Shown here piece by piece: positions 1 to 64,000 of a DNA stretch of 64,000 nucleotides; position 1 is the stretch's first letter, and each line of letters opens with the position of its first letter. A program made the translations under genes and the position numbers. The stretch is from positions 1 to 64,000 of the forward strand of contig JAHDLB010000019.1 of assembly GCA_018432315.1 (NCBI GenBank), read 5' to 3'. The DNA is from Anaerolineae bacterium. Its GTDB lineage: Bacteria; Chloroflexota; Anaerolineae; Aggregatilineales; Aggregatilineaceae. The notes under the pieces are model-generated. The model ran no database searches and was not told the origin of the DNA. It was given only the letters and a program-made list of their open reading frames with translations.

Positions 1-1
1 G

Positions 2-166
2 AGTTGCCTCAAGCTGGTCTTTGCCACCCTGTGGCAAGCCAGTGAACGGTGGCAGCGCGTGAGCTTCACCGACCTGGATCTCGCCATGCTGCGTCACCTG
101 CGCCGCGAGCTGGAATTGGACCCCAGCGCGCCCGAAGCATCACCGTCTCACAAGAAAGCGGTTTAG
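2..166 (+). pseudogene. Transposase C-terminal fragment, probably IS256 (mutator) family
   Basis: An open frame enters from the left edge and ends at TAG 164-166, giving the last 54 residues of a protein. It contains KLVFATLWQASERW, which resembles the C-terminal helix of IS256-type mutator transposases. The catalytic core would lie outside the window, so I cannot tell whether the whole gene is intact. A second, unrelated transposase remnant follows within 50 bp, which suggests an IS graveyard. Family assignment is from motif memory only. Confidence 0.55.
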
Positions 167-206
167 TTCCATGCCACGCCTCTACGTTTACAGAAGATTT
201 CGGACT

Positions 207-443
207 TGACCCCTGGCCAACTACCTCAAGCCTTTGCAGATCCACCAAATTCATGGGCGGGCTCATCATCCGCAGACCCAGGGCAAAATCGAGCGCTATC
301 ACGAGTCGCTCGACAACGTCACACCGGCGGATGTCTACTTTGGCAGGCAGCAGGAGGTGCTTACTCAACGCGACATCATCAAACAGCGGACCCTACAGCA
401 GCGGCGCAGACATCATCTGCGACTTCAGGAGCACGCCATTTAG
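207..443 (+). pseudogene. IS3-family transposase (orfB) remnant with internal deletion
   Basis: The frame from about 213 to TAG 441-443 encodes LANYLKP, then HHPQTQGKIERYH, then SLDNVTPADVYFGRQ and a basic tail. These are two conserved blocks from the end of an IS3-type integrase core. In the family they are normally about 40 residues apart, and each carries a copy of (E/Q)RYH. Here the two copies are collapsed into one, as expected from deletion between short repeats. There is no N-terminal part and no start codon for a functional protein, so this is a dead fragment. Confidence 0.7.
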
Positions 444-514
444 CACGGGACCCAAGCCGCCATTCTTTTTCCTGTGCTCTTGTCCCATTAATTCTGGCGA
501 TGTACAATTACCAA

Positions 515-530
515 ATGGTATGGGTACCAT
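515..530. promoter_or_regulatory. Candidate LacI-family operator upstream of the regulator gene
   Basis: ATGGTA-TGGG-TACCAT is a perfect 6-bp inverted repeat with a 4-bp spacer, 114 bp upstream of the LacI start. A close copy (AAGGTA-TCGG-TACCAT) lies at 6505-6520, over the predicted promoter of the opposing binding-protein gene. Across 15 bases (517-531 and 6506-6520) the two differ at one position. The shared motif and its placement suggest that the regulator binds both sites. This is inference; no binding data were available. Confidence 0.55.
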
Positions 531-643
531 AGCGTTTCTCTTGATAGCTTTTTTGAGTACGTGACAGCAGTTTGTGTCGGATAATGGAAAACCTATCCGG
601 GTGCGGTGAGCTCTCAAACTGAGCAGTGTCTTGGTGAGGGAAA

Positions 644-1645
644 ATGACCACCATTCGGGACGTGGCCCGGCGCGCGGGTGTGGCCCCAATCACAGTATCG
701 AGAGTGATCAACGATTCGGGCTACGTGAGCGAGAAAACACGCCAGCGAGTCGAGGAAGCTATTGCGGAACTGAACTATGTGCCCAACGCGCTTTCCCAGG
801 GACTCCGGTTCAACAAAACTAACGTGATAGCGCTTGTCCTGTCCGATGTTACGAATCCATTCTGGACCACAGTAGCACGAGGGACTGAAGATGCATCAAG
901 CGAGGAAAACTACAGTGTCATCCTGTGCAACACCGACGAGGATGTCGCCAAACAGGACAAATACACCGATCTGCTTCTCCGGCGACAGGTAGACGGCTTC
1001 CTCTTAGTTCCGGTCTCGAATACGATCGATACTATCCGTTTTATCCAACAGCAGGGCGTGTCGCTGGTTGTCCTGGACCGACAGATGCCTGGCGTCTCGG
1101 TTGATACAGTTCGTGCCGATTCAGAGGGCGGTGCATACGAGCTTACACGCTATCTGACCGAGTTGGGGCATCGCGACATTGCCATTTTGTCAGGTCCCGA
1201 AGACGTCTCTACAAGCACGCAGCGTGTCGCAGGATACCAGAGAGCACTGCAACACGCCCATCTAGAAGTCGATTCGGAGTTAATTAGCTTCGGCAGTTTT
1301 TACCAGGACAGTGGTTATGAACGGACCATGAAACTCCTGGCTCTTTCGCGACCACCCACAGCCATATTTGCAGGTAACAATTTCATCGCCATCGGCATGA
1401 TGAAGGCTCTCTACGAATCCGGCCTGAGGATTCCCGAGGATATGTCAGTGGTTGGATTTGACGATCTCCCGCCCGGACTGTTGGTGCGGCCATTCCTCAC
1501 CGTAGCTGACCAACCCGCCTACGAGATGGGCTTTCGGGCGACGAAGCTATTACTGGAGCGCATCGCCAACCCTGGCAAACCACCGCATCAGGAGATCGTG
1601 CTTCCTACCCGGCTGGTCATCCGTCAGTCCTGTCGGGCGATTTGA
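644..1645 (+). CDS. LacI-family transcriptional regulator
   Basis: A 333-aa protein of normal LacI length. The N-terminal helix-turn-helix (residues 1-50: TTIRDVARRAGV, TVSRVIN, NYVPN hinge) is followed by a periplasmic-binding-protein-like sensor (about 60-330) with ALVLSDVTNPFW and the VVGFDDLP segment near the C-terminus. GTGAGG sits just upstream of the ATG. The gene is transcribed away from the IS remnants and converges with the sugar ABC operon that ends at 1694. A shared inverted repeat at 515-530 and 6505-6520 makes it the likely local repressor of that operon. The inducer is unknown; by family it would be a sugar or sugar derivative. Confidence 0.88.
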   Translation: MTTIRDVARRAGVAPITVSRVINDSGYVSEKTRQRVEEAIAELNYVPNALSQGLRFNKTNVIALVLSDVTNPFWTTVARGTEDASSEENYSVILCNTDEDVAKQDKYTDLLLRRQVDGFLLVPVSNTIDTIRFIQQQGVSLVVLDRQMPGVSVDTVRADSEGGAYELTRYLTELGHRDIAILSGPEDVSTSTQRVAGYQRALQHAHLEVDSELISFGSFYQDSGYERTMKLLALSRPPTAIFAGNNFIAIGMMKALYESGLRIPEDMSVVGFDDLPPGLLVRPFLTVADQPAYEMGFRATKLLLERIANPGKPPHQEIVLPTRLVIRQSCRAI

Positions 1646-1693
1646 TGCTGTTGGCCGCACGATATTTCATGGGCGGATGACGATTGCCTATCG

Positions 1694-2722
1694 TCATGCC
1701 GTGAGGTCTGCGGCAAAGCGTTGTGGTGCCTCACAAAATGCCTGGAATACCGCGTCACTGGTATCCCCCGGCACTTCACAACCAGCACTTAACATGTAAC
1801 GCGTGCCTGCCGCCATCCGGATGCAGTTTAGAGCCTGTGCCTGACAGGTTACAGGCGTAGTCTGGAGCATATCAGCCACTGGATCGAGATTGCCTTTGAA
1901 ACAGACTTTCGCCTCGCCGTACACGTGCCGAGCCGTGGAAAAATCGACAGCGTGATCGACGTTGAACAAATCAGCTTCTGTGCGCACCATACTATCGAGG
2001 ATGTGCGTTGTGTTACCACAAATATGCAGCTTGACCATTCCGTCCGCTTGGTGCACCGCGTTGCATACTCTCTGCTCATAGGGTAAGGCAAACTCCCGGT
2101 ACAGCTTGGGTGAAAGTAACGAGGCAGCAGCGTCACCTGCCCCTATCATGGGAGCTCCGACCTCAAGTTGAGCAAGAGAAAAGTCAATCACTACAGGGGT
2201 CAGAAACTCGAGGATCTGGTGCGCCAGGAGGGGATCATCGTAAAGCATCAACATGAACGTTGATACACCGCACACCGAGCAGGCCTCGGCGAACGGCATG
2301 TCTACCCATCCCAATACCAAACAGCTGTCACCCACGGCTCTGACCATTTCCTGTGTGGCGCGGACGCGATCGTTCATTCGCGTCTTAGGATCCAATGGAT
2401 CTGGACGAACCAGCCTATTCAGATCGCTCCTGCTAACGACCGAGGGAGAAGCGGCAAAGGGCGTTTGGTTTTCAGGAAAAACCATATCAGCGCCCAGATC
2501 GGCTGTAATTCGGAAAGCGTCACTGCAAGCTGTGATTGCATCGACGCCGAATGCATCCCTGATATGAAGCTGCGCTTCGGCCATCACATGCCCATTGGTG
2601 GCAAACTCTCGGTACGACACCTCCAAGCGTTTCTGAGCGAAGAACATCAGAAGAGGAAAAACCGGCACCCGGTCTACTGGCTCGCCGGACAGTGCCGCTA
2701 GACAGCGCTGTTTGCTGTTCAT
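1694..2722 (-). CDS. UroD/MtaA-family (cobamide-type methyltransferase-like) protein
   Basis: A 342-aa protein with the uroporphyrinogen decarboxylase fold as found in MtaA/MtbA-type methyltransferases. The start reads RCLAALSGEPVDRVPVFP, typical of this clade rather than of true HemE (a genuine HemE lies at 50772-51824). It keeps the zinc-type motif LHICGNT near residue 237 and SAGCEVPGDT near residue 315, matching the His-x-Cys and distal Cys ligands that activate a thiol in MtaA. It is the last gene of the ABC operon, 46 bp after the second permease. No corrinoid protein gene is nearby. It may act on a methylated or methoxylated compound imported by the transporter, but the substrate is unknown. 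Confidence 0.78.
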   Translation of the reverse strand: MNSKQRCLAALSGEPVDRVPVFPLLMFFAQKRLEVSYREFATNGHVMAEAQLHIRDAFGVDAITACSDAFRITADLGADMVFPENQTPFAASPSVVSRSDLNRLVRPDPLDPKTRMNDRVRATQEMVRAVGDSCLVLGWVDMPFAEACSVCGVSTFMLMLYDDPLLAHQILEFLTPVVIDFSLAQLEVGAPMIGAGDAAASLLSPKLYREFALPYEQRVCNAVHQADGMVKLHICGNTTHILDSMVRTEADLFNVDHAVDFSTARHVYGEAKVCFKGNLDPVADMLQTTPVTCQAQALNCIRMAAGTRYMLSAGCEVPGDTSDAVFQAFCEAPQRFAADLTA

Positions 2723-2768
2723 CCATGATCCCTTCTCGTTAGCTGATAGGATATCGTCGAGAACTATC

Positions 2769-3794
2769 CTAGCCTTTCACGGCCCCGATTAAGATGCCCC
2801 GAGCAATGAAGCGCTCCAGAACAATGGATAGAACAACGACGGGGGCAATCATCACCAGCACCAGCACCGAGATATTCCACCACTGGGGCCCGCGTGTTGC
2901 ATTCTGGCCGACCACCAGCATCGGCATTGTCTGAGTATCCGCGCCGGAAAGGAACAAACCCAAGGTGTATTCGTTCCAGGCGAAGATCAACACGATCAGG
3001 AACGTGGCCACGAGTCCAGGGGCAGAGAGGGGTAAAACGATCTTATACAGGACTTGATAACGGGAAGCGCCATCGATAAAGGCACTTTCCTCCAATTCAA
3101 TAGGGATGCTCTTGAAGTAGTCACGCGTGAACCAGATGGCGAGTGGCAGATTGACGGCAGTATAGGTCACGATCAAAGCCGTGTACGTATTGAGCAGACC
3201 GAAATTCTGAAAAAGGATATAGATCGGGACAAGAACCGCGACCGGCGGCAGCATCCGCTGTGAGATGAGCCAGAATGCGATATCGTCGTTGGTCATTGAG
3301 CCTTTAAGGCGGCGGCCAATCGTGAGCGTTACCAAGACAAATATACCGAGACCGGCAGCAACCGCCACCTGCCAGGGGACTTCCAGATTGACCATGAGAA
3401 TCACCAGGACCGCGCATACCACAAACGCCAGAACCAACCCTGGTTTCGGGCGAAAAGTGAAGCGGCTGAGGGCATAAGAGGCCCCCGACCCCAATATGAG
3501 CGCCAGCACCGCGCTTATGAACCCGACGATAGCCGTATTCTTGTACGGACGTGTAACGAGGTCGCCACTCGCCACAAACATTTCTCTCCAGGCATGATCA
3601 GAAGGTTGGAAGTCCACGTACATGAGGTACTTGGGGCCGGTGTTCACATCGATGGGCAGCTTGAAGGCGGTCACGAAGAGCCAGTAAACTGGAAACAAGA
3701 CGAGAAATGTCCAGGATAACAGCAGGATATACGACACTATCATGGTCGCTGGTGAGGGTTTAAAGGGACTTGACGAGCGAAAAAGGCGCTTCAT
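2769..3794 (-). CDS. Carbohydrate ABC transporter permease, MalG-like (CUT1), with extra membrane hairpin
   Basis: A 341-aa inner-membrane permease. The first membrane segment (about 20-42) is followed by SYALSRF, NDDIAFWLISQRMLPP, the cytoplasmic EAA loop (ESAFIDGASRYQVLYKIVLP) that docks on the ATPase, and the FAWNEYTLGLF segment typical of MalG subunits. Between SYALSRF and NDDIAFW lies an insertion of about 50 residues containing two hydrophobic stretches (about 126-143 and 147-165), absent from standard 275-290-aa MalG proteins. The gene starts 4 bp after the partner permease. No ATPase gene is present; a shared MsmX/UgpC-type ATPase elsewhere is likely. Confidence 0.88.
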   Translation of the reverse strand: MKRLFRSSSPFKPSPATMIVSYILLLSWTFLVLFPVYWLFVTAFKLPIDVNTGPKYLMYVDFQPSDHAWREMFVASGDLVTRPYKNTAIVGFISAVLALILGSGASYALSRFTFRPKPGLVLAFVVCAVLVILMVNLEVPWQVAVAAGLGIFVLVTLTIGRRLKGSMTNDDIAFWLISQRMLPPVAVLVPIYILFQNFGLLNTYTALIVTYTAVNLPLAIWFTRDYFKSIPIELEESAFIDGASRYQVLYKIVLPLSAPGLVATFLIVLIFAWNEYTLGLFLSGADTQTMPMLVVGQNATRGPQWWNISVLVLVMIAPVVVLSIVLERFIARGILIGAVKG

Positions 3795-3798
3795 AGGA

Positions 3799-4896
3799 TT
3801 ATATGGACTCCAACAAACGCTGCCGGATGAAATTTACAAAAACCAGCGCCACAAAAGTGGCGACAAACAGCAAGCAATACGCAAGCGCGGACGACGTACC
3901 CAGGTCGATGCCACGCCACAGGTTATATGCGTGCAGGGTCACCGACTCGGTCGCAATGCCTGGACCGCCGCCGGTCAGCGCGTTGGGCATATCGATGATC
4001 TTAAAAGCTTCGATTATGCGGACCAGAATCACGGTGGTGCTAACTGGGATAATCTGCGGCAGGAGGATGTAGCGAAACATCTGCTGCCGATTGGCACCGT
4101 CCACCAGCGCCGCCTCAACGGTCTCAGTCGGGAGTCCTTCCAGTGCGGCCAGCAGAATGATAAAAACAAACGGCGTCCACTGCCAGGTGTCGCCGATGAT
4201 GACGGCCAGGCGCGCAGTCGCCGGGTCATTTACCCACGAGAAATTGTATAAGCCTGCCACTTTCCACATGGGCGCCATAGGGCCGATCAGGGTATCGGTA
4301 AGCATACGGAATAGGAAACCGATTCCAACCGGAGTTATCATCATTGGCAGCAAAAACACGACTCGAAAGAAACGCTTGCCGGGCAGATTTTGAGTGACCA
4401 GCAGGGCGAGGAATAACCCCAAAATATACTGAGCCGCAACTCCCCCAAATACAAAGATCAGGGTCACCACCAGCGTGCCGGGGAGTCCTCTCCCGCTCGA
4501 AGTACGGATGACCAGCCACAGGAGTTCTACGGCGATGATGATCGTGATCACTCGCATGAGGACGCCAAACAGGCGCCGACGCGGGCCAGTGACATAGCGA
4601 AACAACCAGTAGATCATCACCGCGATAAAAACCATCAAGATGATCCACCCGAAGGTCGTGGGGTCGTCAAACCTCCCCAAAAAACGCCTTTGCCCGCTCC
4701 CCTGCAGCAGTTTTTCGTAGTTTTTCAGGCCGATATATTCAATTTCAAACCCGCCCTTCACGAACCTGATTTTTGAAAGGGAGGTGAAGATGGAAAGTAG
4801 CAGGGGAAAAACAGACAAAAACAACACCACCAGGACGGCAGGTAGTAGTAAAACATATCTGGAACGATCATTTAGATGGCTGGGGGGTTCTTCCAT
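3799..4896 (-). CDS. Carbohydrate ABC transporter permease, MalF-like (CUT1), with extra membrane segments
   Basis: A 365-aa membrane protein, longer than the usual 290-310 aa. It opens with YVLLLPAVLVVLFLSVFPLL and IGLKNYEKLL, as in MalF-type subunits, and carries the EAA loop [20 protein letters not shown] and ALTGGGPG near the end. About 80 residues between the first segment and the core add hydrophobic stretches (near 82-103, 114-132 and 140-160). The ribosome-binding site is poor: AGG only a few bases before ATG, within a stem formed by 4900-4929. The gene follows the binding-protein terminator, so translation and transcription both look damped relative to the binding protein. Confidence 0.88.
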   Translation of the reverse strand: MEEPPSHLNDRSRYVLLLPAVLVVLFLSVFPLLLSIFTSLSKIRFVKGGFEIEYIGLKNYEKLLQGSGQRRFLGRFDDPTTFGWIILMVFIAVMIYWLFRYVTGPRRRLFGVLMRVITIIIAVELLWLVIRTSSGRGLPGTLVVTLIFVFGGVAAQYILGLFLALLVTQNLPGKRFFRVVFLLPMMITPVGIGFLFRMLTDTLIGPMAPMWKVAGLYNFSWVNDPATARLAVIIGDTWQWTPFVFIILLAALEGLPTETVEAALVDGANRQQMFRYILLPQIIPVSTTVILVRIIEAFKIIDMPNALTGGGPGIATESVTLHAYNLWRGIDLGTSSALAYCLLFVATFVALVFVNFIRQRLLESI

Positions 4897-4899
4897 AGC

Positions 4900-4929
4900 C
4901 TATACTCGCTGTGGTATAGTCCAGTATAG
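4900..4929 (-). repeat. Inverted repeat covering the MalF-like ribosome-binding region
   Basis: CTATACT and AGTATAG form 7-bp arms (4900-4906 and 4923-4929) around a 16-bp loop, ending 3 bp before the start codon of the permease read leftward. In RNA the stem would pair the only purine-rich stretch before that start. It could lower translation or serve as an operator. There is no further evidence either way. Confidence 0.35.
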
Positions 4930-4932
4930 CAG

Positions 4933-4964
4933 AAAAAATCTCGGAGGCGCGCGGCCTCCGAGAT
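4933..4964 (-). terminator. Intrinsic terminator between binding protein and permeases
   Basis: Perfect 11-bp arms (ATCTCGGAGGC and GCCTCCGAGAT) enclose a 5-base loop at 4938-4964. On the minus strand the stem is followed directly by a run of T residues (the As at 4933-4938). It lies 20 bp past the stop of the binding-protein gene and 37 bp before the permease start. Partial termination here would give more binding protein than permease, a common arrangement in sugar ABC operons. Confidence 0.85.
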
Positions 4965-4983
4965 ACACAACGTCGGGACATGC

Positions 4984-6471
4984 TTATTTCTGAATACCCA
5001 GCGAGGCGATATAAGCAGCGAGCTGGTCTTCACGTCCGATTTCTTCAGTGATCTCTTCCCATTGATCGCTGATTTCCTGGGCCGCTTCTTCGGCGGTGTA
5101 CTCCCCAGCCAGGAACTGGCTCAGGATCGGATCGGTCACCACCTGCTGGTAGCGCTGGTTCTGTGGGACACGCAGGTCGAGCACCATATTGGGATTGTTC
5201 AGACTGTCCCGAATGGCACCCAAATAGTCATTGGCGGCCTTTTCGCTGAAGCCCCCGGCCAGCCACGGCGTCAGGTCCTGGAACTGCGAGATGCGATATG
5301 GGTTGAAACCGGTTTTGCCAATTGTCACGTCCACGTTGGCCTGCGCAGGCTGTGCCACGTAGGAGAAGAAGGCGTAAGCCGCGTCCTTTTTCTCCTGGGA
5401 AATGCCTGAACTAACGCCGCCGGACCAGCCGCCAAATGACGCGACAGGGGCATGGTTCACACCATCCACCGCGTAAGGGCAGAGTTCGGGCGTGCAGGGC
5501 ACTAATTCGCCTGTCGCGCGATCAATGACCTCAGTCGAGCCGGGGGTGATGACTGCTCCAACCTTATCCTGGACAATCGACTGTTCGGGATCAACCGCCA
5601 GCGACCCGATATCACCCCAGTCCAGGCTCAGCGCGCAGCGGCCCGCGACAAAGAGCGTACGCGTGCCACCAACATCCAGGGTTTCCTCATCGGGCGGACC
5701 GTACTGACCGGTCTCTTTGTAGATCTCCAGTGCACGGACGAAACCTTCATTATTGATCAGGGGCTCAAACGTCGTAGTGTCGAAGAACGCGCCCTGCTCA
5801 GTGCCCAGGCTCTGAATGAACGGGCTGGCAAAGGAGGGGAACCACTGCCAGGCCTGAGCGCTGCGCCGCTTGGAGATGCAGGAGCCATAGTCACCTTCGC
5901 CGTCGCCATTCATATCCTGGCCGTTGAGGGCTGCGGCCACCACCAGATATTCATCCCACGTCTTAGGCGGTTCCAGCCCGGCCTCTGCAAGAACGTCAGT
6001 CCGATAGTAGACCATGTGGAAGTCGCCGTCCAGCGGGATCAGGTAGATTTTTTCATTGTACATCGCGCTGAAATTGCGGAAGAATGGCGCAATGTCGTCC
6101 CATTGGATGTCGGCATCCGCTTCGACATAAGGGGTGAGATCTTCCAGGTATCCGGCGTTAGCGAAATCGACCATCCATTGCGGGGCAAAGACAAAGGCGT
6201 CGTAGCTATAGGTACCGGTGGCTTGATCGGTAAGAATGATCTGGTAAAGATCAGCGAATGGCACGGTTACAACAGAAACCTGTGCGCCGGTAAGCTCCTG
6301 GAATTCCGGAGCATGGCGCTGGAGTGGCTCGGCAATCTGCGGGCCATCGAACGTCAATACCGTAATATTGACCCCTTCAAATGGTTTGTCCTGGGAATAC
6401 GAGATCCCGGTAGAGACTAAAGAAATGGCCGCTAGGAGGACAATAAGCAGGACAGATGTAACCTTTCTCAT
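4984..6471 (-). CDS. Extracellular solute-binding protein of a carbohydrate ABC transporter (family 1)
   Basis: A 495-aa secreted protein and first gene of the operon. Residues 1-26 form a signal peptide (KVTSVLLIVLLAAISLV core, probable cleavage after YSQ). No lipobox cysteine is present, so anchoring must differ from classical lipoproteins. The mature part has binding-protein family 1 features: VNITVLTFDGPQI, HAPEFQELTGAQVSVV, YDAFVFAPQWMVDFANAGYLEDLTP and YYRTDVLAEAGLEPPKTWDE. A long central insert carries calcium-loop-like DMNGDGEGDYG. A predicted promoter and the shared operator lie directly upstream, and a strong terminator lies downstream. The ligand is unknown. Confidence 0.88.
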   Translation of the reverse strand: MRKVTSVLLIVLLAAISLVSTGISYSQDKPFEGVNITVLTFDGPQIAEPLQRHAPEFQELTGAQVSVVTVPFADLYQIILTDQATGTYSYDAFVFAPQWMVDFANAGYLEDLTPYVEADADIQWDDIAPFFRNFSAMYNEKIYLIPLDGDFHMVYYRTDVLAEAGLEPPKTWDEYLVVAAALNGQDMNGDGEGDYGSCISKRRSAQAWQWFPSFASPFIQSLGTEQGAFFDTTTFEPLINNEGFVRALEIYKETGQYGPPDEETLDVGGTRTLFVAGRCALSLDWGDIGSLAVDPEQSIVQDKVGAVITPGSTEVIDRATGELVPCTPELCPYAVDGVNHAPVASFGGWSGGVSSGISQEKKDAAYAFFSYVAQPAQANVDVTIGKTGFNPYRISQFQDLTPWLAGGFSEKAANDYLGAIRDSLNNPNMVLDLRVPQNQRYQQVVTDPILSQFLAGEYTAEEAAQEISDQWEEITEEIGREDQLAAYIASLGIQK

Positions 6472-6504
6472 GTCATATCTCCATTTCTAAGAAAAACAAG
6501 AACA

Positions 6505-6555
6505 AGGTATCGGTACCATATGTTCAGTATATACCTAAGATGCTGCACAACTCAA
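6505..6555 (-). promoter_or_regulatory. Predicted promoter with operator for the sugar ABC operon
   Basis: Reading leftward, TTGAGT (6555-6550) and TATACT (6531-6526) are separated by 18 bp and resemble a sigma-70 promoter. The inverted repeat TACCAT/AAGGTA at 6505-6520 would sit over the transcription start, a classical place for repression. The same motif lies upstream of the LacI gene at 515-530. The insertion sequence at 6605 ends about 50 bp upstream of the -35 element, so the promoter itself appears intact. Confidence 0.5.
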
Positions 6556-6604
6556 GCGATAGGCATACTGAACCACGTGCGTTTGAATCCTAGCGGGAAA
6601 CCCC

Positions 6605-7840
6605 GTTGTCTCAAAAAATTGATGCAATAGTCGATTTTTTTCCTTCAGGCGGCGTCACGGTAGTAGTCGTGAATGAGACCACCCAGCACGGCGCGCGAAC
6701 GCACAGGACCCGTATGTTCGCGGCTTAACACTGGCACGGGAATCCGTTGATCGAGACCCTGATGGGGACGTGCCGAGTTGAAGAACGTAACGTATTCACG
6801 CATGACTCGTCGCAAGTGCGCCTGATTGATGATGAGCACCTTGTCCAGGCATTCTTCCCGGACAGAACGGATCCACCTTTCCGCATGCGCGTTCGCGTTC
6901 GCGTTCGGGGCACGATACGGCGTAGGGATCACTTTGATGCCCGTTGACCGGAATACCGTGTCGAAGGCTTGGCTGAACTTATTGTCGTTGTCATGGATCA
7001 GAAAGCGGATGGCCGCTTCGCGGTCGTCGAGCTCCCACATCACCTGGCGCGCTTTTTGGGTGACCCAGGCAGTGTCCGGATGAGCAGTACAACCAGCGAA
7101 ATGTACCCGACGCGTCCCAATTTCGACGAATACGAGCACGTATAGCGTTTGGAAAAACAAAGTCTCGACGGTGAAAAAGTCGCACGCCAACAGCTGGTCT
7201 CGATAATGCGTCATCAGGTGCCGCCAGCTCAGTGACGGATCACGATCGGGCGCAGGCGGGATCCCGTGGCGCTCTAGGATGTTGCCGACTGTCTCATGGC
7301 TGATGGTGTACCCAAGCTTGAGTAATTCACCTTCAATGCGTTCATAGCCCCAGTCATTTTCGCGCGCCAGGCGTAACACCAGCTGCTCGATTTCGTTGTC
7401 GGTCCGCGGACGACCCGCCGTGCGGTGCCGATAGGTCCATTTGCGCCGCACTATCGCGCGATGCCACCCAAACACTGTCGCTGGTTTGACGATCCGAATC
7501 ACGTCGCCCATGGTTTTGATCGTGCGATTCGTTTTGTCTCTCAGCCTGGTGGCCAGCACCACCAGCATCAACTTCTCGCCCCGGGATAAACGTGGTGCCC
7601 GTTCTTGCCTGCGTTCGTAGATCGCCAGTTGGCGACGCAACAACAAGATTTCTAGATCCTTGGCGCTTTCCGACCTGCGGCTCAGTCTGATAAGCTCAAC
7701 CAGAGTGGAGACCACCTGCCATACACAAAACCAAACCATCCCTTTTCCTTTTCCAGCGGTAAATCAAACGCTCCATTTTACCAGCTAGATCAGGCTGTTT
7801 CTTGCCGCAATTTTGAATTGCATAAATATTTTGAGAGTAC
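6605..7840 (-). mobile_element. Insertion sequence copy A (integrase-core type), about 1.24 kb
   Basis: The ends match as imperfect inverted repeats. GTTGTCTCAAAAAATT begins at 6605, and the complement of 7825-7840 reads GTACTCTCAAAATATT. Extending to 24 bases (through ATGCAAT) gives 20 matches. One transposase gene fills the element. A second, similar element lies at 9965-11192 in the opposite orientation. I see no clear target-site duplication next to 6605 or 7840. The family is an IS481-like or related integrase-core group; I am not certain which. Confidence 0.75.
6645..7739 (-). CDS. IS transposase, integrase-core (rve) type, copy A
   Basis: A 364-aa transposase closely similar to the gene at 10066-11154. 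The N-terminal third has EILLLRRQLAIYERRQ and a helix-turn-helix region (GYERIEGELLKLGY). The catalytic core follows (ACDFFTVET, IHDNDNKFSQAFD, AERWIRSVREEC, SARPHQGL). A three-unit GCGTTC repeat at 6889-6906 encodes an Asn-Ala expansion just before the catalytic glutamate. This leaves 36 residues between the second Asp and the Glu instead of the 34 in copy B, so activity may be impaired. The start sits near the inner end of the element. Confidence 0.85.
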   Translation of the reverse strand: MVWFCVWQVVSTLVELIRLSRRSESAKDLEILLLRRQLAIYERRQERAPRLSRGEKLMLVVLATRLRDKTNRTIKTMGDVIRIVKPATVFGWHRAIVRRKWTYRHRTAGRPRTDNEIEQLVLRLARENDWGYERIEGELLKLGYTISHETVGNILERHGIPPAPDRDPSLSWRHLMTHYRDQLLACDFFTVETLFFQTLYVLVFVEIGTRRVHFAGCTAHPDTAWVTQKARQVMWELDDREAAIRFLIHDNDNKFSQAFDTVFRSTGIKVIPTPYRAPNANANAHAERWIRSVREECLDKVLIINQAHLRRVMREYVTFFNSARPHQGLDQRIPVPVLSREHTGPVRSRAVLGGLIHDYYRDAA

Positions 7841-7971
7841 GGCCATGACGTGGCCCATTTTATGAACGGATGTGCAATTCGGCCAGCACAGCTACCACAT
7901 CATAGAGTTTCATTCCGCCACATCTCCGATTTGCGTTTATAATAGGCATAAAGTCTCAGGAGGTCGAATCG

Positions 7972-8316
7972 ATGATCGCTACTCCCGCTGCCGTTGATGT
8001 TCCCTTGCGCGTCGATGCGCAGGGCAAAATTCGAGTCGGTGGCACGCGCGTGCTACTTGAACTGGTGATCCGCGCGTTCCAGAACGGCGAGTCGCCGGAG
8101 GGCATTGTTGAGCAGTATTCCGCGCTCAAGCTCGCCGATGTCTACGCGGTGCTGGCCTACTACCTGACACACCGTGATGACGTTGACACCTACATGCGGC
8201 AGGCCGATCAGGCGGCGGATCGCATTCAGCACGAGATCGAAGCTAAATACACGCCGGAAACGCTGGCGTTACGGGCGCGGCTGCGCGCTCGCCGTGATGA
8301 ACAGGCCACTTCATGA
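7972..8316 (+). CDS. DUF433 family protein (probable antitoxin-like partner)
   Basis: A 114-aa protein with the DUF433 signature (LRVDAQGKIRVGGTRVLLELVIRAF, GESPEGIVEQYSALKLADVYAVLAYYL), a winged-helix-like fold. A TATAAT box (7938-7943) and AGGAGG (7958-7963, 8 bp before ATG) support expression. It overlaps the next gene by four bases (ATGA), so the two are translationally coupled. DUF433 and DUF5615 genes are often paired, and a toxin-antitoxin-like role has been proposed. It lies between two opposed IS copies next to a broken hsdM, which suits a defence or mobile gene. Confidence 0.82.
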   Translation: MIATPAAVDVPLRVDAQGKIRVGGTRVLLELVIRAFQNGESPEGIVEQYSALKLADVYAVLAYYLTHRDDVDTYMRQADQAADRIQHEIEAKYTPETLALRARLRARRDEQATS

Positions 8317-8643
8317 TCCGGCTGCTCGTTGATGAGAACTTCAACGGCAGAGTGCTGCGCGCGGTGCAGCGTGAGTGCCCCGACGCCGACATTGTGCGCG
8401 TGCAAGACACCGCCCTGTATAGTGCGCCCGATCCGGACGTGCTCGCCTGGGCCGCCGAAGAAGGGCGCATCGTGCTGACGCAAGACAGCGAAACCATGAT
8501 CGGCTTTGCGGGCGACCGCTTCAAAGCAGCGCTGCCCATGCCCGGTCTGATCGTAGCACGAGACTCTGTCCCGATTGGACAGGTCGTTGAAGACCTGCTG
8601 ACCATCCTAAACGCGAGCGACATGGATGAATGGGACAACGTGA

Positions 8644-8663
<20 letters not shown>
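8313..8663 (+). CDS. DUF5615 family PIN-like protein
   Basis: A 116-aa protein with the DUF5615 pattern. It begins IRLLVDENFNGRVLRAV with the acidic DEN near the start, then has ADIVRVQDTAL, DPDVLAWAAEEGRIVLTQDS (second acidic centre) and a short C-terminal helix. The fold is related to PIN nucleases, so it is the likely effector of the pair with DUF433, though no activity has been shown for this protein. The last 20 bp overlap the end of the hsdM remnant on the other strand (8644-8663). Confidence 0.82.
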
Positions 8664-9964
<1,301 letters not shown>

Positions 9965-11192
9965 GTACTCTCAAAATATTCATGCAATCCAAGATTGAGG
10001 CGAGGAACAGCCTGATCTAGCTGGTAAAATGACGTGTTTGATTTACCGCTGGAAAAGGAAGAGAGATGTTTTGGTTTTGCGTGTGGCAGGTCGTTTCAAC
10101 TTGGGTTGAGCTTATCAGACTGAGGGGCAGGTCGGAAAGCGACAAGGACCTCGAAATCTTATTGTTGCGTTGCCAACTGGCGATCTACGAACGCAGGCAA
10201 GAGCGGGCTCCGCATTTGTCTAGGGGCGAGAAATTGATGCTGGTGGTATTGGCCACCAAGCTGAAAGACAAAACGAACCGCACGATCAAAGCCATGGACG
10301 ACGTGATTCGGATCGTGAAACCAACGACGGTTTTTGGGTGGCATCGCGCGTTAGTACGCCGCAAATGGACCTATCGCCGTCAGAACCCAGGTCGTCCACG
10401 GACAGGCAAGGAAATCGAGCAGCTGGTGTTGCGCTTGGCGCGTGAAAACGACTGGGGTTACGAGCGCATTGAAAACGAATTGCTCAAACTGGGCTACGCG
10501 ATCAGCCATGAGACAGTCGGCACCATTCTGGAGCGCCACGGGATCCCGCCCGCGCCCGAGCGCTATCCATCACCGAGTTGGCGTCACTTGATAACGCATT
10601 ACATCGATCAGCTCCTAGCGTGCGACTTTTTTACCGTGGAAACCTTGTTCCTTCAAACACTGTACATTCTCGTGTTTATCGAGATTGGCACGCGTCGGGT
10701 ACATTTCGCTGGTTGTACTGCTCATCCTGACAACGCCTGGGTCACCCAGCAAGCGCGGCAAGTGATGTGGGAGTTGCAAGACCGCGAACCCGGCATCCGA
10801 TTTCTGATCCGGGACAATGACAAGAAGTTCACTCAGGCGTTTGACACTGTTTTTCGTTCGGAAGGCATTAACGTAATTCCCACTCCTTATCGCGCACCTA
10901 ATGCCAACAGTTATGCGGAAAGGTGGATTCGCTCCGTGCGTGAGGAGTGTCTGGACAAGCTGCTGATCATCAACCAGACTCATCTACGACGCGTGATGCG
11001 CGAGTACATTGTGTTCTTCAACACCGCACGCCCCCATCAAGGTATTGATCAGCAGATTCCCATCCCAACGATAAACCGCGAAACCACCGGCTCGGTGCGG
11101 TGCCGTAAGGTGTTGGGTGGCATCATCCACGACTACTGCCGCGATGCCGCGTAAGGGGAAAATCGGCTATTTCACGATTTTTTTGAGAGTAC
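9965..11192 (+). mobile_element. Insertion sequence copy B, about 1.23 kb
   Basis: The left end is GTACTCTCAAAATATT (9965-9980) and the right end is its imperfect inverse (11177-11192, complement GTACTCTCAAAAAAAT). The left 24 bases equal the inner end of copy A except for one base. The element is inserted in hsdM and oriented opposite to copy A, so the two frame positions 7841-9964 like a composite transposon with outward-reading transposases. No target-site duplication is evident; the flanks are AAGCGC and GAGTTG. Confidence 0.78.
10066..11154 (+). CDS. IS transposase, integrase-core (rve) type, copy B
   Basis: A 362-aa transposase, full length and colinear with copy A. It has EILLLRCQLAIYERRQ, GYERIENELLKLGYAI (HTH), ACDFFTVET (first Asp), IRDNDKKFTQAFD (second Asp) and NSYAERWIRSVREEC (catalytic Glu). 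There are 34 residues between the second Asp and the Glu, as expected for a DDE integrase core. ARPHQGIDQQIPIP and LGGIIHDYCRDAA close the protein. This copy looks intact and may be the active member. A matching C-terminal fragment persists at 45703-45771. Confidence 0.87.
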   Translation: MFWFCVWQVVSTWVELIRLRGRSESDKDLEILLLRCQLAIYERRQERAPHLSRGEKLMLVVLATKLKDKTNRTIKAMDDVIRIVKPTTVFGWHRALVRRKWTYRRQNPGRPRTGKEIEQLVLRLARENDWGYERIENELLKLGYAISHETVGTILERHGIPPAPERYPSPSWRHLITHYIDQLLACDFFTVETLFLQTLYILVFIEIGTRRVHFAGCTAHPDNAWVTQQARQVMWELQDREPGIRFLIRDNDKKFTQAFDTVFRSEGINVIPTPYRAPNANSYAERWIRSVREECLDKLLIINQTHLRRVMREYIVFFNTARPHQGIDQQIPIPTINRETTGSVRCRKVLGGIIHDYCRDAA

Positions 11193-11512
11193 GAGTTGAT
11201 GACCAAGATTGGTTGCCCTTCGAGGAGCGTGGCTGTCCCTTTGCAGCCCGAGAAAGCCGGCTATTTTACCTGATTTCATCGCGGATTGGTTTTTTGACCC
11301 CACAGGGTTTTCCCAGTCGCTTCGGCTCTCATTTGCAGGGCGGATTTCTTGCGTAGATTGATTTTTGAACCATAAGGCCTGTTCGTCAAGGTTTGGAGCC
11401 TTTTTCGCCTCGCGCGGAATTAACCACAGTTTATTCGGGGATCACCCCCCACCACCGTTCTGCGCTCACCTTACGGAGAACGTCACCACGCATTCCATCA
11501 GGGACCAGCCTG
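11193..11512. other. Intergenic stretch right of IS copy B
   Basis: About 320 bp between the IS end and the PRC-barrel gene. I looked here for the missing 5' part of hsdM and did not find it, so the IS insertion was accompanied or followed by loss of flanking DNA. No gene, repeat or clear promoter was recognised. Confidence 0.5.
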
Positions 11513-12037
11513 TTACGCGTCTTTCTCGACCAGGCGCGCCAGAGCAGCGAATTTGAGCGGGAGATGAGCGGTTCCCGCCTCTTTATCGATCCGGGTGTTG
11601 CCCAGGGCCGGGATTACATTGCGCCCGGTTTCGGACTCGGCAAATGGTCCGCCAACAATCTCGTATTTGAGAACGGCGCCGCTGTGCCGATCGAAAAAAA
11701 AATCGTGCATCTGGCCGAGCAGCTTGCCGTCCGCGCTGTGGAAGCGGGTAGCTGGCTTGAGCGTTCCTTCCCGGAGCAGCCGCCTGATGTCGAACAGCTC
11801 GTCGGCCCTGACGATCATATTGGCCGCCCAGGCGAAGACCTGCCCCGGCTCGATCCGTTTGATGCCCATCCACGGCAGCACCAGCGTCTCGCGGGATGTG
11901 GGCTTGAGGGTGAACGCGGCGACGCGGGACAGATGCGGATCGATCAGAATGGCGCTGACATGCCCCAGCACTACATCCGTATTAGCCGCGATGATCGGAT
12001 CGTTGATGACCGCATTCCCGCTCACAATGTGGATCAT
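11513..12037 (-). CDS. PRC-barrel domain protein
   Basis: A protein of about 174 aa with two PRC-barrel-like halves. The first (about 1-80: GNAVINDPIIAANTDVVLGHVSAILIDP, VAAFTLKP) and second (about 85-165: ATRFHSADGKLLGQMHDFFFDRHSGAVLKYEIVGG) share the beta-barrel pattern seen in H subunits of photosynthetic reaction centres and in RimM. ATG at 12037 is preferred because GGGGGTG precedes it by a good distance; a GTG three codons earlier is possible. PRC-barrel proteins are often stress-related with unknown ligands. A second one lies at 17467-17817. Confidence 0.8.
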   Translation of the reverse strand: MIHIVSGNAVINDPIIAANTDVVLGHVSAILIDPHLSRVAAFTLKPTSRETLVLPWMGIKRIEPGQVFAWAANMIVRADELFDIRRLLREGTLKPATRFHSADGKLLGQMHDFFFDRHSGAVLKYEIVGGPFAESETGRNVIPALGNTRIDKEAGTAHLPLKFAALARLVEKDA

Positions 12038-12111
12038 CAAGATCACCCCCAGCCGCCATCACAGCCACCCATTCCTTCATTACCTTACCGAGTTCTCATC
12101 TAAATATACGG

Positions 12112-12150
12112 GAAATCCCCCGCGAATTCATGAGAATTCCAGGGGATTTC
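12112..12150. repeat. Strong imperfect hairpin downstream of the two-component genes
   Basis: GAAATCCCC (12112-12120) pairs with GGGGATTTC (12142-12150). Inside it, GAATTC (12124-12129) pairs with GAATTC (12134-12139) around ATGA. It lies 35 bp past the response-regulator stop and about 75 bp before the opposing end of the PRC-barrel promoter region. It has no T-run, so it may stabilise a 3' end rather than be a classical terminator. Confidence 0.55.
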
Positions 12151-12184
12151 GGAATAGGAAATTCGGCTGATATGGCCGGAGTGG

Positions 12185-12815
<631 letters not shown>

Positions 12816-12823
<8 letters not shown>

Positions 12824-15497
12824 GAGTTTGCCTTTCCGGCGGCGTCTCCCATGTCACCGTGATCTGGGTGCCCTCGCCGCTGCTGCTGCGGATGTCAATG
12901 GCTGCGCCCACGCTCTCGGCGCGCTCGCGCATGATGTTCAGGCCCATGCTGGCCGGCGGGTGGCTGTCGGGATCGAATCCCACGCCGTCATCGCTGATCA
13001 TGAAGGTGGAGCCGGCGCTGTCCTGAACCAGCCGGATGCTGACCTGCGACGCCTGGGCATGTTTGACGATGTTGTTGAGCGCCTCTTGGGCGATCCGGTA
13101 GAGGACCAATTTTAACTCGGGTGAGAGTTTCTCAGTGTCATCGAGCTGGAGCGAGATGTGCAGCCGTTTGCGGGCCAGTACCGCTTCTCTCAGTTGTTCG
13201 AGCAGGCTCGCCAGGCTGATATCGGCTAGGGACTCCGGCCGGAGTTCCAACAACACCGCCCGGGTTTCGGCTAGCGCGCCGCGCGCCAGTTGGTGGAGCT
13301 CGGCCAGTTTGGGGCCCAGGCTGGCGGGATCGCGCTCCGCCTGCCGTATCAGCGTTTCGGTCGAAATCGTGACGGCAAAGAGAGTCTGGCTGACGGCGTC
13401 ATGCAGATCGCGAGCCAGCCGCTGGCGCTCGTGATGGGCGGCCAGTTCCCTGGCTTCCTCGTGCAGGCGCGCATTCTGGATGGCAATCGCGGCCTGTTCG
13501 GCAAAGGCCTGCAGACGGTCGGCATGGATCGGGGTGAAGAAGTAGGGAATCAGGCTGCCGAGGTTGATGAACCCGATCACTTCGCCCCTGGTGGCGATAG
13601 GCACACCGGCGTAGGAGCGCCAGAAAAGGGCGGCGGTGATTTTGAGCATCTGCCCTTCACTCATGTGCTCCACGTCGGGGATGATCAAGGGTCTTTGTGT
13701 CTGGCGCATGACCTGTAGGTTGGGCGTCTCGGCGACGACGAAGTCCAACTCCTCGAGCTCTTCTTGGAGCCCGCGGCTCGCGTAGCCCCGGCTGCGCACG
13801 ATCTTGGCCCGTTCCCCGTCGATCAGCATGATCTCGGCGGCGTCGTGGGGCACTACGTGCCTCAGGTTGGTCAGCAGCCGGTCCAGAATCTCCGCCATAT
13901 CCACGGCGCTGTCGAGCGCATTGGCGATGTCGCGCAGGGCTTCAGCCAGCGCCCGCTGTTCCTGTTCGGCCAGGACCAATTGCTTGTAGTCGGTGATATC
14001 TTCCGCGATGCCGGCCACACGGTATACCTCGCCGGCGTCATTCTCAATCGGCAGGGTGCGAGCGCGTATCCACCGGGTGTCGCCGTCCGGGCGGACAATG
14101 CGATATTCCTCGTTGAAATCGCCGTCATAATGCTGGTGGAGAGCTTCCAGAACGCGATCGCGGTCTTCGGGGTGGATGAATTCGACAAAGGAACGAGGAT
14201 GCTCATACAGGCGGTCACGCGGGACACCCCACACATCGGCAAAGGCGGCACTCACGTACAGCATCTGACCGGTCTGGACGTCGCGCAGCCAGAGCACTTC
14301 GTGAATATTGTCGGTCAACTGCCGGAGGCGCTGCTCGCTTTCTTCTCGCGCTGCCTGGGCCCACTTGAGGGCTGTGATATCGCGCGCGATCGTCGACGCA
14401 CCGATGATCTGCCCGGCCGCATCCTTGATGGGCGAGATGGTCAGCGCAATATCGATTTGTTTGCCGTCTTTGCGCACGCGCTTGGTCTCGACGTGCGAGA
14501 TCGGTTCGCCCTGCCTGATCTTGCCCATGATGTGGCGGAATTCTTCATCCGATCCGGGCGGGTACAACACGAAGACTGACTGCCCGATGATTTCATCAGC
14601 CGTCCATCCGTAGATGCGCTCAGCCGCGGCATTCCAGCTCGTGATGGTTCCGTCCAGCGTTTTGCCAATAATGATATCTTGGGAGCTTTCGACAATCGCG
14701 GCCAGGTAGAGCTTGGCCTTTTCGGTTTCCTTGCGGTCGGTGATATTCTGCATCACGACCAGGAAATGTTGGGGCGCCCCGGTCCTGTTCCGGATGAGCG
14801 TCATGGTCAGGCTGGCCCACATGATGCTGCCATCCTGGCGCACGGAGCGCGTTTCCAGCGTGGCATCCTGCAGCTCGCCAGCCAGCAGCCGGTTGGCACT
14901 TGTGCGGTCTTCCTCCAGGTCATCCGCAAAGATGGTGTCGGCAAAGCTCATTTGCAGAAGCTCTGCCGGGCTGTAGCCGAGCATGTCGCATAAGCGCTGG
15001 TTCACCAAGATGAAGCGCCCAGCGACGTCCAGGTAGGCCAGTCCCACGGCGGCCCGCTCGAACATGACGCGAAAGCGCTCCTCGCTTTCGCACAGGGCGG
15101 CATGCGCTTGCTGGCGCGCGAGCCCGTGGCGGATGGCGCGCTGCAAGGTCGGGCGGTCCAGATGCTCCCTGCTCAGATAGTCTTGCGCGCCGTGGTGAAT
15201 GGCCTGGATGCCGGCGTCCTCACTGCCAGCATGGGCGAGCACGACGACAGCCACGCCCGGCCCGCTGGCGCGCACGCGGCGGACCGTATCGATCCCCTGG
15301 CTGTCGGGCAGATCGAGCTCCAGGAGGATCACGTCGGGCTGGGCGCGTGCCAGGTAGTCGAGCCCGTCAGCCAATCGGGCCACCGTGTCCATCCGGAAAT
15401 CGGGCAGCAGGTCCTCGATCAGGCGGGCATCAGCCGGGGTGTCGTCGATCAACAGCACCCGGATTGGCTGGGGTGACGCTGCGTGGCTAGATGGCAT
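12816..15497 (-). CDS. Multi-PAS/GAF sensor histidine kinase with degenerate receiver domain
   Basis: An 893-aa cytoplasmic sensor. Order: receiver-like domain (10-130), three PAS domains (about 140-260, 265-385, 390-515; each ends in an ITDR/ITAL/ITDY-type linker), GAF (about 530-680), NarX/DesK-type HisKA_3 with LARDLHDAVSQTLF, and a HATPase ending at about 890 (EALNNIVKHA, DDGVGFDP). The receiver lacks key residues: Glu60 replaces the phospho-acceptor Asp (LLELDLPDS), Ala replaces the switch Thr and Arg replaces the Lys. ATG at 15497 is chosen because CAGGAG precedes it; an upstream start would add 38 atypical residues. It is coupled to the response regulator. Confidence 0.88.
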
Positions 15498-15766
15498 TCG
15501 CTCAGGCTCCTGGCCGGGCTTGCTCCTGGGCGGCATCGCGGAGAGCGGTTCTCCGGACGTGCACAGAGAATATAATATAACCCCACAACGCTCAATTGTT
15601 TTTTCACCCAAATGTCTTCCTCAATCATAGCACGAGACGGCCAAACATACCCCCGAACATATCGCCCAATCTGCCTAGCCGGGTTTGGGTTGTTAGGCTC
15701 ATGTGATCGGCGGGGCAACGGCGTAACATCAGAGTAGAATCGGTGATTCAGATGAGGGAGTTCGAA

Positions 15767-15991
15767 ATGTCCGACGCACTGTGGAATCAGATCAAAGGCA
15801 ACTGGAAGCAACTTCGGGGCGAGATCAAGAAACAGTGGGGCGAGCTCACCGACGATGACCTGGATAAGATCGAAGGTGAACGCGACAAGCTGGTAGGCCT
15901 CATCCAGGAACGGTATGGCGAAGCTCAGTTCGAAGTCGAGCGCCAGGTTGACGAATGGCTGTCTCGCCGTCGCGATGCGGATGTGTTCTAA
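15767..15991 (+). CDS. CsbD-family stress protein
   Basis: A 74-aa hydrophilic protein with the CsbD pattern: WNQIKGNWKQLRGEIKKQWGELTDDDLDKIEGERDKL. CsbD proteins are small helical general-stress proteins of unknown mechanism. The start is ATG 15767, preceded by GAGGGAG; the frame extends upstream without homology. TAGAAT at 15735-15740 may be the -10 element. It is divergent from the kinase gene and followed by a strong terminator, so it is a single-gene unit that the neighbouring two-component system may control. Confidence 0.9.
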   Translation: MSDALWNQIKGNWKQLRGEIKKQWGELTDDDLDKIEGERDKLVGLIQERYGEAQFEVERQVDEWLSRRRDADVF

Positions 15992-16017
15992 CTGGTACGG
16001 AAAATCAACCTGGCGAC

Positions 16018-16051
16018 AAGGCCCTCGGTCACACGAGGGCCTTTGTTTTTG
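16018..16051 (+). terminator. Intrinsic terminator of the csbD-like gene
   Basis: AAGGCCCTCG (16018-16027) pairs perfectly with CGAGGGCCTT (16034-16043) across a 6-base loop and is followed by TGTTTTTG. It lies 27 bp after the csbD-like stop. Confidence 0.9.
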
Positions 16052-16210
16052 TAACAGGAGCGCCTGGTCCCGGCAGCAGGGGCTCGATCGATCACTGAAA
16101 TTAGGGAGAGGGGAGACGCCTCGGTCCGTCCAGTCTCCCCTCTCATCGCGATGTCTGGCGAGCCCGGCTATCCGGAGCAGGGTCGCCGCGCCGCGCCGGA
16201 GTGCTGCTGG

Positions 16211-16945
16211 CTAGTCCACACGGAGTTCCACCTGATAGGTGTAGTCGCCGCTGGTGTAGATCCGGAAGCCATCGAAGACCGGCTCGCGCAGGGTCAGCGT
16301 AGCCCCGATTGACACGCGCTGCCCGCTCCAGCCCGACAGCAGGAGCGCATGGTGCGCGCAGGCCAGCTCGCGGCGGGTGTCGGTATAAACGGTCACGTCG
16401 CGGGCGTCGACCGGCTGCCCAGCCGCCACAAACCGGACGTCCAGCACCTCCAGATTGCTGGCGAGCGTGCTTTCGTCCGCAGCGCACCATGTCACATCCC
16501 ACACACAGGACTGGTCGCGCTGTACCGTGCCGGTTACCGCTTGCGCACGCGGGCTCGTGCTCTCCGCGAAGGGGCTAGCCAGCGCCGACTCGAGCGTTGG
16601 ATAGCGCGCGATTCCGTCGCGGGATACGGGGCTCACCTGGACCGACCCATCACCTGGCGTATCGGGAGAAGCAGCTTCAGGCGTGGGATCTTCCAGAGCG
16701 CCGTAGTGGATGGTCAGCTTGTACTCGCCCGTCGTGTAACCCTGTGCCTGCTGGTAGCGGGTGGCAGCCACGGTGTAGGTGCCGCTTTGCGGAAAACTGA
16801 TGTTGCGTAGCTCGGCGTCGAAGCCGCCGCCCCCATCATCATCGTACGCCAGGACGTTGTCGTTGGCGTCGATCAGAATCAACAGCGGGTCCAGACCGCC
16901 GGACAGTTCTTCCATGCGGATTGTCACCGTCTCGCCGGCGTTCAC
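16211..16945 (-). CDS. Exported-type protein with PPC-like domain, apparently N-terminally truncated
   Basis: About 244 residues from GTG 16945. The first 80 (AGETVTIRMEELSGGLDPLLILID, YDDDGGGGFDAELRNISFPQSGTYTVAATRY) match the pre-peptidase C-terminal (PPC) beta-sandwich. A Pro/Thr linker and an unrecognised cysteine-containing domain (SCVWDVTWCAADESTL) follow. The domain clearly begins upstream of any start codon: codons before GTG read DGDIYVHFWDFDV in frame, and the open frame has no ATG, GTG or TTG before a stop. There is no signal peptide although the family is secreted. Either the 5' end has been lost or a short intracellular form is made. Confidence 0.55.
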   Translation of the reverse strand: MNAGETVTIRMEELSGGLDPLLILIDANDNVLAYDDDGGGGFDAELRNISFPQSGTYTVAATRYQQAQGYTTGEYKLTIHYGALEDPTPEAASPDTPGDGSVQVSPVSRDGIARYPTLESALASPFAESTSPRAQAVTGTVQRDQSCVWDVTWCAADESTLASNLEVLDVRFVAAGQPVDARDVTVYTDTRRELACAHHALLLSGWSGQRVSIGATLTLREPVFDGFRIYTSGDYTYQVELRVD

Positions 16946-17040
16946 GTCAAAATCCCAGAAGTGGACATAGATATCGCCGTCGATCTCGGCCTGGACGGCG
17001 TCACAGGAGAGGTCCGAATGATCTGATAAGGAGGCGAACC

Positions 17041-17268
17041 ATGCCCTACAATAGCATCAGCGAACTGCCCGAAGGCGTGCGCGACAATCTGCCGAAGCAC
17101 GCTCAAGAAATCTACAAAGAGGCGTTCAACAGCGCCTGGGACCACTACGCGGATCCGGAAAAACGGCGTGACGATGCCTCGCGCGAGGAGACCGCTCACC
17201 GCGTGGCTTGGAGCGCGGTGAAAGACCAGTACGAGAAAGACCGGGACGGCAAGTGGAAACCCAAGTAG
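17041..17268 (+). CDS. ChaB-family protein
   Basis: A 75-aa protein with the ChaB signature: MPYNSISELPEGVRDNLP, HAQEIYKEAFNSAWDHY, AHRVAWSAVKDQYEK. ChaB-like proteins are small and helical, and are named from a cation-antiporter locus; their function is poorly defined. AAGGAGG lies 6 bp before ATG 17041. It belongs to a run of small stress-type genes (CsbD, PRC-barrel, DUF1328) around a two-component system. Confidence 0.9.
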   Translation: MPYNSISELPEGVRDNLPKHAQEIYKEAFNSAWDHYADPEKRRDDASREETAHRVAWSAVKDQYEKDRDGKWKPK

Positions 17269-17466
17269 CCCGATCCCAGTCCAGAGCAGGGCGGTGATCC
17301 ATCGCCCAGCGGGCCGAACTTCGTGGACGGGCGCGCGCAAGGCGTCCCCGCATCCACAGCCGGTGAGCGCGAACAAGCCTGCGGTCGTAGCTCCGCAGGC
17401 TTGTCGTTGGGGGCGCTACTCTGGCAGAGCCATCACAGCGCGGCGCGTGCTGAACGCGCTAGTGGA

Positions 17467-17817
17467 TCAGTCCCAATACGGGCTCTGGTTGTAGTACCAG
17501 TGAACCTCGCGGCCCCAGTCGCGATTCGCCATATCGGGCCAGTTATCCTTGTCGAACCCGGGCGCGTCTTCGAGCGTTTCCTTCGCGACATCCAGGACAA
17601 CGTGCTCGTTTGTCGTGTCGACCTGCAGGGCTGACCACGGCACGGCAAACAGCTTGTCGCCGATGCCGAAGAGGCCACCGAAGGATACGACGGCGTAGGC
17701 GATGCGGCCCGCGTCGATGTCGATCATCAGTTCCTTGACGCTGCCCAGGTCTTCCTGTGCGCGATTCTTGACGGCGTCCCCAATTAACGTGTTCGCTGAG
17801 AGAAGCTGACCTGACAT
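17467..17817 (-). CDS. PRC-barrel domain protein
   Basis: A 116-aa single-domain PRC-barrel protein: SANTLIGDAVKNRAQEDLGSVKELMIDIDAGRIAYAVVSFGG, then GIGDKLFAVPWSALQVD and a C-terminal extension (DWGREVHWYYNQSPYWD). The ATG at 17817 follows AAGGAGG; an earlier in-frame ATG lacks a site and homology. It lies downstream of the DUF1328 gene on the same strand, separated by a hairpin at 17866-17894. Related proteins in other bacteria are induced by osmotic or cell-envelope stress, which is inference here. Confidence 0.88.
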   Translation of the reverse strand: MSGQLLSANTLIGDAVKNRAQEDLGSVKELMIDIDAGRIAYAVVSFGGLFGIGDKLFAVPWSALQVDTTNEHVVLDVAKETLEDAPGFDKDNWPDMANRDWGREVHWYYNQSPYWD

Positions 17818-17865
17818 GGTGTTTCCTCCTTGCGTGGTTTGCTTACGGGTGCGATAGAACGCGAA

Positions 17866-17894
17866 CGAGCAGGGATTCAACGCATCCCTGCTCG
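17866..17894 (-). terminator. Hairpin after the DUF1328 gene
   Basis: CGAGCAGGGAT (17866-17876) and ATCCCTGCTCG (17884-17894) form a perfect 11-bp stem with a 7-base loop, 17 bp after the DUF1328 stop on the minus strand. The T-run is weak (TTCGCGTTCT), so termination may be partial, allowing read-through into the PRC-barrel gene. Confidence 0.65.
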
Positions 17895-17911
17895 CTCAGT
17901 TGAGTTTGGCC

Positions 17912-18076
17912 CTACACAGGGACTCGCCGACCAAGAACCAGCGCGGCGATGAAAAGGATCAAGAATACGACAAAGAGAATCTGCGCGATCCCAGCGGCTG
18001 CACCGGCGATACCACCAAAGCCCAAGAAGGCGGCGAGAAGCGCCAGAACCAGGAAAAAGATCACCCAACCTAACAT
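17912..18076 (-). CDS. DUF1328 (YtjA-type) small membrane protein
   Basis: A 54-aa protein easily missed because of its length. Its sequence is almost wholly hydrophobic: [54 protein letters not shown]. This is the DUF1328/YtjA pattern of two membrane segments around a Gly/Ala-rich turn. GAAGGAG precedes the ATG by about 7 bp. A longer open frame on the same strand (17877-18092) is an out-of-frame shadow. DUF1328 genes often sit beside CsbD and PRC-barrel genes in stress clusters, as here. Confidence 0.88.
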
Positions 18077-18632
18077 GAGCCTGCTCCTTCATCGATTGCT
18101 TAGCGATGGTTAGATCATAGACGATGCCATCGCTTTCGTGATGGTGCGGATAGGCTGTTTTGGCTTAGGAACAAATTCCCGAAAAGACTGGGTAGATAGA
18201 CCTAGATCACGCTCAGGGGGACCGAGAGGGGCGGCACCGGCAGGAGCGGGGATGGGTTCTGAAGCTCGAGAGGACGCGGGCGCGCGGCGAGCTAGCCCGG
18301 CTTTTCGTCATATGAAATAGTCACGAGCCCAACTGCGTTCTGATACAATGATCGGGTTTTTCACACTGCCAACTCTACATAAATTGCGGGAGAACCAGAT
18401 TCCGGGGTCAAGTCACGGGTGCAAATCTACACCCAGGTAGTGTTGATACATCGGTCGTCCCTTTCCTCTGACATGACTTCGCTGATGTCCGTGAATCAGA
18501 TTGAGGTACCTCTAAACATCTTCATGGTATCAGGCTGTTTTGAAGACGTACAACGAGGATTATACTTGAAGCAACCGAATAATCATGCCGGATGGGCAAA
18601 ATAACCGGCACAGGGTCGGGTCGGGGGGCACG
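18077..18632. other. Long intergenic region upstream of the giant regulator
   Basis: About 555 bp with no gene that I can support. TATACT at 18561-18566, with a weak TTGAAG 15 bp upstream (18540-18545), is a candidate promoter for the gene starting at 18633. GATACAATGA near 18341 is another possible -10 element. Short open frames here have no recognisable product. Confidence 0.4.
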
Positions 18633-21600
18633 ATGAGCGAGCAGTTGACGATACGAACGCTCGGCGGGCTGGCGATTGAGCACAACAGCGTGCCAGTCAG
18701 CGGCTTTGATTCCCGAAAGGTGCAGGCACTGCTGGTCTTTCTGGCCTGCACTGGGCGCGTCTATCCACGCGAGGTCGTCGCCGAGATGCTGTGGGAAGAG
18801 CGCACCCAGGCGCAGGCCCTCAGCAACCTGCGGGTGGCCCTCACCAACCTGCGCCAGACCGTCCAGCCATTCGTCACCATCACCCGCGAGAGCGTCGGTC
18901 TCGACCCGGAAAGCGACGTCTGGCTGGATGCCGCGGCATTCGAGCGGCAGCTGGACGCAGCCGGCACGGATGCGGTGCGTCTGGCCGCGGCCCTGGAATT
19001 GTACGCGGGCGATTTCCTGGCGGGATTCTACGTGGACAGCACCGCCTTCGAAGAATGGTCCACCCGCGAGCGCGAGCGCCTGCGCCTGTCGGCGATGGAA
19101 GGGCTCGATCGCCTGACGGCCTGTTACGCCACTCAAGGCGATTATCGCGTCGGGATCGCCGCCGCCGCCCGCCTGCTGGACATGGACCCGCTGCGTGAGG
19201 AAACGCACCGCCGCTTGATGGAGCTGCTGTGGTGGTCGGAGCAGCGCGGCAAGGCGCTCGAGCAGTACGAGACCTGCCGCCGCCTGCTGCGCGATGAGTT
19301 GGGCATTGATCCTTCGCCCGATACAACGGCATTGTACGAGCGCATCCGCACTGGCGAAACACCCATCAAAGCCGCCGAGCCGCAGGCTATCCGCAGCTAC
19401 CTCGTGCGCGAGCGCATTGGCGCGGGCGGATTCGGCGAGGTCTATCGCGCCTTCCAGCCAGTCGTCAACCGTGAAGTGGCGATCAAGATCATCAAGCCCG
19501 AGCTGGCTAACCAGTCCGATTTCATCCGGCGTTTTGAGACCGAAGCGCAGCTAGTGGCGCAACTGGAACACCCGCATATCGTGCCGCTGTATGATTACTG
19601 GCGCGAGCCGGGCGGCGCCTACCTGGTCATGCGCTATCTGCCGCGCAGCCTGGAGGATCGGCTGGCCCAGGGACCGCTCACCCTGGACGAAAGCGTGCGC
19701 CTGGTCGAGCAAATCGCGGCGGCGCTGACGGTTGCCCACCGGCAGGGAATCGTCCACCGTGACCTGAAACCGGAGAACATCCTGCTCGACGACGAGGACA
19801 ACGCGTACTTGACCGACTTCGGCATTGCAAAGGTGCTCGGCCCGGCAGCTCGCGCCACGGTCGAAGGGGGTGTGATCGGCTCGCCCGCCTATCTCGCGCC
19901 GGAGCAGATCAAGTCCGAGCCGGTAACCCCGTCAAGCGACCTGTACAGCCTGGGACTGCTCCTGTATGAGGCGCTGACCGGGAGCCTGCCTTTCTCAGCG
20001 GATCTGTCGCCGAGCGCGCTGCTGTACCGCCAGTTATCCGAGCCGCTGCCTTCCCTGCTCACCTCCCGGCCCGACCTGCCCCCCGCCCTGGACGATGTGC
20101 TCCAACGCGCCACCGCCAAAGACCCGGCCGATCGCTTCACTGATGCGCTGAGCTTGGCCGCGGCCTTTCGCCAGGCCAGCGCAGCAACCATAGCGGCTCA
20201 CGACCAGCGCCGCCGCTGGACTCCTGCCGATGCACTGGTGACAGTCCGCAATCCGTACAAAGGGCTGCGCGCCTTTACCGAAGCCGATACGGATGACTTT
20301 TTCGGGCGCGAGGCGCTGGTCGAGCAGTTGCTGGCGAGGCTGGACGAAAAGGGACCCTTCGAGCGCTTTCTGGCTGTGATCGGACCCAGCGGCTGCGGCA
20401 AGTCGAGCGTCGTGCGCGCCGGGGTAATCCCCGCTGTGCGAGAGGGGCGCCTGCCCGGCTCGGAGGCCTGGTTCATCGCCGAGATGCTGCCCGGCGCGCA
20501 CCCGCTGGAAGAGCTGGAGATCGCGCTGACGCACATCGCTGCTCGGACTCCACCGCACATCATGGAGCAGCTCCAGCGCGATGATCGGGGCGTCCTGCGC
20601 GCCGTCCGCATGACCCTGCCCCACGAGACCAGCCAGTTACTGCTGGTGATTGACCAGTTCGAGGAAGTGTTCACGCTGGTCGACGACCCTGCGGAAACGC
20701 GGCACTTCCTGAACAGCCTCTACACGGCCGTGACCGACCCGCGCAGTCCTCTGCGGGTGATTGTCACGCTGCGGGCTGATTTTTATGACCGGCCCCTGAT
20801 GCACGCCGAAGTCAGCCAGCTCGTGCGCCACCGCACCGAGATCGTCGTGCCCATGACCGCCGAGGAAATCGAGCGCGCCATTAGCACCCCCGCCGAGCAG
20901 GTTGGCGTGAGCCTGGAACCCGGCCTGGCGGTGGCAATCACCGCCGAAGTGCACGAGCAGCCGGGCGCCCTGCCCATGCTGCAATACGCCCTCACCCAAA
21001 TATTCGATCGTCGCCAGGACAACACGCTGACCCTCGACATCTACCGCATGTTGGGCGGCGTGATGGGCGTGCTGGCGGAACAGGCAGATACTGTCTACCA
21101 GCAGTTCGACGACTCCCAGCAGGAGCTGGCCCGGCAGTTGTTCCTGCGACTGGTCACTCTCGGCGAGGGGATCGAGGACACCCGGCGGCGCGTGCGACGG
21201 ACCGAGCTGATCTCGTTGGGCGGACCGGCGATGGAGCCGATCATCGATGCGTTTGACCGGTCGCGCCTGTTCACGCTCGATCAGGACCCGGTCAACCGCG
21301 AGCCGACGGTGGAAATCGCCCACGAGGCCTTGCTCCGGGAATGGCGGCTGCTCCGCCAGTGGCTCGACCAGAGCCGGGATGACATCCGGGTGCAGCGCCG
21401 CCTGGCACACGCCGCCCAGGAATGGCTGAATGCCGATCGCGATCCCAGCTACCTGGCCACCGGCACTCGGCTGAGTCTGTTCGAGACATGGGCGGCGGCT
21501 ACCGATGTCGCCTTGACCGACCAGGAAGCTCGCTACCTCGAAGCCAGCATCGCCGAGTGGCGCGCGCGACGCGAGCGCGAAGCCCGCCTGGAACGCCGAG

Positions 21601-24308
21601 CACGCCAGTGGCTGATGGCGCTGGTGGTCGGCCTGGCTGTGTTCCTGGTGGTGGCGCTGGGGCTGCTGATCTTCGCTATCCGCGAGCAGGACAAGGCCAA
21701 GGATCAGGCGCGGGCAGCCCGGGCCGCGGAAGCCAACGCGGAGCGGAACGCCGCCGAGATTCAAAGCCTGCTGTGGGCCAACAATGCCCGTCAGGCGTTG
21801 GATCATGACGACCTGGATCTAGCCCTTCCGCTGGCCCTGGCCGCGAACCGGATCGACAACCCGCCGGTGTTTGATCAGCGCACGCTGGCCGAAATCGCCT
21901 ATGCGCCGGGACTACAACGACGGCTCGCCGGTCACACTTCTCAGATCACCAGCGTGGCCTACAGTCCGGATGGCCGTTTCGCGCTCTCGGGCGCCTACGA
22001 CAACCGGCTGATCCTGTGGGATCTCGATAGCGGCACAGTTCTCCGCGAGTTCTATGGGCTGCACACGGCGGCGATCACCAGCGTGGCCTTTCATCCGGAT
22101 GGACAGCGGGCGCTTTCTGGCTCACTGGACGGCAGGCTGATTCTGTGGGATATCAGCACCGGCAGGGTCTTGGACCGGCTCACCGGGCACACCCAGGCCA
22201 TCTACAGCGTCGCGTTCAGCCCGGATGGCCGGTGGGCGCTCTCCGGGTCGCAGGACAAAACAGCGATCGTGTGGGAAGTAGACACCGGCGCCGCTGTGCA
22301 GACGCTGAGCGGCGAAGCGGATGCGATCCACAGCGTCGCCTTCAGCCCCGACGGTCGATTGGCGCTCACCGGCGGCTGGGATGGTCAGGTTGTTCTGTGG
22401 GACGTCGGGTCCGGTCTGGCGACCCAGCGTTTCGAAGGGCATACCGCATCCGTCTACACCGTCGCATTCACGCCGGATGGCCGCCAGATCATCTCCGGCG
22501 GCGGGGACGACCAGTTGATCCTGTGGAACGTGGAAAACCCCCACCCGCTGGCGATCCTGTCGGGCAGCCACGCTCAACGATTCCTGTGTATCGCGGTCAG
22601 CCCAGATGGCCGCTGGCTGCTCACCGGGTCGGAAGACAGCTCGGTCATTCTCTGGAGTCTCGAGTCCAGGGAAAAAGCCATCACGCTACGCGGACACACG
22701 GGTGCCGTGACCAGCGTCGCATTCAGCCCGCCCGCCGGCGGCAGGCCGCTCAGCGCGCTCTCTGCCAGCCGGGACAACAACCTGATCCTGTGGGGCATCG
22801 CCAGCGGCGCGATTCTGAGCACCTGGCAGGGCCATGCCGCCGATGTGCTGGCGGTGGCTTACAGCCCCGATGGCCAGCGCGCCGCCACTGCGTCCAGCGA
22901 CCGCACAGTGGTCATCCGGGATGTCCGCACCGGGACGCGGCTGCTAACCCTGCGCGGCCACACTGACCGGGTACAAAGCGTGGCCTTCAGCCCGGATGGC
23001 CGCCTGGTCGCGTCCGCCTCGCGCGATGGCACCATCCGGCTGTGGGATGCCGAAACGGGCCAGGAACGCCAACAACTGAGAGGCCATGAAAGCTACGTCA
23101 ACAGTGTGGCCTTCAGCCCCGATGGGCGGGCGCTCATTTCCGGCAGCCATGACCAGGACGTCATCATCTGGGACCTCGAGACAGGCGCCATCCGTCACCG
23201 GCTGGAAGCCAACCAGGGACCGGTCTACAGCGTGGCTTTCAGCCCGGACGGGTGGCGCGCCCTTTCTGGCTCGCGTGAGAACGCGTTGATCCTCTGGGAC
23301 GTGGACACCGGGGCGCGGCTGTCCACGCTGCGCGGCGGCCACACCAGCTACGTCAGCGCCGTCGCGTTCAGCCCCGATGGCCAGACTATCCTCTCTGGAT
23401 CTGGTGATAACACAATCATCCTGTGGGATGCGCAAACCGGCGCAGTCCGGCGCAGCCTGAGCGGGCATACGGATGATGTGACCAGCGTGGCGTTCCACCC
23501 CGACGGGCAGGTCGTGCTGTCCGGCTCGCGCGACGGCACGCTCATCCTGTGGGCGCCCTGGGACCGCGAGCGCGAGGCTGTGCTGAACGTGCTGGCGGGC
23601 CACACCGGCCCCATCACCAACGTGGCCTTCAGTCCCGATGGGCGAACCGCCCTGTCCGGCTCGAGCGACAAGACGGCGATCTGGTGGCGAATTGACGCTA
23701 CCCCGGACGAGCTAATCGCCTGGACCCTGACCCACCGCGAGGTGCGCGAGCTGACCTGCACCGAGCGCGACACCTTCCTCGTCCCGCCGTTGTGCGACAA
23801 CAATCTGACCTATCCCACCCGGACGCCGCATCCGGCCATGACCTCGGTGTTCATTCCCCACCCGGTCGCCGGGACCGTCCAGGTGACCGTTGCCTCCGAT
23901 CAAGCGCTGACGTCCACGCCCGCGCCACCCTTACCAACACCAACTGCTGAGCAGCCTTCGGCAACTCCGGCCCCCACGCGCCAGCCCGCGTCCCCCGTCC
24001 CGACCGCCGTCCCGGCATTTTCGGGCGCGCTGCTCATGGGCGTGTCGGTCAGCGGCATGACGCGCCCCGGCGACCGGCTGCAGTGGACCTTTGACGGGGT
24101 CAAAGGGCAGGCCATCACGCTGGTCAACAACAGCTTCAATGTCGCATTCATGGTGCTCGACACGGATGGCACGGTGCTCGCCGGACCGTCCAGTGAAGGG
24201 CGCATTGGACCAGTTGTGCTTCCGTTCACCGGCACGTACAGCGTGCTGGCGATAGCCGATCTGCCCGGCCGGTACCTGTTCACACTGGTGGACGAGAGCG
24301 GGCCGTGA
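18633..24308 (+). CDS. Giant regulator: winged-helix/BTAD, Ser/Thr kinase, STAND NTPase, TM, 14 WD40 repeats, beta domain
   Basis: An 1891-aa protein. Order: SARP-type winged helix (4-95), bacterial transcriptional activation domain (96-240), Hanks kinase (252-515; IGAGGFGEVY, VAIKIIKPE, HRDLKPENILL, LTDFGIAKV all present), STAND-type NTPase (about 545-950; Walker A GPSGCGKSS near 584, Walker B VIDQFEEVF near 671), one membrane helix (about 992-1016), fourteen WD40 repeats (1096-1686, two seven-bladed propellers), a Pro/Thr linker (about 1760-1795) and a beta domain like that of PPC proteins. ATG 18633 follows GGGGGG. The topology predicts DNA-binding, kinase and NTPase parts inside and WD40 outside. 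The signal and targets are unknown. Confidence 0.88.
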   Translation: MSEQLTIRTLGGLAIEHNSVPVSGFDSRKVQALLVFLACTGRVYPREVVAEMLWEERTQAQALSNLRVALTNLRQTVQPFVTITRESVGLDPESDVWLDAAAFERQLDAAGTDAVRLAAALELYAGDFLAGFYVDSTAFEEWSTRERERLRLSAMEGLDRLTACYATQGDYRVGIAAAARLLDMDPLREETHRRLMELLWWSEQRGKALEQYETCRRLLRDELGIDPSPDTTALYERIRTGETPIKAAEPQAIRSYLVRERIGAGGFGEVYRAFQPVVNREVAIKIIKPELANQSDFIRRFETEAQLVAQLEHPHIVPLYDYWREPGGAYLVMRYLPRSLEDRLAQGPLTLDESVRLVEQIAAALTVAHRQGIVHRDLKPENILLDDEDNAYLTDFGIAKVLGPAARATVEGGVIGSPAYLAPEQIKSEPVTPSSDLYSLGLLLYEALTGSLPFSADLSPSALLYRQLSEPLPSLLTSRPDLPPALDDVLQRATAKDPADRFTDALSLAAAFRQASAATIAAHDQRRRWTPADALVTVRNPYKGLRAFTEADTDDFFGREALVEQLLARLDEKGPFERFLAVIGPSGCGKSSVVRAGVIPAVREGRLPGSEAWFIAEMLPGAHPLEELEIALTHIAARTPPHIMEQLQRDDRGVLRAVRMTLPHETSQLLLVIDQFEEVFTLVDDPAETRHFLNSLYTAVTDPRSPLRVIVTLRADFYDRPLMHAEVSQLVRHRTEIVVPMTAEEIERAISTPAEQVGVSLEPGLAVAITAEVHEQPGALPMLQYALTQIFDRRQDNTLTLDIYRMLGGVMGVLAEQADTVYQQFDDSQQELARQLFLRLVTLGEGIEDTRRRVRRTELISLGGPAMEPIIDAFDRSRLFTLDQDPVNREPTVEIAHEALLREWRLLRQWLDQSRDDIRVQRRLAHAAQEWLNADRDPSYLATGTRLSLFETWAAATDVALTDQEARYLEASIAEWRARREREARLERRARQWLMALVVGLAVFLVVALGLLIFAIREQDKAKDQARAARAAEANAERNAAEIQSLLWANNARQALDHDDLDLALPLALAANRIDNPPVFDQRTLAEIAYAPGLQRRLAGHTSQITSVAYSPDGRFALSGAYDNRLILWDLDSGTVLREFYGLHTAAITSVAFHPDGQRALSGSLDGRLILWDISTGRVLDRLTGHTQAIYSVAFSPDGRWALSGSQDKTAIVWEVDTGAAVQTLSGEADAIHSVAFSPDGRLALTGGWDGQVVLWDVGSGLATQRFEGHTASVYTVAFTPDGRQIISGGGDDQLILWNVENPHPLAILSGSHAQRFLCIAVSPDGRWLLTGSEDSSVILWSLESREKAITLRGHTGAVTSVAFSPPAGGRPLSALSASRDNNLILWGIASGAILSTWQGHAADVLAVAYSPDGQRAATASSDRTVVIRDVRTGTRLLTLRGHTDRVQSVAFSPDGRLVASASRDGTIRLWDAETGQERQQLRGHESYVNSVAFSPDGRALISGSHDQDVIIWDLETGAIRHRLEANQGPVYSVAFSPDGWRALSGSRENALILWDVDTGARLSTLRGGHTSYVSAVAFSPDGQTILSGSGDNTIILWDAQTGAVRRSLSGHTDDVTSVAFHPDGQVVLSGSRDGTLILWAPWDREREAVLNVLAGHTGPITNVAFSPDGRTALSGSSDKTAIWWRIDATPDELIAWTLTHREVRELTCTERDTFLVPPLCDNNLTYPTRTPHPAMTSVFIPHPVAGTVQVTVASDQALTSTPAPPLPTPTAEQPSATPAPTRQPASPVPTAVPAFSGALLMGVSVSGMTRPGDRLQWTFDGVKGQAITLVNNSFNVAFMVLDTDGTVLAGPSSEGRIGPVVLPFTGTYSVLAIADLPGRYLFTLVDESGP

Positions 24309-24379
24309 GCGGTGTTTCGCCTACATGACGTGGCGGCTGTCTGGCAGGCTCGTGTGCGCCGCGCTCTTCCTGCGTGTGC

Positions 24380-26107
24380 TCACCCTCGCCGCGCGGCCAG
24401 CTGCGCCGCCTGGTCGATGGTGTACCAGTCGTATTGGCTCCCAAGAGCCAGCGATGTGGCGGGATACTCGACCCAGGGTTTGGCCAGGGCCATCAGAACG
24501 CCCGTATGGATCGGAATGATAGGGAATTGACCATTGGGGCCAAACAGGCGTTCTTCGATGTCGCGGTACAGGGTCGTCCGCTCCAGGAGATCGGGGTTCG
24601 CCGCCGCCTGGTCGATCAGGTCATCGATCTCGGAGCAGGGTCGGTTGATCCCATTGAAGCCACCACAGTGCATATAATCGCCCAGAAAATTGTTGGCGTC
24701 CGGATAGTCTGCGATCCATGCGTCATGCCACATCTGGGGCCGGTATTCTTCCGGAGAAGCCGAATCAATCACACTGTAAAACGTGCTGTCCGACACTTCT
24801 TCCACGCGCATCAGGGCGGGATCACAGCCCAGCACTTCTTCGAGCCGGGCGGCCAGGTAGCCAAAGGCAAACCCGATCCCCTCCATAGCCACGGCCCGGA
24901 TTTCCGGGAATCCGTCGCAGCCGGGATAGCCAGCCAGGGCCAACTGCGCGCGCGCGTAATCCGGATCGAAGCCCACTCCCACCTCGTCAATGGGCGGCGC
25001 GCCCAACAGGCCCGGCGGCGTGAAGTGAATCATGGGTGCACAGAGGGAATGTGCGCCATAGATATCGTGACACCATTGTGCGCGGTCCAATGCGGCCGAG
25101 AAAGCCCGCCGGACATGCACGTTATCGAACGGGGCAACATCATTGGCAAACACGTAAAATTGAGACGCTGCGCGGTAGCGGTAGATAACCTGGGCCGCCA
25201 GTACTGGGTCGATGGCGACTTCCTCGAGGCGGCCATAGGGAACGGATCCCAGATCAACCTCGTTCCGCGCATACGCCTGGAAAGCGTCTTCATCACTGTC
25301 CCAGATCGTGGTCACGACGCGCTCGACGTTGCCGGGACCGCGCAGGTCGTCCGGCAGGTAGGGATTCCGCACCAGGGTCCAGCTCCGGCCATCGCGCCAG
25401 TCATCCAACATGAAGGGGCCATTGGTCACCATCGTGCCGGGTTGAGTCCACTCCTGGCCGTACTGCTCGATCACTTCGGGCGGAACCGCGCGTAGAATCG
25501 GATTCACACTCCAGGAAAGGAAATATCCAGCCGCGAGCTGTAAGTGAATCTCCAGCGTGACGTCGTCCAGGGCGCGCGCCTGAACCAGCTCGTAGTCGTC
25601 GTCCGTGATCTCATTGACGGAGCGGCTGGCGAGCGCGCTACAACCGGAGACCAGGTGGTCAATCAACTGGACATACGGCGCGCGTGCGCGGGGATCGCAG
25701 GCCCGCGCGATGCCATACGCCACGTCGTGCGCCGTAACCATACGCAGGATGGCGGCCTCTCCGGCTGCGGGGTCCCAATGCACCCAGGGTACATCGTCGC
25801 GCAGCGTGAAGGTCCACACCCGGCCATCGTCGCTGACGGTCCAGCTTGTTGCCAGCTCCGGGACGTTCACGCCCGCAATCGGGTCCACATTGGTCAGGCC
25901 AAGAAACAGGCTTTCAATCTCGGTGACGTGGAACTCCATACGCTGTGGATCAAGCTCCGTGAGCGGCATAGAACTGCCGCCCGCAGCGGTGTACAGCGTC
26001 ACCGGCTCATCCTGGCGGGCGCGGTCCCCGGCGGAGACCGGCACCCCCGACGACAGCACCAGGGCAACGATCACCAACAACATGACGGACTGCAAGCGCG
26101 TATGCAT
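24380..26107 (-). CDS. Family-5 (oligopeptide-type) solute-binding protein, paralogue 1 of 3
   Basis: A 575-aa secreted binding protein. The signal peptide spans residues 1-26 (LLVIVALVLSSGVPVSAGD) with no lipobox cysteine. Family-5 features: ATSWTVSDDGRVWTFTLRDDVPW, the TNGPFMLDDW block and FDNVHVRRAFSAALDR. ATG 26107 is chosen because AAGGAG precedes it by about 7 bp and it lies 10 bp after the neighbour's stop. It is the last of three tandem paralogues sharing the C-terminal TIDQAAQLAAR, and its signal peptide nearly equals that of paralogue 2. No permease or ATPase gene accompanies them. The ligand is unknown; peptides or plant oligosaccharides are both possible for the family. Confidence 0.87.
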   Translation of the reverse strand: MHTRLQSVMLLVIVALVLSSGVPVSAGDRARQDEPVTLYTAAGGSSMPLTELDPQRMEFHVTEIESLFLGLTNVDPIAGVNVPELATSWTVSDDGRVWTFTLRDDVPWVHWDPAAGEAAILRMVTAHDVAYGIARACDPRARAPYVQLIDHLVSGCSALASRSVNEITDDDYELVQARALDDVTLEIHLQLAAGYFLSWSVNPILRAVPPEVIEQYGQEWTQPGTMVTNGPFMLDDWRDGRSWTLVRNPYLPDDLRGPGNVERVVTTIWDSDEDAFQAYARNEVDLGSVPYGRLEEVAIDPVLAAQVIYRYRAASQFYVFANDVAPFDNVHVRRAFSAALDRAQWCHDIYGAHSLCAPMIHFTPPGLLGAPPIDEVGVGFDPDYARAQLALAGYPGCDGFPEIRAVAMEGIGFAFGYLAARLEEVLGCDPALMRVEEVSDSTFYSVIDSASPEEYRPQMWHDAWIADYPDANNFLGDYMHCGGFNGINRPCSEIDDLIDQAAANPDLLERTTLYRDIEERLFGPNGQFPIIPIHTGVLMALAKPWVEYPATSLALGSQYDWYTIDQAAQLAARRG

Positions 26108-26117
26108 AGCTGACTCC

Positions 26118-27854
26118 TTATCCTCCGCGCGCGGCCAACTGCGCCGCCTGGTCGATGGTGTACCAGTCGAAGTGAGGCACGCCGAACACACCATCGGTCC
26201 CAAACGGGCCGTTGTACCAGGGCTTATGTAGCGACAAAGTGCCGGACATAAACATTGGGATCATCGGATGCTCTCCGTCAGGGCCGAAGAAGCGGTCCTC
26301 AATATCGCGATACAAGTCGGTCCGTGTCAGCACGTCGGACGCTGCCGCCGCCTGGTCAATCAGGTCGTCGATCGCGGTACACGGGCGGTTGAAGGGCTGG
26401 CCGCTCCCGCAGCCCAGCACATCCCCGACATAGTTGTTTGCGTCGGGATAGTCGGGGCACCACACGAGCGTCCACATATCCGGACGGCCCTCGGGGGGCA
26501 GAACCGGATCGATGATCGAAAAATAGAGCTCATCCTGCACGGCCTCGACTCGCAACCGGTCGGGGTCGCAGCCCAACACCTCTTCCATACGATCCACCAA
26601 AAACTCACCCCACACCCCGGCCTTTTCCCAGACCAGGACGCGGAGTTCCGGGAATCCTTCACAACCGGGATACCCGGCCAGCGCCAACTGCTCGAGCGCG
26701 TAGTCCGGATCGAAGCCCACGCCCACCTCATCAATCGGCGGCGCGCCAAACAAACCAGGGGGCGTGAAGTGGATCACGGGCACGGCCGGGCTCAATATCC
26801 CTTGCGCGATGACCTCATCCACAAAGCGCTGCCGGTCGAACGCCGCCGCGAAAGCCCGCCGCGCATGCACGTTGTCAAACGGCGGCCTGTCATGCGTGAA
26901 GCCGAAGTAGTGGACACAATAGCCATAGTCGATCAGTCGTTGATCCGCGTAGCGCTCATCATCGAGGACCGCCTGTTTCTCCGGTGGCGGAACACCGGTC
27001 GCATCGACCAGGTTACTCTGGTACAGGGGATAGACGTCAAGGTAAGTCGCGTGTTGGGTGACAACAACTCGCTCGATATTCCCTGGTCCCTGGAGGTCAG
27101 CGGGCAGCAGATGATTCCGCACCAGCGCGTATTGAACGCCGGGCGTCCAGCTATCGAGCATATATGGGCCGTTGGTCATCATCGTGCCGACGTTGGTCCA
27201 CTCCTCGCCGTATTCCTCGATGATCTCACGCGGAACCGGGTGGAAAGACCATATGGGAACCATGCTCAGGAAGTAGCCCGCCGCTACCTGCAACTGCACT
27301 TCGAGCGTGGTATCGTCCAAGGCCCGGACTCCGACCAGATCGTAATCGGCATCCGTGATCTGATCGAGCGGCCTGGCGGTCAGCGCAGGACAACCCTGGA
27401 TGATCCGGGCAGCCATGGATGTGTACTGGGCTTCCAGGCGTGGGTCGCACAGTCGCTTGAATGCGTATTCCGCATCCTGAGCAGTCACGTAACGGATCAC
27501 CTCGCTGGCTTGAGCAGCGGGGTCCCAGCGCACCCAGGGCACATCGTCTCGCAGATAGAAGGTCCACACCCGGCCATCCTCACTCACGGTCCAGCTCGTG
27601 GCCAGCTCCGGGACAATCTCCCCAGTGATGGGATGGCGGTCTGCCAGTCCCAGGAATAGGTTGTCAATGGCCTCGATGTCGTGGTCGTTGTCGGCGCGCT
27701 GGGGGTCGTAGGTGGCAAGCGCCACAAGTCTGGCAAGATACAGCGTCACTGGCTCGGTCTGGCGGGCGCGGTCCCCGGCGGAGACCGGCACCCTCGACAG
27801 CAGCAGCAAGGCCGCGATCACCAGCAGCGCGACCGAATGCAAGCGCGTATGCAT
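26118..27854 (-). CDS. Family-5 solute-binding protein, paralogue 2 of 3
   Basis: A 578-aa secreted binding protein. It begins MHTRLHSVALLVIAALLLL, almost the same signal peptide as paralogue 1, and cleaves near VSAGD. The mature protein has ATSWTVSEDGRVWTFYLRDD, TNGPYMLDSW, the FDNVHARRAFAAAFDR block and GAPPIDEVGVGFDPDYA, shared by all three copies. It lies 10 bp from each neighbour, and the two spacers are nearly the same, pointing to duplication of whole gene units. Divergence in the central binding region suggests different ligands. It must use a permease encoded elsewhere. Confidence 0.87.
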   Translation of the reverse strand: MHTRLHSVALLVIAALLLLSRVPVSAGDRARQTEPVTLYLARLVALATYDPQRADNDHDIEAIDNLFLGLADRHPITGEIVPELATSWTVSEDGRVWTFYLRDDVPWVRWDPAAQASEVIRYVTAQDAEYAFKRLCDPRLEAQYTSMAARIIQGCPALTARPLDQITDADYDLVGVRALDDTTLEVQLQVAAGYFLSMVPIWSFHPVPREIIEEYGEEWTNVGTMMTNGPYMLDSWTPGVQYALVRNHLLPADLQGPGNIERVVVTQHATYLDVYPLYQSNLVDATGVPPPEKQAVLDDERYADQRLIDYGYCVHYFGFTHDRPPFDNVHARRAFAAAFDRQRFVDEVIAQGILSPAVPVIHFTPPGLFGAPPIDEVGVGFDPDYALEQLALAGYPGCEGFPELRVLVWEKAGVWGEFLVDRMEEVLGCDPDRLRVEAVQDELYFSIIDPVLPPEGRPDMWTLVWCPDYPDANNYVGDVLGCGSGQPFNRPCTAIDDLIDQAAAASDVLTRTDLYRDIEDRFFGPDGEHPMIPMFMSGTLSLHKPWYNGPFGTDGVFGVPHFDWYTIDQAAQLAARGG

Positions 27855-27864
27855 AGCTGACTCC

Positions 27865-29622
27865 TTATCTCCCGCGCGCGGCCAACTGCGCCGCCTGGTC
27901 GATGGTGCGCCAATCGTAGTGCGCGCCGCCGAAAAGCCCGTCGTTCAACGGCCAGCTCAACCAGGGCTTGCGCATGATGTACCCACCTGACATGATGAGC
28001 GGGATGATCGGGTGCTCCCCTTCCGGTCCAAAGAAACGCTCTTCGATCTGGTAATACAGGTCCGCGCGAATGACAGAATCGCTTTCAGCGCCAGCCTGGG
28101 TGATCAAATCGTCAATCTCGGTGCAGGGACGCTGGGTGGGCGGGTTCATTTCGCAGCTCAGCACGTCACCGACCCAGTTGTTCGCATCCGGATAGTCCGG
28201 TCCCCAGACAAGAATCCACATTTCGGGTCGATCCTCCGGCGGTAGGGCCGGGTCAATGGCCTCAACGACACTGTATAAGTCCATCCCCGTAATATGAAAC
28301 AGGTCTGCCGGGCAGCCCAAGACCTCTTCGGCGCGCGCGGCCAGGAACTCCCCATGGGCCGGGTCATCTCCGATCACCAGCAGCGTGATCGGGGGAAACC
28401 CCTGGCAGTCAGGATAGCCAGCCAGCGCCAACTGCTCGAGCGCGTAATCCGGGTCGAAGCCCACGCCCACTTCGTCAATCGGCGGTGCGCCGAACACCCC
28501 CGGCGGCGTGAAGTGGATCATGGGGGCCACGTAGGGCAGGAAGACTTCCTCGTCAATGAAGCGCTGGCGATCGACGATCGCGGCAAAGGCGCGGCGGGCA
28601 TGCACATTGTCGAAGGGGGGCTTGTCGTGGGTGAAGCCGAAATATTCCACGAGCAAGTCGTAGTACGGCACCAGTTGATCAGCGTACGCCGGGTCAGCCT
28701 GCAGAGCCGCCAGTTCAGCGGTGGGCACCCCTGTGCTGTCAAGCTGGTTATCCTTGTAGAGCGCCAATGCCTGGAAATGATCGCCAATTTCAGCGACCAC
28801 CACCCGTTCGACATTGCCAGGACCGCGCAGGTCGTCCGGCAGGTAGGGGTTCCGCAGAAATACGCGCCGGGCGCCGTCCACACGTTCGTCCAGCACGAAG
28901 GGCCCGTTGGTCACAATCGTGCCGACGTTGGTCCACTCCTCGCCGTATTCCTCGATGATCTCACGCGGAACGGGGCGATAAATCCACATCGTCGACATGC
29001 TCAGGAAGTAGCCAGCCGCGAAGTTCAGCTTGATTTCCAGCGTCGTGTCATCCAGGGCGCACACCCGGACTCGATCATAGTCTGCGTCGGTTACGACATC
29101 TTTGGCCATGTTGGCCAGCGCGCCACAGCCTGATATCAACCGGCTTGCTGTGCCCGCATAGAACGCTTCCAGGCGGGGATCGCACAGGCGCTGGATGCCG
29201 TAGGCCACGTCGTCGGCCGTCACCATGCGCAGGATGTCAGCCTGCTGAGTGGCAGGATCCCAGCGTACCCAGGGCACATCCCCGCGGAGGGTAAAGGTCC
29301 AGAGCGTGCCATCTTCGCTGACGGTCCAACTCGAGGCCAGCTCTGGCACCGCGTTGTTTGTAACCGGGTGAAAGTCGGTCAGCCCCAAAAACAGGTTCTC
29401 AATCGCCCCAATCGAGGGGCTGTCCGCCGCGAACTGGGGATCAAGCGACACAAGCGGATAGTGATTGTAGGCGTACAGCGTGACCGGCTCCGTCTGCTGA
29501 GCCATGTGGACAGGCAGCGTGCCCGCATCTCCTGCCAGGATAGGTGAACCGCCCGCGATAAGCAGACTGGCGGTCATCAGAACACGGGCCAAACAGACGA
29601 CTCGAGAAGACAGGATCCTCAT
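27865..29622 (-). CDS. Family-5 solute-binding protein, paralogue 3 of 3 (operon-leading)
   Basis: About 585 aa from ATG 29622. The signal peptide (MRILSSRVVCLARVLMTASLLIAG, cleavage near ILAGD) differs from those of copies 1 and 2. ATG 29622 is preferred over ATG 29631 because AAGGGGGG is well spaced from it. The mature part has the family-5 pattern (ASSWTVSEDGTLWTFTLRGD, TNGPFVLDER, FDNVHARRAFAAIVDR). It is the first gene after a predicted promoter at 29889-29918, so the three are probably one transcript. A cysteine inside the signal region (VVCLA) is not in a lipobox context. Confidence 0.86.
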   Translation of the reverse strand: MRILSSRVVCLARVLMTASLLIAGGSPILAGDAGTLPVHMAQQTEPVTLYAYNHYPLVSLDPQFAADSPSIGAIENLFLGLTDFHPVTNNAVPELASSWTVSEDGTLWTFTLRGDVPWVRWDPATQQADILRMVTADDVAYGIQRLCDPRLEAFYAGTASRLISGCGALANMAKDVVTDADYDRVRVCALDDTTLEIKLNFAAGYFLSMSTMWIYRPVPREIIEEYGEEWTNVGTIVTNGPFVLDERVDGARRVFLRNPYLPDDLRGPGNVERVVVAEIGDHFQALALYKDNQLDSTGVPTAELAALQADPAYADQLVPYYDLLVEYFGFTHDKPPFDNVHARRAFAAIVDRQRFIDEEVFLPYVAPMIHFTPPGVFGAPPIDEVGVGFDPDYALEQLALAGYPDCQGFPPITLLVIGDDPAHGEFLAARAEEVLGCPADLFHITGMDLYSVVEAIDPALPPEDRPEMWILVWGPDYPDANNWVGDVLSCEMNPPTQRPCTEIDDLITQAGAESDSVIRADLYYQIEERFFGPEGEHPIIPLIMSGGYIMRKPWLSWPLNDGLFGGAHYDWRTIDQAAQLAARGR

Positions 29623-29888
29623 CGTTAGCATCCCCCCTTGCGCGGCGGACTGCTCGCCGCCCCTGCGCATGACAGCAGCACTTCGCCCTGCTGCGACACA
29701 TCGTGACCTACGACGTGACGTCAGCAATACCAGGCTGCTATTCGATCGAACGACTGAACCCTAAGTTGGAACAAACGGATCCACGCATCGTGCTTCCTCG
29801 TTCGATGGACTCTTGGAGGCTCCCTGTCAGATGTGTGCGGCGTGAATGCTCCTGACTGGCGACAAAAATCTCTGATGTGCGGTTTTTT

Positions 29889-29918
29889 ATTTTATCATTA
29901 ATATATGTGGTACGTCAA
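29889..29918 (-). promoter_or_regulatory. Predicted promoter of the triple binding-protein operon
   Basis: On the minus strand, TTGACG (29918-29913) and TAAAAT (29894-29889) are 18 bp apart in an AT-rich block, each one base off consensus. The predicted start would leave a leader of about 260 bases before ATG 29622. I saw no riboswitch-like structure in the leader. The rest of 29919-30116 appears non-coding. Confidence 0.45.
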
Positions 29919-30116
29919 CGAGTGCTGTGAATAATTTTTTTGCTAATAAGCCCCACACCTCAAAAAACCTCACGCCTCCGCTATTTCCATCAGCTTACGG
30001 ACATCACCCCGTGTCCAATACAGTCGCGTATCTCTCCACCAATACGGAAGAAGGCTCATCGAGTAACCGGGTTTCGTTTCAAACTGACTATCCGATATAA
30101 AGCGGGTAGTGGTTAC

Positions 30117-30448
30117 CTATGGACTGATGCACTCGCAATTGTAGTGATGAACGAATAACCGAAACACAAGCTCATGAAACCGATCAGACTTGGAAAACGA
30201 CAGGGTTTTACGAACAAAGCGAGCCCAGCGCTGTCGCAAGGTATTGAACCAGCGCTCGATACGGTTGGTTCCCCGCTGTCTTTGCCGACCGATTGATGCC
30301 GATCCGTAGCGAAAACGAGTTGGTAGGCATCCCAGAAATCACTGAACGAATAACATCGTTTGTAAGCTTGTGGAATGCGTTGCCACAGGTGCAAACAACT
30401 GGTTTCGCTGCGGTCACCGATGAAATAGGCGACAATCTGTCGGGTCCA
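30117..30448 (-). pseudogene. IS1-family transposase remnant with a frameshift
   Basis: Reading leftward, TRQIVAYFIGDRSE, LWQRIPQAYKRCYSFSDFW and HQSVGKDSGE match the C-terminal half of IS1 InsB. Near 30266 the frame shifts by one base and continues as NRIERWFNTLRQRWARFVRKTLSFSKSD, ending at a stop at 30117-30119. The N-terminal half is missing. The upstream end joins directly to an IS3-type fragment, so this is a rearranged remnant and not an active IS1. Confidence 0.8.
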
Positions 30449-30562
30449 GTGAATCCGTTCGGTCATGTATTCGACTTCCAACCAGTGTTGGAGCTGCCGG
30501 AAGGCGTCGTGATAATCCTGGTATTCAGCACCAACGTGGCGGCGAACGCGATCCGCGCGATC
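30449..30562 (-). pseudogene. IS3-type transposase fragment fused to the IS1 remnant
   Basis: In frame with the first part of the IS1 remnant, translation gives HVGAEYQDYHDAFRQLQHWL, then EVEYMTERIH. This resembles the end of IS3-type orfB proteins, where (K/E)RIH is followed by SSLGYLTP. Here ERIH runs straight into the IS1 sequence, marking a recombination point near 30448. The upstream limit is approximate and abuts the PHP-domain gene. Confidence 0.5.
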
Positions 30563-30577
30563 CGCAGCAACCCCGGT

Positions 30578-32101
30578 TCAGCCATCCTCAGCCAGCGCCC
30601 AGATCGGAGAACTCCACGCCCGCTGTTCGTTGCGCTGGCGCACGCGCACGTAATACCAGTCGCGCCCCGGTGTGGGCACGTTGTGCGTGCAGCGGAACGA
30701 GGCCATGTAGCCGCTGTCGGATACCGCGCGGTGGAAGTACAGCACTGGGGTCAGAAAGCCACCCAGGTAGTGCGCGCGCGGTCCGGCCAGCAGATCGCCG
30801 ATCGCGACGTCGAAGGGCTGGCCGTTCACGGTGCCGGTCAGGCGCGTGTGGCTGTCGGCGCGCAGCTCAAGGCACATGCCCTGCGTGCTGGCCGTGGTCG
30901 GGGTCGGGTTGCCCCACGTGCGCGTCGTGAAATGCACGCTGTCGCCGGACGGTTGTTCCCAGGCGCTGAAGGCGTAACGATCCTGTTCCTTGGCCTGCGG
31001 CTCGACGATCGCGTGGCCGCGAAAGCGCGGCTCGACGGCCAGCAACTCGCCTTCCGCCACGCGCAGCGTGACATCCCAATCGACGTTTTCGCCGCGCGCA
31101 CCCCAGCCTACCTCAAGGTGCACTTTGACCGTTGCGGGTAAAGCGGTTTCATGCAGCAGCGGCGGTGTCCAGCGATGGATCACGCGGTTGTTATGCAGCA
31201 CCTCGATCGTGTCCAGCGCGTCACCACCCGTCACCTGCACCGCGATCTGTCGCTCCGGACCCATGATGGCCGCTGCGCCCATCGGGTGCCCGTTGATCGC
31301 GAACGCGAGCTGGATTCGGTCCCCGGTCAGTGCGTAGGTGCGACGCGCAATCAGGGCGTCCCAGATCGCGGTGCGGGTCAGCGCCGGTGCCCAGACACCT
31401 ACGCGCCCGTGCCCGTAACTGCCGGGGTGTGCGCTGTGATGGTCCGTCGAGCCGACCACGCCGACCATGTGCCCTTGCGACAGCCCATACTGCAGCGAAC
31501 TCTCCCAGTCCAGCGGACCCATTGTGTGCAAGTAACGCGGGCTGGCTGCCGGGCTTTCGGCTGCCCCGTGCATCGAGTAAATCTCGACCAGGTGGATGAA
31601 TTCGGGATCGACTTCGGCCCAGTTGATGCCGCGATACCCGACTTTGTAACCGATATGATGAGGCATCAGCATCATGTCGGTGCCCGCTGCACGGACCTGC
31701 CGCAGCGCGGCACGCAGATCTGGCATATCGTCGGCGCGAATCAGATCACCTTCGTCCGCGTTGAAGTACACGGTGTGATCGCCATAGCGCAGCGAGTGCC
31801 ACTCGTAGCCCAGGAACGTCACGAAGCGACCTGGCTGGTAGCGCGCGCGTACAAGATCTTGCACGTGGCCCCATTGGGCGGCGGTACGCTCGAACCCGCG
31901 CAAGTGGTAATCAGCTACAGCGGCAAGCCGCGGTTCGGTCGGGAGGTCATGCCAGTGGCCGTGCGGGGTCACGCACAGGAAATCAAGCTGTAAAACGGCG
32001 TTGTCAAATGCGTTTTCGATGGACCCATGCCCATATCCCACATTGCAATGGTTATGCAGGTCGCCATAAAAGACACGAAGCGTATCGTAGGGATTCGTCA
32101 T
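30578..32101 (-). CDS. PHP-domain / DUF3604-like metal-dependent hydrolase
   Basis: About 507 aa. The N-terminal two thirds carry PHP-type metal motifs: YGDLHNHCN near residue 13, VTPHGHWHD, GYEWHS, MPHHIGYK and STDHHSAHPGSYGHGRVG. A C-terminal beta-rich part (about 290-500) resembles the accessory region of DUF3604 proteins. Such proteins are often annotated as phosphoesterases, but the substrate is not established. ATG 32101 is preferred; the upstream extension lacks similarity. It lies 34 bp after a Gfo/Idh fragment and in line with a ROK regulator, so it may belong to a decayed sugar-catabolic operon. The IS mosaic begins just beyond its stop. Confidence 0.78.
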   Translation of the reverse strand: MTNPYDTLRVFYGDLHNHCNVGYGHGSIENAFDNAVLQLDFLCVTPHGHWHDLPTEPRLAAVADYHLRGFERTAAQWGHVQDLVRARYQPGRFVTFLGYEWHSLRYGDHTVYFNADEGDLIRADDMPDLRAALRQVRAAGTDMMLMPHHIGYKVGYRGINWAEVDPEFIHLVEIYSMHGAAESPAASPRYLHTMGPLDWESSLQYGLSQGHMVGVVGSTDHHSAHPGSYGHGRVGVWAPALTRTAIWDALIARRTYALTGDRIQLAFAINGHPMGAAAIMGPERQIAVQVTGGDALDTIEVLHNNRVIHRWTPPLLHETALPATVKVHLEVGWGARGENVDWDVTLRVAEGELLAVEPRFRGHAIVEPQAKEQDRYAFSAWEQPSGDSVHFTTRTWGNPTPTTASTQGMCLELRADSHTRLTGTVNGQPFDVAIGDLLAGPRAHYLGGFLTPVLYFHRAVSDSGYMASFRCTHNVPTPGRDWYYVRVRQRNEQRAWSSPIWALAEDG

Positions 32102-32135
32102 GGTGCTGTCTCTGTCTGTAGTTGTCCTGAATAGG

Positions 32136-32495
32136 TTAGATACTTGGCTTCTGTAGCTGGCCGGTACGTGCAGCGCGATAGGCCGCTTCGACAATTAGCA
32201 GCGATTTGTGTCCCTCAGCGACACTTACCACCGGCTCTTTGCCGCTGCGCAGGCAGTCAATGAAATGCAGCGGTCCCTGTTGGTGAAAGTTCCCCTGCTG
32301 GAAATATGGGACCGTCATCGATCCCTGCCATTCGCCGCGCGTGCGATCATCGGTGTAGCACTTGAGGAATGGCAGGCTGGCGAAATCACGCGACGCCAAG
32401 TCCACGCCGGACAGGATCGCAGTGCCCTTATCGCCGTAAATTTCGACCGATTCCTCAGTAGCGACAAACACGTTGCTCGTCGCGATCTCGGCCAC
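32136..32495 (-). pseudogene. Gfo/Idh/MocA-family oxidoreductase, C-terminal fragment
   Basis: A 119-residue frame, AEIATSNVFVATEESVEIYGDKGTAILSG to LLIVEAAYRAARTGQ, matches the C-terminal domain of Gfo/Idh/MocA oxidoreductases. The NAD-binding Rossmann half (about 200 residues) is absent. A stop codon lies just upstream in frame, and the ROK gene ends only 22 bp away. This looks like the rest of a deleted sugar-dehydrogenase gene that once sat between the regulator and the PHP gene. Confidence 0.8.
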
Positions 32496-32517
32496 CGGTC
32501 AACGACGATGTGCTGAC

Positions 32518-33735
32518 TCATTGAGCCCTCTCCCCTACAGTCGTCAAAAAATCGTCGGCAAGTACACAGCGGTCGAGAAACGCGCGGGCAGCCCCGATGC
32601 AGACCTGGTTCGGCAGGGCGAACTGGGCTTTCTGAATCACCAGGTAGTTGCTGATAAGCGGTGGCAGGTGACGTCGTACCGCCGCATCAAAATGCTGGTG
32701 CAAATCGGGCGCGAGGTCACTCAAGGCCCCCCCAGTAATCAACATACCGGGCTGCAGAATATGCAGCAGATTGGCGATCGCGATCGCGAGTGTGTCTAGC
32801 CCCTCTTCGAGCAGCGTCCGGCACAGTACGTCACCCGCTGTGGCCGCCTGCACGAGCGCCCGGAACTTCGCCCGGTGATCGTCGATCTGACGTAGGGCCA
32901 TGTAATGCTCCGCCGGTGGATCGACTTGTTGCGCGGCCCACGCGTCGAAGGTCTCGCTGATGGCACGCAGCGAGACCAGGTGTTCCAGTTTGGCGACCTC
33001 TGGGCCGTTTGTCGCTGGGAAGACCGGCAGCACGCTGCTGCCGACGTTGCCCGCGTTGCCAAACGGGCCGGTATATTGGCGCCCCTCAAGAAACAGGCTG
33101 ACTTTGATGCCCTCGTCGAAGCCAAGATAAACGATGTTCGCAGTGGGCCACGCTCCGAGATGCGCCAGCTCGGCGATCGCCATGCAGTCTACGTCATTCG
33201 CCACGCTCACACGCAGGCCAACGCCGGCTTCCAGCCGCGCTTTGAGCGGGTAGTTCTGCCAGCCGGGGACACGCCCGATCGATAAGATCGTGCCGCTGTC
33301 CGGATCGGTGAAGCCCGGCGTCGCCACGCTGAGACCTAACGGGTTGCGCTGCGGAAAACGCGCGATGATCGCCTGGATCGCGTGCGCGACCTCGCGCACA
33401 ACGTCGTCAGGCCGCAACTCGTCGTGGGCGATGTGCTTTGCGCAGAGCACATCACCCGCCAGGTCAACCGCCGCGATCCGCAACCCCGGCAGTTGGATGT
33501 GCACGCCGAAGATGTAATGATGAGTCGCATCCAGGCCGTATAACACCGCTGGCCTGCCGCCGGTGGTCGTATGCTCGCCGCTGGGGGCAACCCACCGCTT
33601 TTCGCTGAGGTCATGGATGGCACGGCGCAGTGTCGGAAGGCTCACGCCGGTTGCCTGGGCAAGCTCGGCGAGCGTCAGCGCGCGCCGACTCAGAAGGCGC
33701 ACAATTGCGCCGTGTCCAGAGGAATTTGAGAGCAT
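32518..33735 (-). CDS. ROK-family transcriptional regulator
   Basis: A 405-aa protein. An N-terminal winged helix (about 5-70: LTLAELAQATGVSLPTLRRAIHDLSEKRWV) precedes a ROK sugar-kinase-like fold with GLSVATPGFTDPDSG and ANDVDCMAIAELAHLG. The usual zinc-type GHxxxxxxGxxCxCGxxGC motif of active ROK proteins is replaced by NAGNVGSSVLPVFPAT, so it is probably a sensor, not a kinase. A perfect palindrome 20-43 bp upstream of the start is a strong candidate for its own operator. Downstream targets include the PHP gene and the lost oxidoreductase. Confidence 0.87.
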   Translation of the reverse strand: MLSNSSGHGAIVRLLSRRALTLAELAQATGVSLPTLRRAIHDLSEKRWVAPSGEHTTTGGRPAVLYGLDATHHYIFGVHIQLPGLRIAAVDLAGDVLCAKHIAHDELRPDDVVREVAHAIQAIIARFPQRNPLGLSVATPGFTDPDSGTILSIGRVPGWQNYPLKARLEAGVGLRVSVANDVDCMAIAELAHLGAWPTANIVYLGFDEGIKVSLFLEGRQYTGPFGNAGNVGSSVLPVFPATNGPEVAKLEHLVSLRAISETFDAWAAQQVDPPAEHYMALRQIDDHRAKFRALVQAATAGDVLCRTLLEEGLDTLAIAIANLLHILQPGMLITGGALSDLAPDLHQHFDAAVRRHLPPLISNYLVIQKAQFALPNQVCIGAARAFLDRCVLADDFLTTVGERAQ

Positions 33736-33754
33736 AGAACACGCTTTTCAACAA

Positions 33755-33778
33755 CTTTTATAAATCATTTTATAAAAG
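33755..33778. promoter_or_regulatory. Palindromic operator upstream of the ROK regulator
   Basis: Perfect 10-bp arms CTTTTATAAA and TTTATAAAAG flank TCAT, 20 bp upstream of the ROK start codon. A perfect 24-bp element of this size is unlikely by chance at this GC content and is well placed for autoregulation. TATAAA within the arms could also be part of the promoter. Confidence 0.7.
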
Positions 33779-34148
33779 GCTATCATTTTTCGACCAGGGT
33801 TGTCAAGGATACTACCCTGAAGATGTGAGTGACTTTGGAGAGAACGATAAGTTAACAAACGCCTGGCATGCGCTAAGCCGGCGCGTGTTGGGGATCAAGG
33901 CAACGGATGGGAAGGAGTGAGAAAACCTGTGTTTTTGAGTTCCTCCGCCACAAGGTGGGAGGGATTTGAAAATGCGGCTGGTCACCCATGTTCTCAGCGA
34001 TCGACACTCCCCAATGTTACGCTCAGTTCGCTGAGCGTGGCATTCTGGTACAATAGATTCAATTCGCTTCAATCGAATATCTCCCATATCCCATGCAGAT
34101 GTCCCTGTTCTCTGAACTTGATAGTAGTTGTTTATTTGGGAGGACATT
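33779..34148. other. Intergenic region between divergent ROK and HTH-receiver genes
   Basis: About 370 bp. TACAAT at 34048-34053 (in GGTACAATAG) is a candidate -10 element for the gene at 34149, about 95 bp upstream of its start; no good -35 element is visible. GGGAGGAC is the ribosome-binding site. No gene was recognised; the open frames on both strands have no known similarity. Confidence 0.4.
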
Positions 34149-35369
34149 ATGGACCCAAGAGAACCACAGGAAGAACGGGATAGACTCTCGAGAGAACGTT
34201 TCCTGGAACTCACTAAGGATGCTCTTGAGCGGTTCTATGATCTTACTTATTTGGAGCAGCATCCTTTTGCCAGAAAAGTAAAACAAAAAGACGATATCCA
34301 CGGAACGCCTCGTGGCCAGCTTCTGCAAAAGGATTTGTCGAGAGCCATCCATATGTTGGACTCAAGTGAGATCCGTTCCGCCAGTTCGAGTCCTGTACGA
34401 AGACACCATGTCTTGCGGCTGCGCTATGTTGAACGCCTGACCATTCAGAGCATTTCTTATGAACTGGACATGTCGGAACGCCAGGTTTACCGCGATTTGC
34501 GCCAGGGCGAAGAAGATTTAACGACAATCTTACAGTCCTGGTACATGGAAGAGATGGATGAGCCATCTCCGGGCGATTCCGAGAAAAGTGAGCTTGTAAC
34601 GCTCGAGATCGAACAACTGAAGACAGAATTCCAGACAATCGACATCAAGGGGCTCATCTACTCGGCCCGCTCGTCGATCGACCAGCTTTTGTCGATCAGA
34701 AATGTCAACGTCGTTATCCAGGCGCCCCCAGAACCGGTGCTCGTTTCGACCGACCCCGTTGTGGCAAAACATGTGCTCATCAATCTGCTCAGCAGCGCTG
34801 TTCAGCGATCTGACGGCAATACGCTCAGACTGCTCTTGAGGTCCACTGACGACCGCACAGTTCTTTCACTGCATTTCACTCAGAAGTATGAAGAACACGA
34901 AAGCCTTTTGAACGAAATCACCACAGAGATTCTCTATCGACTTCAGTGGGAGATACTCCAAAACAGCGTGCAGGACTCGACGCACACTCTTGAGCTTTCG
35001 TTTGGCAAGAACATCCCAACGGTGCTTGTGGTAGATGATTTCGAAGGATTGAGCCAGCTCTTGAAGCGGTATCTGGCGAGGTACCGCTGCTATGTTCTCG
35101 CTGCCGCGGATGGTGCTTCCGGATTGAGTATGGCGCGGGAAATTCAGCCGGACGCAATCATCCTGGACGTGATGATGCCCAATATGGATGGCTGGGAAGT
35201 GCTCCAACGTCTGCGGAATCATCCAGACACACGCCACATTACGGTAATCATTTGTTCAGTGTTTGACGATCCCGGGTTGGCCCGCGCGTTAGGTGCCTCG
35301 TCATTCCTCTCGAAGCCGGTAAAAAGGGAAGACATCATTCAAGCCTTGAGACAGGAGCACATTCTCTAG
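34149..35369 (+). CDS. HTH - degenerate ATPase-like - receiver protein
   Basis: A 406-aa protein. Residues 85-120 (RHHVLRLRYVERLTIQSISYELDMSERQVYRDL) resemble a sigma-region-4-like helix-turn-helix. The middle (about 170-290: ARSSIDQLLS, KHVLINLLSSAVQRS) looks like a worn histidine-kinase ATPase domain without clear G boxes. The C-terminal receiver (about 293-403) is canonical: VLVVDDFE, phospho-acceptor in IILDVMMPNMDG, Lys in LSKPVKR. ATG 34149 follows GGGAGG. The stop lies 2 bp before the next kinase gene. DNA binding at the N-terminus with a C-terminal receiver reverses the usual order, so it may be an output regulator for that kinase. Confidence 0.72.
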   Translation: MDPREPQEERDRLSRERFLELTKDALERFYDLTYLEQHPFARKVKQKDDIHGTPRGQLLQKDLSRAIHMLDSSEIRSASSSPVRRHHVLRLRYVERLTIQSISYELDMSERQVYRDLRQGEEDLTTILQSWYMEEMDEPSPGDSEKSELVTLEIEQLKTEFQTIDIKGLIYSARSSIDQLLSIRNVNVVIQAPPEPVLVSTDPVVAKHVLINLLSSAVQRSDGNTLRLLLRSTDDRTVLSLHFTQKYEEHESLLNEITTEILYRLQWEILQNSVQDSTHTLELSFGKNIPTVLVVDDFEGLSQLLKRYLARYRCYVLAAADGASGLSMAREIQPDAIILDVMMPNMDGWEVLQRLRNHPDTRHITVIICSVFDDPGLARALGASSFLSKPVKREDIIQALRQEHIL

Positions 35370-35371
35370 CC

Positions 35372-37501
35372 ATGTTTCTGTCGAACCCATCTGTTCATGA
35401 AGCTGAACTTGACGACCTGTTGTGGGAGATAACCCGCAGCCTGACTTTGCTGTTTGTCATAGGGGGGCTGGTTGTCAATTGGTTCATCCTGATGGAAGGC
35501 GAGTTCAACACGTCAACATTCTTTGCCACATTGGTGCTTGTGTTTGTTGATTTGATCATCTACCAGCGTGGAGCAGCGAATCGACGAGTAGCGCCTTATG
35601 CGTTTATCTGGTCGATCACCCTGTGGATGATAGCCCTCCTTTTGCTCAATGAAGACGCCTGGCTGATTTTTCTGGGCCTGCCCACGATCATGGCGAGCAT
35701 CGTTTTGGTCTCGTTTCACAGTGGTGTAAACACCGCGCTCGTGTTCCTGGTGGTGTTTGTCCTTTCATTATCTGGGGAACGCGACTATCCCCTACTGTCT
35801 TTTGTCGCGTTTTCGTTGTTTACCGCCGTGCTGTCCTGGGTAACCGTCGAAACCATCTACGTGGCCTTGCATTGGACCAAACTGAGCGAACAACGGGCCA
35901 ATGCACTACTTGAGGAAAGCCGTCAGAGTCGCGAGGAAACCCTGCGAACACTCAAGTCTTTGGAGAGATCTAACGCAGCGCTCCGTCGCACGCAAATCGA
36001 GCTGCGCGCAGCCCACAGGGAAGCAGAAAAAGCCCGACACCTGAAGGAACAGTTCGCAGCCAATATCAGCCACGAGCTTCGCACCCCTTTGAATCTGGTT
36101 TTGGGGTTCACCGAGGTCATGTCCAGGACTCCAGAAATCTATCAGGGCGCAAGCTGGCCGCCCACCCTGAAAGAAGATATCGATCAGATCTTCCGCAGCA
36201 GTCGCCACCTCCTTGAGATGATCGATGATATTCTCGAGCTGTCTCGATTCCAGATGTCAGCGTTCAGGCTGAATAGAGAGCCGACGCCCATCAAACAAAT
36301 CCTCGAAGAAGGGATTGATATTGCCAGGGACTTGTTCCGAGACCGCGAGGTTGAGCTTCAGGTCGATTTGCCCCAAGACCTGCCCATCGTCGAGATCGAC
36401 CAGACACGGATTCGGCAGGTAATCCTGAATCTGATCAATAACGCCTATCGTTTTACAGAGTCGGGATTTGTCCGAATAACCGCAAGGGCGGACGAGCACA
36501 AGGTATTCATCACGGTTAGCGACAGCGGGCTGGGAATTCCCGCGGAAAACCTGCCGTTCATTTTTGGCGAGTTCTACCAGGGTGACAGGTCCCTCAGCAG
36601 GCGCCATGGCGGAACCGGTCTTGGACTAGCCATTTCAAAGGAGTTCGTCGAGTCTCACGGCGGTGAAATATGGGTGGAGAGCACGGTGGGTGTCGGCTCA
36701 AGTTTCACGTTTGCGATCCCTATCGTGAAAGATGAGACGGAGTCCGCGTTGACACTCCCCGACGAGGCCGCCGCTGCACCGACGCCGGAGGAAAAACAAG
36801 TCATGTTATTGATTGATCCGGATCGATTGGTTGCCGCTATGGTCCAAGAACATCTGGCTGGCTTCGACGTCGTGCGGATTGGCAGCCTGGCAGAGTTGGA
36901 GGCCGCTATCAATGAATACTATCCTGACATTATTGTGCACAATGTTGCGCCGAATTCAGATAACAACTCGGACTCCGCGTCCCTGACGTTCGCACCATGG
37001 ATCGAGTGTTCGCTGCCAAGTCGATCGTGGATTTTGAAACAGTTTCACGTAGCAGCCCACTTTGTCAAGCCTGTGATCGCGTCAGAACTCATCCAGGCTG
37101 TGCGGGATGTTGGCGCAGTGCGCGCTGTGTCGGTCATCGCGAGCGATCCGGGTTCCGCCCGACTTGTGGAGCGTATCCTGCAAACTTCCGGAGACAACTA
37201 CGACATCCTGTGTATGCAGGCCGGGGATGAAGCCATCTCCCAGATCCAGCTAGAGCCCCCTGATCTCCTCGTGCTTGACCTTACCATGCCCGATCTGCAG
37301 GGCATGCGGCTCTTGGAGTTGATGCAGAGCCAGTCCGACCTGGTGAATGTTCCTGTCATCCTGGTGAGCGCGACGGACTTCGCGGAGGATCTGCTCACCA
37401 AACAGGGCAGCCGCATTGTGGTCAAACATCCGAACCGGATTCCTACCACAAAACTCCTGGAATACATTCAAGTAATCAGCCGAATCGCCAGTCCCCACTG
37501 A
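35372..37501 (+). CDS. Membrane hybrid histidine kinase with two C-terminal receiver-like domains
   Basis: A 709-aa protein. About six membrane segments lie within residues 20-168, then a coiled coil (170-225), HisKA with His234 in NISHELRTPLN, and a HATPase (QVILNLINNAYRF, DSGLGIP, HGGTGLGLAI). Two receiver-like domains follow. The first (about 470-560) is degenerate: the phospho-acceptor segment reads DIIVHNVAP with no Asp. The second (about 585-700) keeps an Asp in LLVLDLTMPDLQG. The start is 2 bp after the preceding gene and has a distant AGGAG, so translation is probably coupled. The polyol uptake cluster begins 285 bp downstream and may be under its control. Confidence 0.85.
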   Translation: MFLSNPSVHEAELDDLLWEITRSLTLLFVIGGLVVNWFILMEGEFNTSTFFATLVLVFVDLIIYQRGAANRRVAPYAFIWSITLWMIALLLLNEDAWLIFLGLPTIMASIVLVSFHSGVNTALVFLVVFVLSLSGERDYPLLSFVAFSLFTAVLSWVTVETIYVALHWTKLSEQRANALLEESRQSREETLRTLKSLERSNAALRRTQIELRAAHREAEKARHLKEQFAANISHELRTPLNLVLGFTEVMSRTPEIYQGASWPPTLKEDIDQIFRSSRHLLEMIDDILELSRFQMSAFRLNREPTPIKQILEEGIDIARDLFRDREVELQVDLPQDLPIVEIDQTRIRQVILNLINNAYRFTESGFVRITARADEHKVFITVSDSGLGIPAENLPFIFGEFYQGDRSLSRRHGGTGLGLAISKEFVESHGGEIWVESTVGVGSSFTFAIPIVKDETESALTLPDEAAAAPTPEEKQVMLLIDPDRLVAAMVQEHLAGFDVVRIGSLAELEAAINEYYPDIIVHNVAPNSDNNSDSASLTFAPWIECSLPSRSWILKQFHVAAHFVKPVIASELIQAVRDVGAVRAVSVIASDPGSARLVERILQTSGDNYDILCMQAGDEAISQIQLEPPDLLVLDLTMPDLQGMRLLELMQSQSDLVNVPVILVSATDFAEDLLTKQGSRIVVKHPNRIPTTKLLEYIQVISRIASPH

Positions 37502-37785
37502 TCGCTATTCTACGACCCTCTTCAATCTGTGTAACAGTCAACGGCAGGATTTTGGCAGAATCTTGGCAGGTTGGGCGCTGTTTTGTGGCGTAATATAGAA
37601 ATGGAGGGCGTATTCTTGTTCGTCTTTTGAGGACTCCTCTTCAAAGATCTGCACGGGTTAGACACATCGCCGGATAATGAGTCAAGGAGGTAAAGCGACT
37701 GAGAGATTGAACACAGTCTGCTGCACGCGTATTTCACCCAAGGCAGTCGACGCACCGATCGACAGGTCATTTAAGGAGCAATAAA

Positions 37786-39219
37786 ATGAAAAAGCTAATT
37801 ACTCTTGTCGTGTTGTTGGCAGTTGTGAGCGGATTCGGGCTGACCGCCAATGCACAGGACGACAACTGGTGGGCGACCGCGGCGGCACCGTATGCGGGCG
37901 TCACCCTGCACGGCGTTTCGGAAAGCACGCCTCCGTCGAACTATGCCGCTGACGTGTTGGCTCCCCAGTTCGAGGCGCTGACTGGCATCAAGGTTGAGCT
38001 TGAGCCCACATCTTGGGACCAGATGTACGACAAGGCGATTAAAGACATGGAAGCCGGCTCCGGCATCTATGACTTCGTCTATATCGAACAGGACATCGTC
38101 TTCAGTTATCTGGCTCAAGACTATCTGGTGGACCTTACCCAGGCGTTGGTTGATCATCCTGAACTGGCGGCGCCCGACTTCAATTTCGACGACTTCACGA
38201 CCTTCATCGACGACTTCAAGAATGCCGAGGGCCACGTCTTCGGCGTTCCGATGGAAGCGTTCGTGAAGATCTACCTGTATCGCACGGATCTGTTCGGTGA
38301 TCCCGAGATTCAGGCGGCGTTTGAGGCCGAATACGGCTATCCGCTGGCCCCGGCAGCCACGCACCAGCAGCACGAGGACATCGCCAAGTTCTTCACCGAA
38401 TATGGCGAAGAGAACGACCTGGATCTGTGGGGAACCACGGTTCAAGCCGCTTCGGGACACTCCTCCTCCTTCTACGAGTTCTTCGAATCGATCGCCCCCA
38501 CCTTCGGTGTGTACAACTGGGGCATCAACGAGGAGAACTGGAAGGCCACGGTAGAGAACGGCGGCCAGATGAACAGCGACGCGGCCAAGGAAGCGCTGGC
38601 CTGGTGGGTTAGTCTGCTCCAGTATGCACCGCCGGAATCGACCGCCAGCACCTGGGATGAAGTCGCGGCGACCTTTGCCGCCGGTCGCGCTGCCCAGGGT
38701 TGGGTCTATGGCGAAAACACAGCCTGGATCGCCTCGGATCCCGACCGTTCGCAAGTAGTTGGCCAGGTCGGCGTGGCGATTCCGCCCCTGGCTGAAGGCG
38801 TGATGGAAGCCGCCGAAGCGGGCACCGGTTACGTTGGCTACTATGACGGTGGCGCGTTTGGCATTCCGCACTCCTCGAAGAACATCGAAGCGACGCTGCT
38901 CTGGCTCCAGTTCATCGGCCAGCCTTCCGTCCAGCCTGAATGGGCAGCGGCTGGCTCGCGGATTGTCCACGACGCGACCTTCGATGATCCGCTGGTCGTT
39001 GAGATGGATGCGCAGACCAACGGGTACTACACCCTGTTGCAAGAACAGGGCTATCTGTTCAAGGGCGCTCCTGCCCACCCGTTCCACGCTCAGGTACGTT
39101 CGGTAGTGGAACCCTTCATCTGGCAAGCGATCGTTGGCGAGATTACGGCAGCAGAAGCGCTCGACCAAGCGGCAGCAGCTGCCGATGAGGAAATGGCGCG
39201 TCTGGGTTACGGCCAGTAG
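37786..39219 (+). CDS. Solute-binding protein of a polyol/sugar ABC transporter
   Basis: A 477-aa secreted protein. The signal peptide spans residues 1-23 ([20 protein letters not shown], cleavage before QDDNWW) with no lipobox. The mature protein has [48 protein letters not shown] and [18 protein letters not shown]. It is the first gene of a cluster with two permeases and a DUF2160 protein, the set found in glycerol-type (GlpV/P/Q/S) transporters. With three polyol-type dehydrogenases following, a sugar alcohol is a reasonable ligand guess. AAGGAGC precedes the ATG. The 284 bp upstream hold no gene. Confidence 0.85.
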
Positions 39220-39442
39220 TCAAAAAAGTGAACTGGTTTGCGGGGATGGGGCGTTCCTGTCCGGGCGCCCTATCCCCTCGCCGGGGTACGTTTTCGGTCA
39301 CGCGGGCGAAGACGGGTCGAACTGCTCTTCGTTCAGCCCAGGGAAGCCTACCCTTGCAGCAGCCCATGCCCCGCTCGAATGCTGAATGGGTTGTTGCGCA
39401 TTGATGCTCTGGCTCGCCGGCCTTCAGCACGAGGATAGTGGT

Positions 39443-40318
39443 ATGCGCCAAAATCGAACAGCGTGGTTCTTCCTGTCGCCATCGCTCATCATTCTATTCA
39501 TCGTTGGCCTAGTCCCGTTCTTTTACATTCTGTACGTGGGCTTCTTCGATTGGAACGCCTTCTCGCTTCAAAAAGGCATGCACTATGCGGGCCTAGAGAA
39601 TTACCGCCGTCTTGTTTTTGACCAGCCTTTCATCAATTCGTTGTTGTTGACCTTCAGATTCGCCGTTTATGCGATCCTGGTTCAACTGGTCATTGGCTAT
39701 GTTCTCGCCAACCTGTTGGCCACCGATTTTCCGGGTAAATGGTTCTTTCGTGTCATTCACACCATTCCCCTGATGGTGGCGCCACTGGCTGTTGGCGCGA
39801 CCTGGCGCCTGCTCACAATCCCCGGCTTTGGCCCGGTGCCCTTTTATCTGGACCGCTGGTTTGACTTCGAATACAGTATTTCGGCCAATGCCAGTCAGGC
39901 GTTCTGGACCACGGTGATCATGGATGTCTGGCACTGGACCCCGTTTGTCACCCTGACAATGCTCGCCGGCCTTACCGCCCTGCCTAGAGAGCCTCTCGAG
40001 CAGGCGCTGGTCGATGGGGCCAACCGGCTGCAAGTGTTCTGGTATGTCAAGGTGCCGCTGCTGCGCCCCATTATTCTGAGCACGGTGTTCATCCGGCTGA
40101 TGGACGCGCTGCGCACCGTGGACGAGGTCTGGATGCTGACCGGCGGAGGACCGGCGGCGGCTACCCGGTACACCGGTCTTTACATCTGGCGAATCGTGTT
40201 TCCCAAAACGGATTACGGATACGGTTCGGCTATGTCCTTACTGACGCTCTATTTCACCATCCTGATTTCATGGCTGCTGTACACCGCGATCGGACAACAG
40301 CGGAGAGGGGAGCGCTAG
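39443..40318 (+). CDS. ABC transporter permease, MalF-like (CUT1)
   Basis: A 291-aa inner-membrane protein with six predicted segments, of standard length. It has [40 protein letters not shown], the EAA loop ([20 protein letters not shown]) and [13 protein letters not shown] 39443 is used because GAGG lies 8 bp upstream; 19 extra residues before it look non-native. In contrast to the permeases at 2769-4896 there is no inserted hairpin. It lies 2 bp before the partner permease. Confidence 0.9.
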
Positions 40319-40320
40319 CG

Positions 40321-41178
40321 ATGCAACAATCAAAGACCGCACGCAAGGTGGGGAAATACGCCACCACCTATGGCGTTTGGGTGCTGGCTTCCATCATCAC
40401 GCTGCTCCCGATCTACTGGATGATCGTCATTTCGGCGCGCAGCCGGGTTGAGCTGTTCGACCGGCCCAACTTCATCATCCAGTCCTTCTTTGAGGAGAAC
40501 TACATTAATACCATCAACGATCCCTCCCTCCAGAAGTATATGGTCAACTCGATCGTCGTGGCGACGTCCAACGCCGTGCTGGTGACGGCCCTGGCTCTGC
40601 TGGCTACGTACGCGCTGTCACGCTGGCGCCTGCCTGGAGCCGACAACATCTTCTTCTGGACGATCACCAACCGGATGGCTCCCCCGGCGGTCTTCCTGTT
40701 GCCTCTGTTTCTGCTTTTTACCAAGACCTTCCGCTATGGCGATTGGATACTGTTTGACACACGCATCGGGCTGATCTTGTTATATTGCGTGTTCAACTTG
40801 CCATTCTCCATTTGGGTGCTGCAAGGGATGATTGACGGCATCCCGATCGAGCTCGATGAAGCTGCGATGGTCGATGGGGCCGGCACCGGGATGATCCTGC
40901 GGCGTATCATTATTCCGCTGGCCGCGCCGGGCATGGCGATCACCGCCATCTTGAGCTGGATTTTTGCCTGGAATGAATATCTGTTTGCTGCCACACTCAC
41001 CAGCGTCAAGGCGCGTACCATCACGACCGGATTGGCCGAATTCGTCACCGTTACGGGCACCAACTGGGGCGAGATGGCGGCGGTCGCCACGCTGACCTTG
41101 ATCCCGTCACTCGCGTTCATCTCGTTTGTTCAGCGCTATATTGTGATGGGGCTGACCTTTGGGGCGGTCAAGGAGTAA
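40321..41178 (+). CDS. ABC transporter permease, MalG-like (CUT1)
   Basis: A 285-aa permease. It has [47 protein letters not shown], the EAA loop ([21 protein letters not shown]) and [18 protein letters not shown] 40321 is 2 bp after the preceding stop with GGAGAGGGGAG upstream. With the binding protein and DUF2160 protein it forms a CUT1-type importer lacking a local ATPase gene. Confidence 0.9.
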
Positions 41179-41182
41179 TATC

Positions 41183-41464
41183 GTGTTCGACGAGAATACG
41201 AACGAACCAGGTGAACGGCGTTCAGGCGACAGCCTGCTCCGGTCCTACGCGGTACGGCTGGGCAAGAGTCCGGTGCCTGTCCGCGGCAAACGACAGGGTT
41301 TTCTCCCCTTCGACACCAACCCTTGGGATCGGGTGTTTGTCAGCATTCTGATGACGGTGGCTGTCCATCTGCTGTGGATGCGCTTCCTGGAGGCGCACAT
41401 CACACTCACGGTCGCCACAATCCTGACCCTGATCCTGAGCGCCATTATCGTCACCAGGGGATAG
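41183..41464 (+). CDS. DUF2160 (GlpS-like) small membrane protein
   Basis: A 93-aa protein starting at GTG 41183 with AAGGAG 7 bp upstream; the preceding permease stops 4 bp earlier. The segment RQGFLPFDTNPWDRVFVSILMTVAVHLLW, followed by a second hydrophobic helix, fits the DUF2160 pattern (GFLP..T..DR.F then His-Leu-x-Trp). DUF2160 proteins accompany glycerol-type ABC systems as an accessory membrane subunit of unclear role. Two membrane segments are predicted (about 53-68 and 72-90). Assignment is from pattern memory. Confidence 0.68.
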   Translation: MFDENTNEPGERRSGDSLLRSYAVRLGKSPVPVRGKRQGFLPFDTNPWDRVFVSILMTVAVHLLWMRFLEAHITLTVATILTLILSAIIVTRG

Positions 41465-41534
41465 GCGCGCGCACGAGGGTTGTCTCAAGCAATAGGGTTA
41501 ACAGGCGTGTATCGCGCTATGAATGGAGTAAACC

Positions 41535-42572
41535 ATGCAAGCCCTAGTTCTTGAAAAAGCAAAAGAATTGAATCTGCGTGACATTGAGATCCAGGAACAA
41601 CTGGGACCGCATGACGTACGCATCAAGCTGCACACGGTGGGCGTGTGTGGCAGCGATGTCCATTACTATGAAACGGGGCGCATCGGCCCGTTTGTGGTCG
41701 AAGAGCCGATGGTCTTGGGCCACGAGGCCGCCGGGATGGTGATCGAAGTCGGCGATCAGGTGAAGAACCTGAAACCCGGCGACCGCGTATGCATGGAGCC
41801 AGGCATTCCCGATCCCAACAGCAGGGCCACCCGGCTGGGCAAGTATCATCTCGACCCTGCCGTGCGCTTCTGGGCGACCCCCCCGATTCACGGCGTGCTG
41901 CGTCCGGAAGTCGTGCATCCGGCGGCCTTCACATTCAAGTTGCCGGACAATGTCAGCTATGCGGAAGGGGCGATGGTGGAACCCCTGGCAGTCGGTATGC
42001 ATTCTGCGAACAAAGCGCAGATCAAACCCGGCGATGTGGCCGTGGTGATGGGCGCTGGCACGATTGGCATGTTGACCGTGCTGGCCGCGCTGGCGGGCGG
42101 CTGCGGCCAGGTCATCGTGACGGACGTGGTGCAGCCCAAGCTCGATCTGGCTGCTACGCTTGGCCCGGTGACGCCGGTGAACGTCCGGGAACAGAACCTG
42201 AAGGAAGTCGTCGACAGGATGACCGAGGGCTGGGGCGTCGATATCGTCTTCGAGGCCAGCGGCAATGAAAAGGCCGCCGCGAGCGTCTTCGATATTCTGG
42301 CCCCGGCGGGCTGCGTGGTGTATATCGGGATGCCTCAGGATCCGATCGCCTATGACATTGTGGCGGCGCAGGTCAAAGAGGCGCGTGTCGAGCACGTGTT
42401 CCGCTACGCGCACGTCTATCCCAAGGCGCTGTCCCTGATGGGGGGCGGTCGGCTCGATGTCAAGCCGCTGATCACCGACAAATACACCTTTGCCCAGAGC
42501 GTGGAAGCATTCGAGTTTGCATCGCACATGCCGCCCACGTCGGTCAAAGTCCAGATCGAGATGCCACATTAG
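41535..42572 (+). CDS. Xylitol/sorbitol dehydrogenase-like medium-chain dehydrogenase
   Basis: A 345-aa protein. Catalytic zinc-type residues are present: [21 protein letters not shown] and VEPLAVG. The Rossmann motif is [10 protein letters not shown]. The structural-zinc loop normally has four cysteines; here it reads [20 protein letters not shown] with none, as in the xylitol-dehydrogenase branch that lacks the second zinc. It probably oxidises a polyol such as xylitol or sorbitol to a ketose with NAD. It is the first of three dehydrogenases in line with the ABC transporter. Confidence 0.82.
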
Positions 42573-42583
42573 GCGGGACCGCG

Positions 42584-43681
42584 ATGAACTACGAAGCGAA
42601 TCAACCTCTACCCGCGACCATGCAGGCGGTGGTGTGTTACGGCCCGCGTGATTACCGGCTGCAGGAGTGGAACGTGCCCGAGCCGGGCCCGGAGGAAGTC
42701 GTGATCCGGGTGCTTGCGGTAGGCATTTGCGCCAGCGACTTGAAATGCTATGAGGGCGCGGTAGCTTTTTGGGGCCACGCTGGAGCGGAGGGCTACTGCC
42801 AGCCACCAGTGATTGCCGGTCACGAGTTCGTGGGAGAAGTGGTGGCACTCGGTCAGGGCGCGGGCGAGAAGTATGGCATGGCTTTAGGCGACCTGGCTGT
42901 ATCGGAGCAGATTGTCCCCACCTGGACCGATCGTTATGCCGCGCGCGGGCAGTACTGGCTGTGCTCGGAACATAACGTTTACGGTTTCCGGCAGAAAACG
43001 TTCGGTGCGATGGCGGAATACATGAAATTCCCGCATGGCGCGCTCAACTACAAGGTGCCCGCATCGATCCCGCCAGCGCACGCGGCCTTCATCGAGCCGC
43101 TGGCGTGTTCGATTCACGCGGTCCAGCGCGGAGAAATCGAGTTCGAGCACGTTGTGGTGATCGCCGGGGCGGGGCCGTTGGGGCTGGGCATGGTCGCAGC
43201 GGCTCGCCAGAAGAATCCGCGCCTGCTGATCGCGCTCGATCTTAATGACCACCGGCTGGACGTTGCCAGGGCGTGCGGCGCCGATCTCGCGTTGAACCCC
43301 AAGAAAGTAGATGTGGTGTCGGAAGTGCTCAACCTGACCGACGGTTACGGCTGTGACGTCTATATCGAGGCCACAGGACATCCCGCGGCTGTTCAACAAG
43401 GGCTGGACATGATATGCAAGCGGGGGACGTTCGTCGAGTTCAGTGTCATGGGCGAGCCAGCGACCATCGACTGGTCGATTATTGGAGACCACAAGGAACT
43501 GAACATCCACGGCTCCAGTCTCAGCCCGTACACCTACCCGGTCGCGATCGATATGCTCGCCAAGAATCTGCTTCCAATGGATCAGATTGTCACTCACGAA
43601 CTGCCCCTATCCGAGTTCCAGCGCGGGTTTGACCTGGTGGCTTCCGGCGAACAGTCCATCAAGGTCATTCTCAAACCCTAA
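42584..43681 (+). CDS. Erythritol/L-threitol dehydrogenase-like medium-chain dehydrogenase
   Basis: A 365-aa protein with the pattern of the erythritol/L-threitol dehydrogenase group: AVVCYGPRDYRL, GICASDLKCYEG, AGHEFVGEVV, GQYWLC, FIEPLACSIHAV, VVIAGAGPLGLGMVAAARQKNP, GYGCDVYIEATGHPAAVQQGLDMI. The structural zinc loop has lost three of four cysteines (IVPTWTDRYAARGQYWLC). The last base of its TAA is the first base of the next gene's ATG. Tetritol oxidation is the best guess. Confidence 0.8.
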   Translation: MNYEANQPLPATMQAVVCYGPRDYRLQEWNVPEPGPEEVVIRVLAVGICASDLKCYEGAVAFWGHAGAEGYCQPPVIAGHEFVGEVVALGQGAGEKYGMALGDLAVSEQIVPTWTDRYAARGQYWLCSEHNVYGFRQKTFGAMAEYMKFPHGALNYKVPASIPPAHAAFIEPLACSIHAVQRGEIEFEHVVVIAGAGPLGLGMVAAARQKNPRLLIALDLNDHRLDVARACGADLALNPKKVDVVSEVLNLTDGYGCDVYIEATGHPAAVQQGLDMICKRGTFVEFSVMGEPATIDWSIIGDHKELNIHGSSLSPYTYPVAIDMLAKNLLPMDQIVTHELPLSEFQRGFDLVASGEQSIKVILKP

Positions 43682-44718
43682 TGGATAATAAGGCGAAAAG
43701 AACTATGAAAGCAGGGAAGATCGAAGCACCAGGACGGATCGCACTCGGCAGTGCAGAAATCCCCCAAGTGGGAGCCGATGACGTGCTCATCCAGGTACGT
43801 GCCGCTGGTATTTGCGGAACAGATATTCACATTCTCAAGGGTGAGTATGAAGCAAAATATCCACTGATCCCAGGTCATGAGTTCAGCGGCGTCGTGGCGG
43901 GTGTCGGAGAGCGCGTAACACGCTATAAAGTCGGCGATCGTGTTACAGCCGACCCGAACATTCCCTGCAACCGCTGCCCAGCATGCCAGCGCAACGAGCC
44001 AAACCAGTGCCACAACCTGGCCGCGGTCGGCGTCACCCGCGATGGTGCATTTGCCGAATTTGTCACCGTACCGGAGAGCAGCGTGTTCCATATCGGCAAT
44101 ATGTCCTTTGCGGCGGCGGCGCTCGTCGAACCGCTGGCCTGTGTGGCCTGGGGACTGGAACGCCTGCGTGTTCTACCGGGCGCCAGCGTGTTGATTTTCG
44201 GCGCTGGCCCTATGGGATGCCTGTTGGCCCAGGCGCTGCGTTACAGCGGCGCGTCAAAGGTTGTGGCCGTGGACATCGTCCCGCACCGGCTGGCACTCGT
44301 GGCCGAACTGGGCGCCACCGCGACGGTCGTGGGAGACGATCACCAGACGACTCGCCTGCGCGCAATCGAACCGAACGGTTTTGATCTTGTCGTCGACGCC
44401 ACAGGGATTCCTCAGGTGCTGCAAGATGCGTTCCAATATTTGCGTCCACGCGGAACCCTATGGGTCTTCGGCGTCACTCCGAACGATGCACGAGTATCCT
44501 TTCTGCCGTATGAGGTTTTTCGCAAAGACCTGACGGTCATCGGTAGTTTCGCCGTCAACCGAACCTTTCAGGCCAGCATTGCGCTCATCGAGGGAGGAAT
44601 CGTCCAGGTGGAGCCGTTGATTTCACACTCCCTCCCGATTGAGGATATCGCCAAAGGATTTGAATTGGCGCAATTCGATCCGGGGCGCATGAAAGTGCAG
44701 TTTCAAATAACACCTTGA
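43681..44718 (+). CDS. Zinc-dependent polyol dehydrogenase-like protein
   Basis: A 345-aa medium-chain dehydrogenase. The catalytic site includes [21 protein letters not shown] and [11 protein letters not shown]. Unlike its two neighbours it retains the structural-zinc loop ([15 protein letters not shown]). The Rossmann motif is [16 protein letters not shown] 43681 overlaps the previous stop by one base; ATG 43705, with AAGG upstream, is an alternative that would match family N-termini better. Arabitol- or galactitol-type substrates are known in this subfamily. The cluster thus has three paralogous dehydrogenases of different branches. Confidence 0.8.
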
Positions 44719-44756
44719 TTTGACGCGAAAGATGATTTGTGTATGGAGAGAAGCCG

Positions 44757-45563
44757 ATGACAGATGTTGTTTTGTCAGCCAGACCAATCCTTGAGCGGTT
44801 TTCATTGAAAGGCCGCCCCGCGCTGGTAACTGGTGCCGGGCAGGGCATCGGTCGGGCTTTTGCGCATGCACTAGGCGAGGCCGGCGCATCCGTTGCGGTC
44901 GTTGATCTCGATGGGAACCTGGCCCAGGTCGTGGCCGGTGAGCTTGCTCAAAAAGGGATCGACGCGATTGCAATAACCGCAGATGTGACCAAAGTCGATC
45001 AAATTCAGCACATGGTCGATACAGTGGTCAACAAATGGGGCAAGCTGACGATTGCCGTCAACAACGCCGGTGTAGGCAACTGGATGGCCGCCGAAGAAAT
45101 CACCGAAGAGAACTGGGACTTTATCTCCAACCTGAACTTGCGCGCAGTGCTCTTCTGTGCCCAGGCGGAAGGGCGTGTCATGCTCAAGGCAGGTTATGGA
45201 AAGATCATCAATACGGCCTCGATCTCCGGCATCATTGTGAACACCCCCCAGAAACAGACAGTTTACAACACGACCAAAGCTGGTGTGATTCATCTGAGCA
45301 AGTCGTTGGCGGCTGAGTGGGCGCCGCGCGGTGTCCGCGTGAACAGCATCAGTCCGGGCTACACGCGCACCAAGCTGGTCGATGACCTGTTGGCGAAGCC
45401 AGAGGGTCAAGCAATGCTGCCAGCATGGTTGGAGCGGACGCCTCAGGGTCAGATGGTGGAAGTCACCGATTTGCAGGGAGCCGTGGTATATCTGGCGTCT
45501 GAAGTGTCCGATAGTATGACCGGTCACGATCTGGTCATCGACGGGGGGTACTGCACCTGGTAG
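44757..45563 (+). CDS. Short-chain dehydrogenase/reductase (polyol/sugar type)
   Basis: A 268-aa classical SDR. NAD(P)-binding is at [14 protein letters not shown], followed by NNAGVGN, the catalytic Ser in NTASISG, the YxxxK motif in YNTTKAG, and SPGYTRT. The C-terminus [13 protein letters not shown] is typical. The acidic VVDLDG after the second strand favours NAD over NADP. ATG 44757 follows GGAGAG. It is the last gene of the polyol cluster and could reduce or oxidise a ketose or polyol intermediate. Confidence 0.85.
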
Positions 45564-45702
45564 AGACGCGTATTGTTCGAAAGCTTATCCAGGCGAAGAA
45601 TCCGTTCCTGACAAAGGTCCAGGACCTGGCAGAAAATGCTCCCGTGCTGGCCGAATTGCACATCCGTCTTGATTTTCGCCTGAAAGACGATGTCGAGCAG
45701 CG
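45564..45702 (+). other. Orphan coding-like stretch joined to an IS remnant
   Basis: Frame translation from the end of the SDR gene gives [20 protein letters not shown] and APVLAELHIRLDFRLKDDVEQ, which looks like real protein sequence but has no start codon. I do not recognise it. It runs into the IS fragment at 45703. It may be the tail of a gene cut by an insertion or deletion. Confidence 0.3.
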
Positions 45703-45771
45703 AGCGGCCCGGTGCGCTGTCGCAATGTTCTGGGTGGCATCATTCATGACTGCTATCGCGACGCCGCGTAG
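45703..45771 (+). pseudogene. C-terminal scrap of the same IS transposase family (third copy)
   Basis: SGPVRCRNVLGGIIHDCYRDAA followed by TAG matches the C-terminus of the transposases at 6645-7739 and 10066-11154 at nearly every residue. Only about 22 codons remain, and no terminal repeat was found nearby. This shows that the element once inserted between the polyol cluster and the heme operon. Confidence 0.8.
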
Positions 45772-45814
45772 GCGTGAATCGGGGCATCCGTGAGGTTATT
45801 TAGCCTTACGGGGG

Positions 45815-47080
45815 TTATTCTACACGACGATTCAGAGGAAAATCAGGTCGGATACGTGAAGTACCCACGACAGCGAGATCGTGCTCAGCTTCCGAAAACG
45901 CGCCGCTGCGCGCACCGAGCAGAACCCGCCACGCCGAGTACACGAACCAGGCCATCAGCGCGGCCCCAAACACACCGGGCGCCCACGCCCCCGCGACGTC
46001 GAACAGGACGCCGCCCGCAGCCGGCCCGATCACGCGGGTGATGCTGCCGATCGCGGTGAACAGCCCCATGATGCTGCCCACATCATCGACCGGCACCGCC
46101 TTGGTGAGCACGCTTTGCAGCATCGTGCTGAGGACCCCGATGGAGAACGCCAGGGGAACGAGCACCACCAGCGAGACGAATATTCCCGGCGCGAAAGCCC
46201 AACCGGCCAGGGAGACCGTCATCAAGGCGGCGGAAACGCTGATCAACTGCCGGTCCTGATAGCGTGACGCGAGCCTGCCCACCACGCCCCCTTGAACGAA
46301 TGCCGCCAGCAGGCCGACATAGGCCAGGAGGTAGCCCGTTTCGTCCGACGCCAGCTCCAGGTGTTCCTTGGCGTGCAGCGAAAAGATGCCCGTGAACGTT
46401 ACGTAAGCCAGGTTGAACACGAACGCCATCCGCAGCAGGGGGCCGATTTGTGGGCGCTGCAACACGCGCTGGAAGGTCGTGAGCCAGGAATCGGCCCCCT
46501 GGTGAGCCGCCAGCTCCCTCCGGCGCTGCGCGTCCAGCGATTCGGGCAGCCAGATATAGGCCAGGACCAGGTTGAAACCCGCCAGCCCGGCAGCCGCGAA
46601 AGCGGGCAGCGCGTACTGCTCGCCCGAACTCAACAGCCCACCCATCGCCGGGCCAATCACAAAACCCAGGCCGAACGCGGCGCCGATCAGCCCCAACCCC
46701 CGCGCCCGGTTGTCCTCGTCCGTGATGTCGGTGATGTAGGCCCGCGCAACCGAGATGTTGCCGCCTGTCAGGCCATCCACGATGCGCGCCAGGAAGAGCA
46801 TCCACAGCGAACCGGCCATGCCGAGCATCACGAAGCCGAGCGCCGTCCCCAGAATGCTGACGAGCAGGACGGGCCGGCGCCCGTAGCGGTCGGACAGGCG
46901 CCCGAGGAGGGGCGCGCCGATGAGCTGTGCCCCGGCGTAGGACGCAACCAGCAGCCCGATCAGCGTGTTGCTGGCGTCGAACGTTTCGGCATAGAACGGC
47001 AGCAGCGGCAGGATCAGCCCAAACCCGAGCAGGTCGATGAACACGACGATGAAGATGACGAGCAGACGGCGTTTGTCCAT
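45815..47080 (-). CDS. MFS transporter (DHA1/TetA-like)
   Basis: A 421-aa membrane protein with about twelve segments. Motif A reads GRLSDRYGRRPVLL after segment 2, and segment 1 has FIVVFIDLLGFGLILPLLP. Family members export drugs or small molecules. It is the last gene of the heme operon, 9 bp after hemL, so it may move a tetrapyrrole or simply share the transcript; the sequence does not decide. No clear terminator follows before the IS remnant at 45771. Confidence 0.85.
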   Translation of the reverse strand: MDKRRLLVIFIVVFIDLLGFGLILPLLPFYAETFDASNTLIGLLVASYAGAQLIGAPLLGRLSDRYGRRPVLLVSILGTALGFVMLGMAGSLWMLFLARIVDGLTGGNISVARAYITDITDEDNRARGLGLIGAAFGLGFVIGPAMGGLLSSGEQYALPAFAAAGLAGFNLVLAYIWLPESLDAQRRRELAAHQGADSWLTTFQRVLQRPQIGPLLRMAFVFNLAYVTFTGIFSLHAKEHLELASDETGYLLAYVGLLAAFVQGGVVGRLASRYQDRQLISVSAALMTVSLAGWAFAPGIFVSLVVLVPLAFSIGVLSTMLQSVLTKAVPVDDVGSIMGLFTAIGSITRVIGPAAGGVLFDVAGAWAPGVFGAALMAWFVYSAWRVLLGARSGAFSEAEHDLAVVGTSRIRPDFPLNRRVE

Positions 47081-47089
47081 GTTGCGCCC

Positions 47090-48376
<1,287 letters not shown>

Positions 48377-48406
48377 ACAAACACCCCGTCGTCTCCTGGT
48401 TCTGGT

Positions 48407-49846
48407 TTACGGTTGAGCCGCCACCGGCTGCGCCTCGCGCAGGGCCGCGATCACCTGCTCCGCCGTCGCCTGCCCCTGCTTCACACAGTCCGGAATCCCG
48501 ACGCCGCGATAGGCGCTGCCGGTCAGGGACAGGCCCGGCGGGCACAGCGTCTCGATCCGGTCGACGCGCTCCAGGTGGCCGACGTCGTACTGCGGATTGC
48601 CGCGCGGCCAGCGGTACACGCGCGCCACCGATGGCTCGGCCCGCACGCCCATGATAACACGCAGTTCCTCACGCACCAGCCCCACCAGCGCCTCGTCGTC
48701 CCGATCGACCAGGTCTTCGCGGCGCGGCCCGCCGATGAAAGCCCGCAGCAGCACGGTCCCAGGCCGGGCGCGGTGCGTGAACTTGGTGCTGGTCCAGGTG
48801 GCGGCGAGCAGCCGGGTCGGCTCTTTGCGCGGCACGACGAAGCCGAAGCCGTCCAGCGGATGATCGAACGACGCCGCGTCGTAGCCCAGCGACACGGTTG
48901 CGGTGGACACGTAGCGGATCGCGTCGAGCATCCCGGCCAGCTCGGGATGATCCGCTCGCAGCAGGTCGGCGGCGGCATAGGCCGGCGTCGCCAGCACGAC
49001 CGCGTCCGCGGCCAGGGTCCGGCCATCGTCGAGCGCCAGCGTATAGCCGCCCAGTCCACGCTGTAGCTCGGCCACGCCCTGCCCGGTGATGATCGTGCCC
49101 CGCAGCGCGCTCCGCAGCGCGGCCACCAGCTCTTGCAGGCCGCCGCGCAGCGTCATGAAGACCGTCGTTTTGCCCGCGCCGTTCGCCTGCCCGTTGGAGG
49201 CGGCGCTCCGCGCCCGGCGAGCGGCGATCATGCCGCGCGTCAGGCTGCCGTATTGGCGCTCGATGTCGATGAAGCGCGGGAAGGTCGCCTTGAGGCTGAG
49301 CGTCTCCGCGTCGGAAACGTGAATCCCGGCCATCATCGGCTCGGCCAGCACATCCAGCGCTTCCTGCCCCAGCCGCCGCCGGATGAAGTCGGCCAGGCTC
49401 TCGTCGCTCTCGTCGGTGCGCCGGGGAATGAACAGGTCCATCCCCATGCGAATCTTGCCCGGCCACGAGATCAGGTCGGAAGTCACGAACGGCATGAACC
49501 GCGTCGGCACGATCAGCATGAGGCCGTCCGGCATTTTGCGCAGCCGCCCGCCGCGCAGCACGTACACGCTCCGCTGCGCGTCGTTGGTGCCCATCAGCCG
49601 GTCTTCCAGGCCCAGCTCGCGGCACAACTGGATCGCCCACGGCTTCTGGGTGATGAACGAGTCCGGCCCGCCTTCGATCACGAACCCGTCCGGCGTGTCG
49701 GTGGTGATCTTGCCGCCCAGGTGATCGTCGCGCTCGACCAGGGTGATCGCCACGTCCAGCCCGGCGTCGTCCGCGGCGCGCTGCGCGTAATAGGCGGTCG
49801 CCAGCCCGGCGATCCCGCCGCCCACGATGACCAGGCGCCGGCTCAT
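48407..49846 (-). CDS. hemY: Coproporphyrinogen III oxidase / protoporphyrinogen oxidase (HemY/CgoX type)
   Basis: A 479-aa FAD flavoprotein. The dinucleotide motif VIVGGGIAGLATAYYA opens the protein, LVERDDHLGGKITT follows, and GSAYRGVGIPDCVKQGQATAE is the C-terminal FAD motif. With HemQ and a ferrochelatase in the same operon, its probable reaction is oxidation of coproporphyrinogen III to coproporphyrin III. ATG overlaps the hemH stop by four bases (ATGA). No coproporphyrinogen decarboxylase (HemN/HemF) is in the operon, in line with the coproporphyrin-dependent route. Confidence 0.92.
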   Translation of the reverse strand: MSRRLVIVGGGIAGLATAYYAQRAADDAGLDVAITLVERDDHLGGKITTDTPDGFVIEGGPDSFITQKPWAIQLCRELGLEDRLMGTNDAQRSVYVLRGGRLRKMPDGLMLIVPTRFMPFVTSDLISWPGKIRMGMDLFIPRRTDESDESLADFIRRRLGQEALDVLAEPMMAGIHVSDAETLSLKATFPRFIDIERQYGSLTRGMIAARRARSAASNGQANGAGKTTVFMTLRGGLQELVAALRSALRGTIITGQGVAELQRGLGGYTLALDDGRTLAADAVVLATPAYAAADLLRADHPELAGMLDAIRYVSTATVSLGYDAASFDHPLDGFGFVVPRKEPTRLLAATWTSTKFTHRARPGTVLLRAFIGGPRREDLVDRDDEALVGLVREELRVIMGVRAEPSVARVYRWPRGNPQYDVGHLERVDRIETLCPPGLSLTGSAYRGVGIPDCVKQGQATAEQVIAALREAQPVAAQP

Positions 49847-50775
49847 GCTAGGCTCCTTTCATGCTGGCGCACGAGATCGGCTAGCGCCGCGATGAACAGC
49901 GGATCGTCGTTCAGCGACGGCACGCGCTCCAGCCGCGCCCCGGCGGCCTCGGCGGCGGTTTGGGCCTCGATGTCGATGTCGAACAGCACCTCGACGTGAT
50001 CGGCCACGAAGCCCACCACGCACGAGAGCAGGTTCTTGTGGCCGCGCCCCGCCAGCTCGACCACGTATTCCTCGATCTGCGGGCCGAGCCACGGCTCCGG
50101 GCTTTTGCCCGCGCTCTGGTACGAAAACGTCCAGCGATCGTCCGGCAGGCCGGCCTGCGCGGCCACCAGCCGGGCGGTTTCTCGCAACTGGTCGTCATAC
50201 GGATCGCCCTGCTCCATGATGCGGACCGGCAGGCTGTGGGCGCTGAAGATCACCAGCGTGTCGCCCGGCATGCCGTCCAGCCCCTGCTGGACGCGCCGCG
50301 CCAGCGCTTCGACGTACAGCGGGTGATCGTGGTAGCTGGTCACGGCGGCGTAGCTGAAGGGCGCGTCGTGCTCGGCGAGCGCCTCGTCTAGCCGGGCGAA
50401 ATAGCGGGCGATGCTCATGCTCGAATAGTGCGGCGCGAGCACCAGCGCCACCGCCTGTTGAATCCCGTCCTCGATCATCTGCGCGACCGCGTCCTTGATC
50501 CACGGCGTCCAGTGGCGCATCCCGATGTACGTCTTGTAGTGCACGCCGGGGCGCGCGCCGACATTGAGCCGCGCTTCGAGCAGCGCCGCCTGCCGCCGGG
50601 TGATGTCCAGCAAGGGCGACTTGCCGCCGATCTTGCGGTAGTTCTCGGTGATCTCGTCGATGAGCGCCTGCGACGTGGGCCGCCCACCGCGAATGTCGCG
50701 CAGGAAGGCCGGAATGTCGTCCAGCGAGTCCGGCCCGCCGTAGGCCATCAGAAGCACGCCTATCGTCTCTGTCAT
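49843..50775 (-). CDS. hemH: Ferrochelatase (coproporphyrin type, CpfC)
   Basis: A 310-aa enzyme that inserts Fe2+ into coproporphyrin III (inferred from pathway context). Landmarks: [62 protein letters not shown] (active-site His) and [21 protein letters not shown] 50775 overlaps the hemE stop by four bases; the longer frame upstream is a shadow of hemE. No C-terminal Cys cluster for a 2Fe-2S centre was seen. Confidence 0.94.
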
Positions 50776-51824
50776 CGTTCGCTCTCCCTCTGCAAAGCTG
50801 CGCTCCGCTCGTGGACGTATTCGGCCAGCCGCCTGACGTGATCGACCGGCGTTCCCGGCAGGATGCCATGCCCCAGGTTGAAGATGTGGCCCGCCCGCCC
50901 CGCCGTCCGGGCCAGGATATCGTCCACGGCGGGCGCGATGCGCTCCCACGGCGCGAAGAGGGTCACCGGGTCCAGGTTGCCCTGCACGGCGACAACCGGC
51001 CCCAACCGCGCCCAGGCGTCGTCAATCGCGATGCGCCAGTCCACGCCGATGACGTCCGCGCCGGTCTGCACCAGATCGGGCAGCATCCCGTTGAGGTCGG
51101 TGCCGAAATAGATCACCGGCACGCCCGCGCTCTGCGCGCGCGCCACGACGCGTTGGGCGTAGGGCAGCGCCTTCTCGCGGTAGTCGCGCGGGGACAGGAT
51201 GCCCGCCCAGCTATCGAAGACCTGCAGCGCCTGCGCCCCGGCCTCGGCCTGAGCCACGAGATAGTCGCCGACCACCTGCGCCAGCTTGTCCATCAGGCGC
51301 GCCCAGGCGTCCGGCTCGGCGTGCATGAACGTCTTGACCTTGACGTGATTCTTCGAGCCGCCGCCCTCGATCGCGTAGCTCGCCAGCGTGAACGGCGCGC
51401 CGGAGAACCCGATCAGCGGGATGCGCCCGTCCAGCTCGCGCCGGACCAGCCGGATCGCGTCCAGCGTGAACGGCAGGTTCTCGGCAGCCGGGGGCGTGCG
51501 CAGCGCGTCCACGTCCGCCGGGGACGCGATCGGGTTGCCGATGGCCGGCCCCTCGCCCTTGACGAAATCGAGGTCCAGCCCCATGCCGATCAGAATGGGC
51601 AGGATGTCCGCGAAGATGATCGCGGCGTCCAGCTCGAAGGCGTCCACCGGCTGGAGCGTGATCTCGCAGGCCAGCTCCGGCGTGCGGATCACGTCGAGCA
51701 TGGTGTGTTGGGCGCGCACGGCGCGATACTCGGCCATGTAGCGCCCGGCCTGGCGCATTAGCCAGATCGGGGTCGCATCGACCGGCTCGCGGCGGCAGGC
51801 TCTCAAAAAACGGTCGTTCGTCAT
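50772..51824 (-). CDS. hemE: Uroporphyrinogen III decarboxylase
   Basis: A 350-aa enzyme that removes four acetate carboxyls from uroporphyrinogen III to give coproporphyrinogen III. It shows the N-terminal signature [48 protein letters not shown] and [14 protein letters not shown] 51824 overlaps the hemQ stop by four bases. This is the genuine HemE, distinct from the UroD-fold methyltransferase-like protein at 1694-2722. Confidence 0.95.
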
Positions 51825-52915
51825 GCAGTCTCGCTTTCTTCGCGGCGCGCAATGTAGATCGTATCGCCCTCGACGCGCACCCGGTAGGTCGCCACACCGC
51901 GCGGCGACGGCCCGGACAGCACCGCGCCATCTTCCAGGCGGAAGTACGCCTCGTGCCACGGGCAGCGCACCGCCGGGCCGGTTCCATTCTCGTGATGCAG
52001 CGTGCCCTCGCACAGCGGGCCGCGCGCGTGAGGACAGCGGTTGTTCAGCGCGTAGATGTGGCCGTTGGCGCGGAACAGCGCGACCTGCTGCGTCCCGTAA
52101 TACACGCGCAGGGCCGAATCGGGCGAGAGCTCGCCCAGGCTCGCCACGGGCAGCCAGCCGCCGACCTCGGTCACGTCGTCATCGACCAGATCGCTGACCT
52201 GGGCCCCGCCGATCGAGTCCATCATCTCCGGCAGGCTCATCGCGATGGCGATGTGCATCGGCGTGTCGCTGAGGGTGTACATGCTGGCCTCGGTGAAGCG
52301 GAGATCGTTCACCAGATCGACGAAATCGTGCGGATCGTCGCCCTCGAAGGCCACCACGAATTCCTGGTCGTCGATGCCGTAGGAATAGGTCGTGTTGAGC
52401 CGGATGTCCGGATACTTGCGCCCGACGCGAATGTGCTCGGTGATCATCGCCTGGCGCCCCTCCTGCGAGAGCGCGTACCACGCCCGCGTTTTGACGAACG
52501 GGTACACGAACAGGTAGCGCGAGTCGCTCGGCTCGATGCGGATGCGCTCCTCGGCGGACGCGCCGCCCGCGTCTTCCGGCAGGCTGATGTCGTACATGCT
52601 GCGCTTCGTGCCCGACAAAAACGAGCGGGTCACGTCCAGATAGGGCCCCAGCGCCGTGTTGCGGATCGCGGTTTCCAACTGCTGGAAGGCTTCCACGTCT
52701 TCGGCCACGGTCCACAGCAGAAAGTCGACGTCGCGCCGCATCCCGACCAGCGAGTACGAGCGCAGCAGCATCCGCCGGTTGAACCCGCGCACCGTGTCGA
52801 TGAAATCGAGCTTGGCATCGCGCTGCTTGACTTCGGGCAGGCGCAGAAAAGCCGTGGTGTCGAGCTTATAAAACGTGTATTTGACAACCTGACGTCCCGT
52901 CTTGTCGGCTTCCAT
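51821..52915 (-). CDS. hemQ: Coproheme decarboxylase (HemQ/ChdC) fused to a C-terminal Rieske domain
   Basis: A 364-aa fusion. Residues 1-235 match the chlorite-dismutase-like HemQ fold: the [11 protein letters not shown] segment carries Tyr138, in the position of the redox tyrosine, and [12 protein letters not shown] carries His161, in the position of the proximal heme ligand (both by family pattern). Residues 250-364 are a Rieske 2Fe-2S domain with CPH (294-296) and CPWH (318-321) ligand pairs. The family converts coproheme to heme b with H2O2. A Rieske partner could deliver or remove electrons, which is inference. The gene starts 6 bp after hemB. Standard HemQ is about 250 aa without Rieske. 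Confidence 0.92.
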
Positions 52916-52921
52916 GATCGG

Positions 52922-53902
52922 CTACTCCATCTGCTGCAACCACCGCGCCGCGTCTTTGGCGTGATAGGTCAGGATCAGGTCCGCCCCGGCGCGGCGAATG
53001 GCGGTCAAGGTTTCCAGGGCAGCGGCCCGCTCGTCCAGCCAGCCGCGCGCCGCCGCCGCTTTGATCATGCTGTACTCGCCGCTGACGTTGTAGGCCGCCA
53101 CCGGCAGCTCGAACCGCTCGCGCACGCGGCGGATCACGTCCAGGTAGGCCAGCGCGGGCTTGACCATCAGCATGTCGGCCCCTTCGTCGGCATCGAGCTG
53201 GGCCTCGCGCAGGGCTTCGCGGGCGTTGGCCGGGTCCATCTGGTGCGTCCGGCGGTCGCCGAAGGCCGGGGCGCTCTGGGCGGCATCGCGGAACGGGCCG
53301 TAAAACGCGCTGGCGTATTTGACCGCATACGACAGGATGCTGACGTCTGCATACCCGGCGCCGTCCAGCGCCGCGCGGATGGCGCCCACCATGCCGTCCA
53401 TCATGCCGCTGGGCGCGACGACGTCCGCCCCGGCTGCCGCGTGCGACACGGCGACCCGGCCCAGGATGTCGAGCGTCTCGTCGTTGAGGATGTCGCCATC
53501 GCGCACGATCCCGCAGTGCCCGTGATCGGTGTACTCGCACAGGCAGACGTCGGTCATCACCAGGGTGGCCGGGTTGGCGTCCTTGATGGCGCAGATCGCC
53601 TGCTGCACGATGCCGTCATCGGCGAAGTTCTCCCGGCCCAGCGGGTCCTTGTGCGCCGGGATGCCGAACAGGATCACCGCCGGAATCCCCAGCGCCGCCA
53701 GCGACTCGATCTCGCCCGGCAGGCGGTCCACCGACTGGTGGAAGACGCCGGGCATCGAGGGGATCTCCTCGCGCACGTCGCGGCCATGCACCACGAACAG
53801 CGGGTAAACGAAATTGGCCGGGCGCAGCGTCGTCTCGCGGACCATCGCCCGCAGGCTGGGGCTGGTGCGCAATCGGCGCAGTCGAACGGTCGGGAAAGTC
53901 AT
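52922..53902 (-). CDS. hemB: Delta-aminolevulinic acid dehydratase (porphobilinogen synthase)
   Basis: A 326-aa enzyme that condenses two 5-aminolevulinate molecules. It has the zinc-type metal site ([14 protein letters not shown]), the Schiff-base lysines in [16 protein letters not shown] and [10 protein letters not shown], and [17 protein letters not shown] 53902 overlaps the hemD stop by four bases; the ten residues before it in the open frame are not native. Length is normal. Confidence 0.95.
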
Positions 53903-54672
53903 GGTGCGTGATCCCTTTCGAATAGCTGGCACAGGGCATCGATCAGCCCGTCGATGGTGTACGGATCGGCCACGGCGTGCACCGGCAGTCCCAACTCACG
54001 AACCGCCGCCGCCGTCACCGGGCCGATGCAGACCACCGCCGCGCCGACGGTGGCCGCCCGCGGATCGTCGAACAGATCGGCGAAGTTTTGGGCGGTCGAG
54101 GCGCTGGTAAACGTCACGGCGTCGACCGGCGCGGGGAGTTCCCCGGCGCCCGCCGGGCGGACCGTCTCGTAAGCGACCACCGCATCGACCCGCGCGCCCG
54201 CCTCGCGCAGCAGGCCGGCCAGCACCGGGCGGGCCAGGTTCCCCTGGGGCAGCAGGACGCGCAGCCCCGGCAGGCTGACCCGGTCGCGCAGCGCCACGAA
54301 CAGCGCCTCGGCGATGTGCTCGGCGGGTACCAGCGCCGGAGGCACGCCGCGCTCCGCCAGCGCCTGGGCGGTCGCGGGCCCAATGGCCGCCACGTCCGGC
54401 CAATTCAGCCGCGCCGGGTCCAGGCCGAGCGCCGCCAGCCGCGCCCAAAGCTGGGGCACGGCGTTGGCGCTGGTGACGATCAGCCAGTCGTAGCGATCCA
54501 GGCGGCGCAGGGCATCATCCAGCGGGGCGGGATCGCCCGGCGGCTGGATGCGAATGGTGGGCAGCAGCACCGGCTCGGCGCCCAGGCTGCGCAGCCGCGC
54601 GGCGAAATCCGCCGCTTTGTGCGGCGGGCGCGTGATCACGATTCGCCTGCCGTGCAGCGGGTGGGCCATCAT
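53899..54672 (-). CDS. hemD: Uroporphyrinogen III synthase
   Basis: A 257-aa enzyme that cyclises hydroxymethylbilane with ring-D inversion. The family is weakly conserved but shows [69 protein letters not shown] and [13 protein letters not shown] 54672 overlaps the hemC stop by four bases. A longer in-frame extension to 54996 overlaps hemC and is rejected. Confidence 0.92.
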
Positions 54673-55607
54673 CGCGGCAGCCCTCCGCGAACCTCGGCCA
54701 GCAGCGCCTCCGCGCCCTGGGCGAGCGCCTCCCCGGCCAGCCGCGCGCCGAGATCGTCCGCCTCCGCCGGGGACGCCGCCCCGGTGACGGTGATCGTCTG
54801 CGCGCCGTCCAGGCGGCTGACGCGGCCCGCCAGCCGCAGCGATCCACCGTCCAGCGTCGCCAGCGCGGCGACGGGCAGCCGGCAGCCGGCATCGAGCCGC
54901 GCCAGAAACGCGCGCTCCGCCATCACGGCTACGCGCGTCGGGGCGTCGTCGAGGGGCGCCAGCAGCGCCCGCGCCCGGTCGTCGTCCGCGCGGCACTGCA
55001 CCGCCACCGCGCCCTGCCCCGGCGCGGGCAGCATGATCGCGGCGTCGAGCACCTGCGTGATCGCGTCGCGCCGCCCCAGCCGGTCCAGCCCCGCCACGGC
55101 CAGGACGATCGCGTCGTACGGCCCGGCGGGATCGCTCGCTTTGCGCAGGCGGGTGTCGACGTTGCCGCGCAGCGAGTCGGTGGTCAGGTCCGGGCGAGCG
55201 GCCAGAAGCTGCGCCCGGCGGCGCAGGCTGCTCGTGCCGACCGTCGCGCCGGGGGGCAGCGCGTCCAGCGGCAGACCGTCGCGGCTCACCAGCGCGTCGA
55301 ACGGATCGACCCGCGCAAGGATCGCCGCCAGCGCGAACGCGCCGGGCATCTCGGTCGGCAGGTCCTTGAGACTGTGCACCGCCAGATCGATCGTCCCGGC
55401 GCGCAGGGCGTCCTCAAGCTCCTGGGTGAACAGCCCCTTACCGCCGATCTCCGGCAGCGGCCTGTCGATCACGCGGTCGCCGGTCGTCGTCAGGTGGACG
55501 ATCTCGACCGGCAGGCCGGGATGGTGAGCGCGCAGGGCGTCCCGCACGTGGTGCGTCTGCCAGAGCGCCAGGGCGCTGCGGCGCGTTCCGATCCGTAACG
55601 GGTCCAT
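54669..55607 (-). CDS. hemC: Porphobilinogen deaminase (hydroxymethylbilane synthase)
   Basis: A 312-aa enzyme polymerising four porphobilinogens. It has LRIGTRRSALALWQ, GGKGLFTQELEDAL, AVHSLKDLPTEMP, VGTSSLRRRAQLL, RGNVDTRLRK and the cofactor-binding cysteine in LDAGCRLPVAA. ATG 55607 shares one base with the hemA stop (TGATG). It is tightly coupled to hemA upstream and hemD downstream. Confidence 0.95.
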   Translation of the reverse strand: MDPLRIGTRRSALALWQTHHVRDALRAHHPGLPVEIVHLTTTGDRVIDRPLPEIGGKGLFTQELEDALRAGTIDLAVHSLKDLPTEMPGAFALAAILARVDPFDALVSRDGLPLDALPPGATVGTSSLRRRAQLLAARPDLTTDSLRGNVDTRLRKASDPAGPYDAIVLAVAGLDRLGRRDAITQVLDAAIMLPAPGQGAVAVQCRADDDRARALLAPLDDAPTRVAVMAERAFLARLDAGCRLPVAALATLDGGSLRLAGRVSRLDGAQTITVTGAASPAEADDLGARLAGEALAQGAEALLAEVRGGLPR

Positions 55608-56860
55608 CAAACCGTGTCTTCCAGTCCAAACAGATCGCGGGCCAGCGCGGCGACCATCGCGCCGTCTTCCTGCCCGGCCTTCGCCTTCAGATTGTGGGTG
55701 AGGTGGTGCAGCATCTTATTCATCAGCCGGTGGCTGAACTGCTCGAACAGCGTGCGCTCGCGGTCGCTTTCGGGGGGCAGGCGGTTGTAGGCCCAATTCA
55801 GCTCGGCCTGGCGAAGCTGCTCGGCCTGCTCGCGCAGCAGGCGAATGGTGGGCGCCACCGAGCGCGCCTGGTAATCGCCCCAGAATTTCGACAGCTCCTC
55901 CTCGATGATGCGCTCCACGGCGGGGATGTTCGCCTGCCGCTCCTCGAACGTCGCCTCGATCACGTGCTGCAGGTCGTCCAGGTCGTGGAGGCACACGCCG
56001 GGAATGGCCGCGACCGCCGGGTCCACGTCGCGCGGGACGGCGATATCCACGATGCACAGCGGGCGGCGTGGGCGGGCCTGCATGACCGGCGCGACGTCTT
56101 CCGGCGCGAGGATGGTGAACGGCGCGCTCGACGTCGTGAACAGGACATCCGCCTCGGTGAGCGCCTCTTTGAGCTCGGTGATAGGCCGGACCGCGACGTC
56201 CCAGGCACCGGCCAACTGCCGCGCGCGGTCGAAGGTTCGGCTGACGACCGTGACCCGCCGTGCCCCGCGCTGGGCCAGCGCCTTGACGATCGTCTCGGCC
56301 ATGTCGCCCGCGCCCAGGACCATCACCGCCCGCTCGGCCAGCGCGCCGAGCGTCTCTTCGGCGCGGGCGATCCCCAGCGCGCTCACCGATGCCGAGCCAG
56401 TGCCGATCGTCGTCTCGGTCCGGGCGCGTTTGGCCGCGTGGATCGCGGTGCGGAACAGCAGCGAGAGCGACGGCCCGGCGGCGCCGTGCTCGTGCGCCCC
56501 CTGGTAGGCGCCCGTCACCTGGCCGAGGATTTGCGGCTCGCCCAGGGCCATCGATTCCAGGCCGCAGCTCACGCGGACGAGGTGGCGCGCCGCATCCACG
56601 CCGGCCAGCGCGACGGTGTACGCGGCCACGTCGCCGGGCTGCACGTCGCGGCAGCGCAGCAGGTCCGCCCACAGCGCATCCATGTGCTGGGCCGATGGCA
56701 GGTGCGCGTACAACTCCAGCCGGTTACAGGTCGAGAGGATGGCCGCCTCAGCGCCGCGCCGTTGGGACAGCCATTCGGCCTGCTGCCGGGCGGTCAGGCT
56801 CAGTTTTTCGCGCACGGCGAGGGGTGTGGTGTGGTGGCTGACGCTCCGGCAGAAGAACAT
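55607..56860 (-). CDS. hemA: Glutamyl-tRNA reductase
   Basis: A 417-aa NADPH enzyme making glutamate-1-semialdehyde from glutamyl-tRNA, the committed and usually regulated step. It has SHHTTPLAVREKL, the catalytic Cys in LSTCNRLELYAH, LGEPQILGQV, the NADPH motif VLGAGDMAE, and a C-terminal dimerisation helix (LFEQFSHRLMNKMLHHLTHNLK). It starts 6 bp after the regulator stop, so regulator and hemA are probably one transcript. AAAGGTGAGAG precedes the ATG. Confidence 0.95.
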   Translation of the reverse strand: MFFCRSVSHHTTPLAVREKLSLTARQQAEWLSQRRGAEAAILSTCNRLELYAHLPSAQHMDALWADLLRCRDVQPGDVAAYTVALAGVDAARHLVRVSCGLESMALGEPQILGQVTGAYQGAHEHGAAGPSLSLLFRTAIHAAKRARTETTIGTGSASVSALGIARAEETLGALAERAVMVLGAGDMAETIVKALAQRGARRVTVVSRTFDRARQLAGAWDVAVRPITELKEALTEADVLFTTSSAPFTILAPEDVAPVMQARPRRPLCIVDIAVPRDVDPAVAAIPGVCLHDLDDLQHVIEATFEERQANIPAVERIIEEELSKFWGDYQARSVAPTIRLLREQAEQLRQAELNWAYNRLPPESDRERTLFEQFSHRLMNKMLHHLTHNLKAKAGQEDGAMVAALARDLFGLEDTV

Positions 56861-56866
56861 CGACTC

Positions 56867-57526
56867 TCACCTTTCGTCGCGGTCCGAAAACGCTTCGTAA
56901 TACTCGATGAAGCTGACCTGGACGACGTTGAACACCTGGTTCAGCTTGCGGAGCAGGCGCATCTGAGCATCGCCGCCCAGCGCCGCCAGATGGGGCATTT
57001 GCAGCGCGACCTCGGTCGTCGTGTCGCGGAAGAACGCCGTCGCCTCGAGCCCCTGCGCTGCCGACAGCCCGGCCTGGACGCAGTTGTGGGCATAGCGCGC
57101 GGCGATGCCCTTGGCCTCGATCAGCAGGTGCGAATCGTCGTCGGGCGCGGAAATGTGCTGCATGACCAGGCCCATCAGGCGGCGGCCCAGCTCGCGCTTT
57201 TCGTCGCGGTGCTCGGCGTCGAAGGCGGTCAGCCACAGCGGCTCCGGCTGCCGGATCAGCCGCTGGCGCGTCTCGACCAGGGCGAAATCGCCCCAGGCGC
57301 GCCCGGTCGTGTCGCGCAGGTGGGCCGGAGGGTCGTCGCGCTGCATGCGGGCCAGCAGTTCCCGGCGCAAAAAACGGCGGTGCCCGCCGGGCGTCAGCTT
57401 GACCGGGATGTCGCCGTTGTCCGCCCAGCGGCGCAGCGTGGTCGGGTGAACTCCCAGCAGATCCGCCGCTTCGGAGAGGGTCAACCATTCAGGTTCACGT
57501 GCAGTCATAAGGCGCTCTTGGTCCAT
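56867..57526 (-). CDS. BldC-like (MerR-type HTH) regulator with sensor domain, first gene of the heme operon
   Basis: About 219 aa. Residues 10-60 form an excisionase/MerR-type winged helix (LTLSEAADLLGVHPTTLRRWADNGDIPVKLTPGGHRRF) close to BldC in pattern. The remaining 150 residues, with AARYAHNCVQAGLSAAQGLEATAFFRDTTTEVAL, resemble an RsbRD-N-type helical sensor; this is a tentative match. ATG 57526 is preferred because AGG is 7 bp upstream; 57532 and 57508 are alternatives. It directly precedes hemA. One-turn-spaced ATCTA repeats begin about 12 bp upstream, fitting the direct-repeat binding of BldC. It probably senses a heme-related or redox signal and autoregulates. Confidence 0.78.
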   Translation of the reverse strand: MDQERLMTAREPEWLTLSEAADLLGVHPTTLRRWADNGDIPVKLTPGGHRRFLRRELLARMQRDDPPAHLRDTTGRAWGDFALVETRQRLIRQPEPLWLTAFDAEHRDEKRELGRRLMGLVMQHISAPDDDSHLLIEAKGIAARYAHNCVQAGLSAAQGLEATAFFRDTTTEVALQMPHLAALGGDAQMRLLRKLNQVFNVVQVSFIEYYEAFSDRDER

Positions 57527-57537
57527 AAACATACCTG

Positions 57538-57582
57538 AATCTAATGAAATCTAGCTTTATCTATTTTTGCAGAAAAAATCTA
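57538..57582. repeat. Helically phased ATCTA repeats in the heme intergenic region
   Basis: ATCTA occurs at 57539, 57549 and 57559, exactly 10 bp apart, and again at 57578; another lies at 57649. In the first three, the base before is A or T, giving (A/T)ATCTA. The array sits in the 180-bp AT-rich spacer between the regulator-hemA operon and the divergent radical-SAM gene. Repeats on one face of the helix are what a cooperatively binding BldC-type protein would need. Confidence 0.6.
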
Positions 57583-57705
57583 CAAAACCTCAACTTCTAT
57601 CACTAATCTGCCATGACAAAACTCACTTGTATCAATCAACATTTCATTATCTACTTGGATGAGATAGTTTTACATAGTTTTGCATATTTTCGCAAGGGGT
57701 AACCA

Positions 57706-58818
57706 ATGGCCTATCCACCACCACGCCTGGTGTTCTGGGAAACGACGGCGGGCTGCAATCTCCGCTGCATCCACTGCCGCCGCATCGAAGTCGCCGATCA
57801 GCTCACGCCGCAAGACCTCACCACCACGGAAGCCTTCACCCTGATCGACCAACTGGCGGCAGTGGGCAGGCCCGTCTTCGTGCTGTCCGGCGGCGAGCCG
57901 CTGATGCGACCGGACATCCTCGACATCGCGCGCTATGCAACCGACGCCGGCCTGCCCGTGGCGCTGGCGACCAACGGCACACTGATCGATGACGACCTCG
58001 CGGCGCGCATCCGCGACAGCGGCGTGAAGCGCGTGAGCATCTCGTTCGACGGCGCGGACGCCCCCACCCACGACGCCTTTCGCGCGCTGCGCGGCTCGTT
58101 CGATGCCGCCGTCCGTGGCCTCCGGGCGCTGCGGCGAGTTGGGCTGCCGGTCCAGATCAACACAACGGTCGCCAGGCACAACCAGCAGCAGCTCAACGAC
58201 GTGCTGGCGCTGGCGAAAGACCTGGACGCCGTCGCGCTGCACCTGTTCCTGCTGGTGCCGGTCGGCTGCGGCGTGGAGATCGCCGACGACCAGATGGTGA
58301 GCGCGGCGGACTACGAGCGCATCCTGAACTGGCTGTACGATACCGAGCAGGCCGAGCCGGACCTGCAGCTCAAGGCCACCTGCGCCCCGCACTACTTCCG
58401 CGTGATGCGTCAGCGCCGCGCCGAGGACAACCGCCAGGGCAAGGGCCGCGATTTGCCCGCCAGCCATGCCCGCCAGGTACACGGGCACCCGCACGGGCAG
58501 ATGCACGCCGCGACGAAAGGCTGCCTGGCCGGGACCGGGGTCTGTTTCGTGTCGCACCGGGGCGAGGTGTTCCCGTGCGGCTACCTGCCGGTTGCGGCGG
58601 GGAACGTCCGGCAGCGGGCGTTTGGGGACATCTGGCAGGACAGCCCGTTGTTCGCCGAAATGCGCGACCCGGATCTGCTGGGCGGCAAGTGTGGGGTCTG
58701 CCAGTTTAAGGCGCTGTGCAGCGGATGCCGGGCGCGAGCCTACGGCGTCACCGGCGATTACCTGGCCGAAGAGCCGTTCTGCGCCTACGAGCCGGAAACA
58801 CGGACCGTGAGCCTATAG
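57706..58818 (+). CDS. ahbD: Radical SAM protein, AhbD-type heme synthase candidate
   Basis: A 370-aa protein. The radical-SAM cluster motif is CNLRCIHC (residues 12-19), with LSGGEPLMRPDI for SAM binding. The C-terminal auxiliary region has CLAGTGVCFVSHRGEVFPCGYLP, GKCGVCQFKALCSGCRARAYG and TGDYLAEEPFC, the cysteine pattern of the AhbC/AhbD/NirJ group and closest to AhbD. A His-rich HGHPHGQMH precedes it. AhbD converts coproheme to heme b without oxygen, so it would substitute for HemQ. AAGGGG precedes the ATG. It is divergent from the heme operon across a shared promoter region. AhbC- or NirJ-like activity cannot be excluded. Confidence 0.82.
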   Translation: MAYPPPRLVFWETTAGCNLRCIHCRRIEVADQLTPQDLTTTEAFTLIDQLAAVGRPVFVLSGGEPLMRPDILDIARYATDAGLPVALATNGTLIDDDLAARIRDSGVKRVSISFDGADAPTHDAFRALRGSFDAAVRGLRALRRVGLPVQINTTVARHNQQQLNDVLALAKDLDAVALHLFLLVPVGCGVEIADDQMVSAADYERILNWLYDTEQAEPDLQLKATCAPHYFRVMRQRRAEDNRQGKGRDLPASHARQVHGHPHGQMHAATKGCLAGTGVCFVSHRGEVFPCGYLPVAAGNVRQRAFGDIWQDSPLFAEMRDPDLLGGKCGVCQFKALCSGCRARAYGVTGDYLAEEPFCAYEPETRTVSL

Positions 58819-58959
58819 AAACCGGCACCGGCTGCGTCACTTACGCTATGTGGGGGCCGTTGGCAACGGAGACCTCTTCAGTTGTGCCCTCTGGATTCTG
58901 GCGTTCCAGCAGGGCGTGCCAATGCCGGATATACGACCTGGATTCCATAACCTAATGCG

Positions 58960-60552
58960 TCACCGGTGAAGTGGTTCGCGGGTGAGCTGATTATCGACCA
59001 CGCGCCAGATGTTCAGCGGATTGGCATCCTGTAGCGCTTCCGGCAGGAGGGCGTCAGGCAGGTCTTGAAATGCGACAGGGCGCATGAAGCGTTTGATCGC
59101 CATCAGCCCCACCGATGTCGTCTGCGGGGCCGTGGTGGCGGGGTAAGGACCACCATGCTGCATCGCATACACCACCTCGACGCCGGTTGGAAAGCCATTC
59201 CAGATCAAGCGCCCGGCCTTTTCGCGCAGCCGTGAGAACAACTCGCTGGTAAAGGCTGACTCTTCCGGTTCAGAATGGACGGTCGCGGTCAGATTGCCAT
59301 GCAGCGACTCCACGGCCTCGAATAGCGCGTCGGGTGTGGGGCACGTCACGAACATCGTCACCGGACCGAAATGCTCGTCTTGCAGCGACTCATCACGGAT
59401 GAACTGCTCCGCGGTGGTCTGAAATACGGTATTGGGAAAGGAGTATCCCTCAGGTGCGACAGCATCGGTTGCGGTCTGTTCCGATACTCGTCCCGTGGCA
59501 TATGTGCGCTCGACGTCCACCGACAGACGGGCCAGGACTGCCTCGTTCAGCAGCACGCCCGGCTGCCGCTGATCCATCAGTTCGGCCACGCGGGCGATGA
59601 ACGTCTGGCTCGCGTCGTCATCCACGACGAACACCAGACCCGGCTTGGTACAGAACTGGCCGCACCCCAGCGTGACCGAATTCACCAGTCCGGCGGCGAT
59701 GTCTTCGCCGCGCACCGCGAGCGCCCGGGGCGAGATCACGATCGGGTTGAGACTGCCCATCTCGGCGAAGACCGGGATCGGGCGGGGACGCCTGGCGGCG
59801 GTGTCGAACAGCGCACGCCCACCGCGCAGCGACCCCGTGAATCCCACCGCTTCGAGCTGCGGATGCTCGACCAGAGTCTGCCCAACCCTGACCGTATCGC
59901 CCTGAACCATCGAGAAGAATCCCGGCGGATACCCGTGCTGCTCTCCCGCCGCCAGGATGGCCCGCGCGACGAGCTCGGACGTGCCAGGGTGGCCCGGGTG
60001 GGCCTTCACGATGACCGGACACCCGGCGGCAAACGCCGAGGCCGTATCGCCGCCGCCAACGCTGAAGGCCAGCGGGAAATTGCTCGCCCCAAACACGGCC
60101 ACGGGTCCCAACGGGATCAACATGCGCCGGATGTCGGGGCGCGGCGCCGGTGTTCGGTCCGGGATCGCCGTATCGATGATGGCTTCGACAAAGGAGCCAT
60201 CGCGCAGCAGGTTGGCGAAGAGCCGCAGTTGTGACGTGGTCCGGCCCCGCTCGCCTTCCAGACGGGGCCGCCCCAGGCCGGTTTCCGTATCGACCGTCTC
60301 GATCAGCTCCGCGCCTAACTTTTCGATCTCGTCGGCAGCGGATTCGAGGAATGCGGCGCGTGCCGCTGCAGTGACCGGGCGCATCGCTTTGAAGGCCCTG
60401 GCTGCCTGGCGCACTGCCAGATCGATCTCGCTGTCCGTAGCATTAAAAAACCGAACACTGCCCTCAGCTTTCATGCGGGGATCGACGGCGACGAACGTTT
60501 CGTTCCCTTGTGCAGACCACTGACCCGCGATCAGGTTTTTTCCCGAGATCAT
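58960..60552 (-). CDS. 2,5-dioxovalerate (alpha-ketoglutarate semialdehyde) dehydrogenase
   Basis: A 530-aa aldehyde dehydrogenase. It shows GPVAVFGASNFPLAFSVGGGDTASAFAAGCPVIVKAHPGHP, FTGSLRGGRAL, the catalytic Cys in TLGCGQFCTKPG and the HFGPVTMFV segment, all typical of ketoglutaric-semialdehyde dehydrogenases. It oxidises 2,5-dioxopentanoate to 2-oxoglutarate, the last step of non-phosphorylating pentose pathways. It is divergent from the two dehydratases for the preceding steps across a 143-bp promoter region. Confidence 0.88.
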   Translation of the reverse strand: MISGKNLIAGQWSAQGNETFVAVDPRMKAEGSVRFFNATDSEIDLAVRQAARAFKAMRPVTAAARAAFLESAADEIEKLGAELIETVDTETGLGRPRLEGERGRTTSQLRLFANLLRDGSFVEAIIDTAIPDRTPAPRPDIRRMLIPLGPVAVFGASNFPLAFSVGGGDTASAFAAGCPVIVKAHPGHPGTSELVARAILAAGEQHGYPPGFFSMVQGDTVRVGQTLVEHPQLEAVGFTGSLRGGRALFDTAARRPRPIPVFAEMGSLNPIVISPRALAVRGEDIAAGLVNSVTLGCGQFCTKPGLVFVVDDDASQTFIARVAELMDQRQPGVLLNEAVLARLSVDVERTYATGRVSEQTATDAVAPEGYSFPNTVFQTTAEQFIRDESLQDEHFGPVTMFVTCPTPDALFEAVESLHGNLTATVHSEPEESAFTSELFSRLREKAGRLIWNGFPTGVEVVYAMQHGGPYPATTAPQTTSVGLMAIKRFMRPVAFQDLPDALLPEALQDANPLNIWRVVDNQLTREPLHR

Positions 60553-60695
60553 GTCACATCCTTAAGGCTAACTCGCGAATTCACGAAACTCTCGTTGACC
60601 GATCACTGGCTGTCTGTCTCACCGCTTTGTTCTGCCAGCTTGATCGGCTACAATCAGCTATCGTAACTTTTTAGACTGGAAATGAGCAAACGACC

Positions 60696-61586
60696 ATGTG
60701 GTTTGTACGTGTCTTCGTTCCGGGCGGTGGCACAAGAACTGGCGTGCATCGCGCCGACACCGTGTACGATGTAAGCGAGCAGGTCCCGACCATCAGCGCA
60801 TGGCTGCAATCGTCGGTTGGCGATCCACAGGCCGCTTTGGACGCGCTGGCGAGCATCGCCGAGTCGGCGCCGAGCACCTATCCCGCCGCGCTATTCGACA
60901 ACGTACCATCACCGGACGCTCCCCATTGGCTGGCGCCGGTGGATGTCCAGGACGTGTGGGCCGCTGGCGTCACCTACGAGCGCAGCCGCCTCGCCCGCCA
61001 GGAAGAGGCTGACGACGGCGGCGACGTCTACCTGCGTGTGTACCGCGCGACGCGCCCGGAGCTGTTCTTCAAGGCCAGGGGCGAATGGGTCGTGGGCCAT
61101 TACGGGGAAGTCGGTATCCGGTCCGATGCGACGTGGAACGTGCCGGAACCGGAACTGGCCCTGGTGATGAATCCGGCCCTGGAGATCGTGGGGATGACCG
61201 CCGCCAACGACATGAGCAGCCGCGACATCGAGGGTGAAAATCCGCTTTATTTGCCTCAAGCCAAAATCTATACCGCCGCGTGTGCCCTGGGGCACGGCAT
61301 CCGCCTCCAGGCCGTCGCGGATTTCCCGCACGTGCCGATCCGGCTGGAAATCCGGCGCGGCGATGGCGTGGTCTTTTCCGGCGAAACCGATACGCGGAAC
61401 ATCCAGCGGAGCGCGCGCGATCTTCTCACCTACCTCGGGCGCAGCCTGACATTTCCACAGGGCGTGGTCTTGCTGACCGGAACGGGCATCGTGCCGCCCC
61501 ATGATTTCACGCTGCACGCCGGTGACACGGTGCACATCACCATCGATGGCGTGGATGCGCTGATCAACACGGTAAAGGTTGTTTGA
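60696..61586 (+). CDS. 2-keto-3-deoxy-pentonate dehydratase (FAH superfamily)
   Basis: A 296-aa fumarylacetoacetase-fold enzyme. Sequence landmarks: [79 protein letters not shown]. The E-x-E and downstream acidic residues fit the metal site. It is predicted to dehydrate 2-keto-3-deoxy-D-xylonate or L-arabinonate to 2,5-dioxopentanoate. Its stop shares one base with the start of the next gene (TGATG), so the two dehydratases are coupled. Confidence 0.87.
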
Positions 61587-63553
61587 TGACCTCCAGCGAC
61601 GACATTCTTGGTAACGAAATTGCCGCGCAGGAGACGAGGTTGTTTGGCGAGGGCCCGCAGGGCCGTCTGCCCCTCACCGCCGACGCACTGCGCGAAGAAC
61701 CGAGCGGCAATCTGTTTGGCATGACGCAGAATGTGGCGATGGGCTGGCATCCGGAGGAGGTTGGCCGCGACCACTACTGCATCGTCAGCACGCACGGCGG
61801 CTTGCGCGCCGGAGACGGTTCGCCGCTGGCGTTGGGCTACCATACCGGGCACTGGGAAGTCTCCCTGCTCGTCGAGCGTGCCGCCGCAACGCTGCGCGCC
61901 CACAACAGCATTCCCTTCGCCGTCTACTGTTCGGATCCGTGCGACGGGCGCACCCAGGGCACGGCGGGCATGTTCGACAGCCTGCCCTACCGCAACGACG
62001 CCGCCATGACCATGCGCCGGCTCATCCGGTCGCTGCCCACGCGCCAGGGCGTCATGGGCATCGGCACCTGCGACAAGGGGCTGCCAGCGATCATGATGGC
62101 GCTGGCCGGCACAGCCGATCTGCCGGGAATCGTCGTCCCTGGTGGCGTGACGCTGCCCGACCCTGAGGCCGAGGACACCGCCATCGTCCAGACGATTGGC
62201 ACGCGGTTTGCGCATGACCTGATCACGCTGGACTACGCCGCGGAAATGGGATGCCGGGCTTGCGGCTCTGCGGGGGGCGGCTGCCAGTTTCTGGGCACCG
62301 CCGCCACGTCCCAGGTGATCGCGGAGGCGTTGGGCCTGGCGCTGCCGCACAGCGCGCTGGCGCCGTCGGGCGAACCGGTCTGGCTGGATATCGGGCACCG
62401 TTCCGCGCTGGCGCTGCTCCACCTGAAGGCCACCAACATCCGCCTGCGCGACATTCTGACCCAACATGCGCTGGAAAACGCCATGCTCGTTCACGCGGCG
62501 GTCGGTGGCAGCACGAATCTGCTGCTGCATCTGCCCGCGATTGCGCACGAGGCCGGCCTGAGCTTGCCCACCGTCGCGGACTGGCAGGCCGTCAACCGCA
62601 GCGTGCCGCGTCTGGTGGATGCCCTCCCGAACGGCCCGCGCAATCACCCGACCGTGCAGGTCTTCTTCGCGGGAGCCGTGCCCGAAGTCATGCATCACCT
62701 TCGCGCGATGGGGCTGCTGCACCTGGACGTTCTGACGGTTTCGGGACAGACGCTCGGCGAAAACCTCGACTGGTGGGAGCAAAGCCCGCGCCGGCGACTC
62801 TGCCGCGAGCGGCTGGCGAGCGAGGCGCGAGTCGATCCCGACCACGTGATCATGAGCGCCGAACAGGCGCGGGCGAATGGACTGAGCAGCACCGTGATCT
62901 TCCCGGTGGGCAACATCGCGCCACAGGGGTCGGTCGTCAAGGCCACCGCTATCGACCCCGGTGTGATCGGTCCGGACGACATCTATCGCAAGCGCGGGAC
63001 CGCGCGGATTTTTACGAGCGAAAAGGACGCCGTTGCAGCGGTGAAAGGCATGACTGACGCGCCGGTAGAGCCCGGCAACGTGATCGTTCTGATCGGCATT
63101 GGTCCCCTGGGGACCGGCATGGAAGAGACGTATCAACTCACCTCCGCGCTCAAGTACGTCCCCTGGGGAAAACACGTGCCGGTCATCACCGATGGGCGTT
63201 TCAGCGGCGTCTCGACCGGGGCATGCATCGGGCACGTGGGACCCGAAGCGTTGGCCGGCGGCCCGGTTGGCAAACTGCGCGATGGTGACGAGATAGAGAT
63301 CGTGATCGACCGCAAGACCCTTGAAGGGCACATTAACCTGGTTGCGGCGGATGGGCGTGAGCTTGCGCCGCCGGAAGCTGACCGCCTGCTGAGCCAGCGA
63401 ACACCGCACCCGGACCTGCACGCTCACGCGAAGCTGCCCGACGATTCGCGGCTGTGGGCGGCCCTGCAGCAGGCGAGCGGCGGCGTTTGGAACGGCTGCA
63501 TCTACGATGTGGATCGCATCGTAGCGGTCATCGAGGCGGGCCTGACGGTGTAG
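61586..63553 (+). CDS. D-xylonate (YjhG/YagF-type) dehydratase
   Basis: A 655-aa IlvD/Edd-family dehydratase of the YjhG/YagF branch. It shows [74 protein letters not shown] (Fe-S ligands), [21 protein letters not shown] and [21 protein letters not shown]. The cysteines for the iron-sulfur cluster are present. It removes water from a pentonate to give the 2-keto-3-deoxy acid used by the preceding gene product. Which pentonate (xylonate or arabinonate) cannot be read from sequence. ATG 61586 is chosen; a TTG one codon earlier is unlikely. Confidence 0.9.
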
Positions 63554-63634
63554 CACCGGTCCGGCGCGCTGTCGGGATGGGCCACGCGATACGATCGCTG
63601 ACTGCTCCGGTTACCTACGAGCACAACCTGATAT

Positions 63635-64000
63635 TCAGGTGAGCGTCAGAGCGACCACCGACATGGCGGGAAGCGTAATCGCCAGATGGCCGTTACATAT
63701 CGAAAACCGGTCAAATGGCTTGGGTTCGACTGCCTCAGGCGATTCGAATGTGTTGCGGGCATTCATCGATTCGGCAGTGAGAATCCGCCCGGTGACATTG
63801 AGAGCGCCAGTGCCGTGCAGATTACAGGTCAGATCAGCCGGCTGGTTTGGACTCGTATTGCAGAATGTCACCAGGATTTCTCCCGCAGCGTTCCGCGAGG
63901 CTGACGCGCTTATCTGCGGAATTGCATCGTTGTCAAAGACATAATCCTCAGGTTCTACCAAGATGGGCAGCCGGGTAGCGTTCTGGTGTCCCTTGAACAT
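63635..64000 (-). CDS. Alpha-L-arabinofuranosidase (GH51), C-terminal part, cut by window edge
   Basis: The frame continues beyond 64000, so the start is not visible; the methionine at the edge is internal. The 121 visible residues include ISASASRNAAGEILVTFCN, VTGRILTAESMNARNTFESP and FDRFSICNGHLAITLPAMSVVALTL, which match the C-terminal beta-sandwich of GH51 arabinofuranosidases. It fits release of arabinose from arabinoxylan to feed the pentose oxidation genes at 58960-63553. The catalytic residues are outside the window. Confidence 0.82.
   Translation of the reverse strand: MFKGHQNATRLPILVEPEDYVFDNDAIPQISASASRNAAGEILVTFCNTSPNQPADLTCNLHGTGALNVTGRILTAESMNARNTFESPEAVEPKPFDRFSICNGHLAITLPAMSVVALTLT

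Follow-up and report, generated by a model that had tools for sequence, protein, structure and literature searches.

The locus analysed here raises the question of which repeated words between two divergent transcription units form an operator, and which protein reads them. In the window (the whole stretch of DNA that was analysed, 64 kb), an intergenic region parts a regulator and hem genes on the minus strand from a radical SAM/SPASM (rSAM) gene on the plus strand. The initial annotation had proposed that phased ATCTA words in this region serve a BldC-like regulator leading the heme operon, and the regulator does head the hemA operon, both here and in many relatives. The minus-strand order is regulator, hemA, hemC, hemD, hemB, HemQ-Rieske fusion, hemE, hemH, hemY, hemL, and the genes were assigned as follows.

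57706-58818, plus strand: AhbD-like radical SAM/SPASM protein, putative coproheme decarboxylase (TIGR04545, 464 against a cut-off of 500; TIGR04053, 362 against 395)
56867-57532, minus strand: regulator, 221 aa, BldC-like HTH (about 16-65) and C-terminal helical domain, probably sensor-globin-like (about 74-221) (HTH_17, 1.5e-14; MerR, 1e-8)
55607-56860, minus strand: hemA, glutamyl-tRNA reductase (TIGR01035, 352 bits, cut-off 210)
54669-55610, minus strand: hemC (Porphobil_deam, 4e-82)
53899-54996, minus strand: hemD, listed ORF, real start probably later (HEM4, 7e-62, residues 130-352)
52922-53932, minus strand: hemB (ALAD, 5e-150)
51821-52915, minus strand: HemQ (coproheme decarboxylase-like) fused to a Rieske domain (Chlor_dismutase, 3e-56; Rieske, 9e-18)
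50772-52013, minus strand: hemE, listed ORF, real start probably later (URO-D, 2e-132, residues 65-402)
49843-50949, minus strand: hemH, ferrochelatase, listed ORF, real start probably later (Ferrochelatase, 6e-91; TIGR00109, 258 bits, cut-off 125)
48407-49846, minus strand: hemY, proto/coproporphyrinogen oxidase (TIGR00562, 340 bits, cut-off 98)
47090-48376, minus strand: hemL (TIGR00713, 636 bits, cut-off 527)

The rSAM protein scored below the equivalog cut-off of TIGR04545 (AhbD heme b synthase), which was still the closest model and matched over the full length. AhbD and HemQ (ChdC) are alternative enzymes for the conversion of coproheme to heme (PMC7242693), and the intergenic region thus faces both. 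The HemQ-like protein is fused to a Rieske [2Fe-2S] domain and has the AhbD-like gene as a neighbour, so this locus combines two alternatives for the final step of heme synthesis.

When the ATCTA words were located, all five were present on the plus strand at the positions first reported (57539, 57549, 57559, 57578 and 57649), and the first three indeed follow one another in exact 10-bp steps. Such an exact triple occurs once in the 5.69-Mb genome. As a control for the phasing, the 173-bp intergenic region was shuffled 5000 times with dinucleotides preserved: ATCTA three times at step 10 was found in 0/5000 shuffles, any pentamer three times at step 10 in 0.06%, and any pentamer three times at any equal step from 6 to 24 in 0.7% (P=0.007). 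Thus, since shuffles rarely reproduce phased pentamers even with word and step freely chosen, the phasing is beyond chance.

To obtain a matrix independent of this locus, 24 regulator promoters were taken from other families and orders of the class, with the window's own order left out. De novo motif discovery in these promoters returned a 10-bp tandem repeat, TTGCATAGATTTGCATAGATTT, with the unit TAGATTTGCA (log-likelihood 213); the motif itself, TTGCaTAGATTTGCaTAGATTT, holds two copies of the unit. With a non-redundant set and equal effort, the log-likelihood was 181, compared with 72-81 in 12 shuffled sets. The word recognised is TAGATTTGCA on the transcribed strand, and ATCTA is the core of TAGATTTGCA on the other strand. 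When the window was scored with this matrix, its two highest values fell at 57660 (19.2) and 57670 (14.3), both on the plus strand and 10 bp apart. They belong to a second 10-bp-phased array that is stronger than the ATCTA triple, had been overlooked, and sits at the other end of this intergenic region, before the AhbD-like gene.

57660-57694, plus strand: main candidate operator array before the rSAM gene, 10-bp direct repeats ATAGTTTTAC ATAGTTTTGC ATATTTTCGC (matrix and family)
57539-57568, minus strand: second, diverged array in the regulator leader, the ATCTA triple (sequence; matrix 2.3)

On the regulator strand the ATCTA triple reads TAGAT-N5-TAGAT-N5-TAGAT, a diverged form of the same word as the conserved repeat. 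Its matrix score of 2.3 is not significant in the 64-kb window, and over the family it gave a weak joint signal (Fisher p=0.001). The array is poorly conserved and largely fails the comparison with relatives that keep the regulator-hemA pairing, on which the initial annotation had staked it, and as a conserved operator it was rejected. It is best read as a weaker, diverged operator copy before the regulator. The idea of a phased direct-repeat operator conserved with the regulator family before heme genes survives, and it is the rSAM-side array, not the ATCTA triple, that carries it.

A profile search of the window's own genome found one strong site only (E 8.7e-5; next 1.5); this profile was trained with the 57660-57694 site included, and the independent matrix agrees with it within the window. 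A large regulon of the array in this genome was thereby ruled out. An array-like pattern at 4708 of the window lies inside a permease ORF and was taken as chance, and the genome's own PUCC homologue was dismissed as a target, its upstream region being without a significant array.

To follow both arrays in close relatives, we examined the window's family (18 genomes), in which eight regulator orthologues were found, the window's own included. All eight are with hemA, and in seven of them rSAM, the intergenic region, the regulator and hemA follow one another in this order. The alignment of these seven regions showed that ATCTA is not conserved, while a promoter-like block on the rSAM side and the repeats TAGTTTTACATAGTTTTGCATA are; the rSAM array is present on the plus strand in every one. 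Among family loci with an rSAM promoter, 8/9 carry the array, and a three-unit test preferred lag 10 in 7/8 of the carriers. Three further genomes served as natural experiments, each a single case in which MAG incompleteness limits how presence and absence can be read. In G001, where the regulator sits at another place and rSAM and hemA diverge from each other with no gene between them, the array on the rSAM side is kept and the one on the regulator side is gone. G011, where no regulator orthologue was found, has lost the rSAM array and retains two TAGATTTT words before hemA. The incomplete MAG G006 keeps the array with no regulator orthologue detected.

The promoter-like features of the intergenic region, inferred from the sequence and its relatives, were the following.

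57577-57582, minus strand: putative -10 box of the regulator-hemA promoter, TAGATT, including the ATCTA at 57578 (relatives have TAGAAT/TAGGAT at the same place)
57627-57655, plus strand: putative rSAM promoter, TTGTAT-17-TCTACT, including the ATCTA at 57649 (block conserved in seven family regions)
57614-57629, plus strand: conserved TGACA-N5-CACTTG, overlapping the putative rSAM -35 box (family alignment)

The ATCTA words at 57578 and 57649 stand outside the phased set and appear to coincide with the putative -10 boxes of the divergent promoters. A promoter scan gave no consensus promoter for regulator-hemA, and the putative rSAM promoter is not a match to the sigma-70 consensus. TGACA-N5-CACTTG is exact in 5/7 family regions, with close variants in the other two, and a second regulator may bind there; the element is kept (as TGACAAAAAGCACTGG) in G011, where the rSAM array is lost. 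The distance from the end of the putative -10 box to the start of the array peaked at 7-9 nt (31/89 distinct arrays). Since the box most often ends at this distance, the array would start near the presumed transcription start, a position that fits and favours repression by occlusion of the start site.

To see whether the repeat accompanies the regulator more widely, we scanned loci in 80 named genomes, most of which belong to Anaerolineae and Chloroflexia. In 58 test loci that were unused in training and had no sequence in common with the training loci, 20 of the 22 strong sites marked the start of a regulator or rSAM gene, against an expected 3.3% (p=4.5e-28). Near the regulator, roughly half of the named loci showed no array above threshold. 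A class-wide pattern search was followed by inspection of 40 sites; a reversed-pattern control also matched often, and the evidence therefore lies in gene context, not in array count. Directly before the regulator gene was the commonest site, even where heme genes are not close. Among the inspected sites, arrays also stood shortly before hemA-hemC in five genomes of two families, and before hemQ-hemH, rSAM-hemY, hemY-hemH and hemY in other families. Five were beside PUCC-family transporter genes (two confirmed by Pfam, the rest by likeness), and in four genomes an array preceded an unnamed membrane protein. Across Chloroflexota, the repeat lies just downstream of the -10 boxes of the regulator, rSAM-hemY, hemA and hemQ-hemH. 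In f3, arrays precede heme genes though the regulator is unlinked there, and the regulator's own promoter is without an array. What the computation shows directly is thus the repeat with its phasing and position, together with its association with the regulator and with heme genes.

Several observations were made beside these targets. The unnamed multi-helix membrane protein (no Pfam match), with the array upstream in four genomes, adjoins a regulator paralogue in a fifth, G161 (loci: the L118:2825 region, L121, L136, L108 and L275). In Chloroflexus (L202, L197) a PUCC-family transporter directly follows the regulator; several hundred bp upstream, past inserted repeat-like sequence, stands an array with a -10-like box. 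Some arrays of the f3 genomes (L098-L102) precede genes of other kinds, coding for an exported protein that resembles squalene cyclases or for a periplasmic binding protein (Peripla_BP_2), the latter possibly part of a heme, B12 or siderophore importer. The regulator orthologues L040, L046, L047 and L054 adjoin a DtxR-type iron repressor gene (Fe_dep_repress Pfam match in L047), with FeoA/FeoB-like genes, judged by eye, also near. In nearly all family genomes a paralogue built from the same two domains as the regulator adjoins priA (L022, G000:C63:125090-125701; L010-L024).

The regulator itself was examined in its two parts. The assignment of a BldC-like HTH proved sound: a PDB profile search gave BldC (6amk/6ama, E 4e-8) as the best match, with PDB matches confined to the HTH, and Foldseek likewise ranked BldC first; the score against the NCBIfam BldC model NF033787 was 47.2 bits, below the curated cut-off of 77. 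Alignment to 6amk/6ama showed that the BldC contact residues Arg30, Trp31, His46, Arg47 and Arg48 are kept, and their equivalents are invariant in 34 members. The C-terminal domain (148 residues) had no Pfam match in any of the 34 members, and attempts to name it by Pfam or PDB sequence search gave no credible match. A CarH-type B12 domain was ruled out, as Pfam found no cobalamin-binding match in this part of the regulator or in the 34 members. The extra domain had been described as sensor-like, and it does resemble a sensor fold: its AlphaFold model (pLDDT 84) had sensor globins, both heme-binding and heme-free, as its top PDB matches in Foldseek, with weak E-values of 0.015-0.1, and the isolated domain matched globins weakly (E 0.06 or worse, TM 0.5-0.6). 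The domain is probably globin-like. The alignment of members showed no invariant His and no conserved proximal histidine in it; positions 126 and 147 alternate between Tyr and His and could, though need not, be heme ligands. In the tree, one clade (99/94) unites the heme-linked regulators with the Chloroflexia proteins and excludes the priA-linked proteins.

Comparison with known systems places the regulator near two of them. It has its HTH sequence and fold in common with Streptomyces BldC (PDB 6AMA/6AMK), whose smeA motif CATTTGCAC consists of AT-rich direct repeats of about one turn (PMC5859096), as does GATTTGCAT here; BldC, however, is a developmental regulator of 68 aa with an HTH and no sensor domain, whereas the present protein has 221 aa, an extra domain and heme targets. 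The B12-dependent repressors CarH/LitR have an HTH of MerR-like type and a sensor domain apart from it, and repress promoters by binding direct repeats in tandem (PMC9304148). The present regulator resembles them in the HTH (weak PDB matches to 8jbs and 5c8d), in the tandem repeats and, on the reading proposed here, in promoter repression and a separate sensor domain; CarH uses 11-bp repeats of TnnACA and a cobalamin domain, whereas TAGATTTGCA here recurs at 10 bp and no B12 domain was matched. Classical MerR activators bind a palindrome inside a long -35/-10 spacer, unlike the direct repeat downstream of the -10 box. The sensor globins AfGcHK, DosC and BpeGReg and the heme-free pXO1-118/pXO2-61 were consistent top Foldseek matches (TM <=0.62 by query length), and differ from the C-terminal domain in that the latter has no sequence match to them and no invariant histidine. 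HrrSA, ChrSA, DtxR, PerR and SpxA1 regulate hemA and the terminal heme genes of bacteria that use the coproporphyrin pathway (PMC10991733); their protein families and operators differ from those found here, and none is described for Chloroflexota in the text consulted. In the literature searched, with partial coverage, we found no described regulator of heme synthesis in this phylum.

We consider it probable that the BldC/CarH-type regulator binds the TAGATTTGCA repeats and represses the hem operon and the AhbD-like gene in a ligand-tuned manner. The main competing explanation, which we regard as unlikely, is that the repeat is the operator of a wider regulator family, so that priA-linked or other sister paralogues also recognise it and, in some lineages, govern heme genes. 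In f43 and f38, arrays stand 22-66 bp before hemA and only a sister paralogue was found; the array and the heme-clade regulator are thus not strictly paired one to one there, the operator may be shared more widely, and the HTH regions of the heme-clade and sister groups are indeed alike. Yet all but two of the family genomes searched have such a paralogue, and the rSAM array tracks the heme-clade protein.

Still less probable is that some unrelated regulator of heme, iron or redox state owns the array, with the BldC-like gene merely a neighbour. The DtxR-like genes that lie nearby in some relatives and the separate TGACA-N5-CACTTG element in the same promoter are compatible with this, but the commonest array is directly before the regulator gene, also without a close heme gene, and a head-to-tail 10-bp direct repeat suits BldC-type binding, not the palindromes of DtxR or Fur. 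That the repeats are an AT-rich promoter or leader feature (DNA curvature or an RNA leader element) and no protein site is very improbable, since, despite their 5' leader position, AT-richness and a 10-bp A/T phasing that favours bending, the unit keeps its G and C positions, the repeat does not arise in shuffles that preserve dinucleotides, and array presence tracks gene identity across families.

The results are thus best read as a regulator-operator system for heme genes, widespread in Chloroflexota, in which we infer binding of the regulator to the repeat, repression by that binding, and control by a ligand. The regulator would oligomerise head-to-tail on the 10-bp direct repeats just downstream of the -10 boxes and, by covering the start sites, repress both the hem operon that it leads and the AhbD-like gene on the other side. 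In relatives, the same repression would act on separate heme operons (hemA, rSAM-hemY, hemQ-hemH) and on a PUCC-type transporter. How far the repeats are occupied would depend on a small signal bound by the sensor-globin-like domain; the likeliest candidates are a tetrapyrrole and a signal of heme, iron or oxygen status. A bolder version, that factors with a BldC head and a globin fold directly sense heme or another tetrapyrrole (or O2) and run a phylum-wide heme regulon, coordinating synthesis, the choice of HemQ or radical SAM for the last step, and PUCC-type transport, is speculative and we hold it to be rather doubtful.

These results provide a concrete protein, an operator sequence and a list of targets for heme synthesis in Chloroflexota. 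If the proposed reading is true, direct-repeat repression of the BldC/CarH type would extend to core metabolism, paired with a probable globin-like sensor, and a single control point would govern the final step of heme synthesis in both its alternative forms, by HemQ and by the AhbD-like enzyme.
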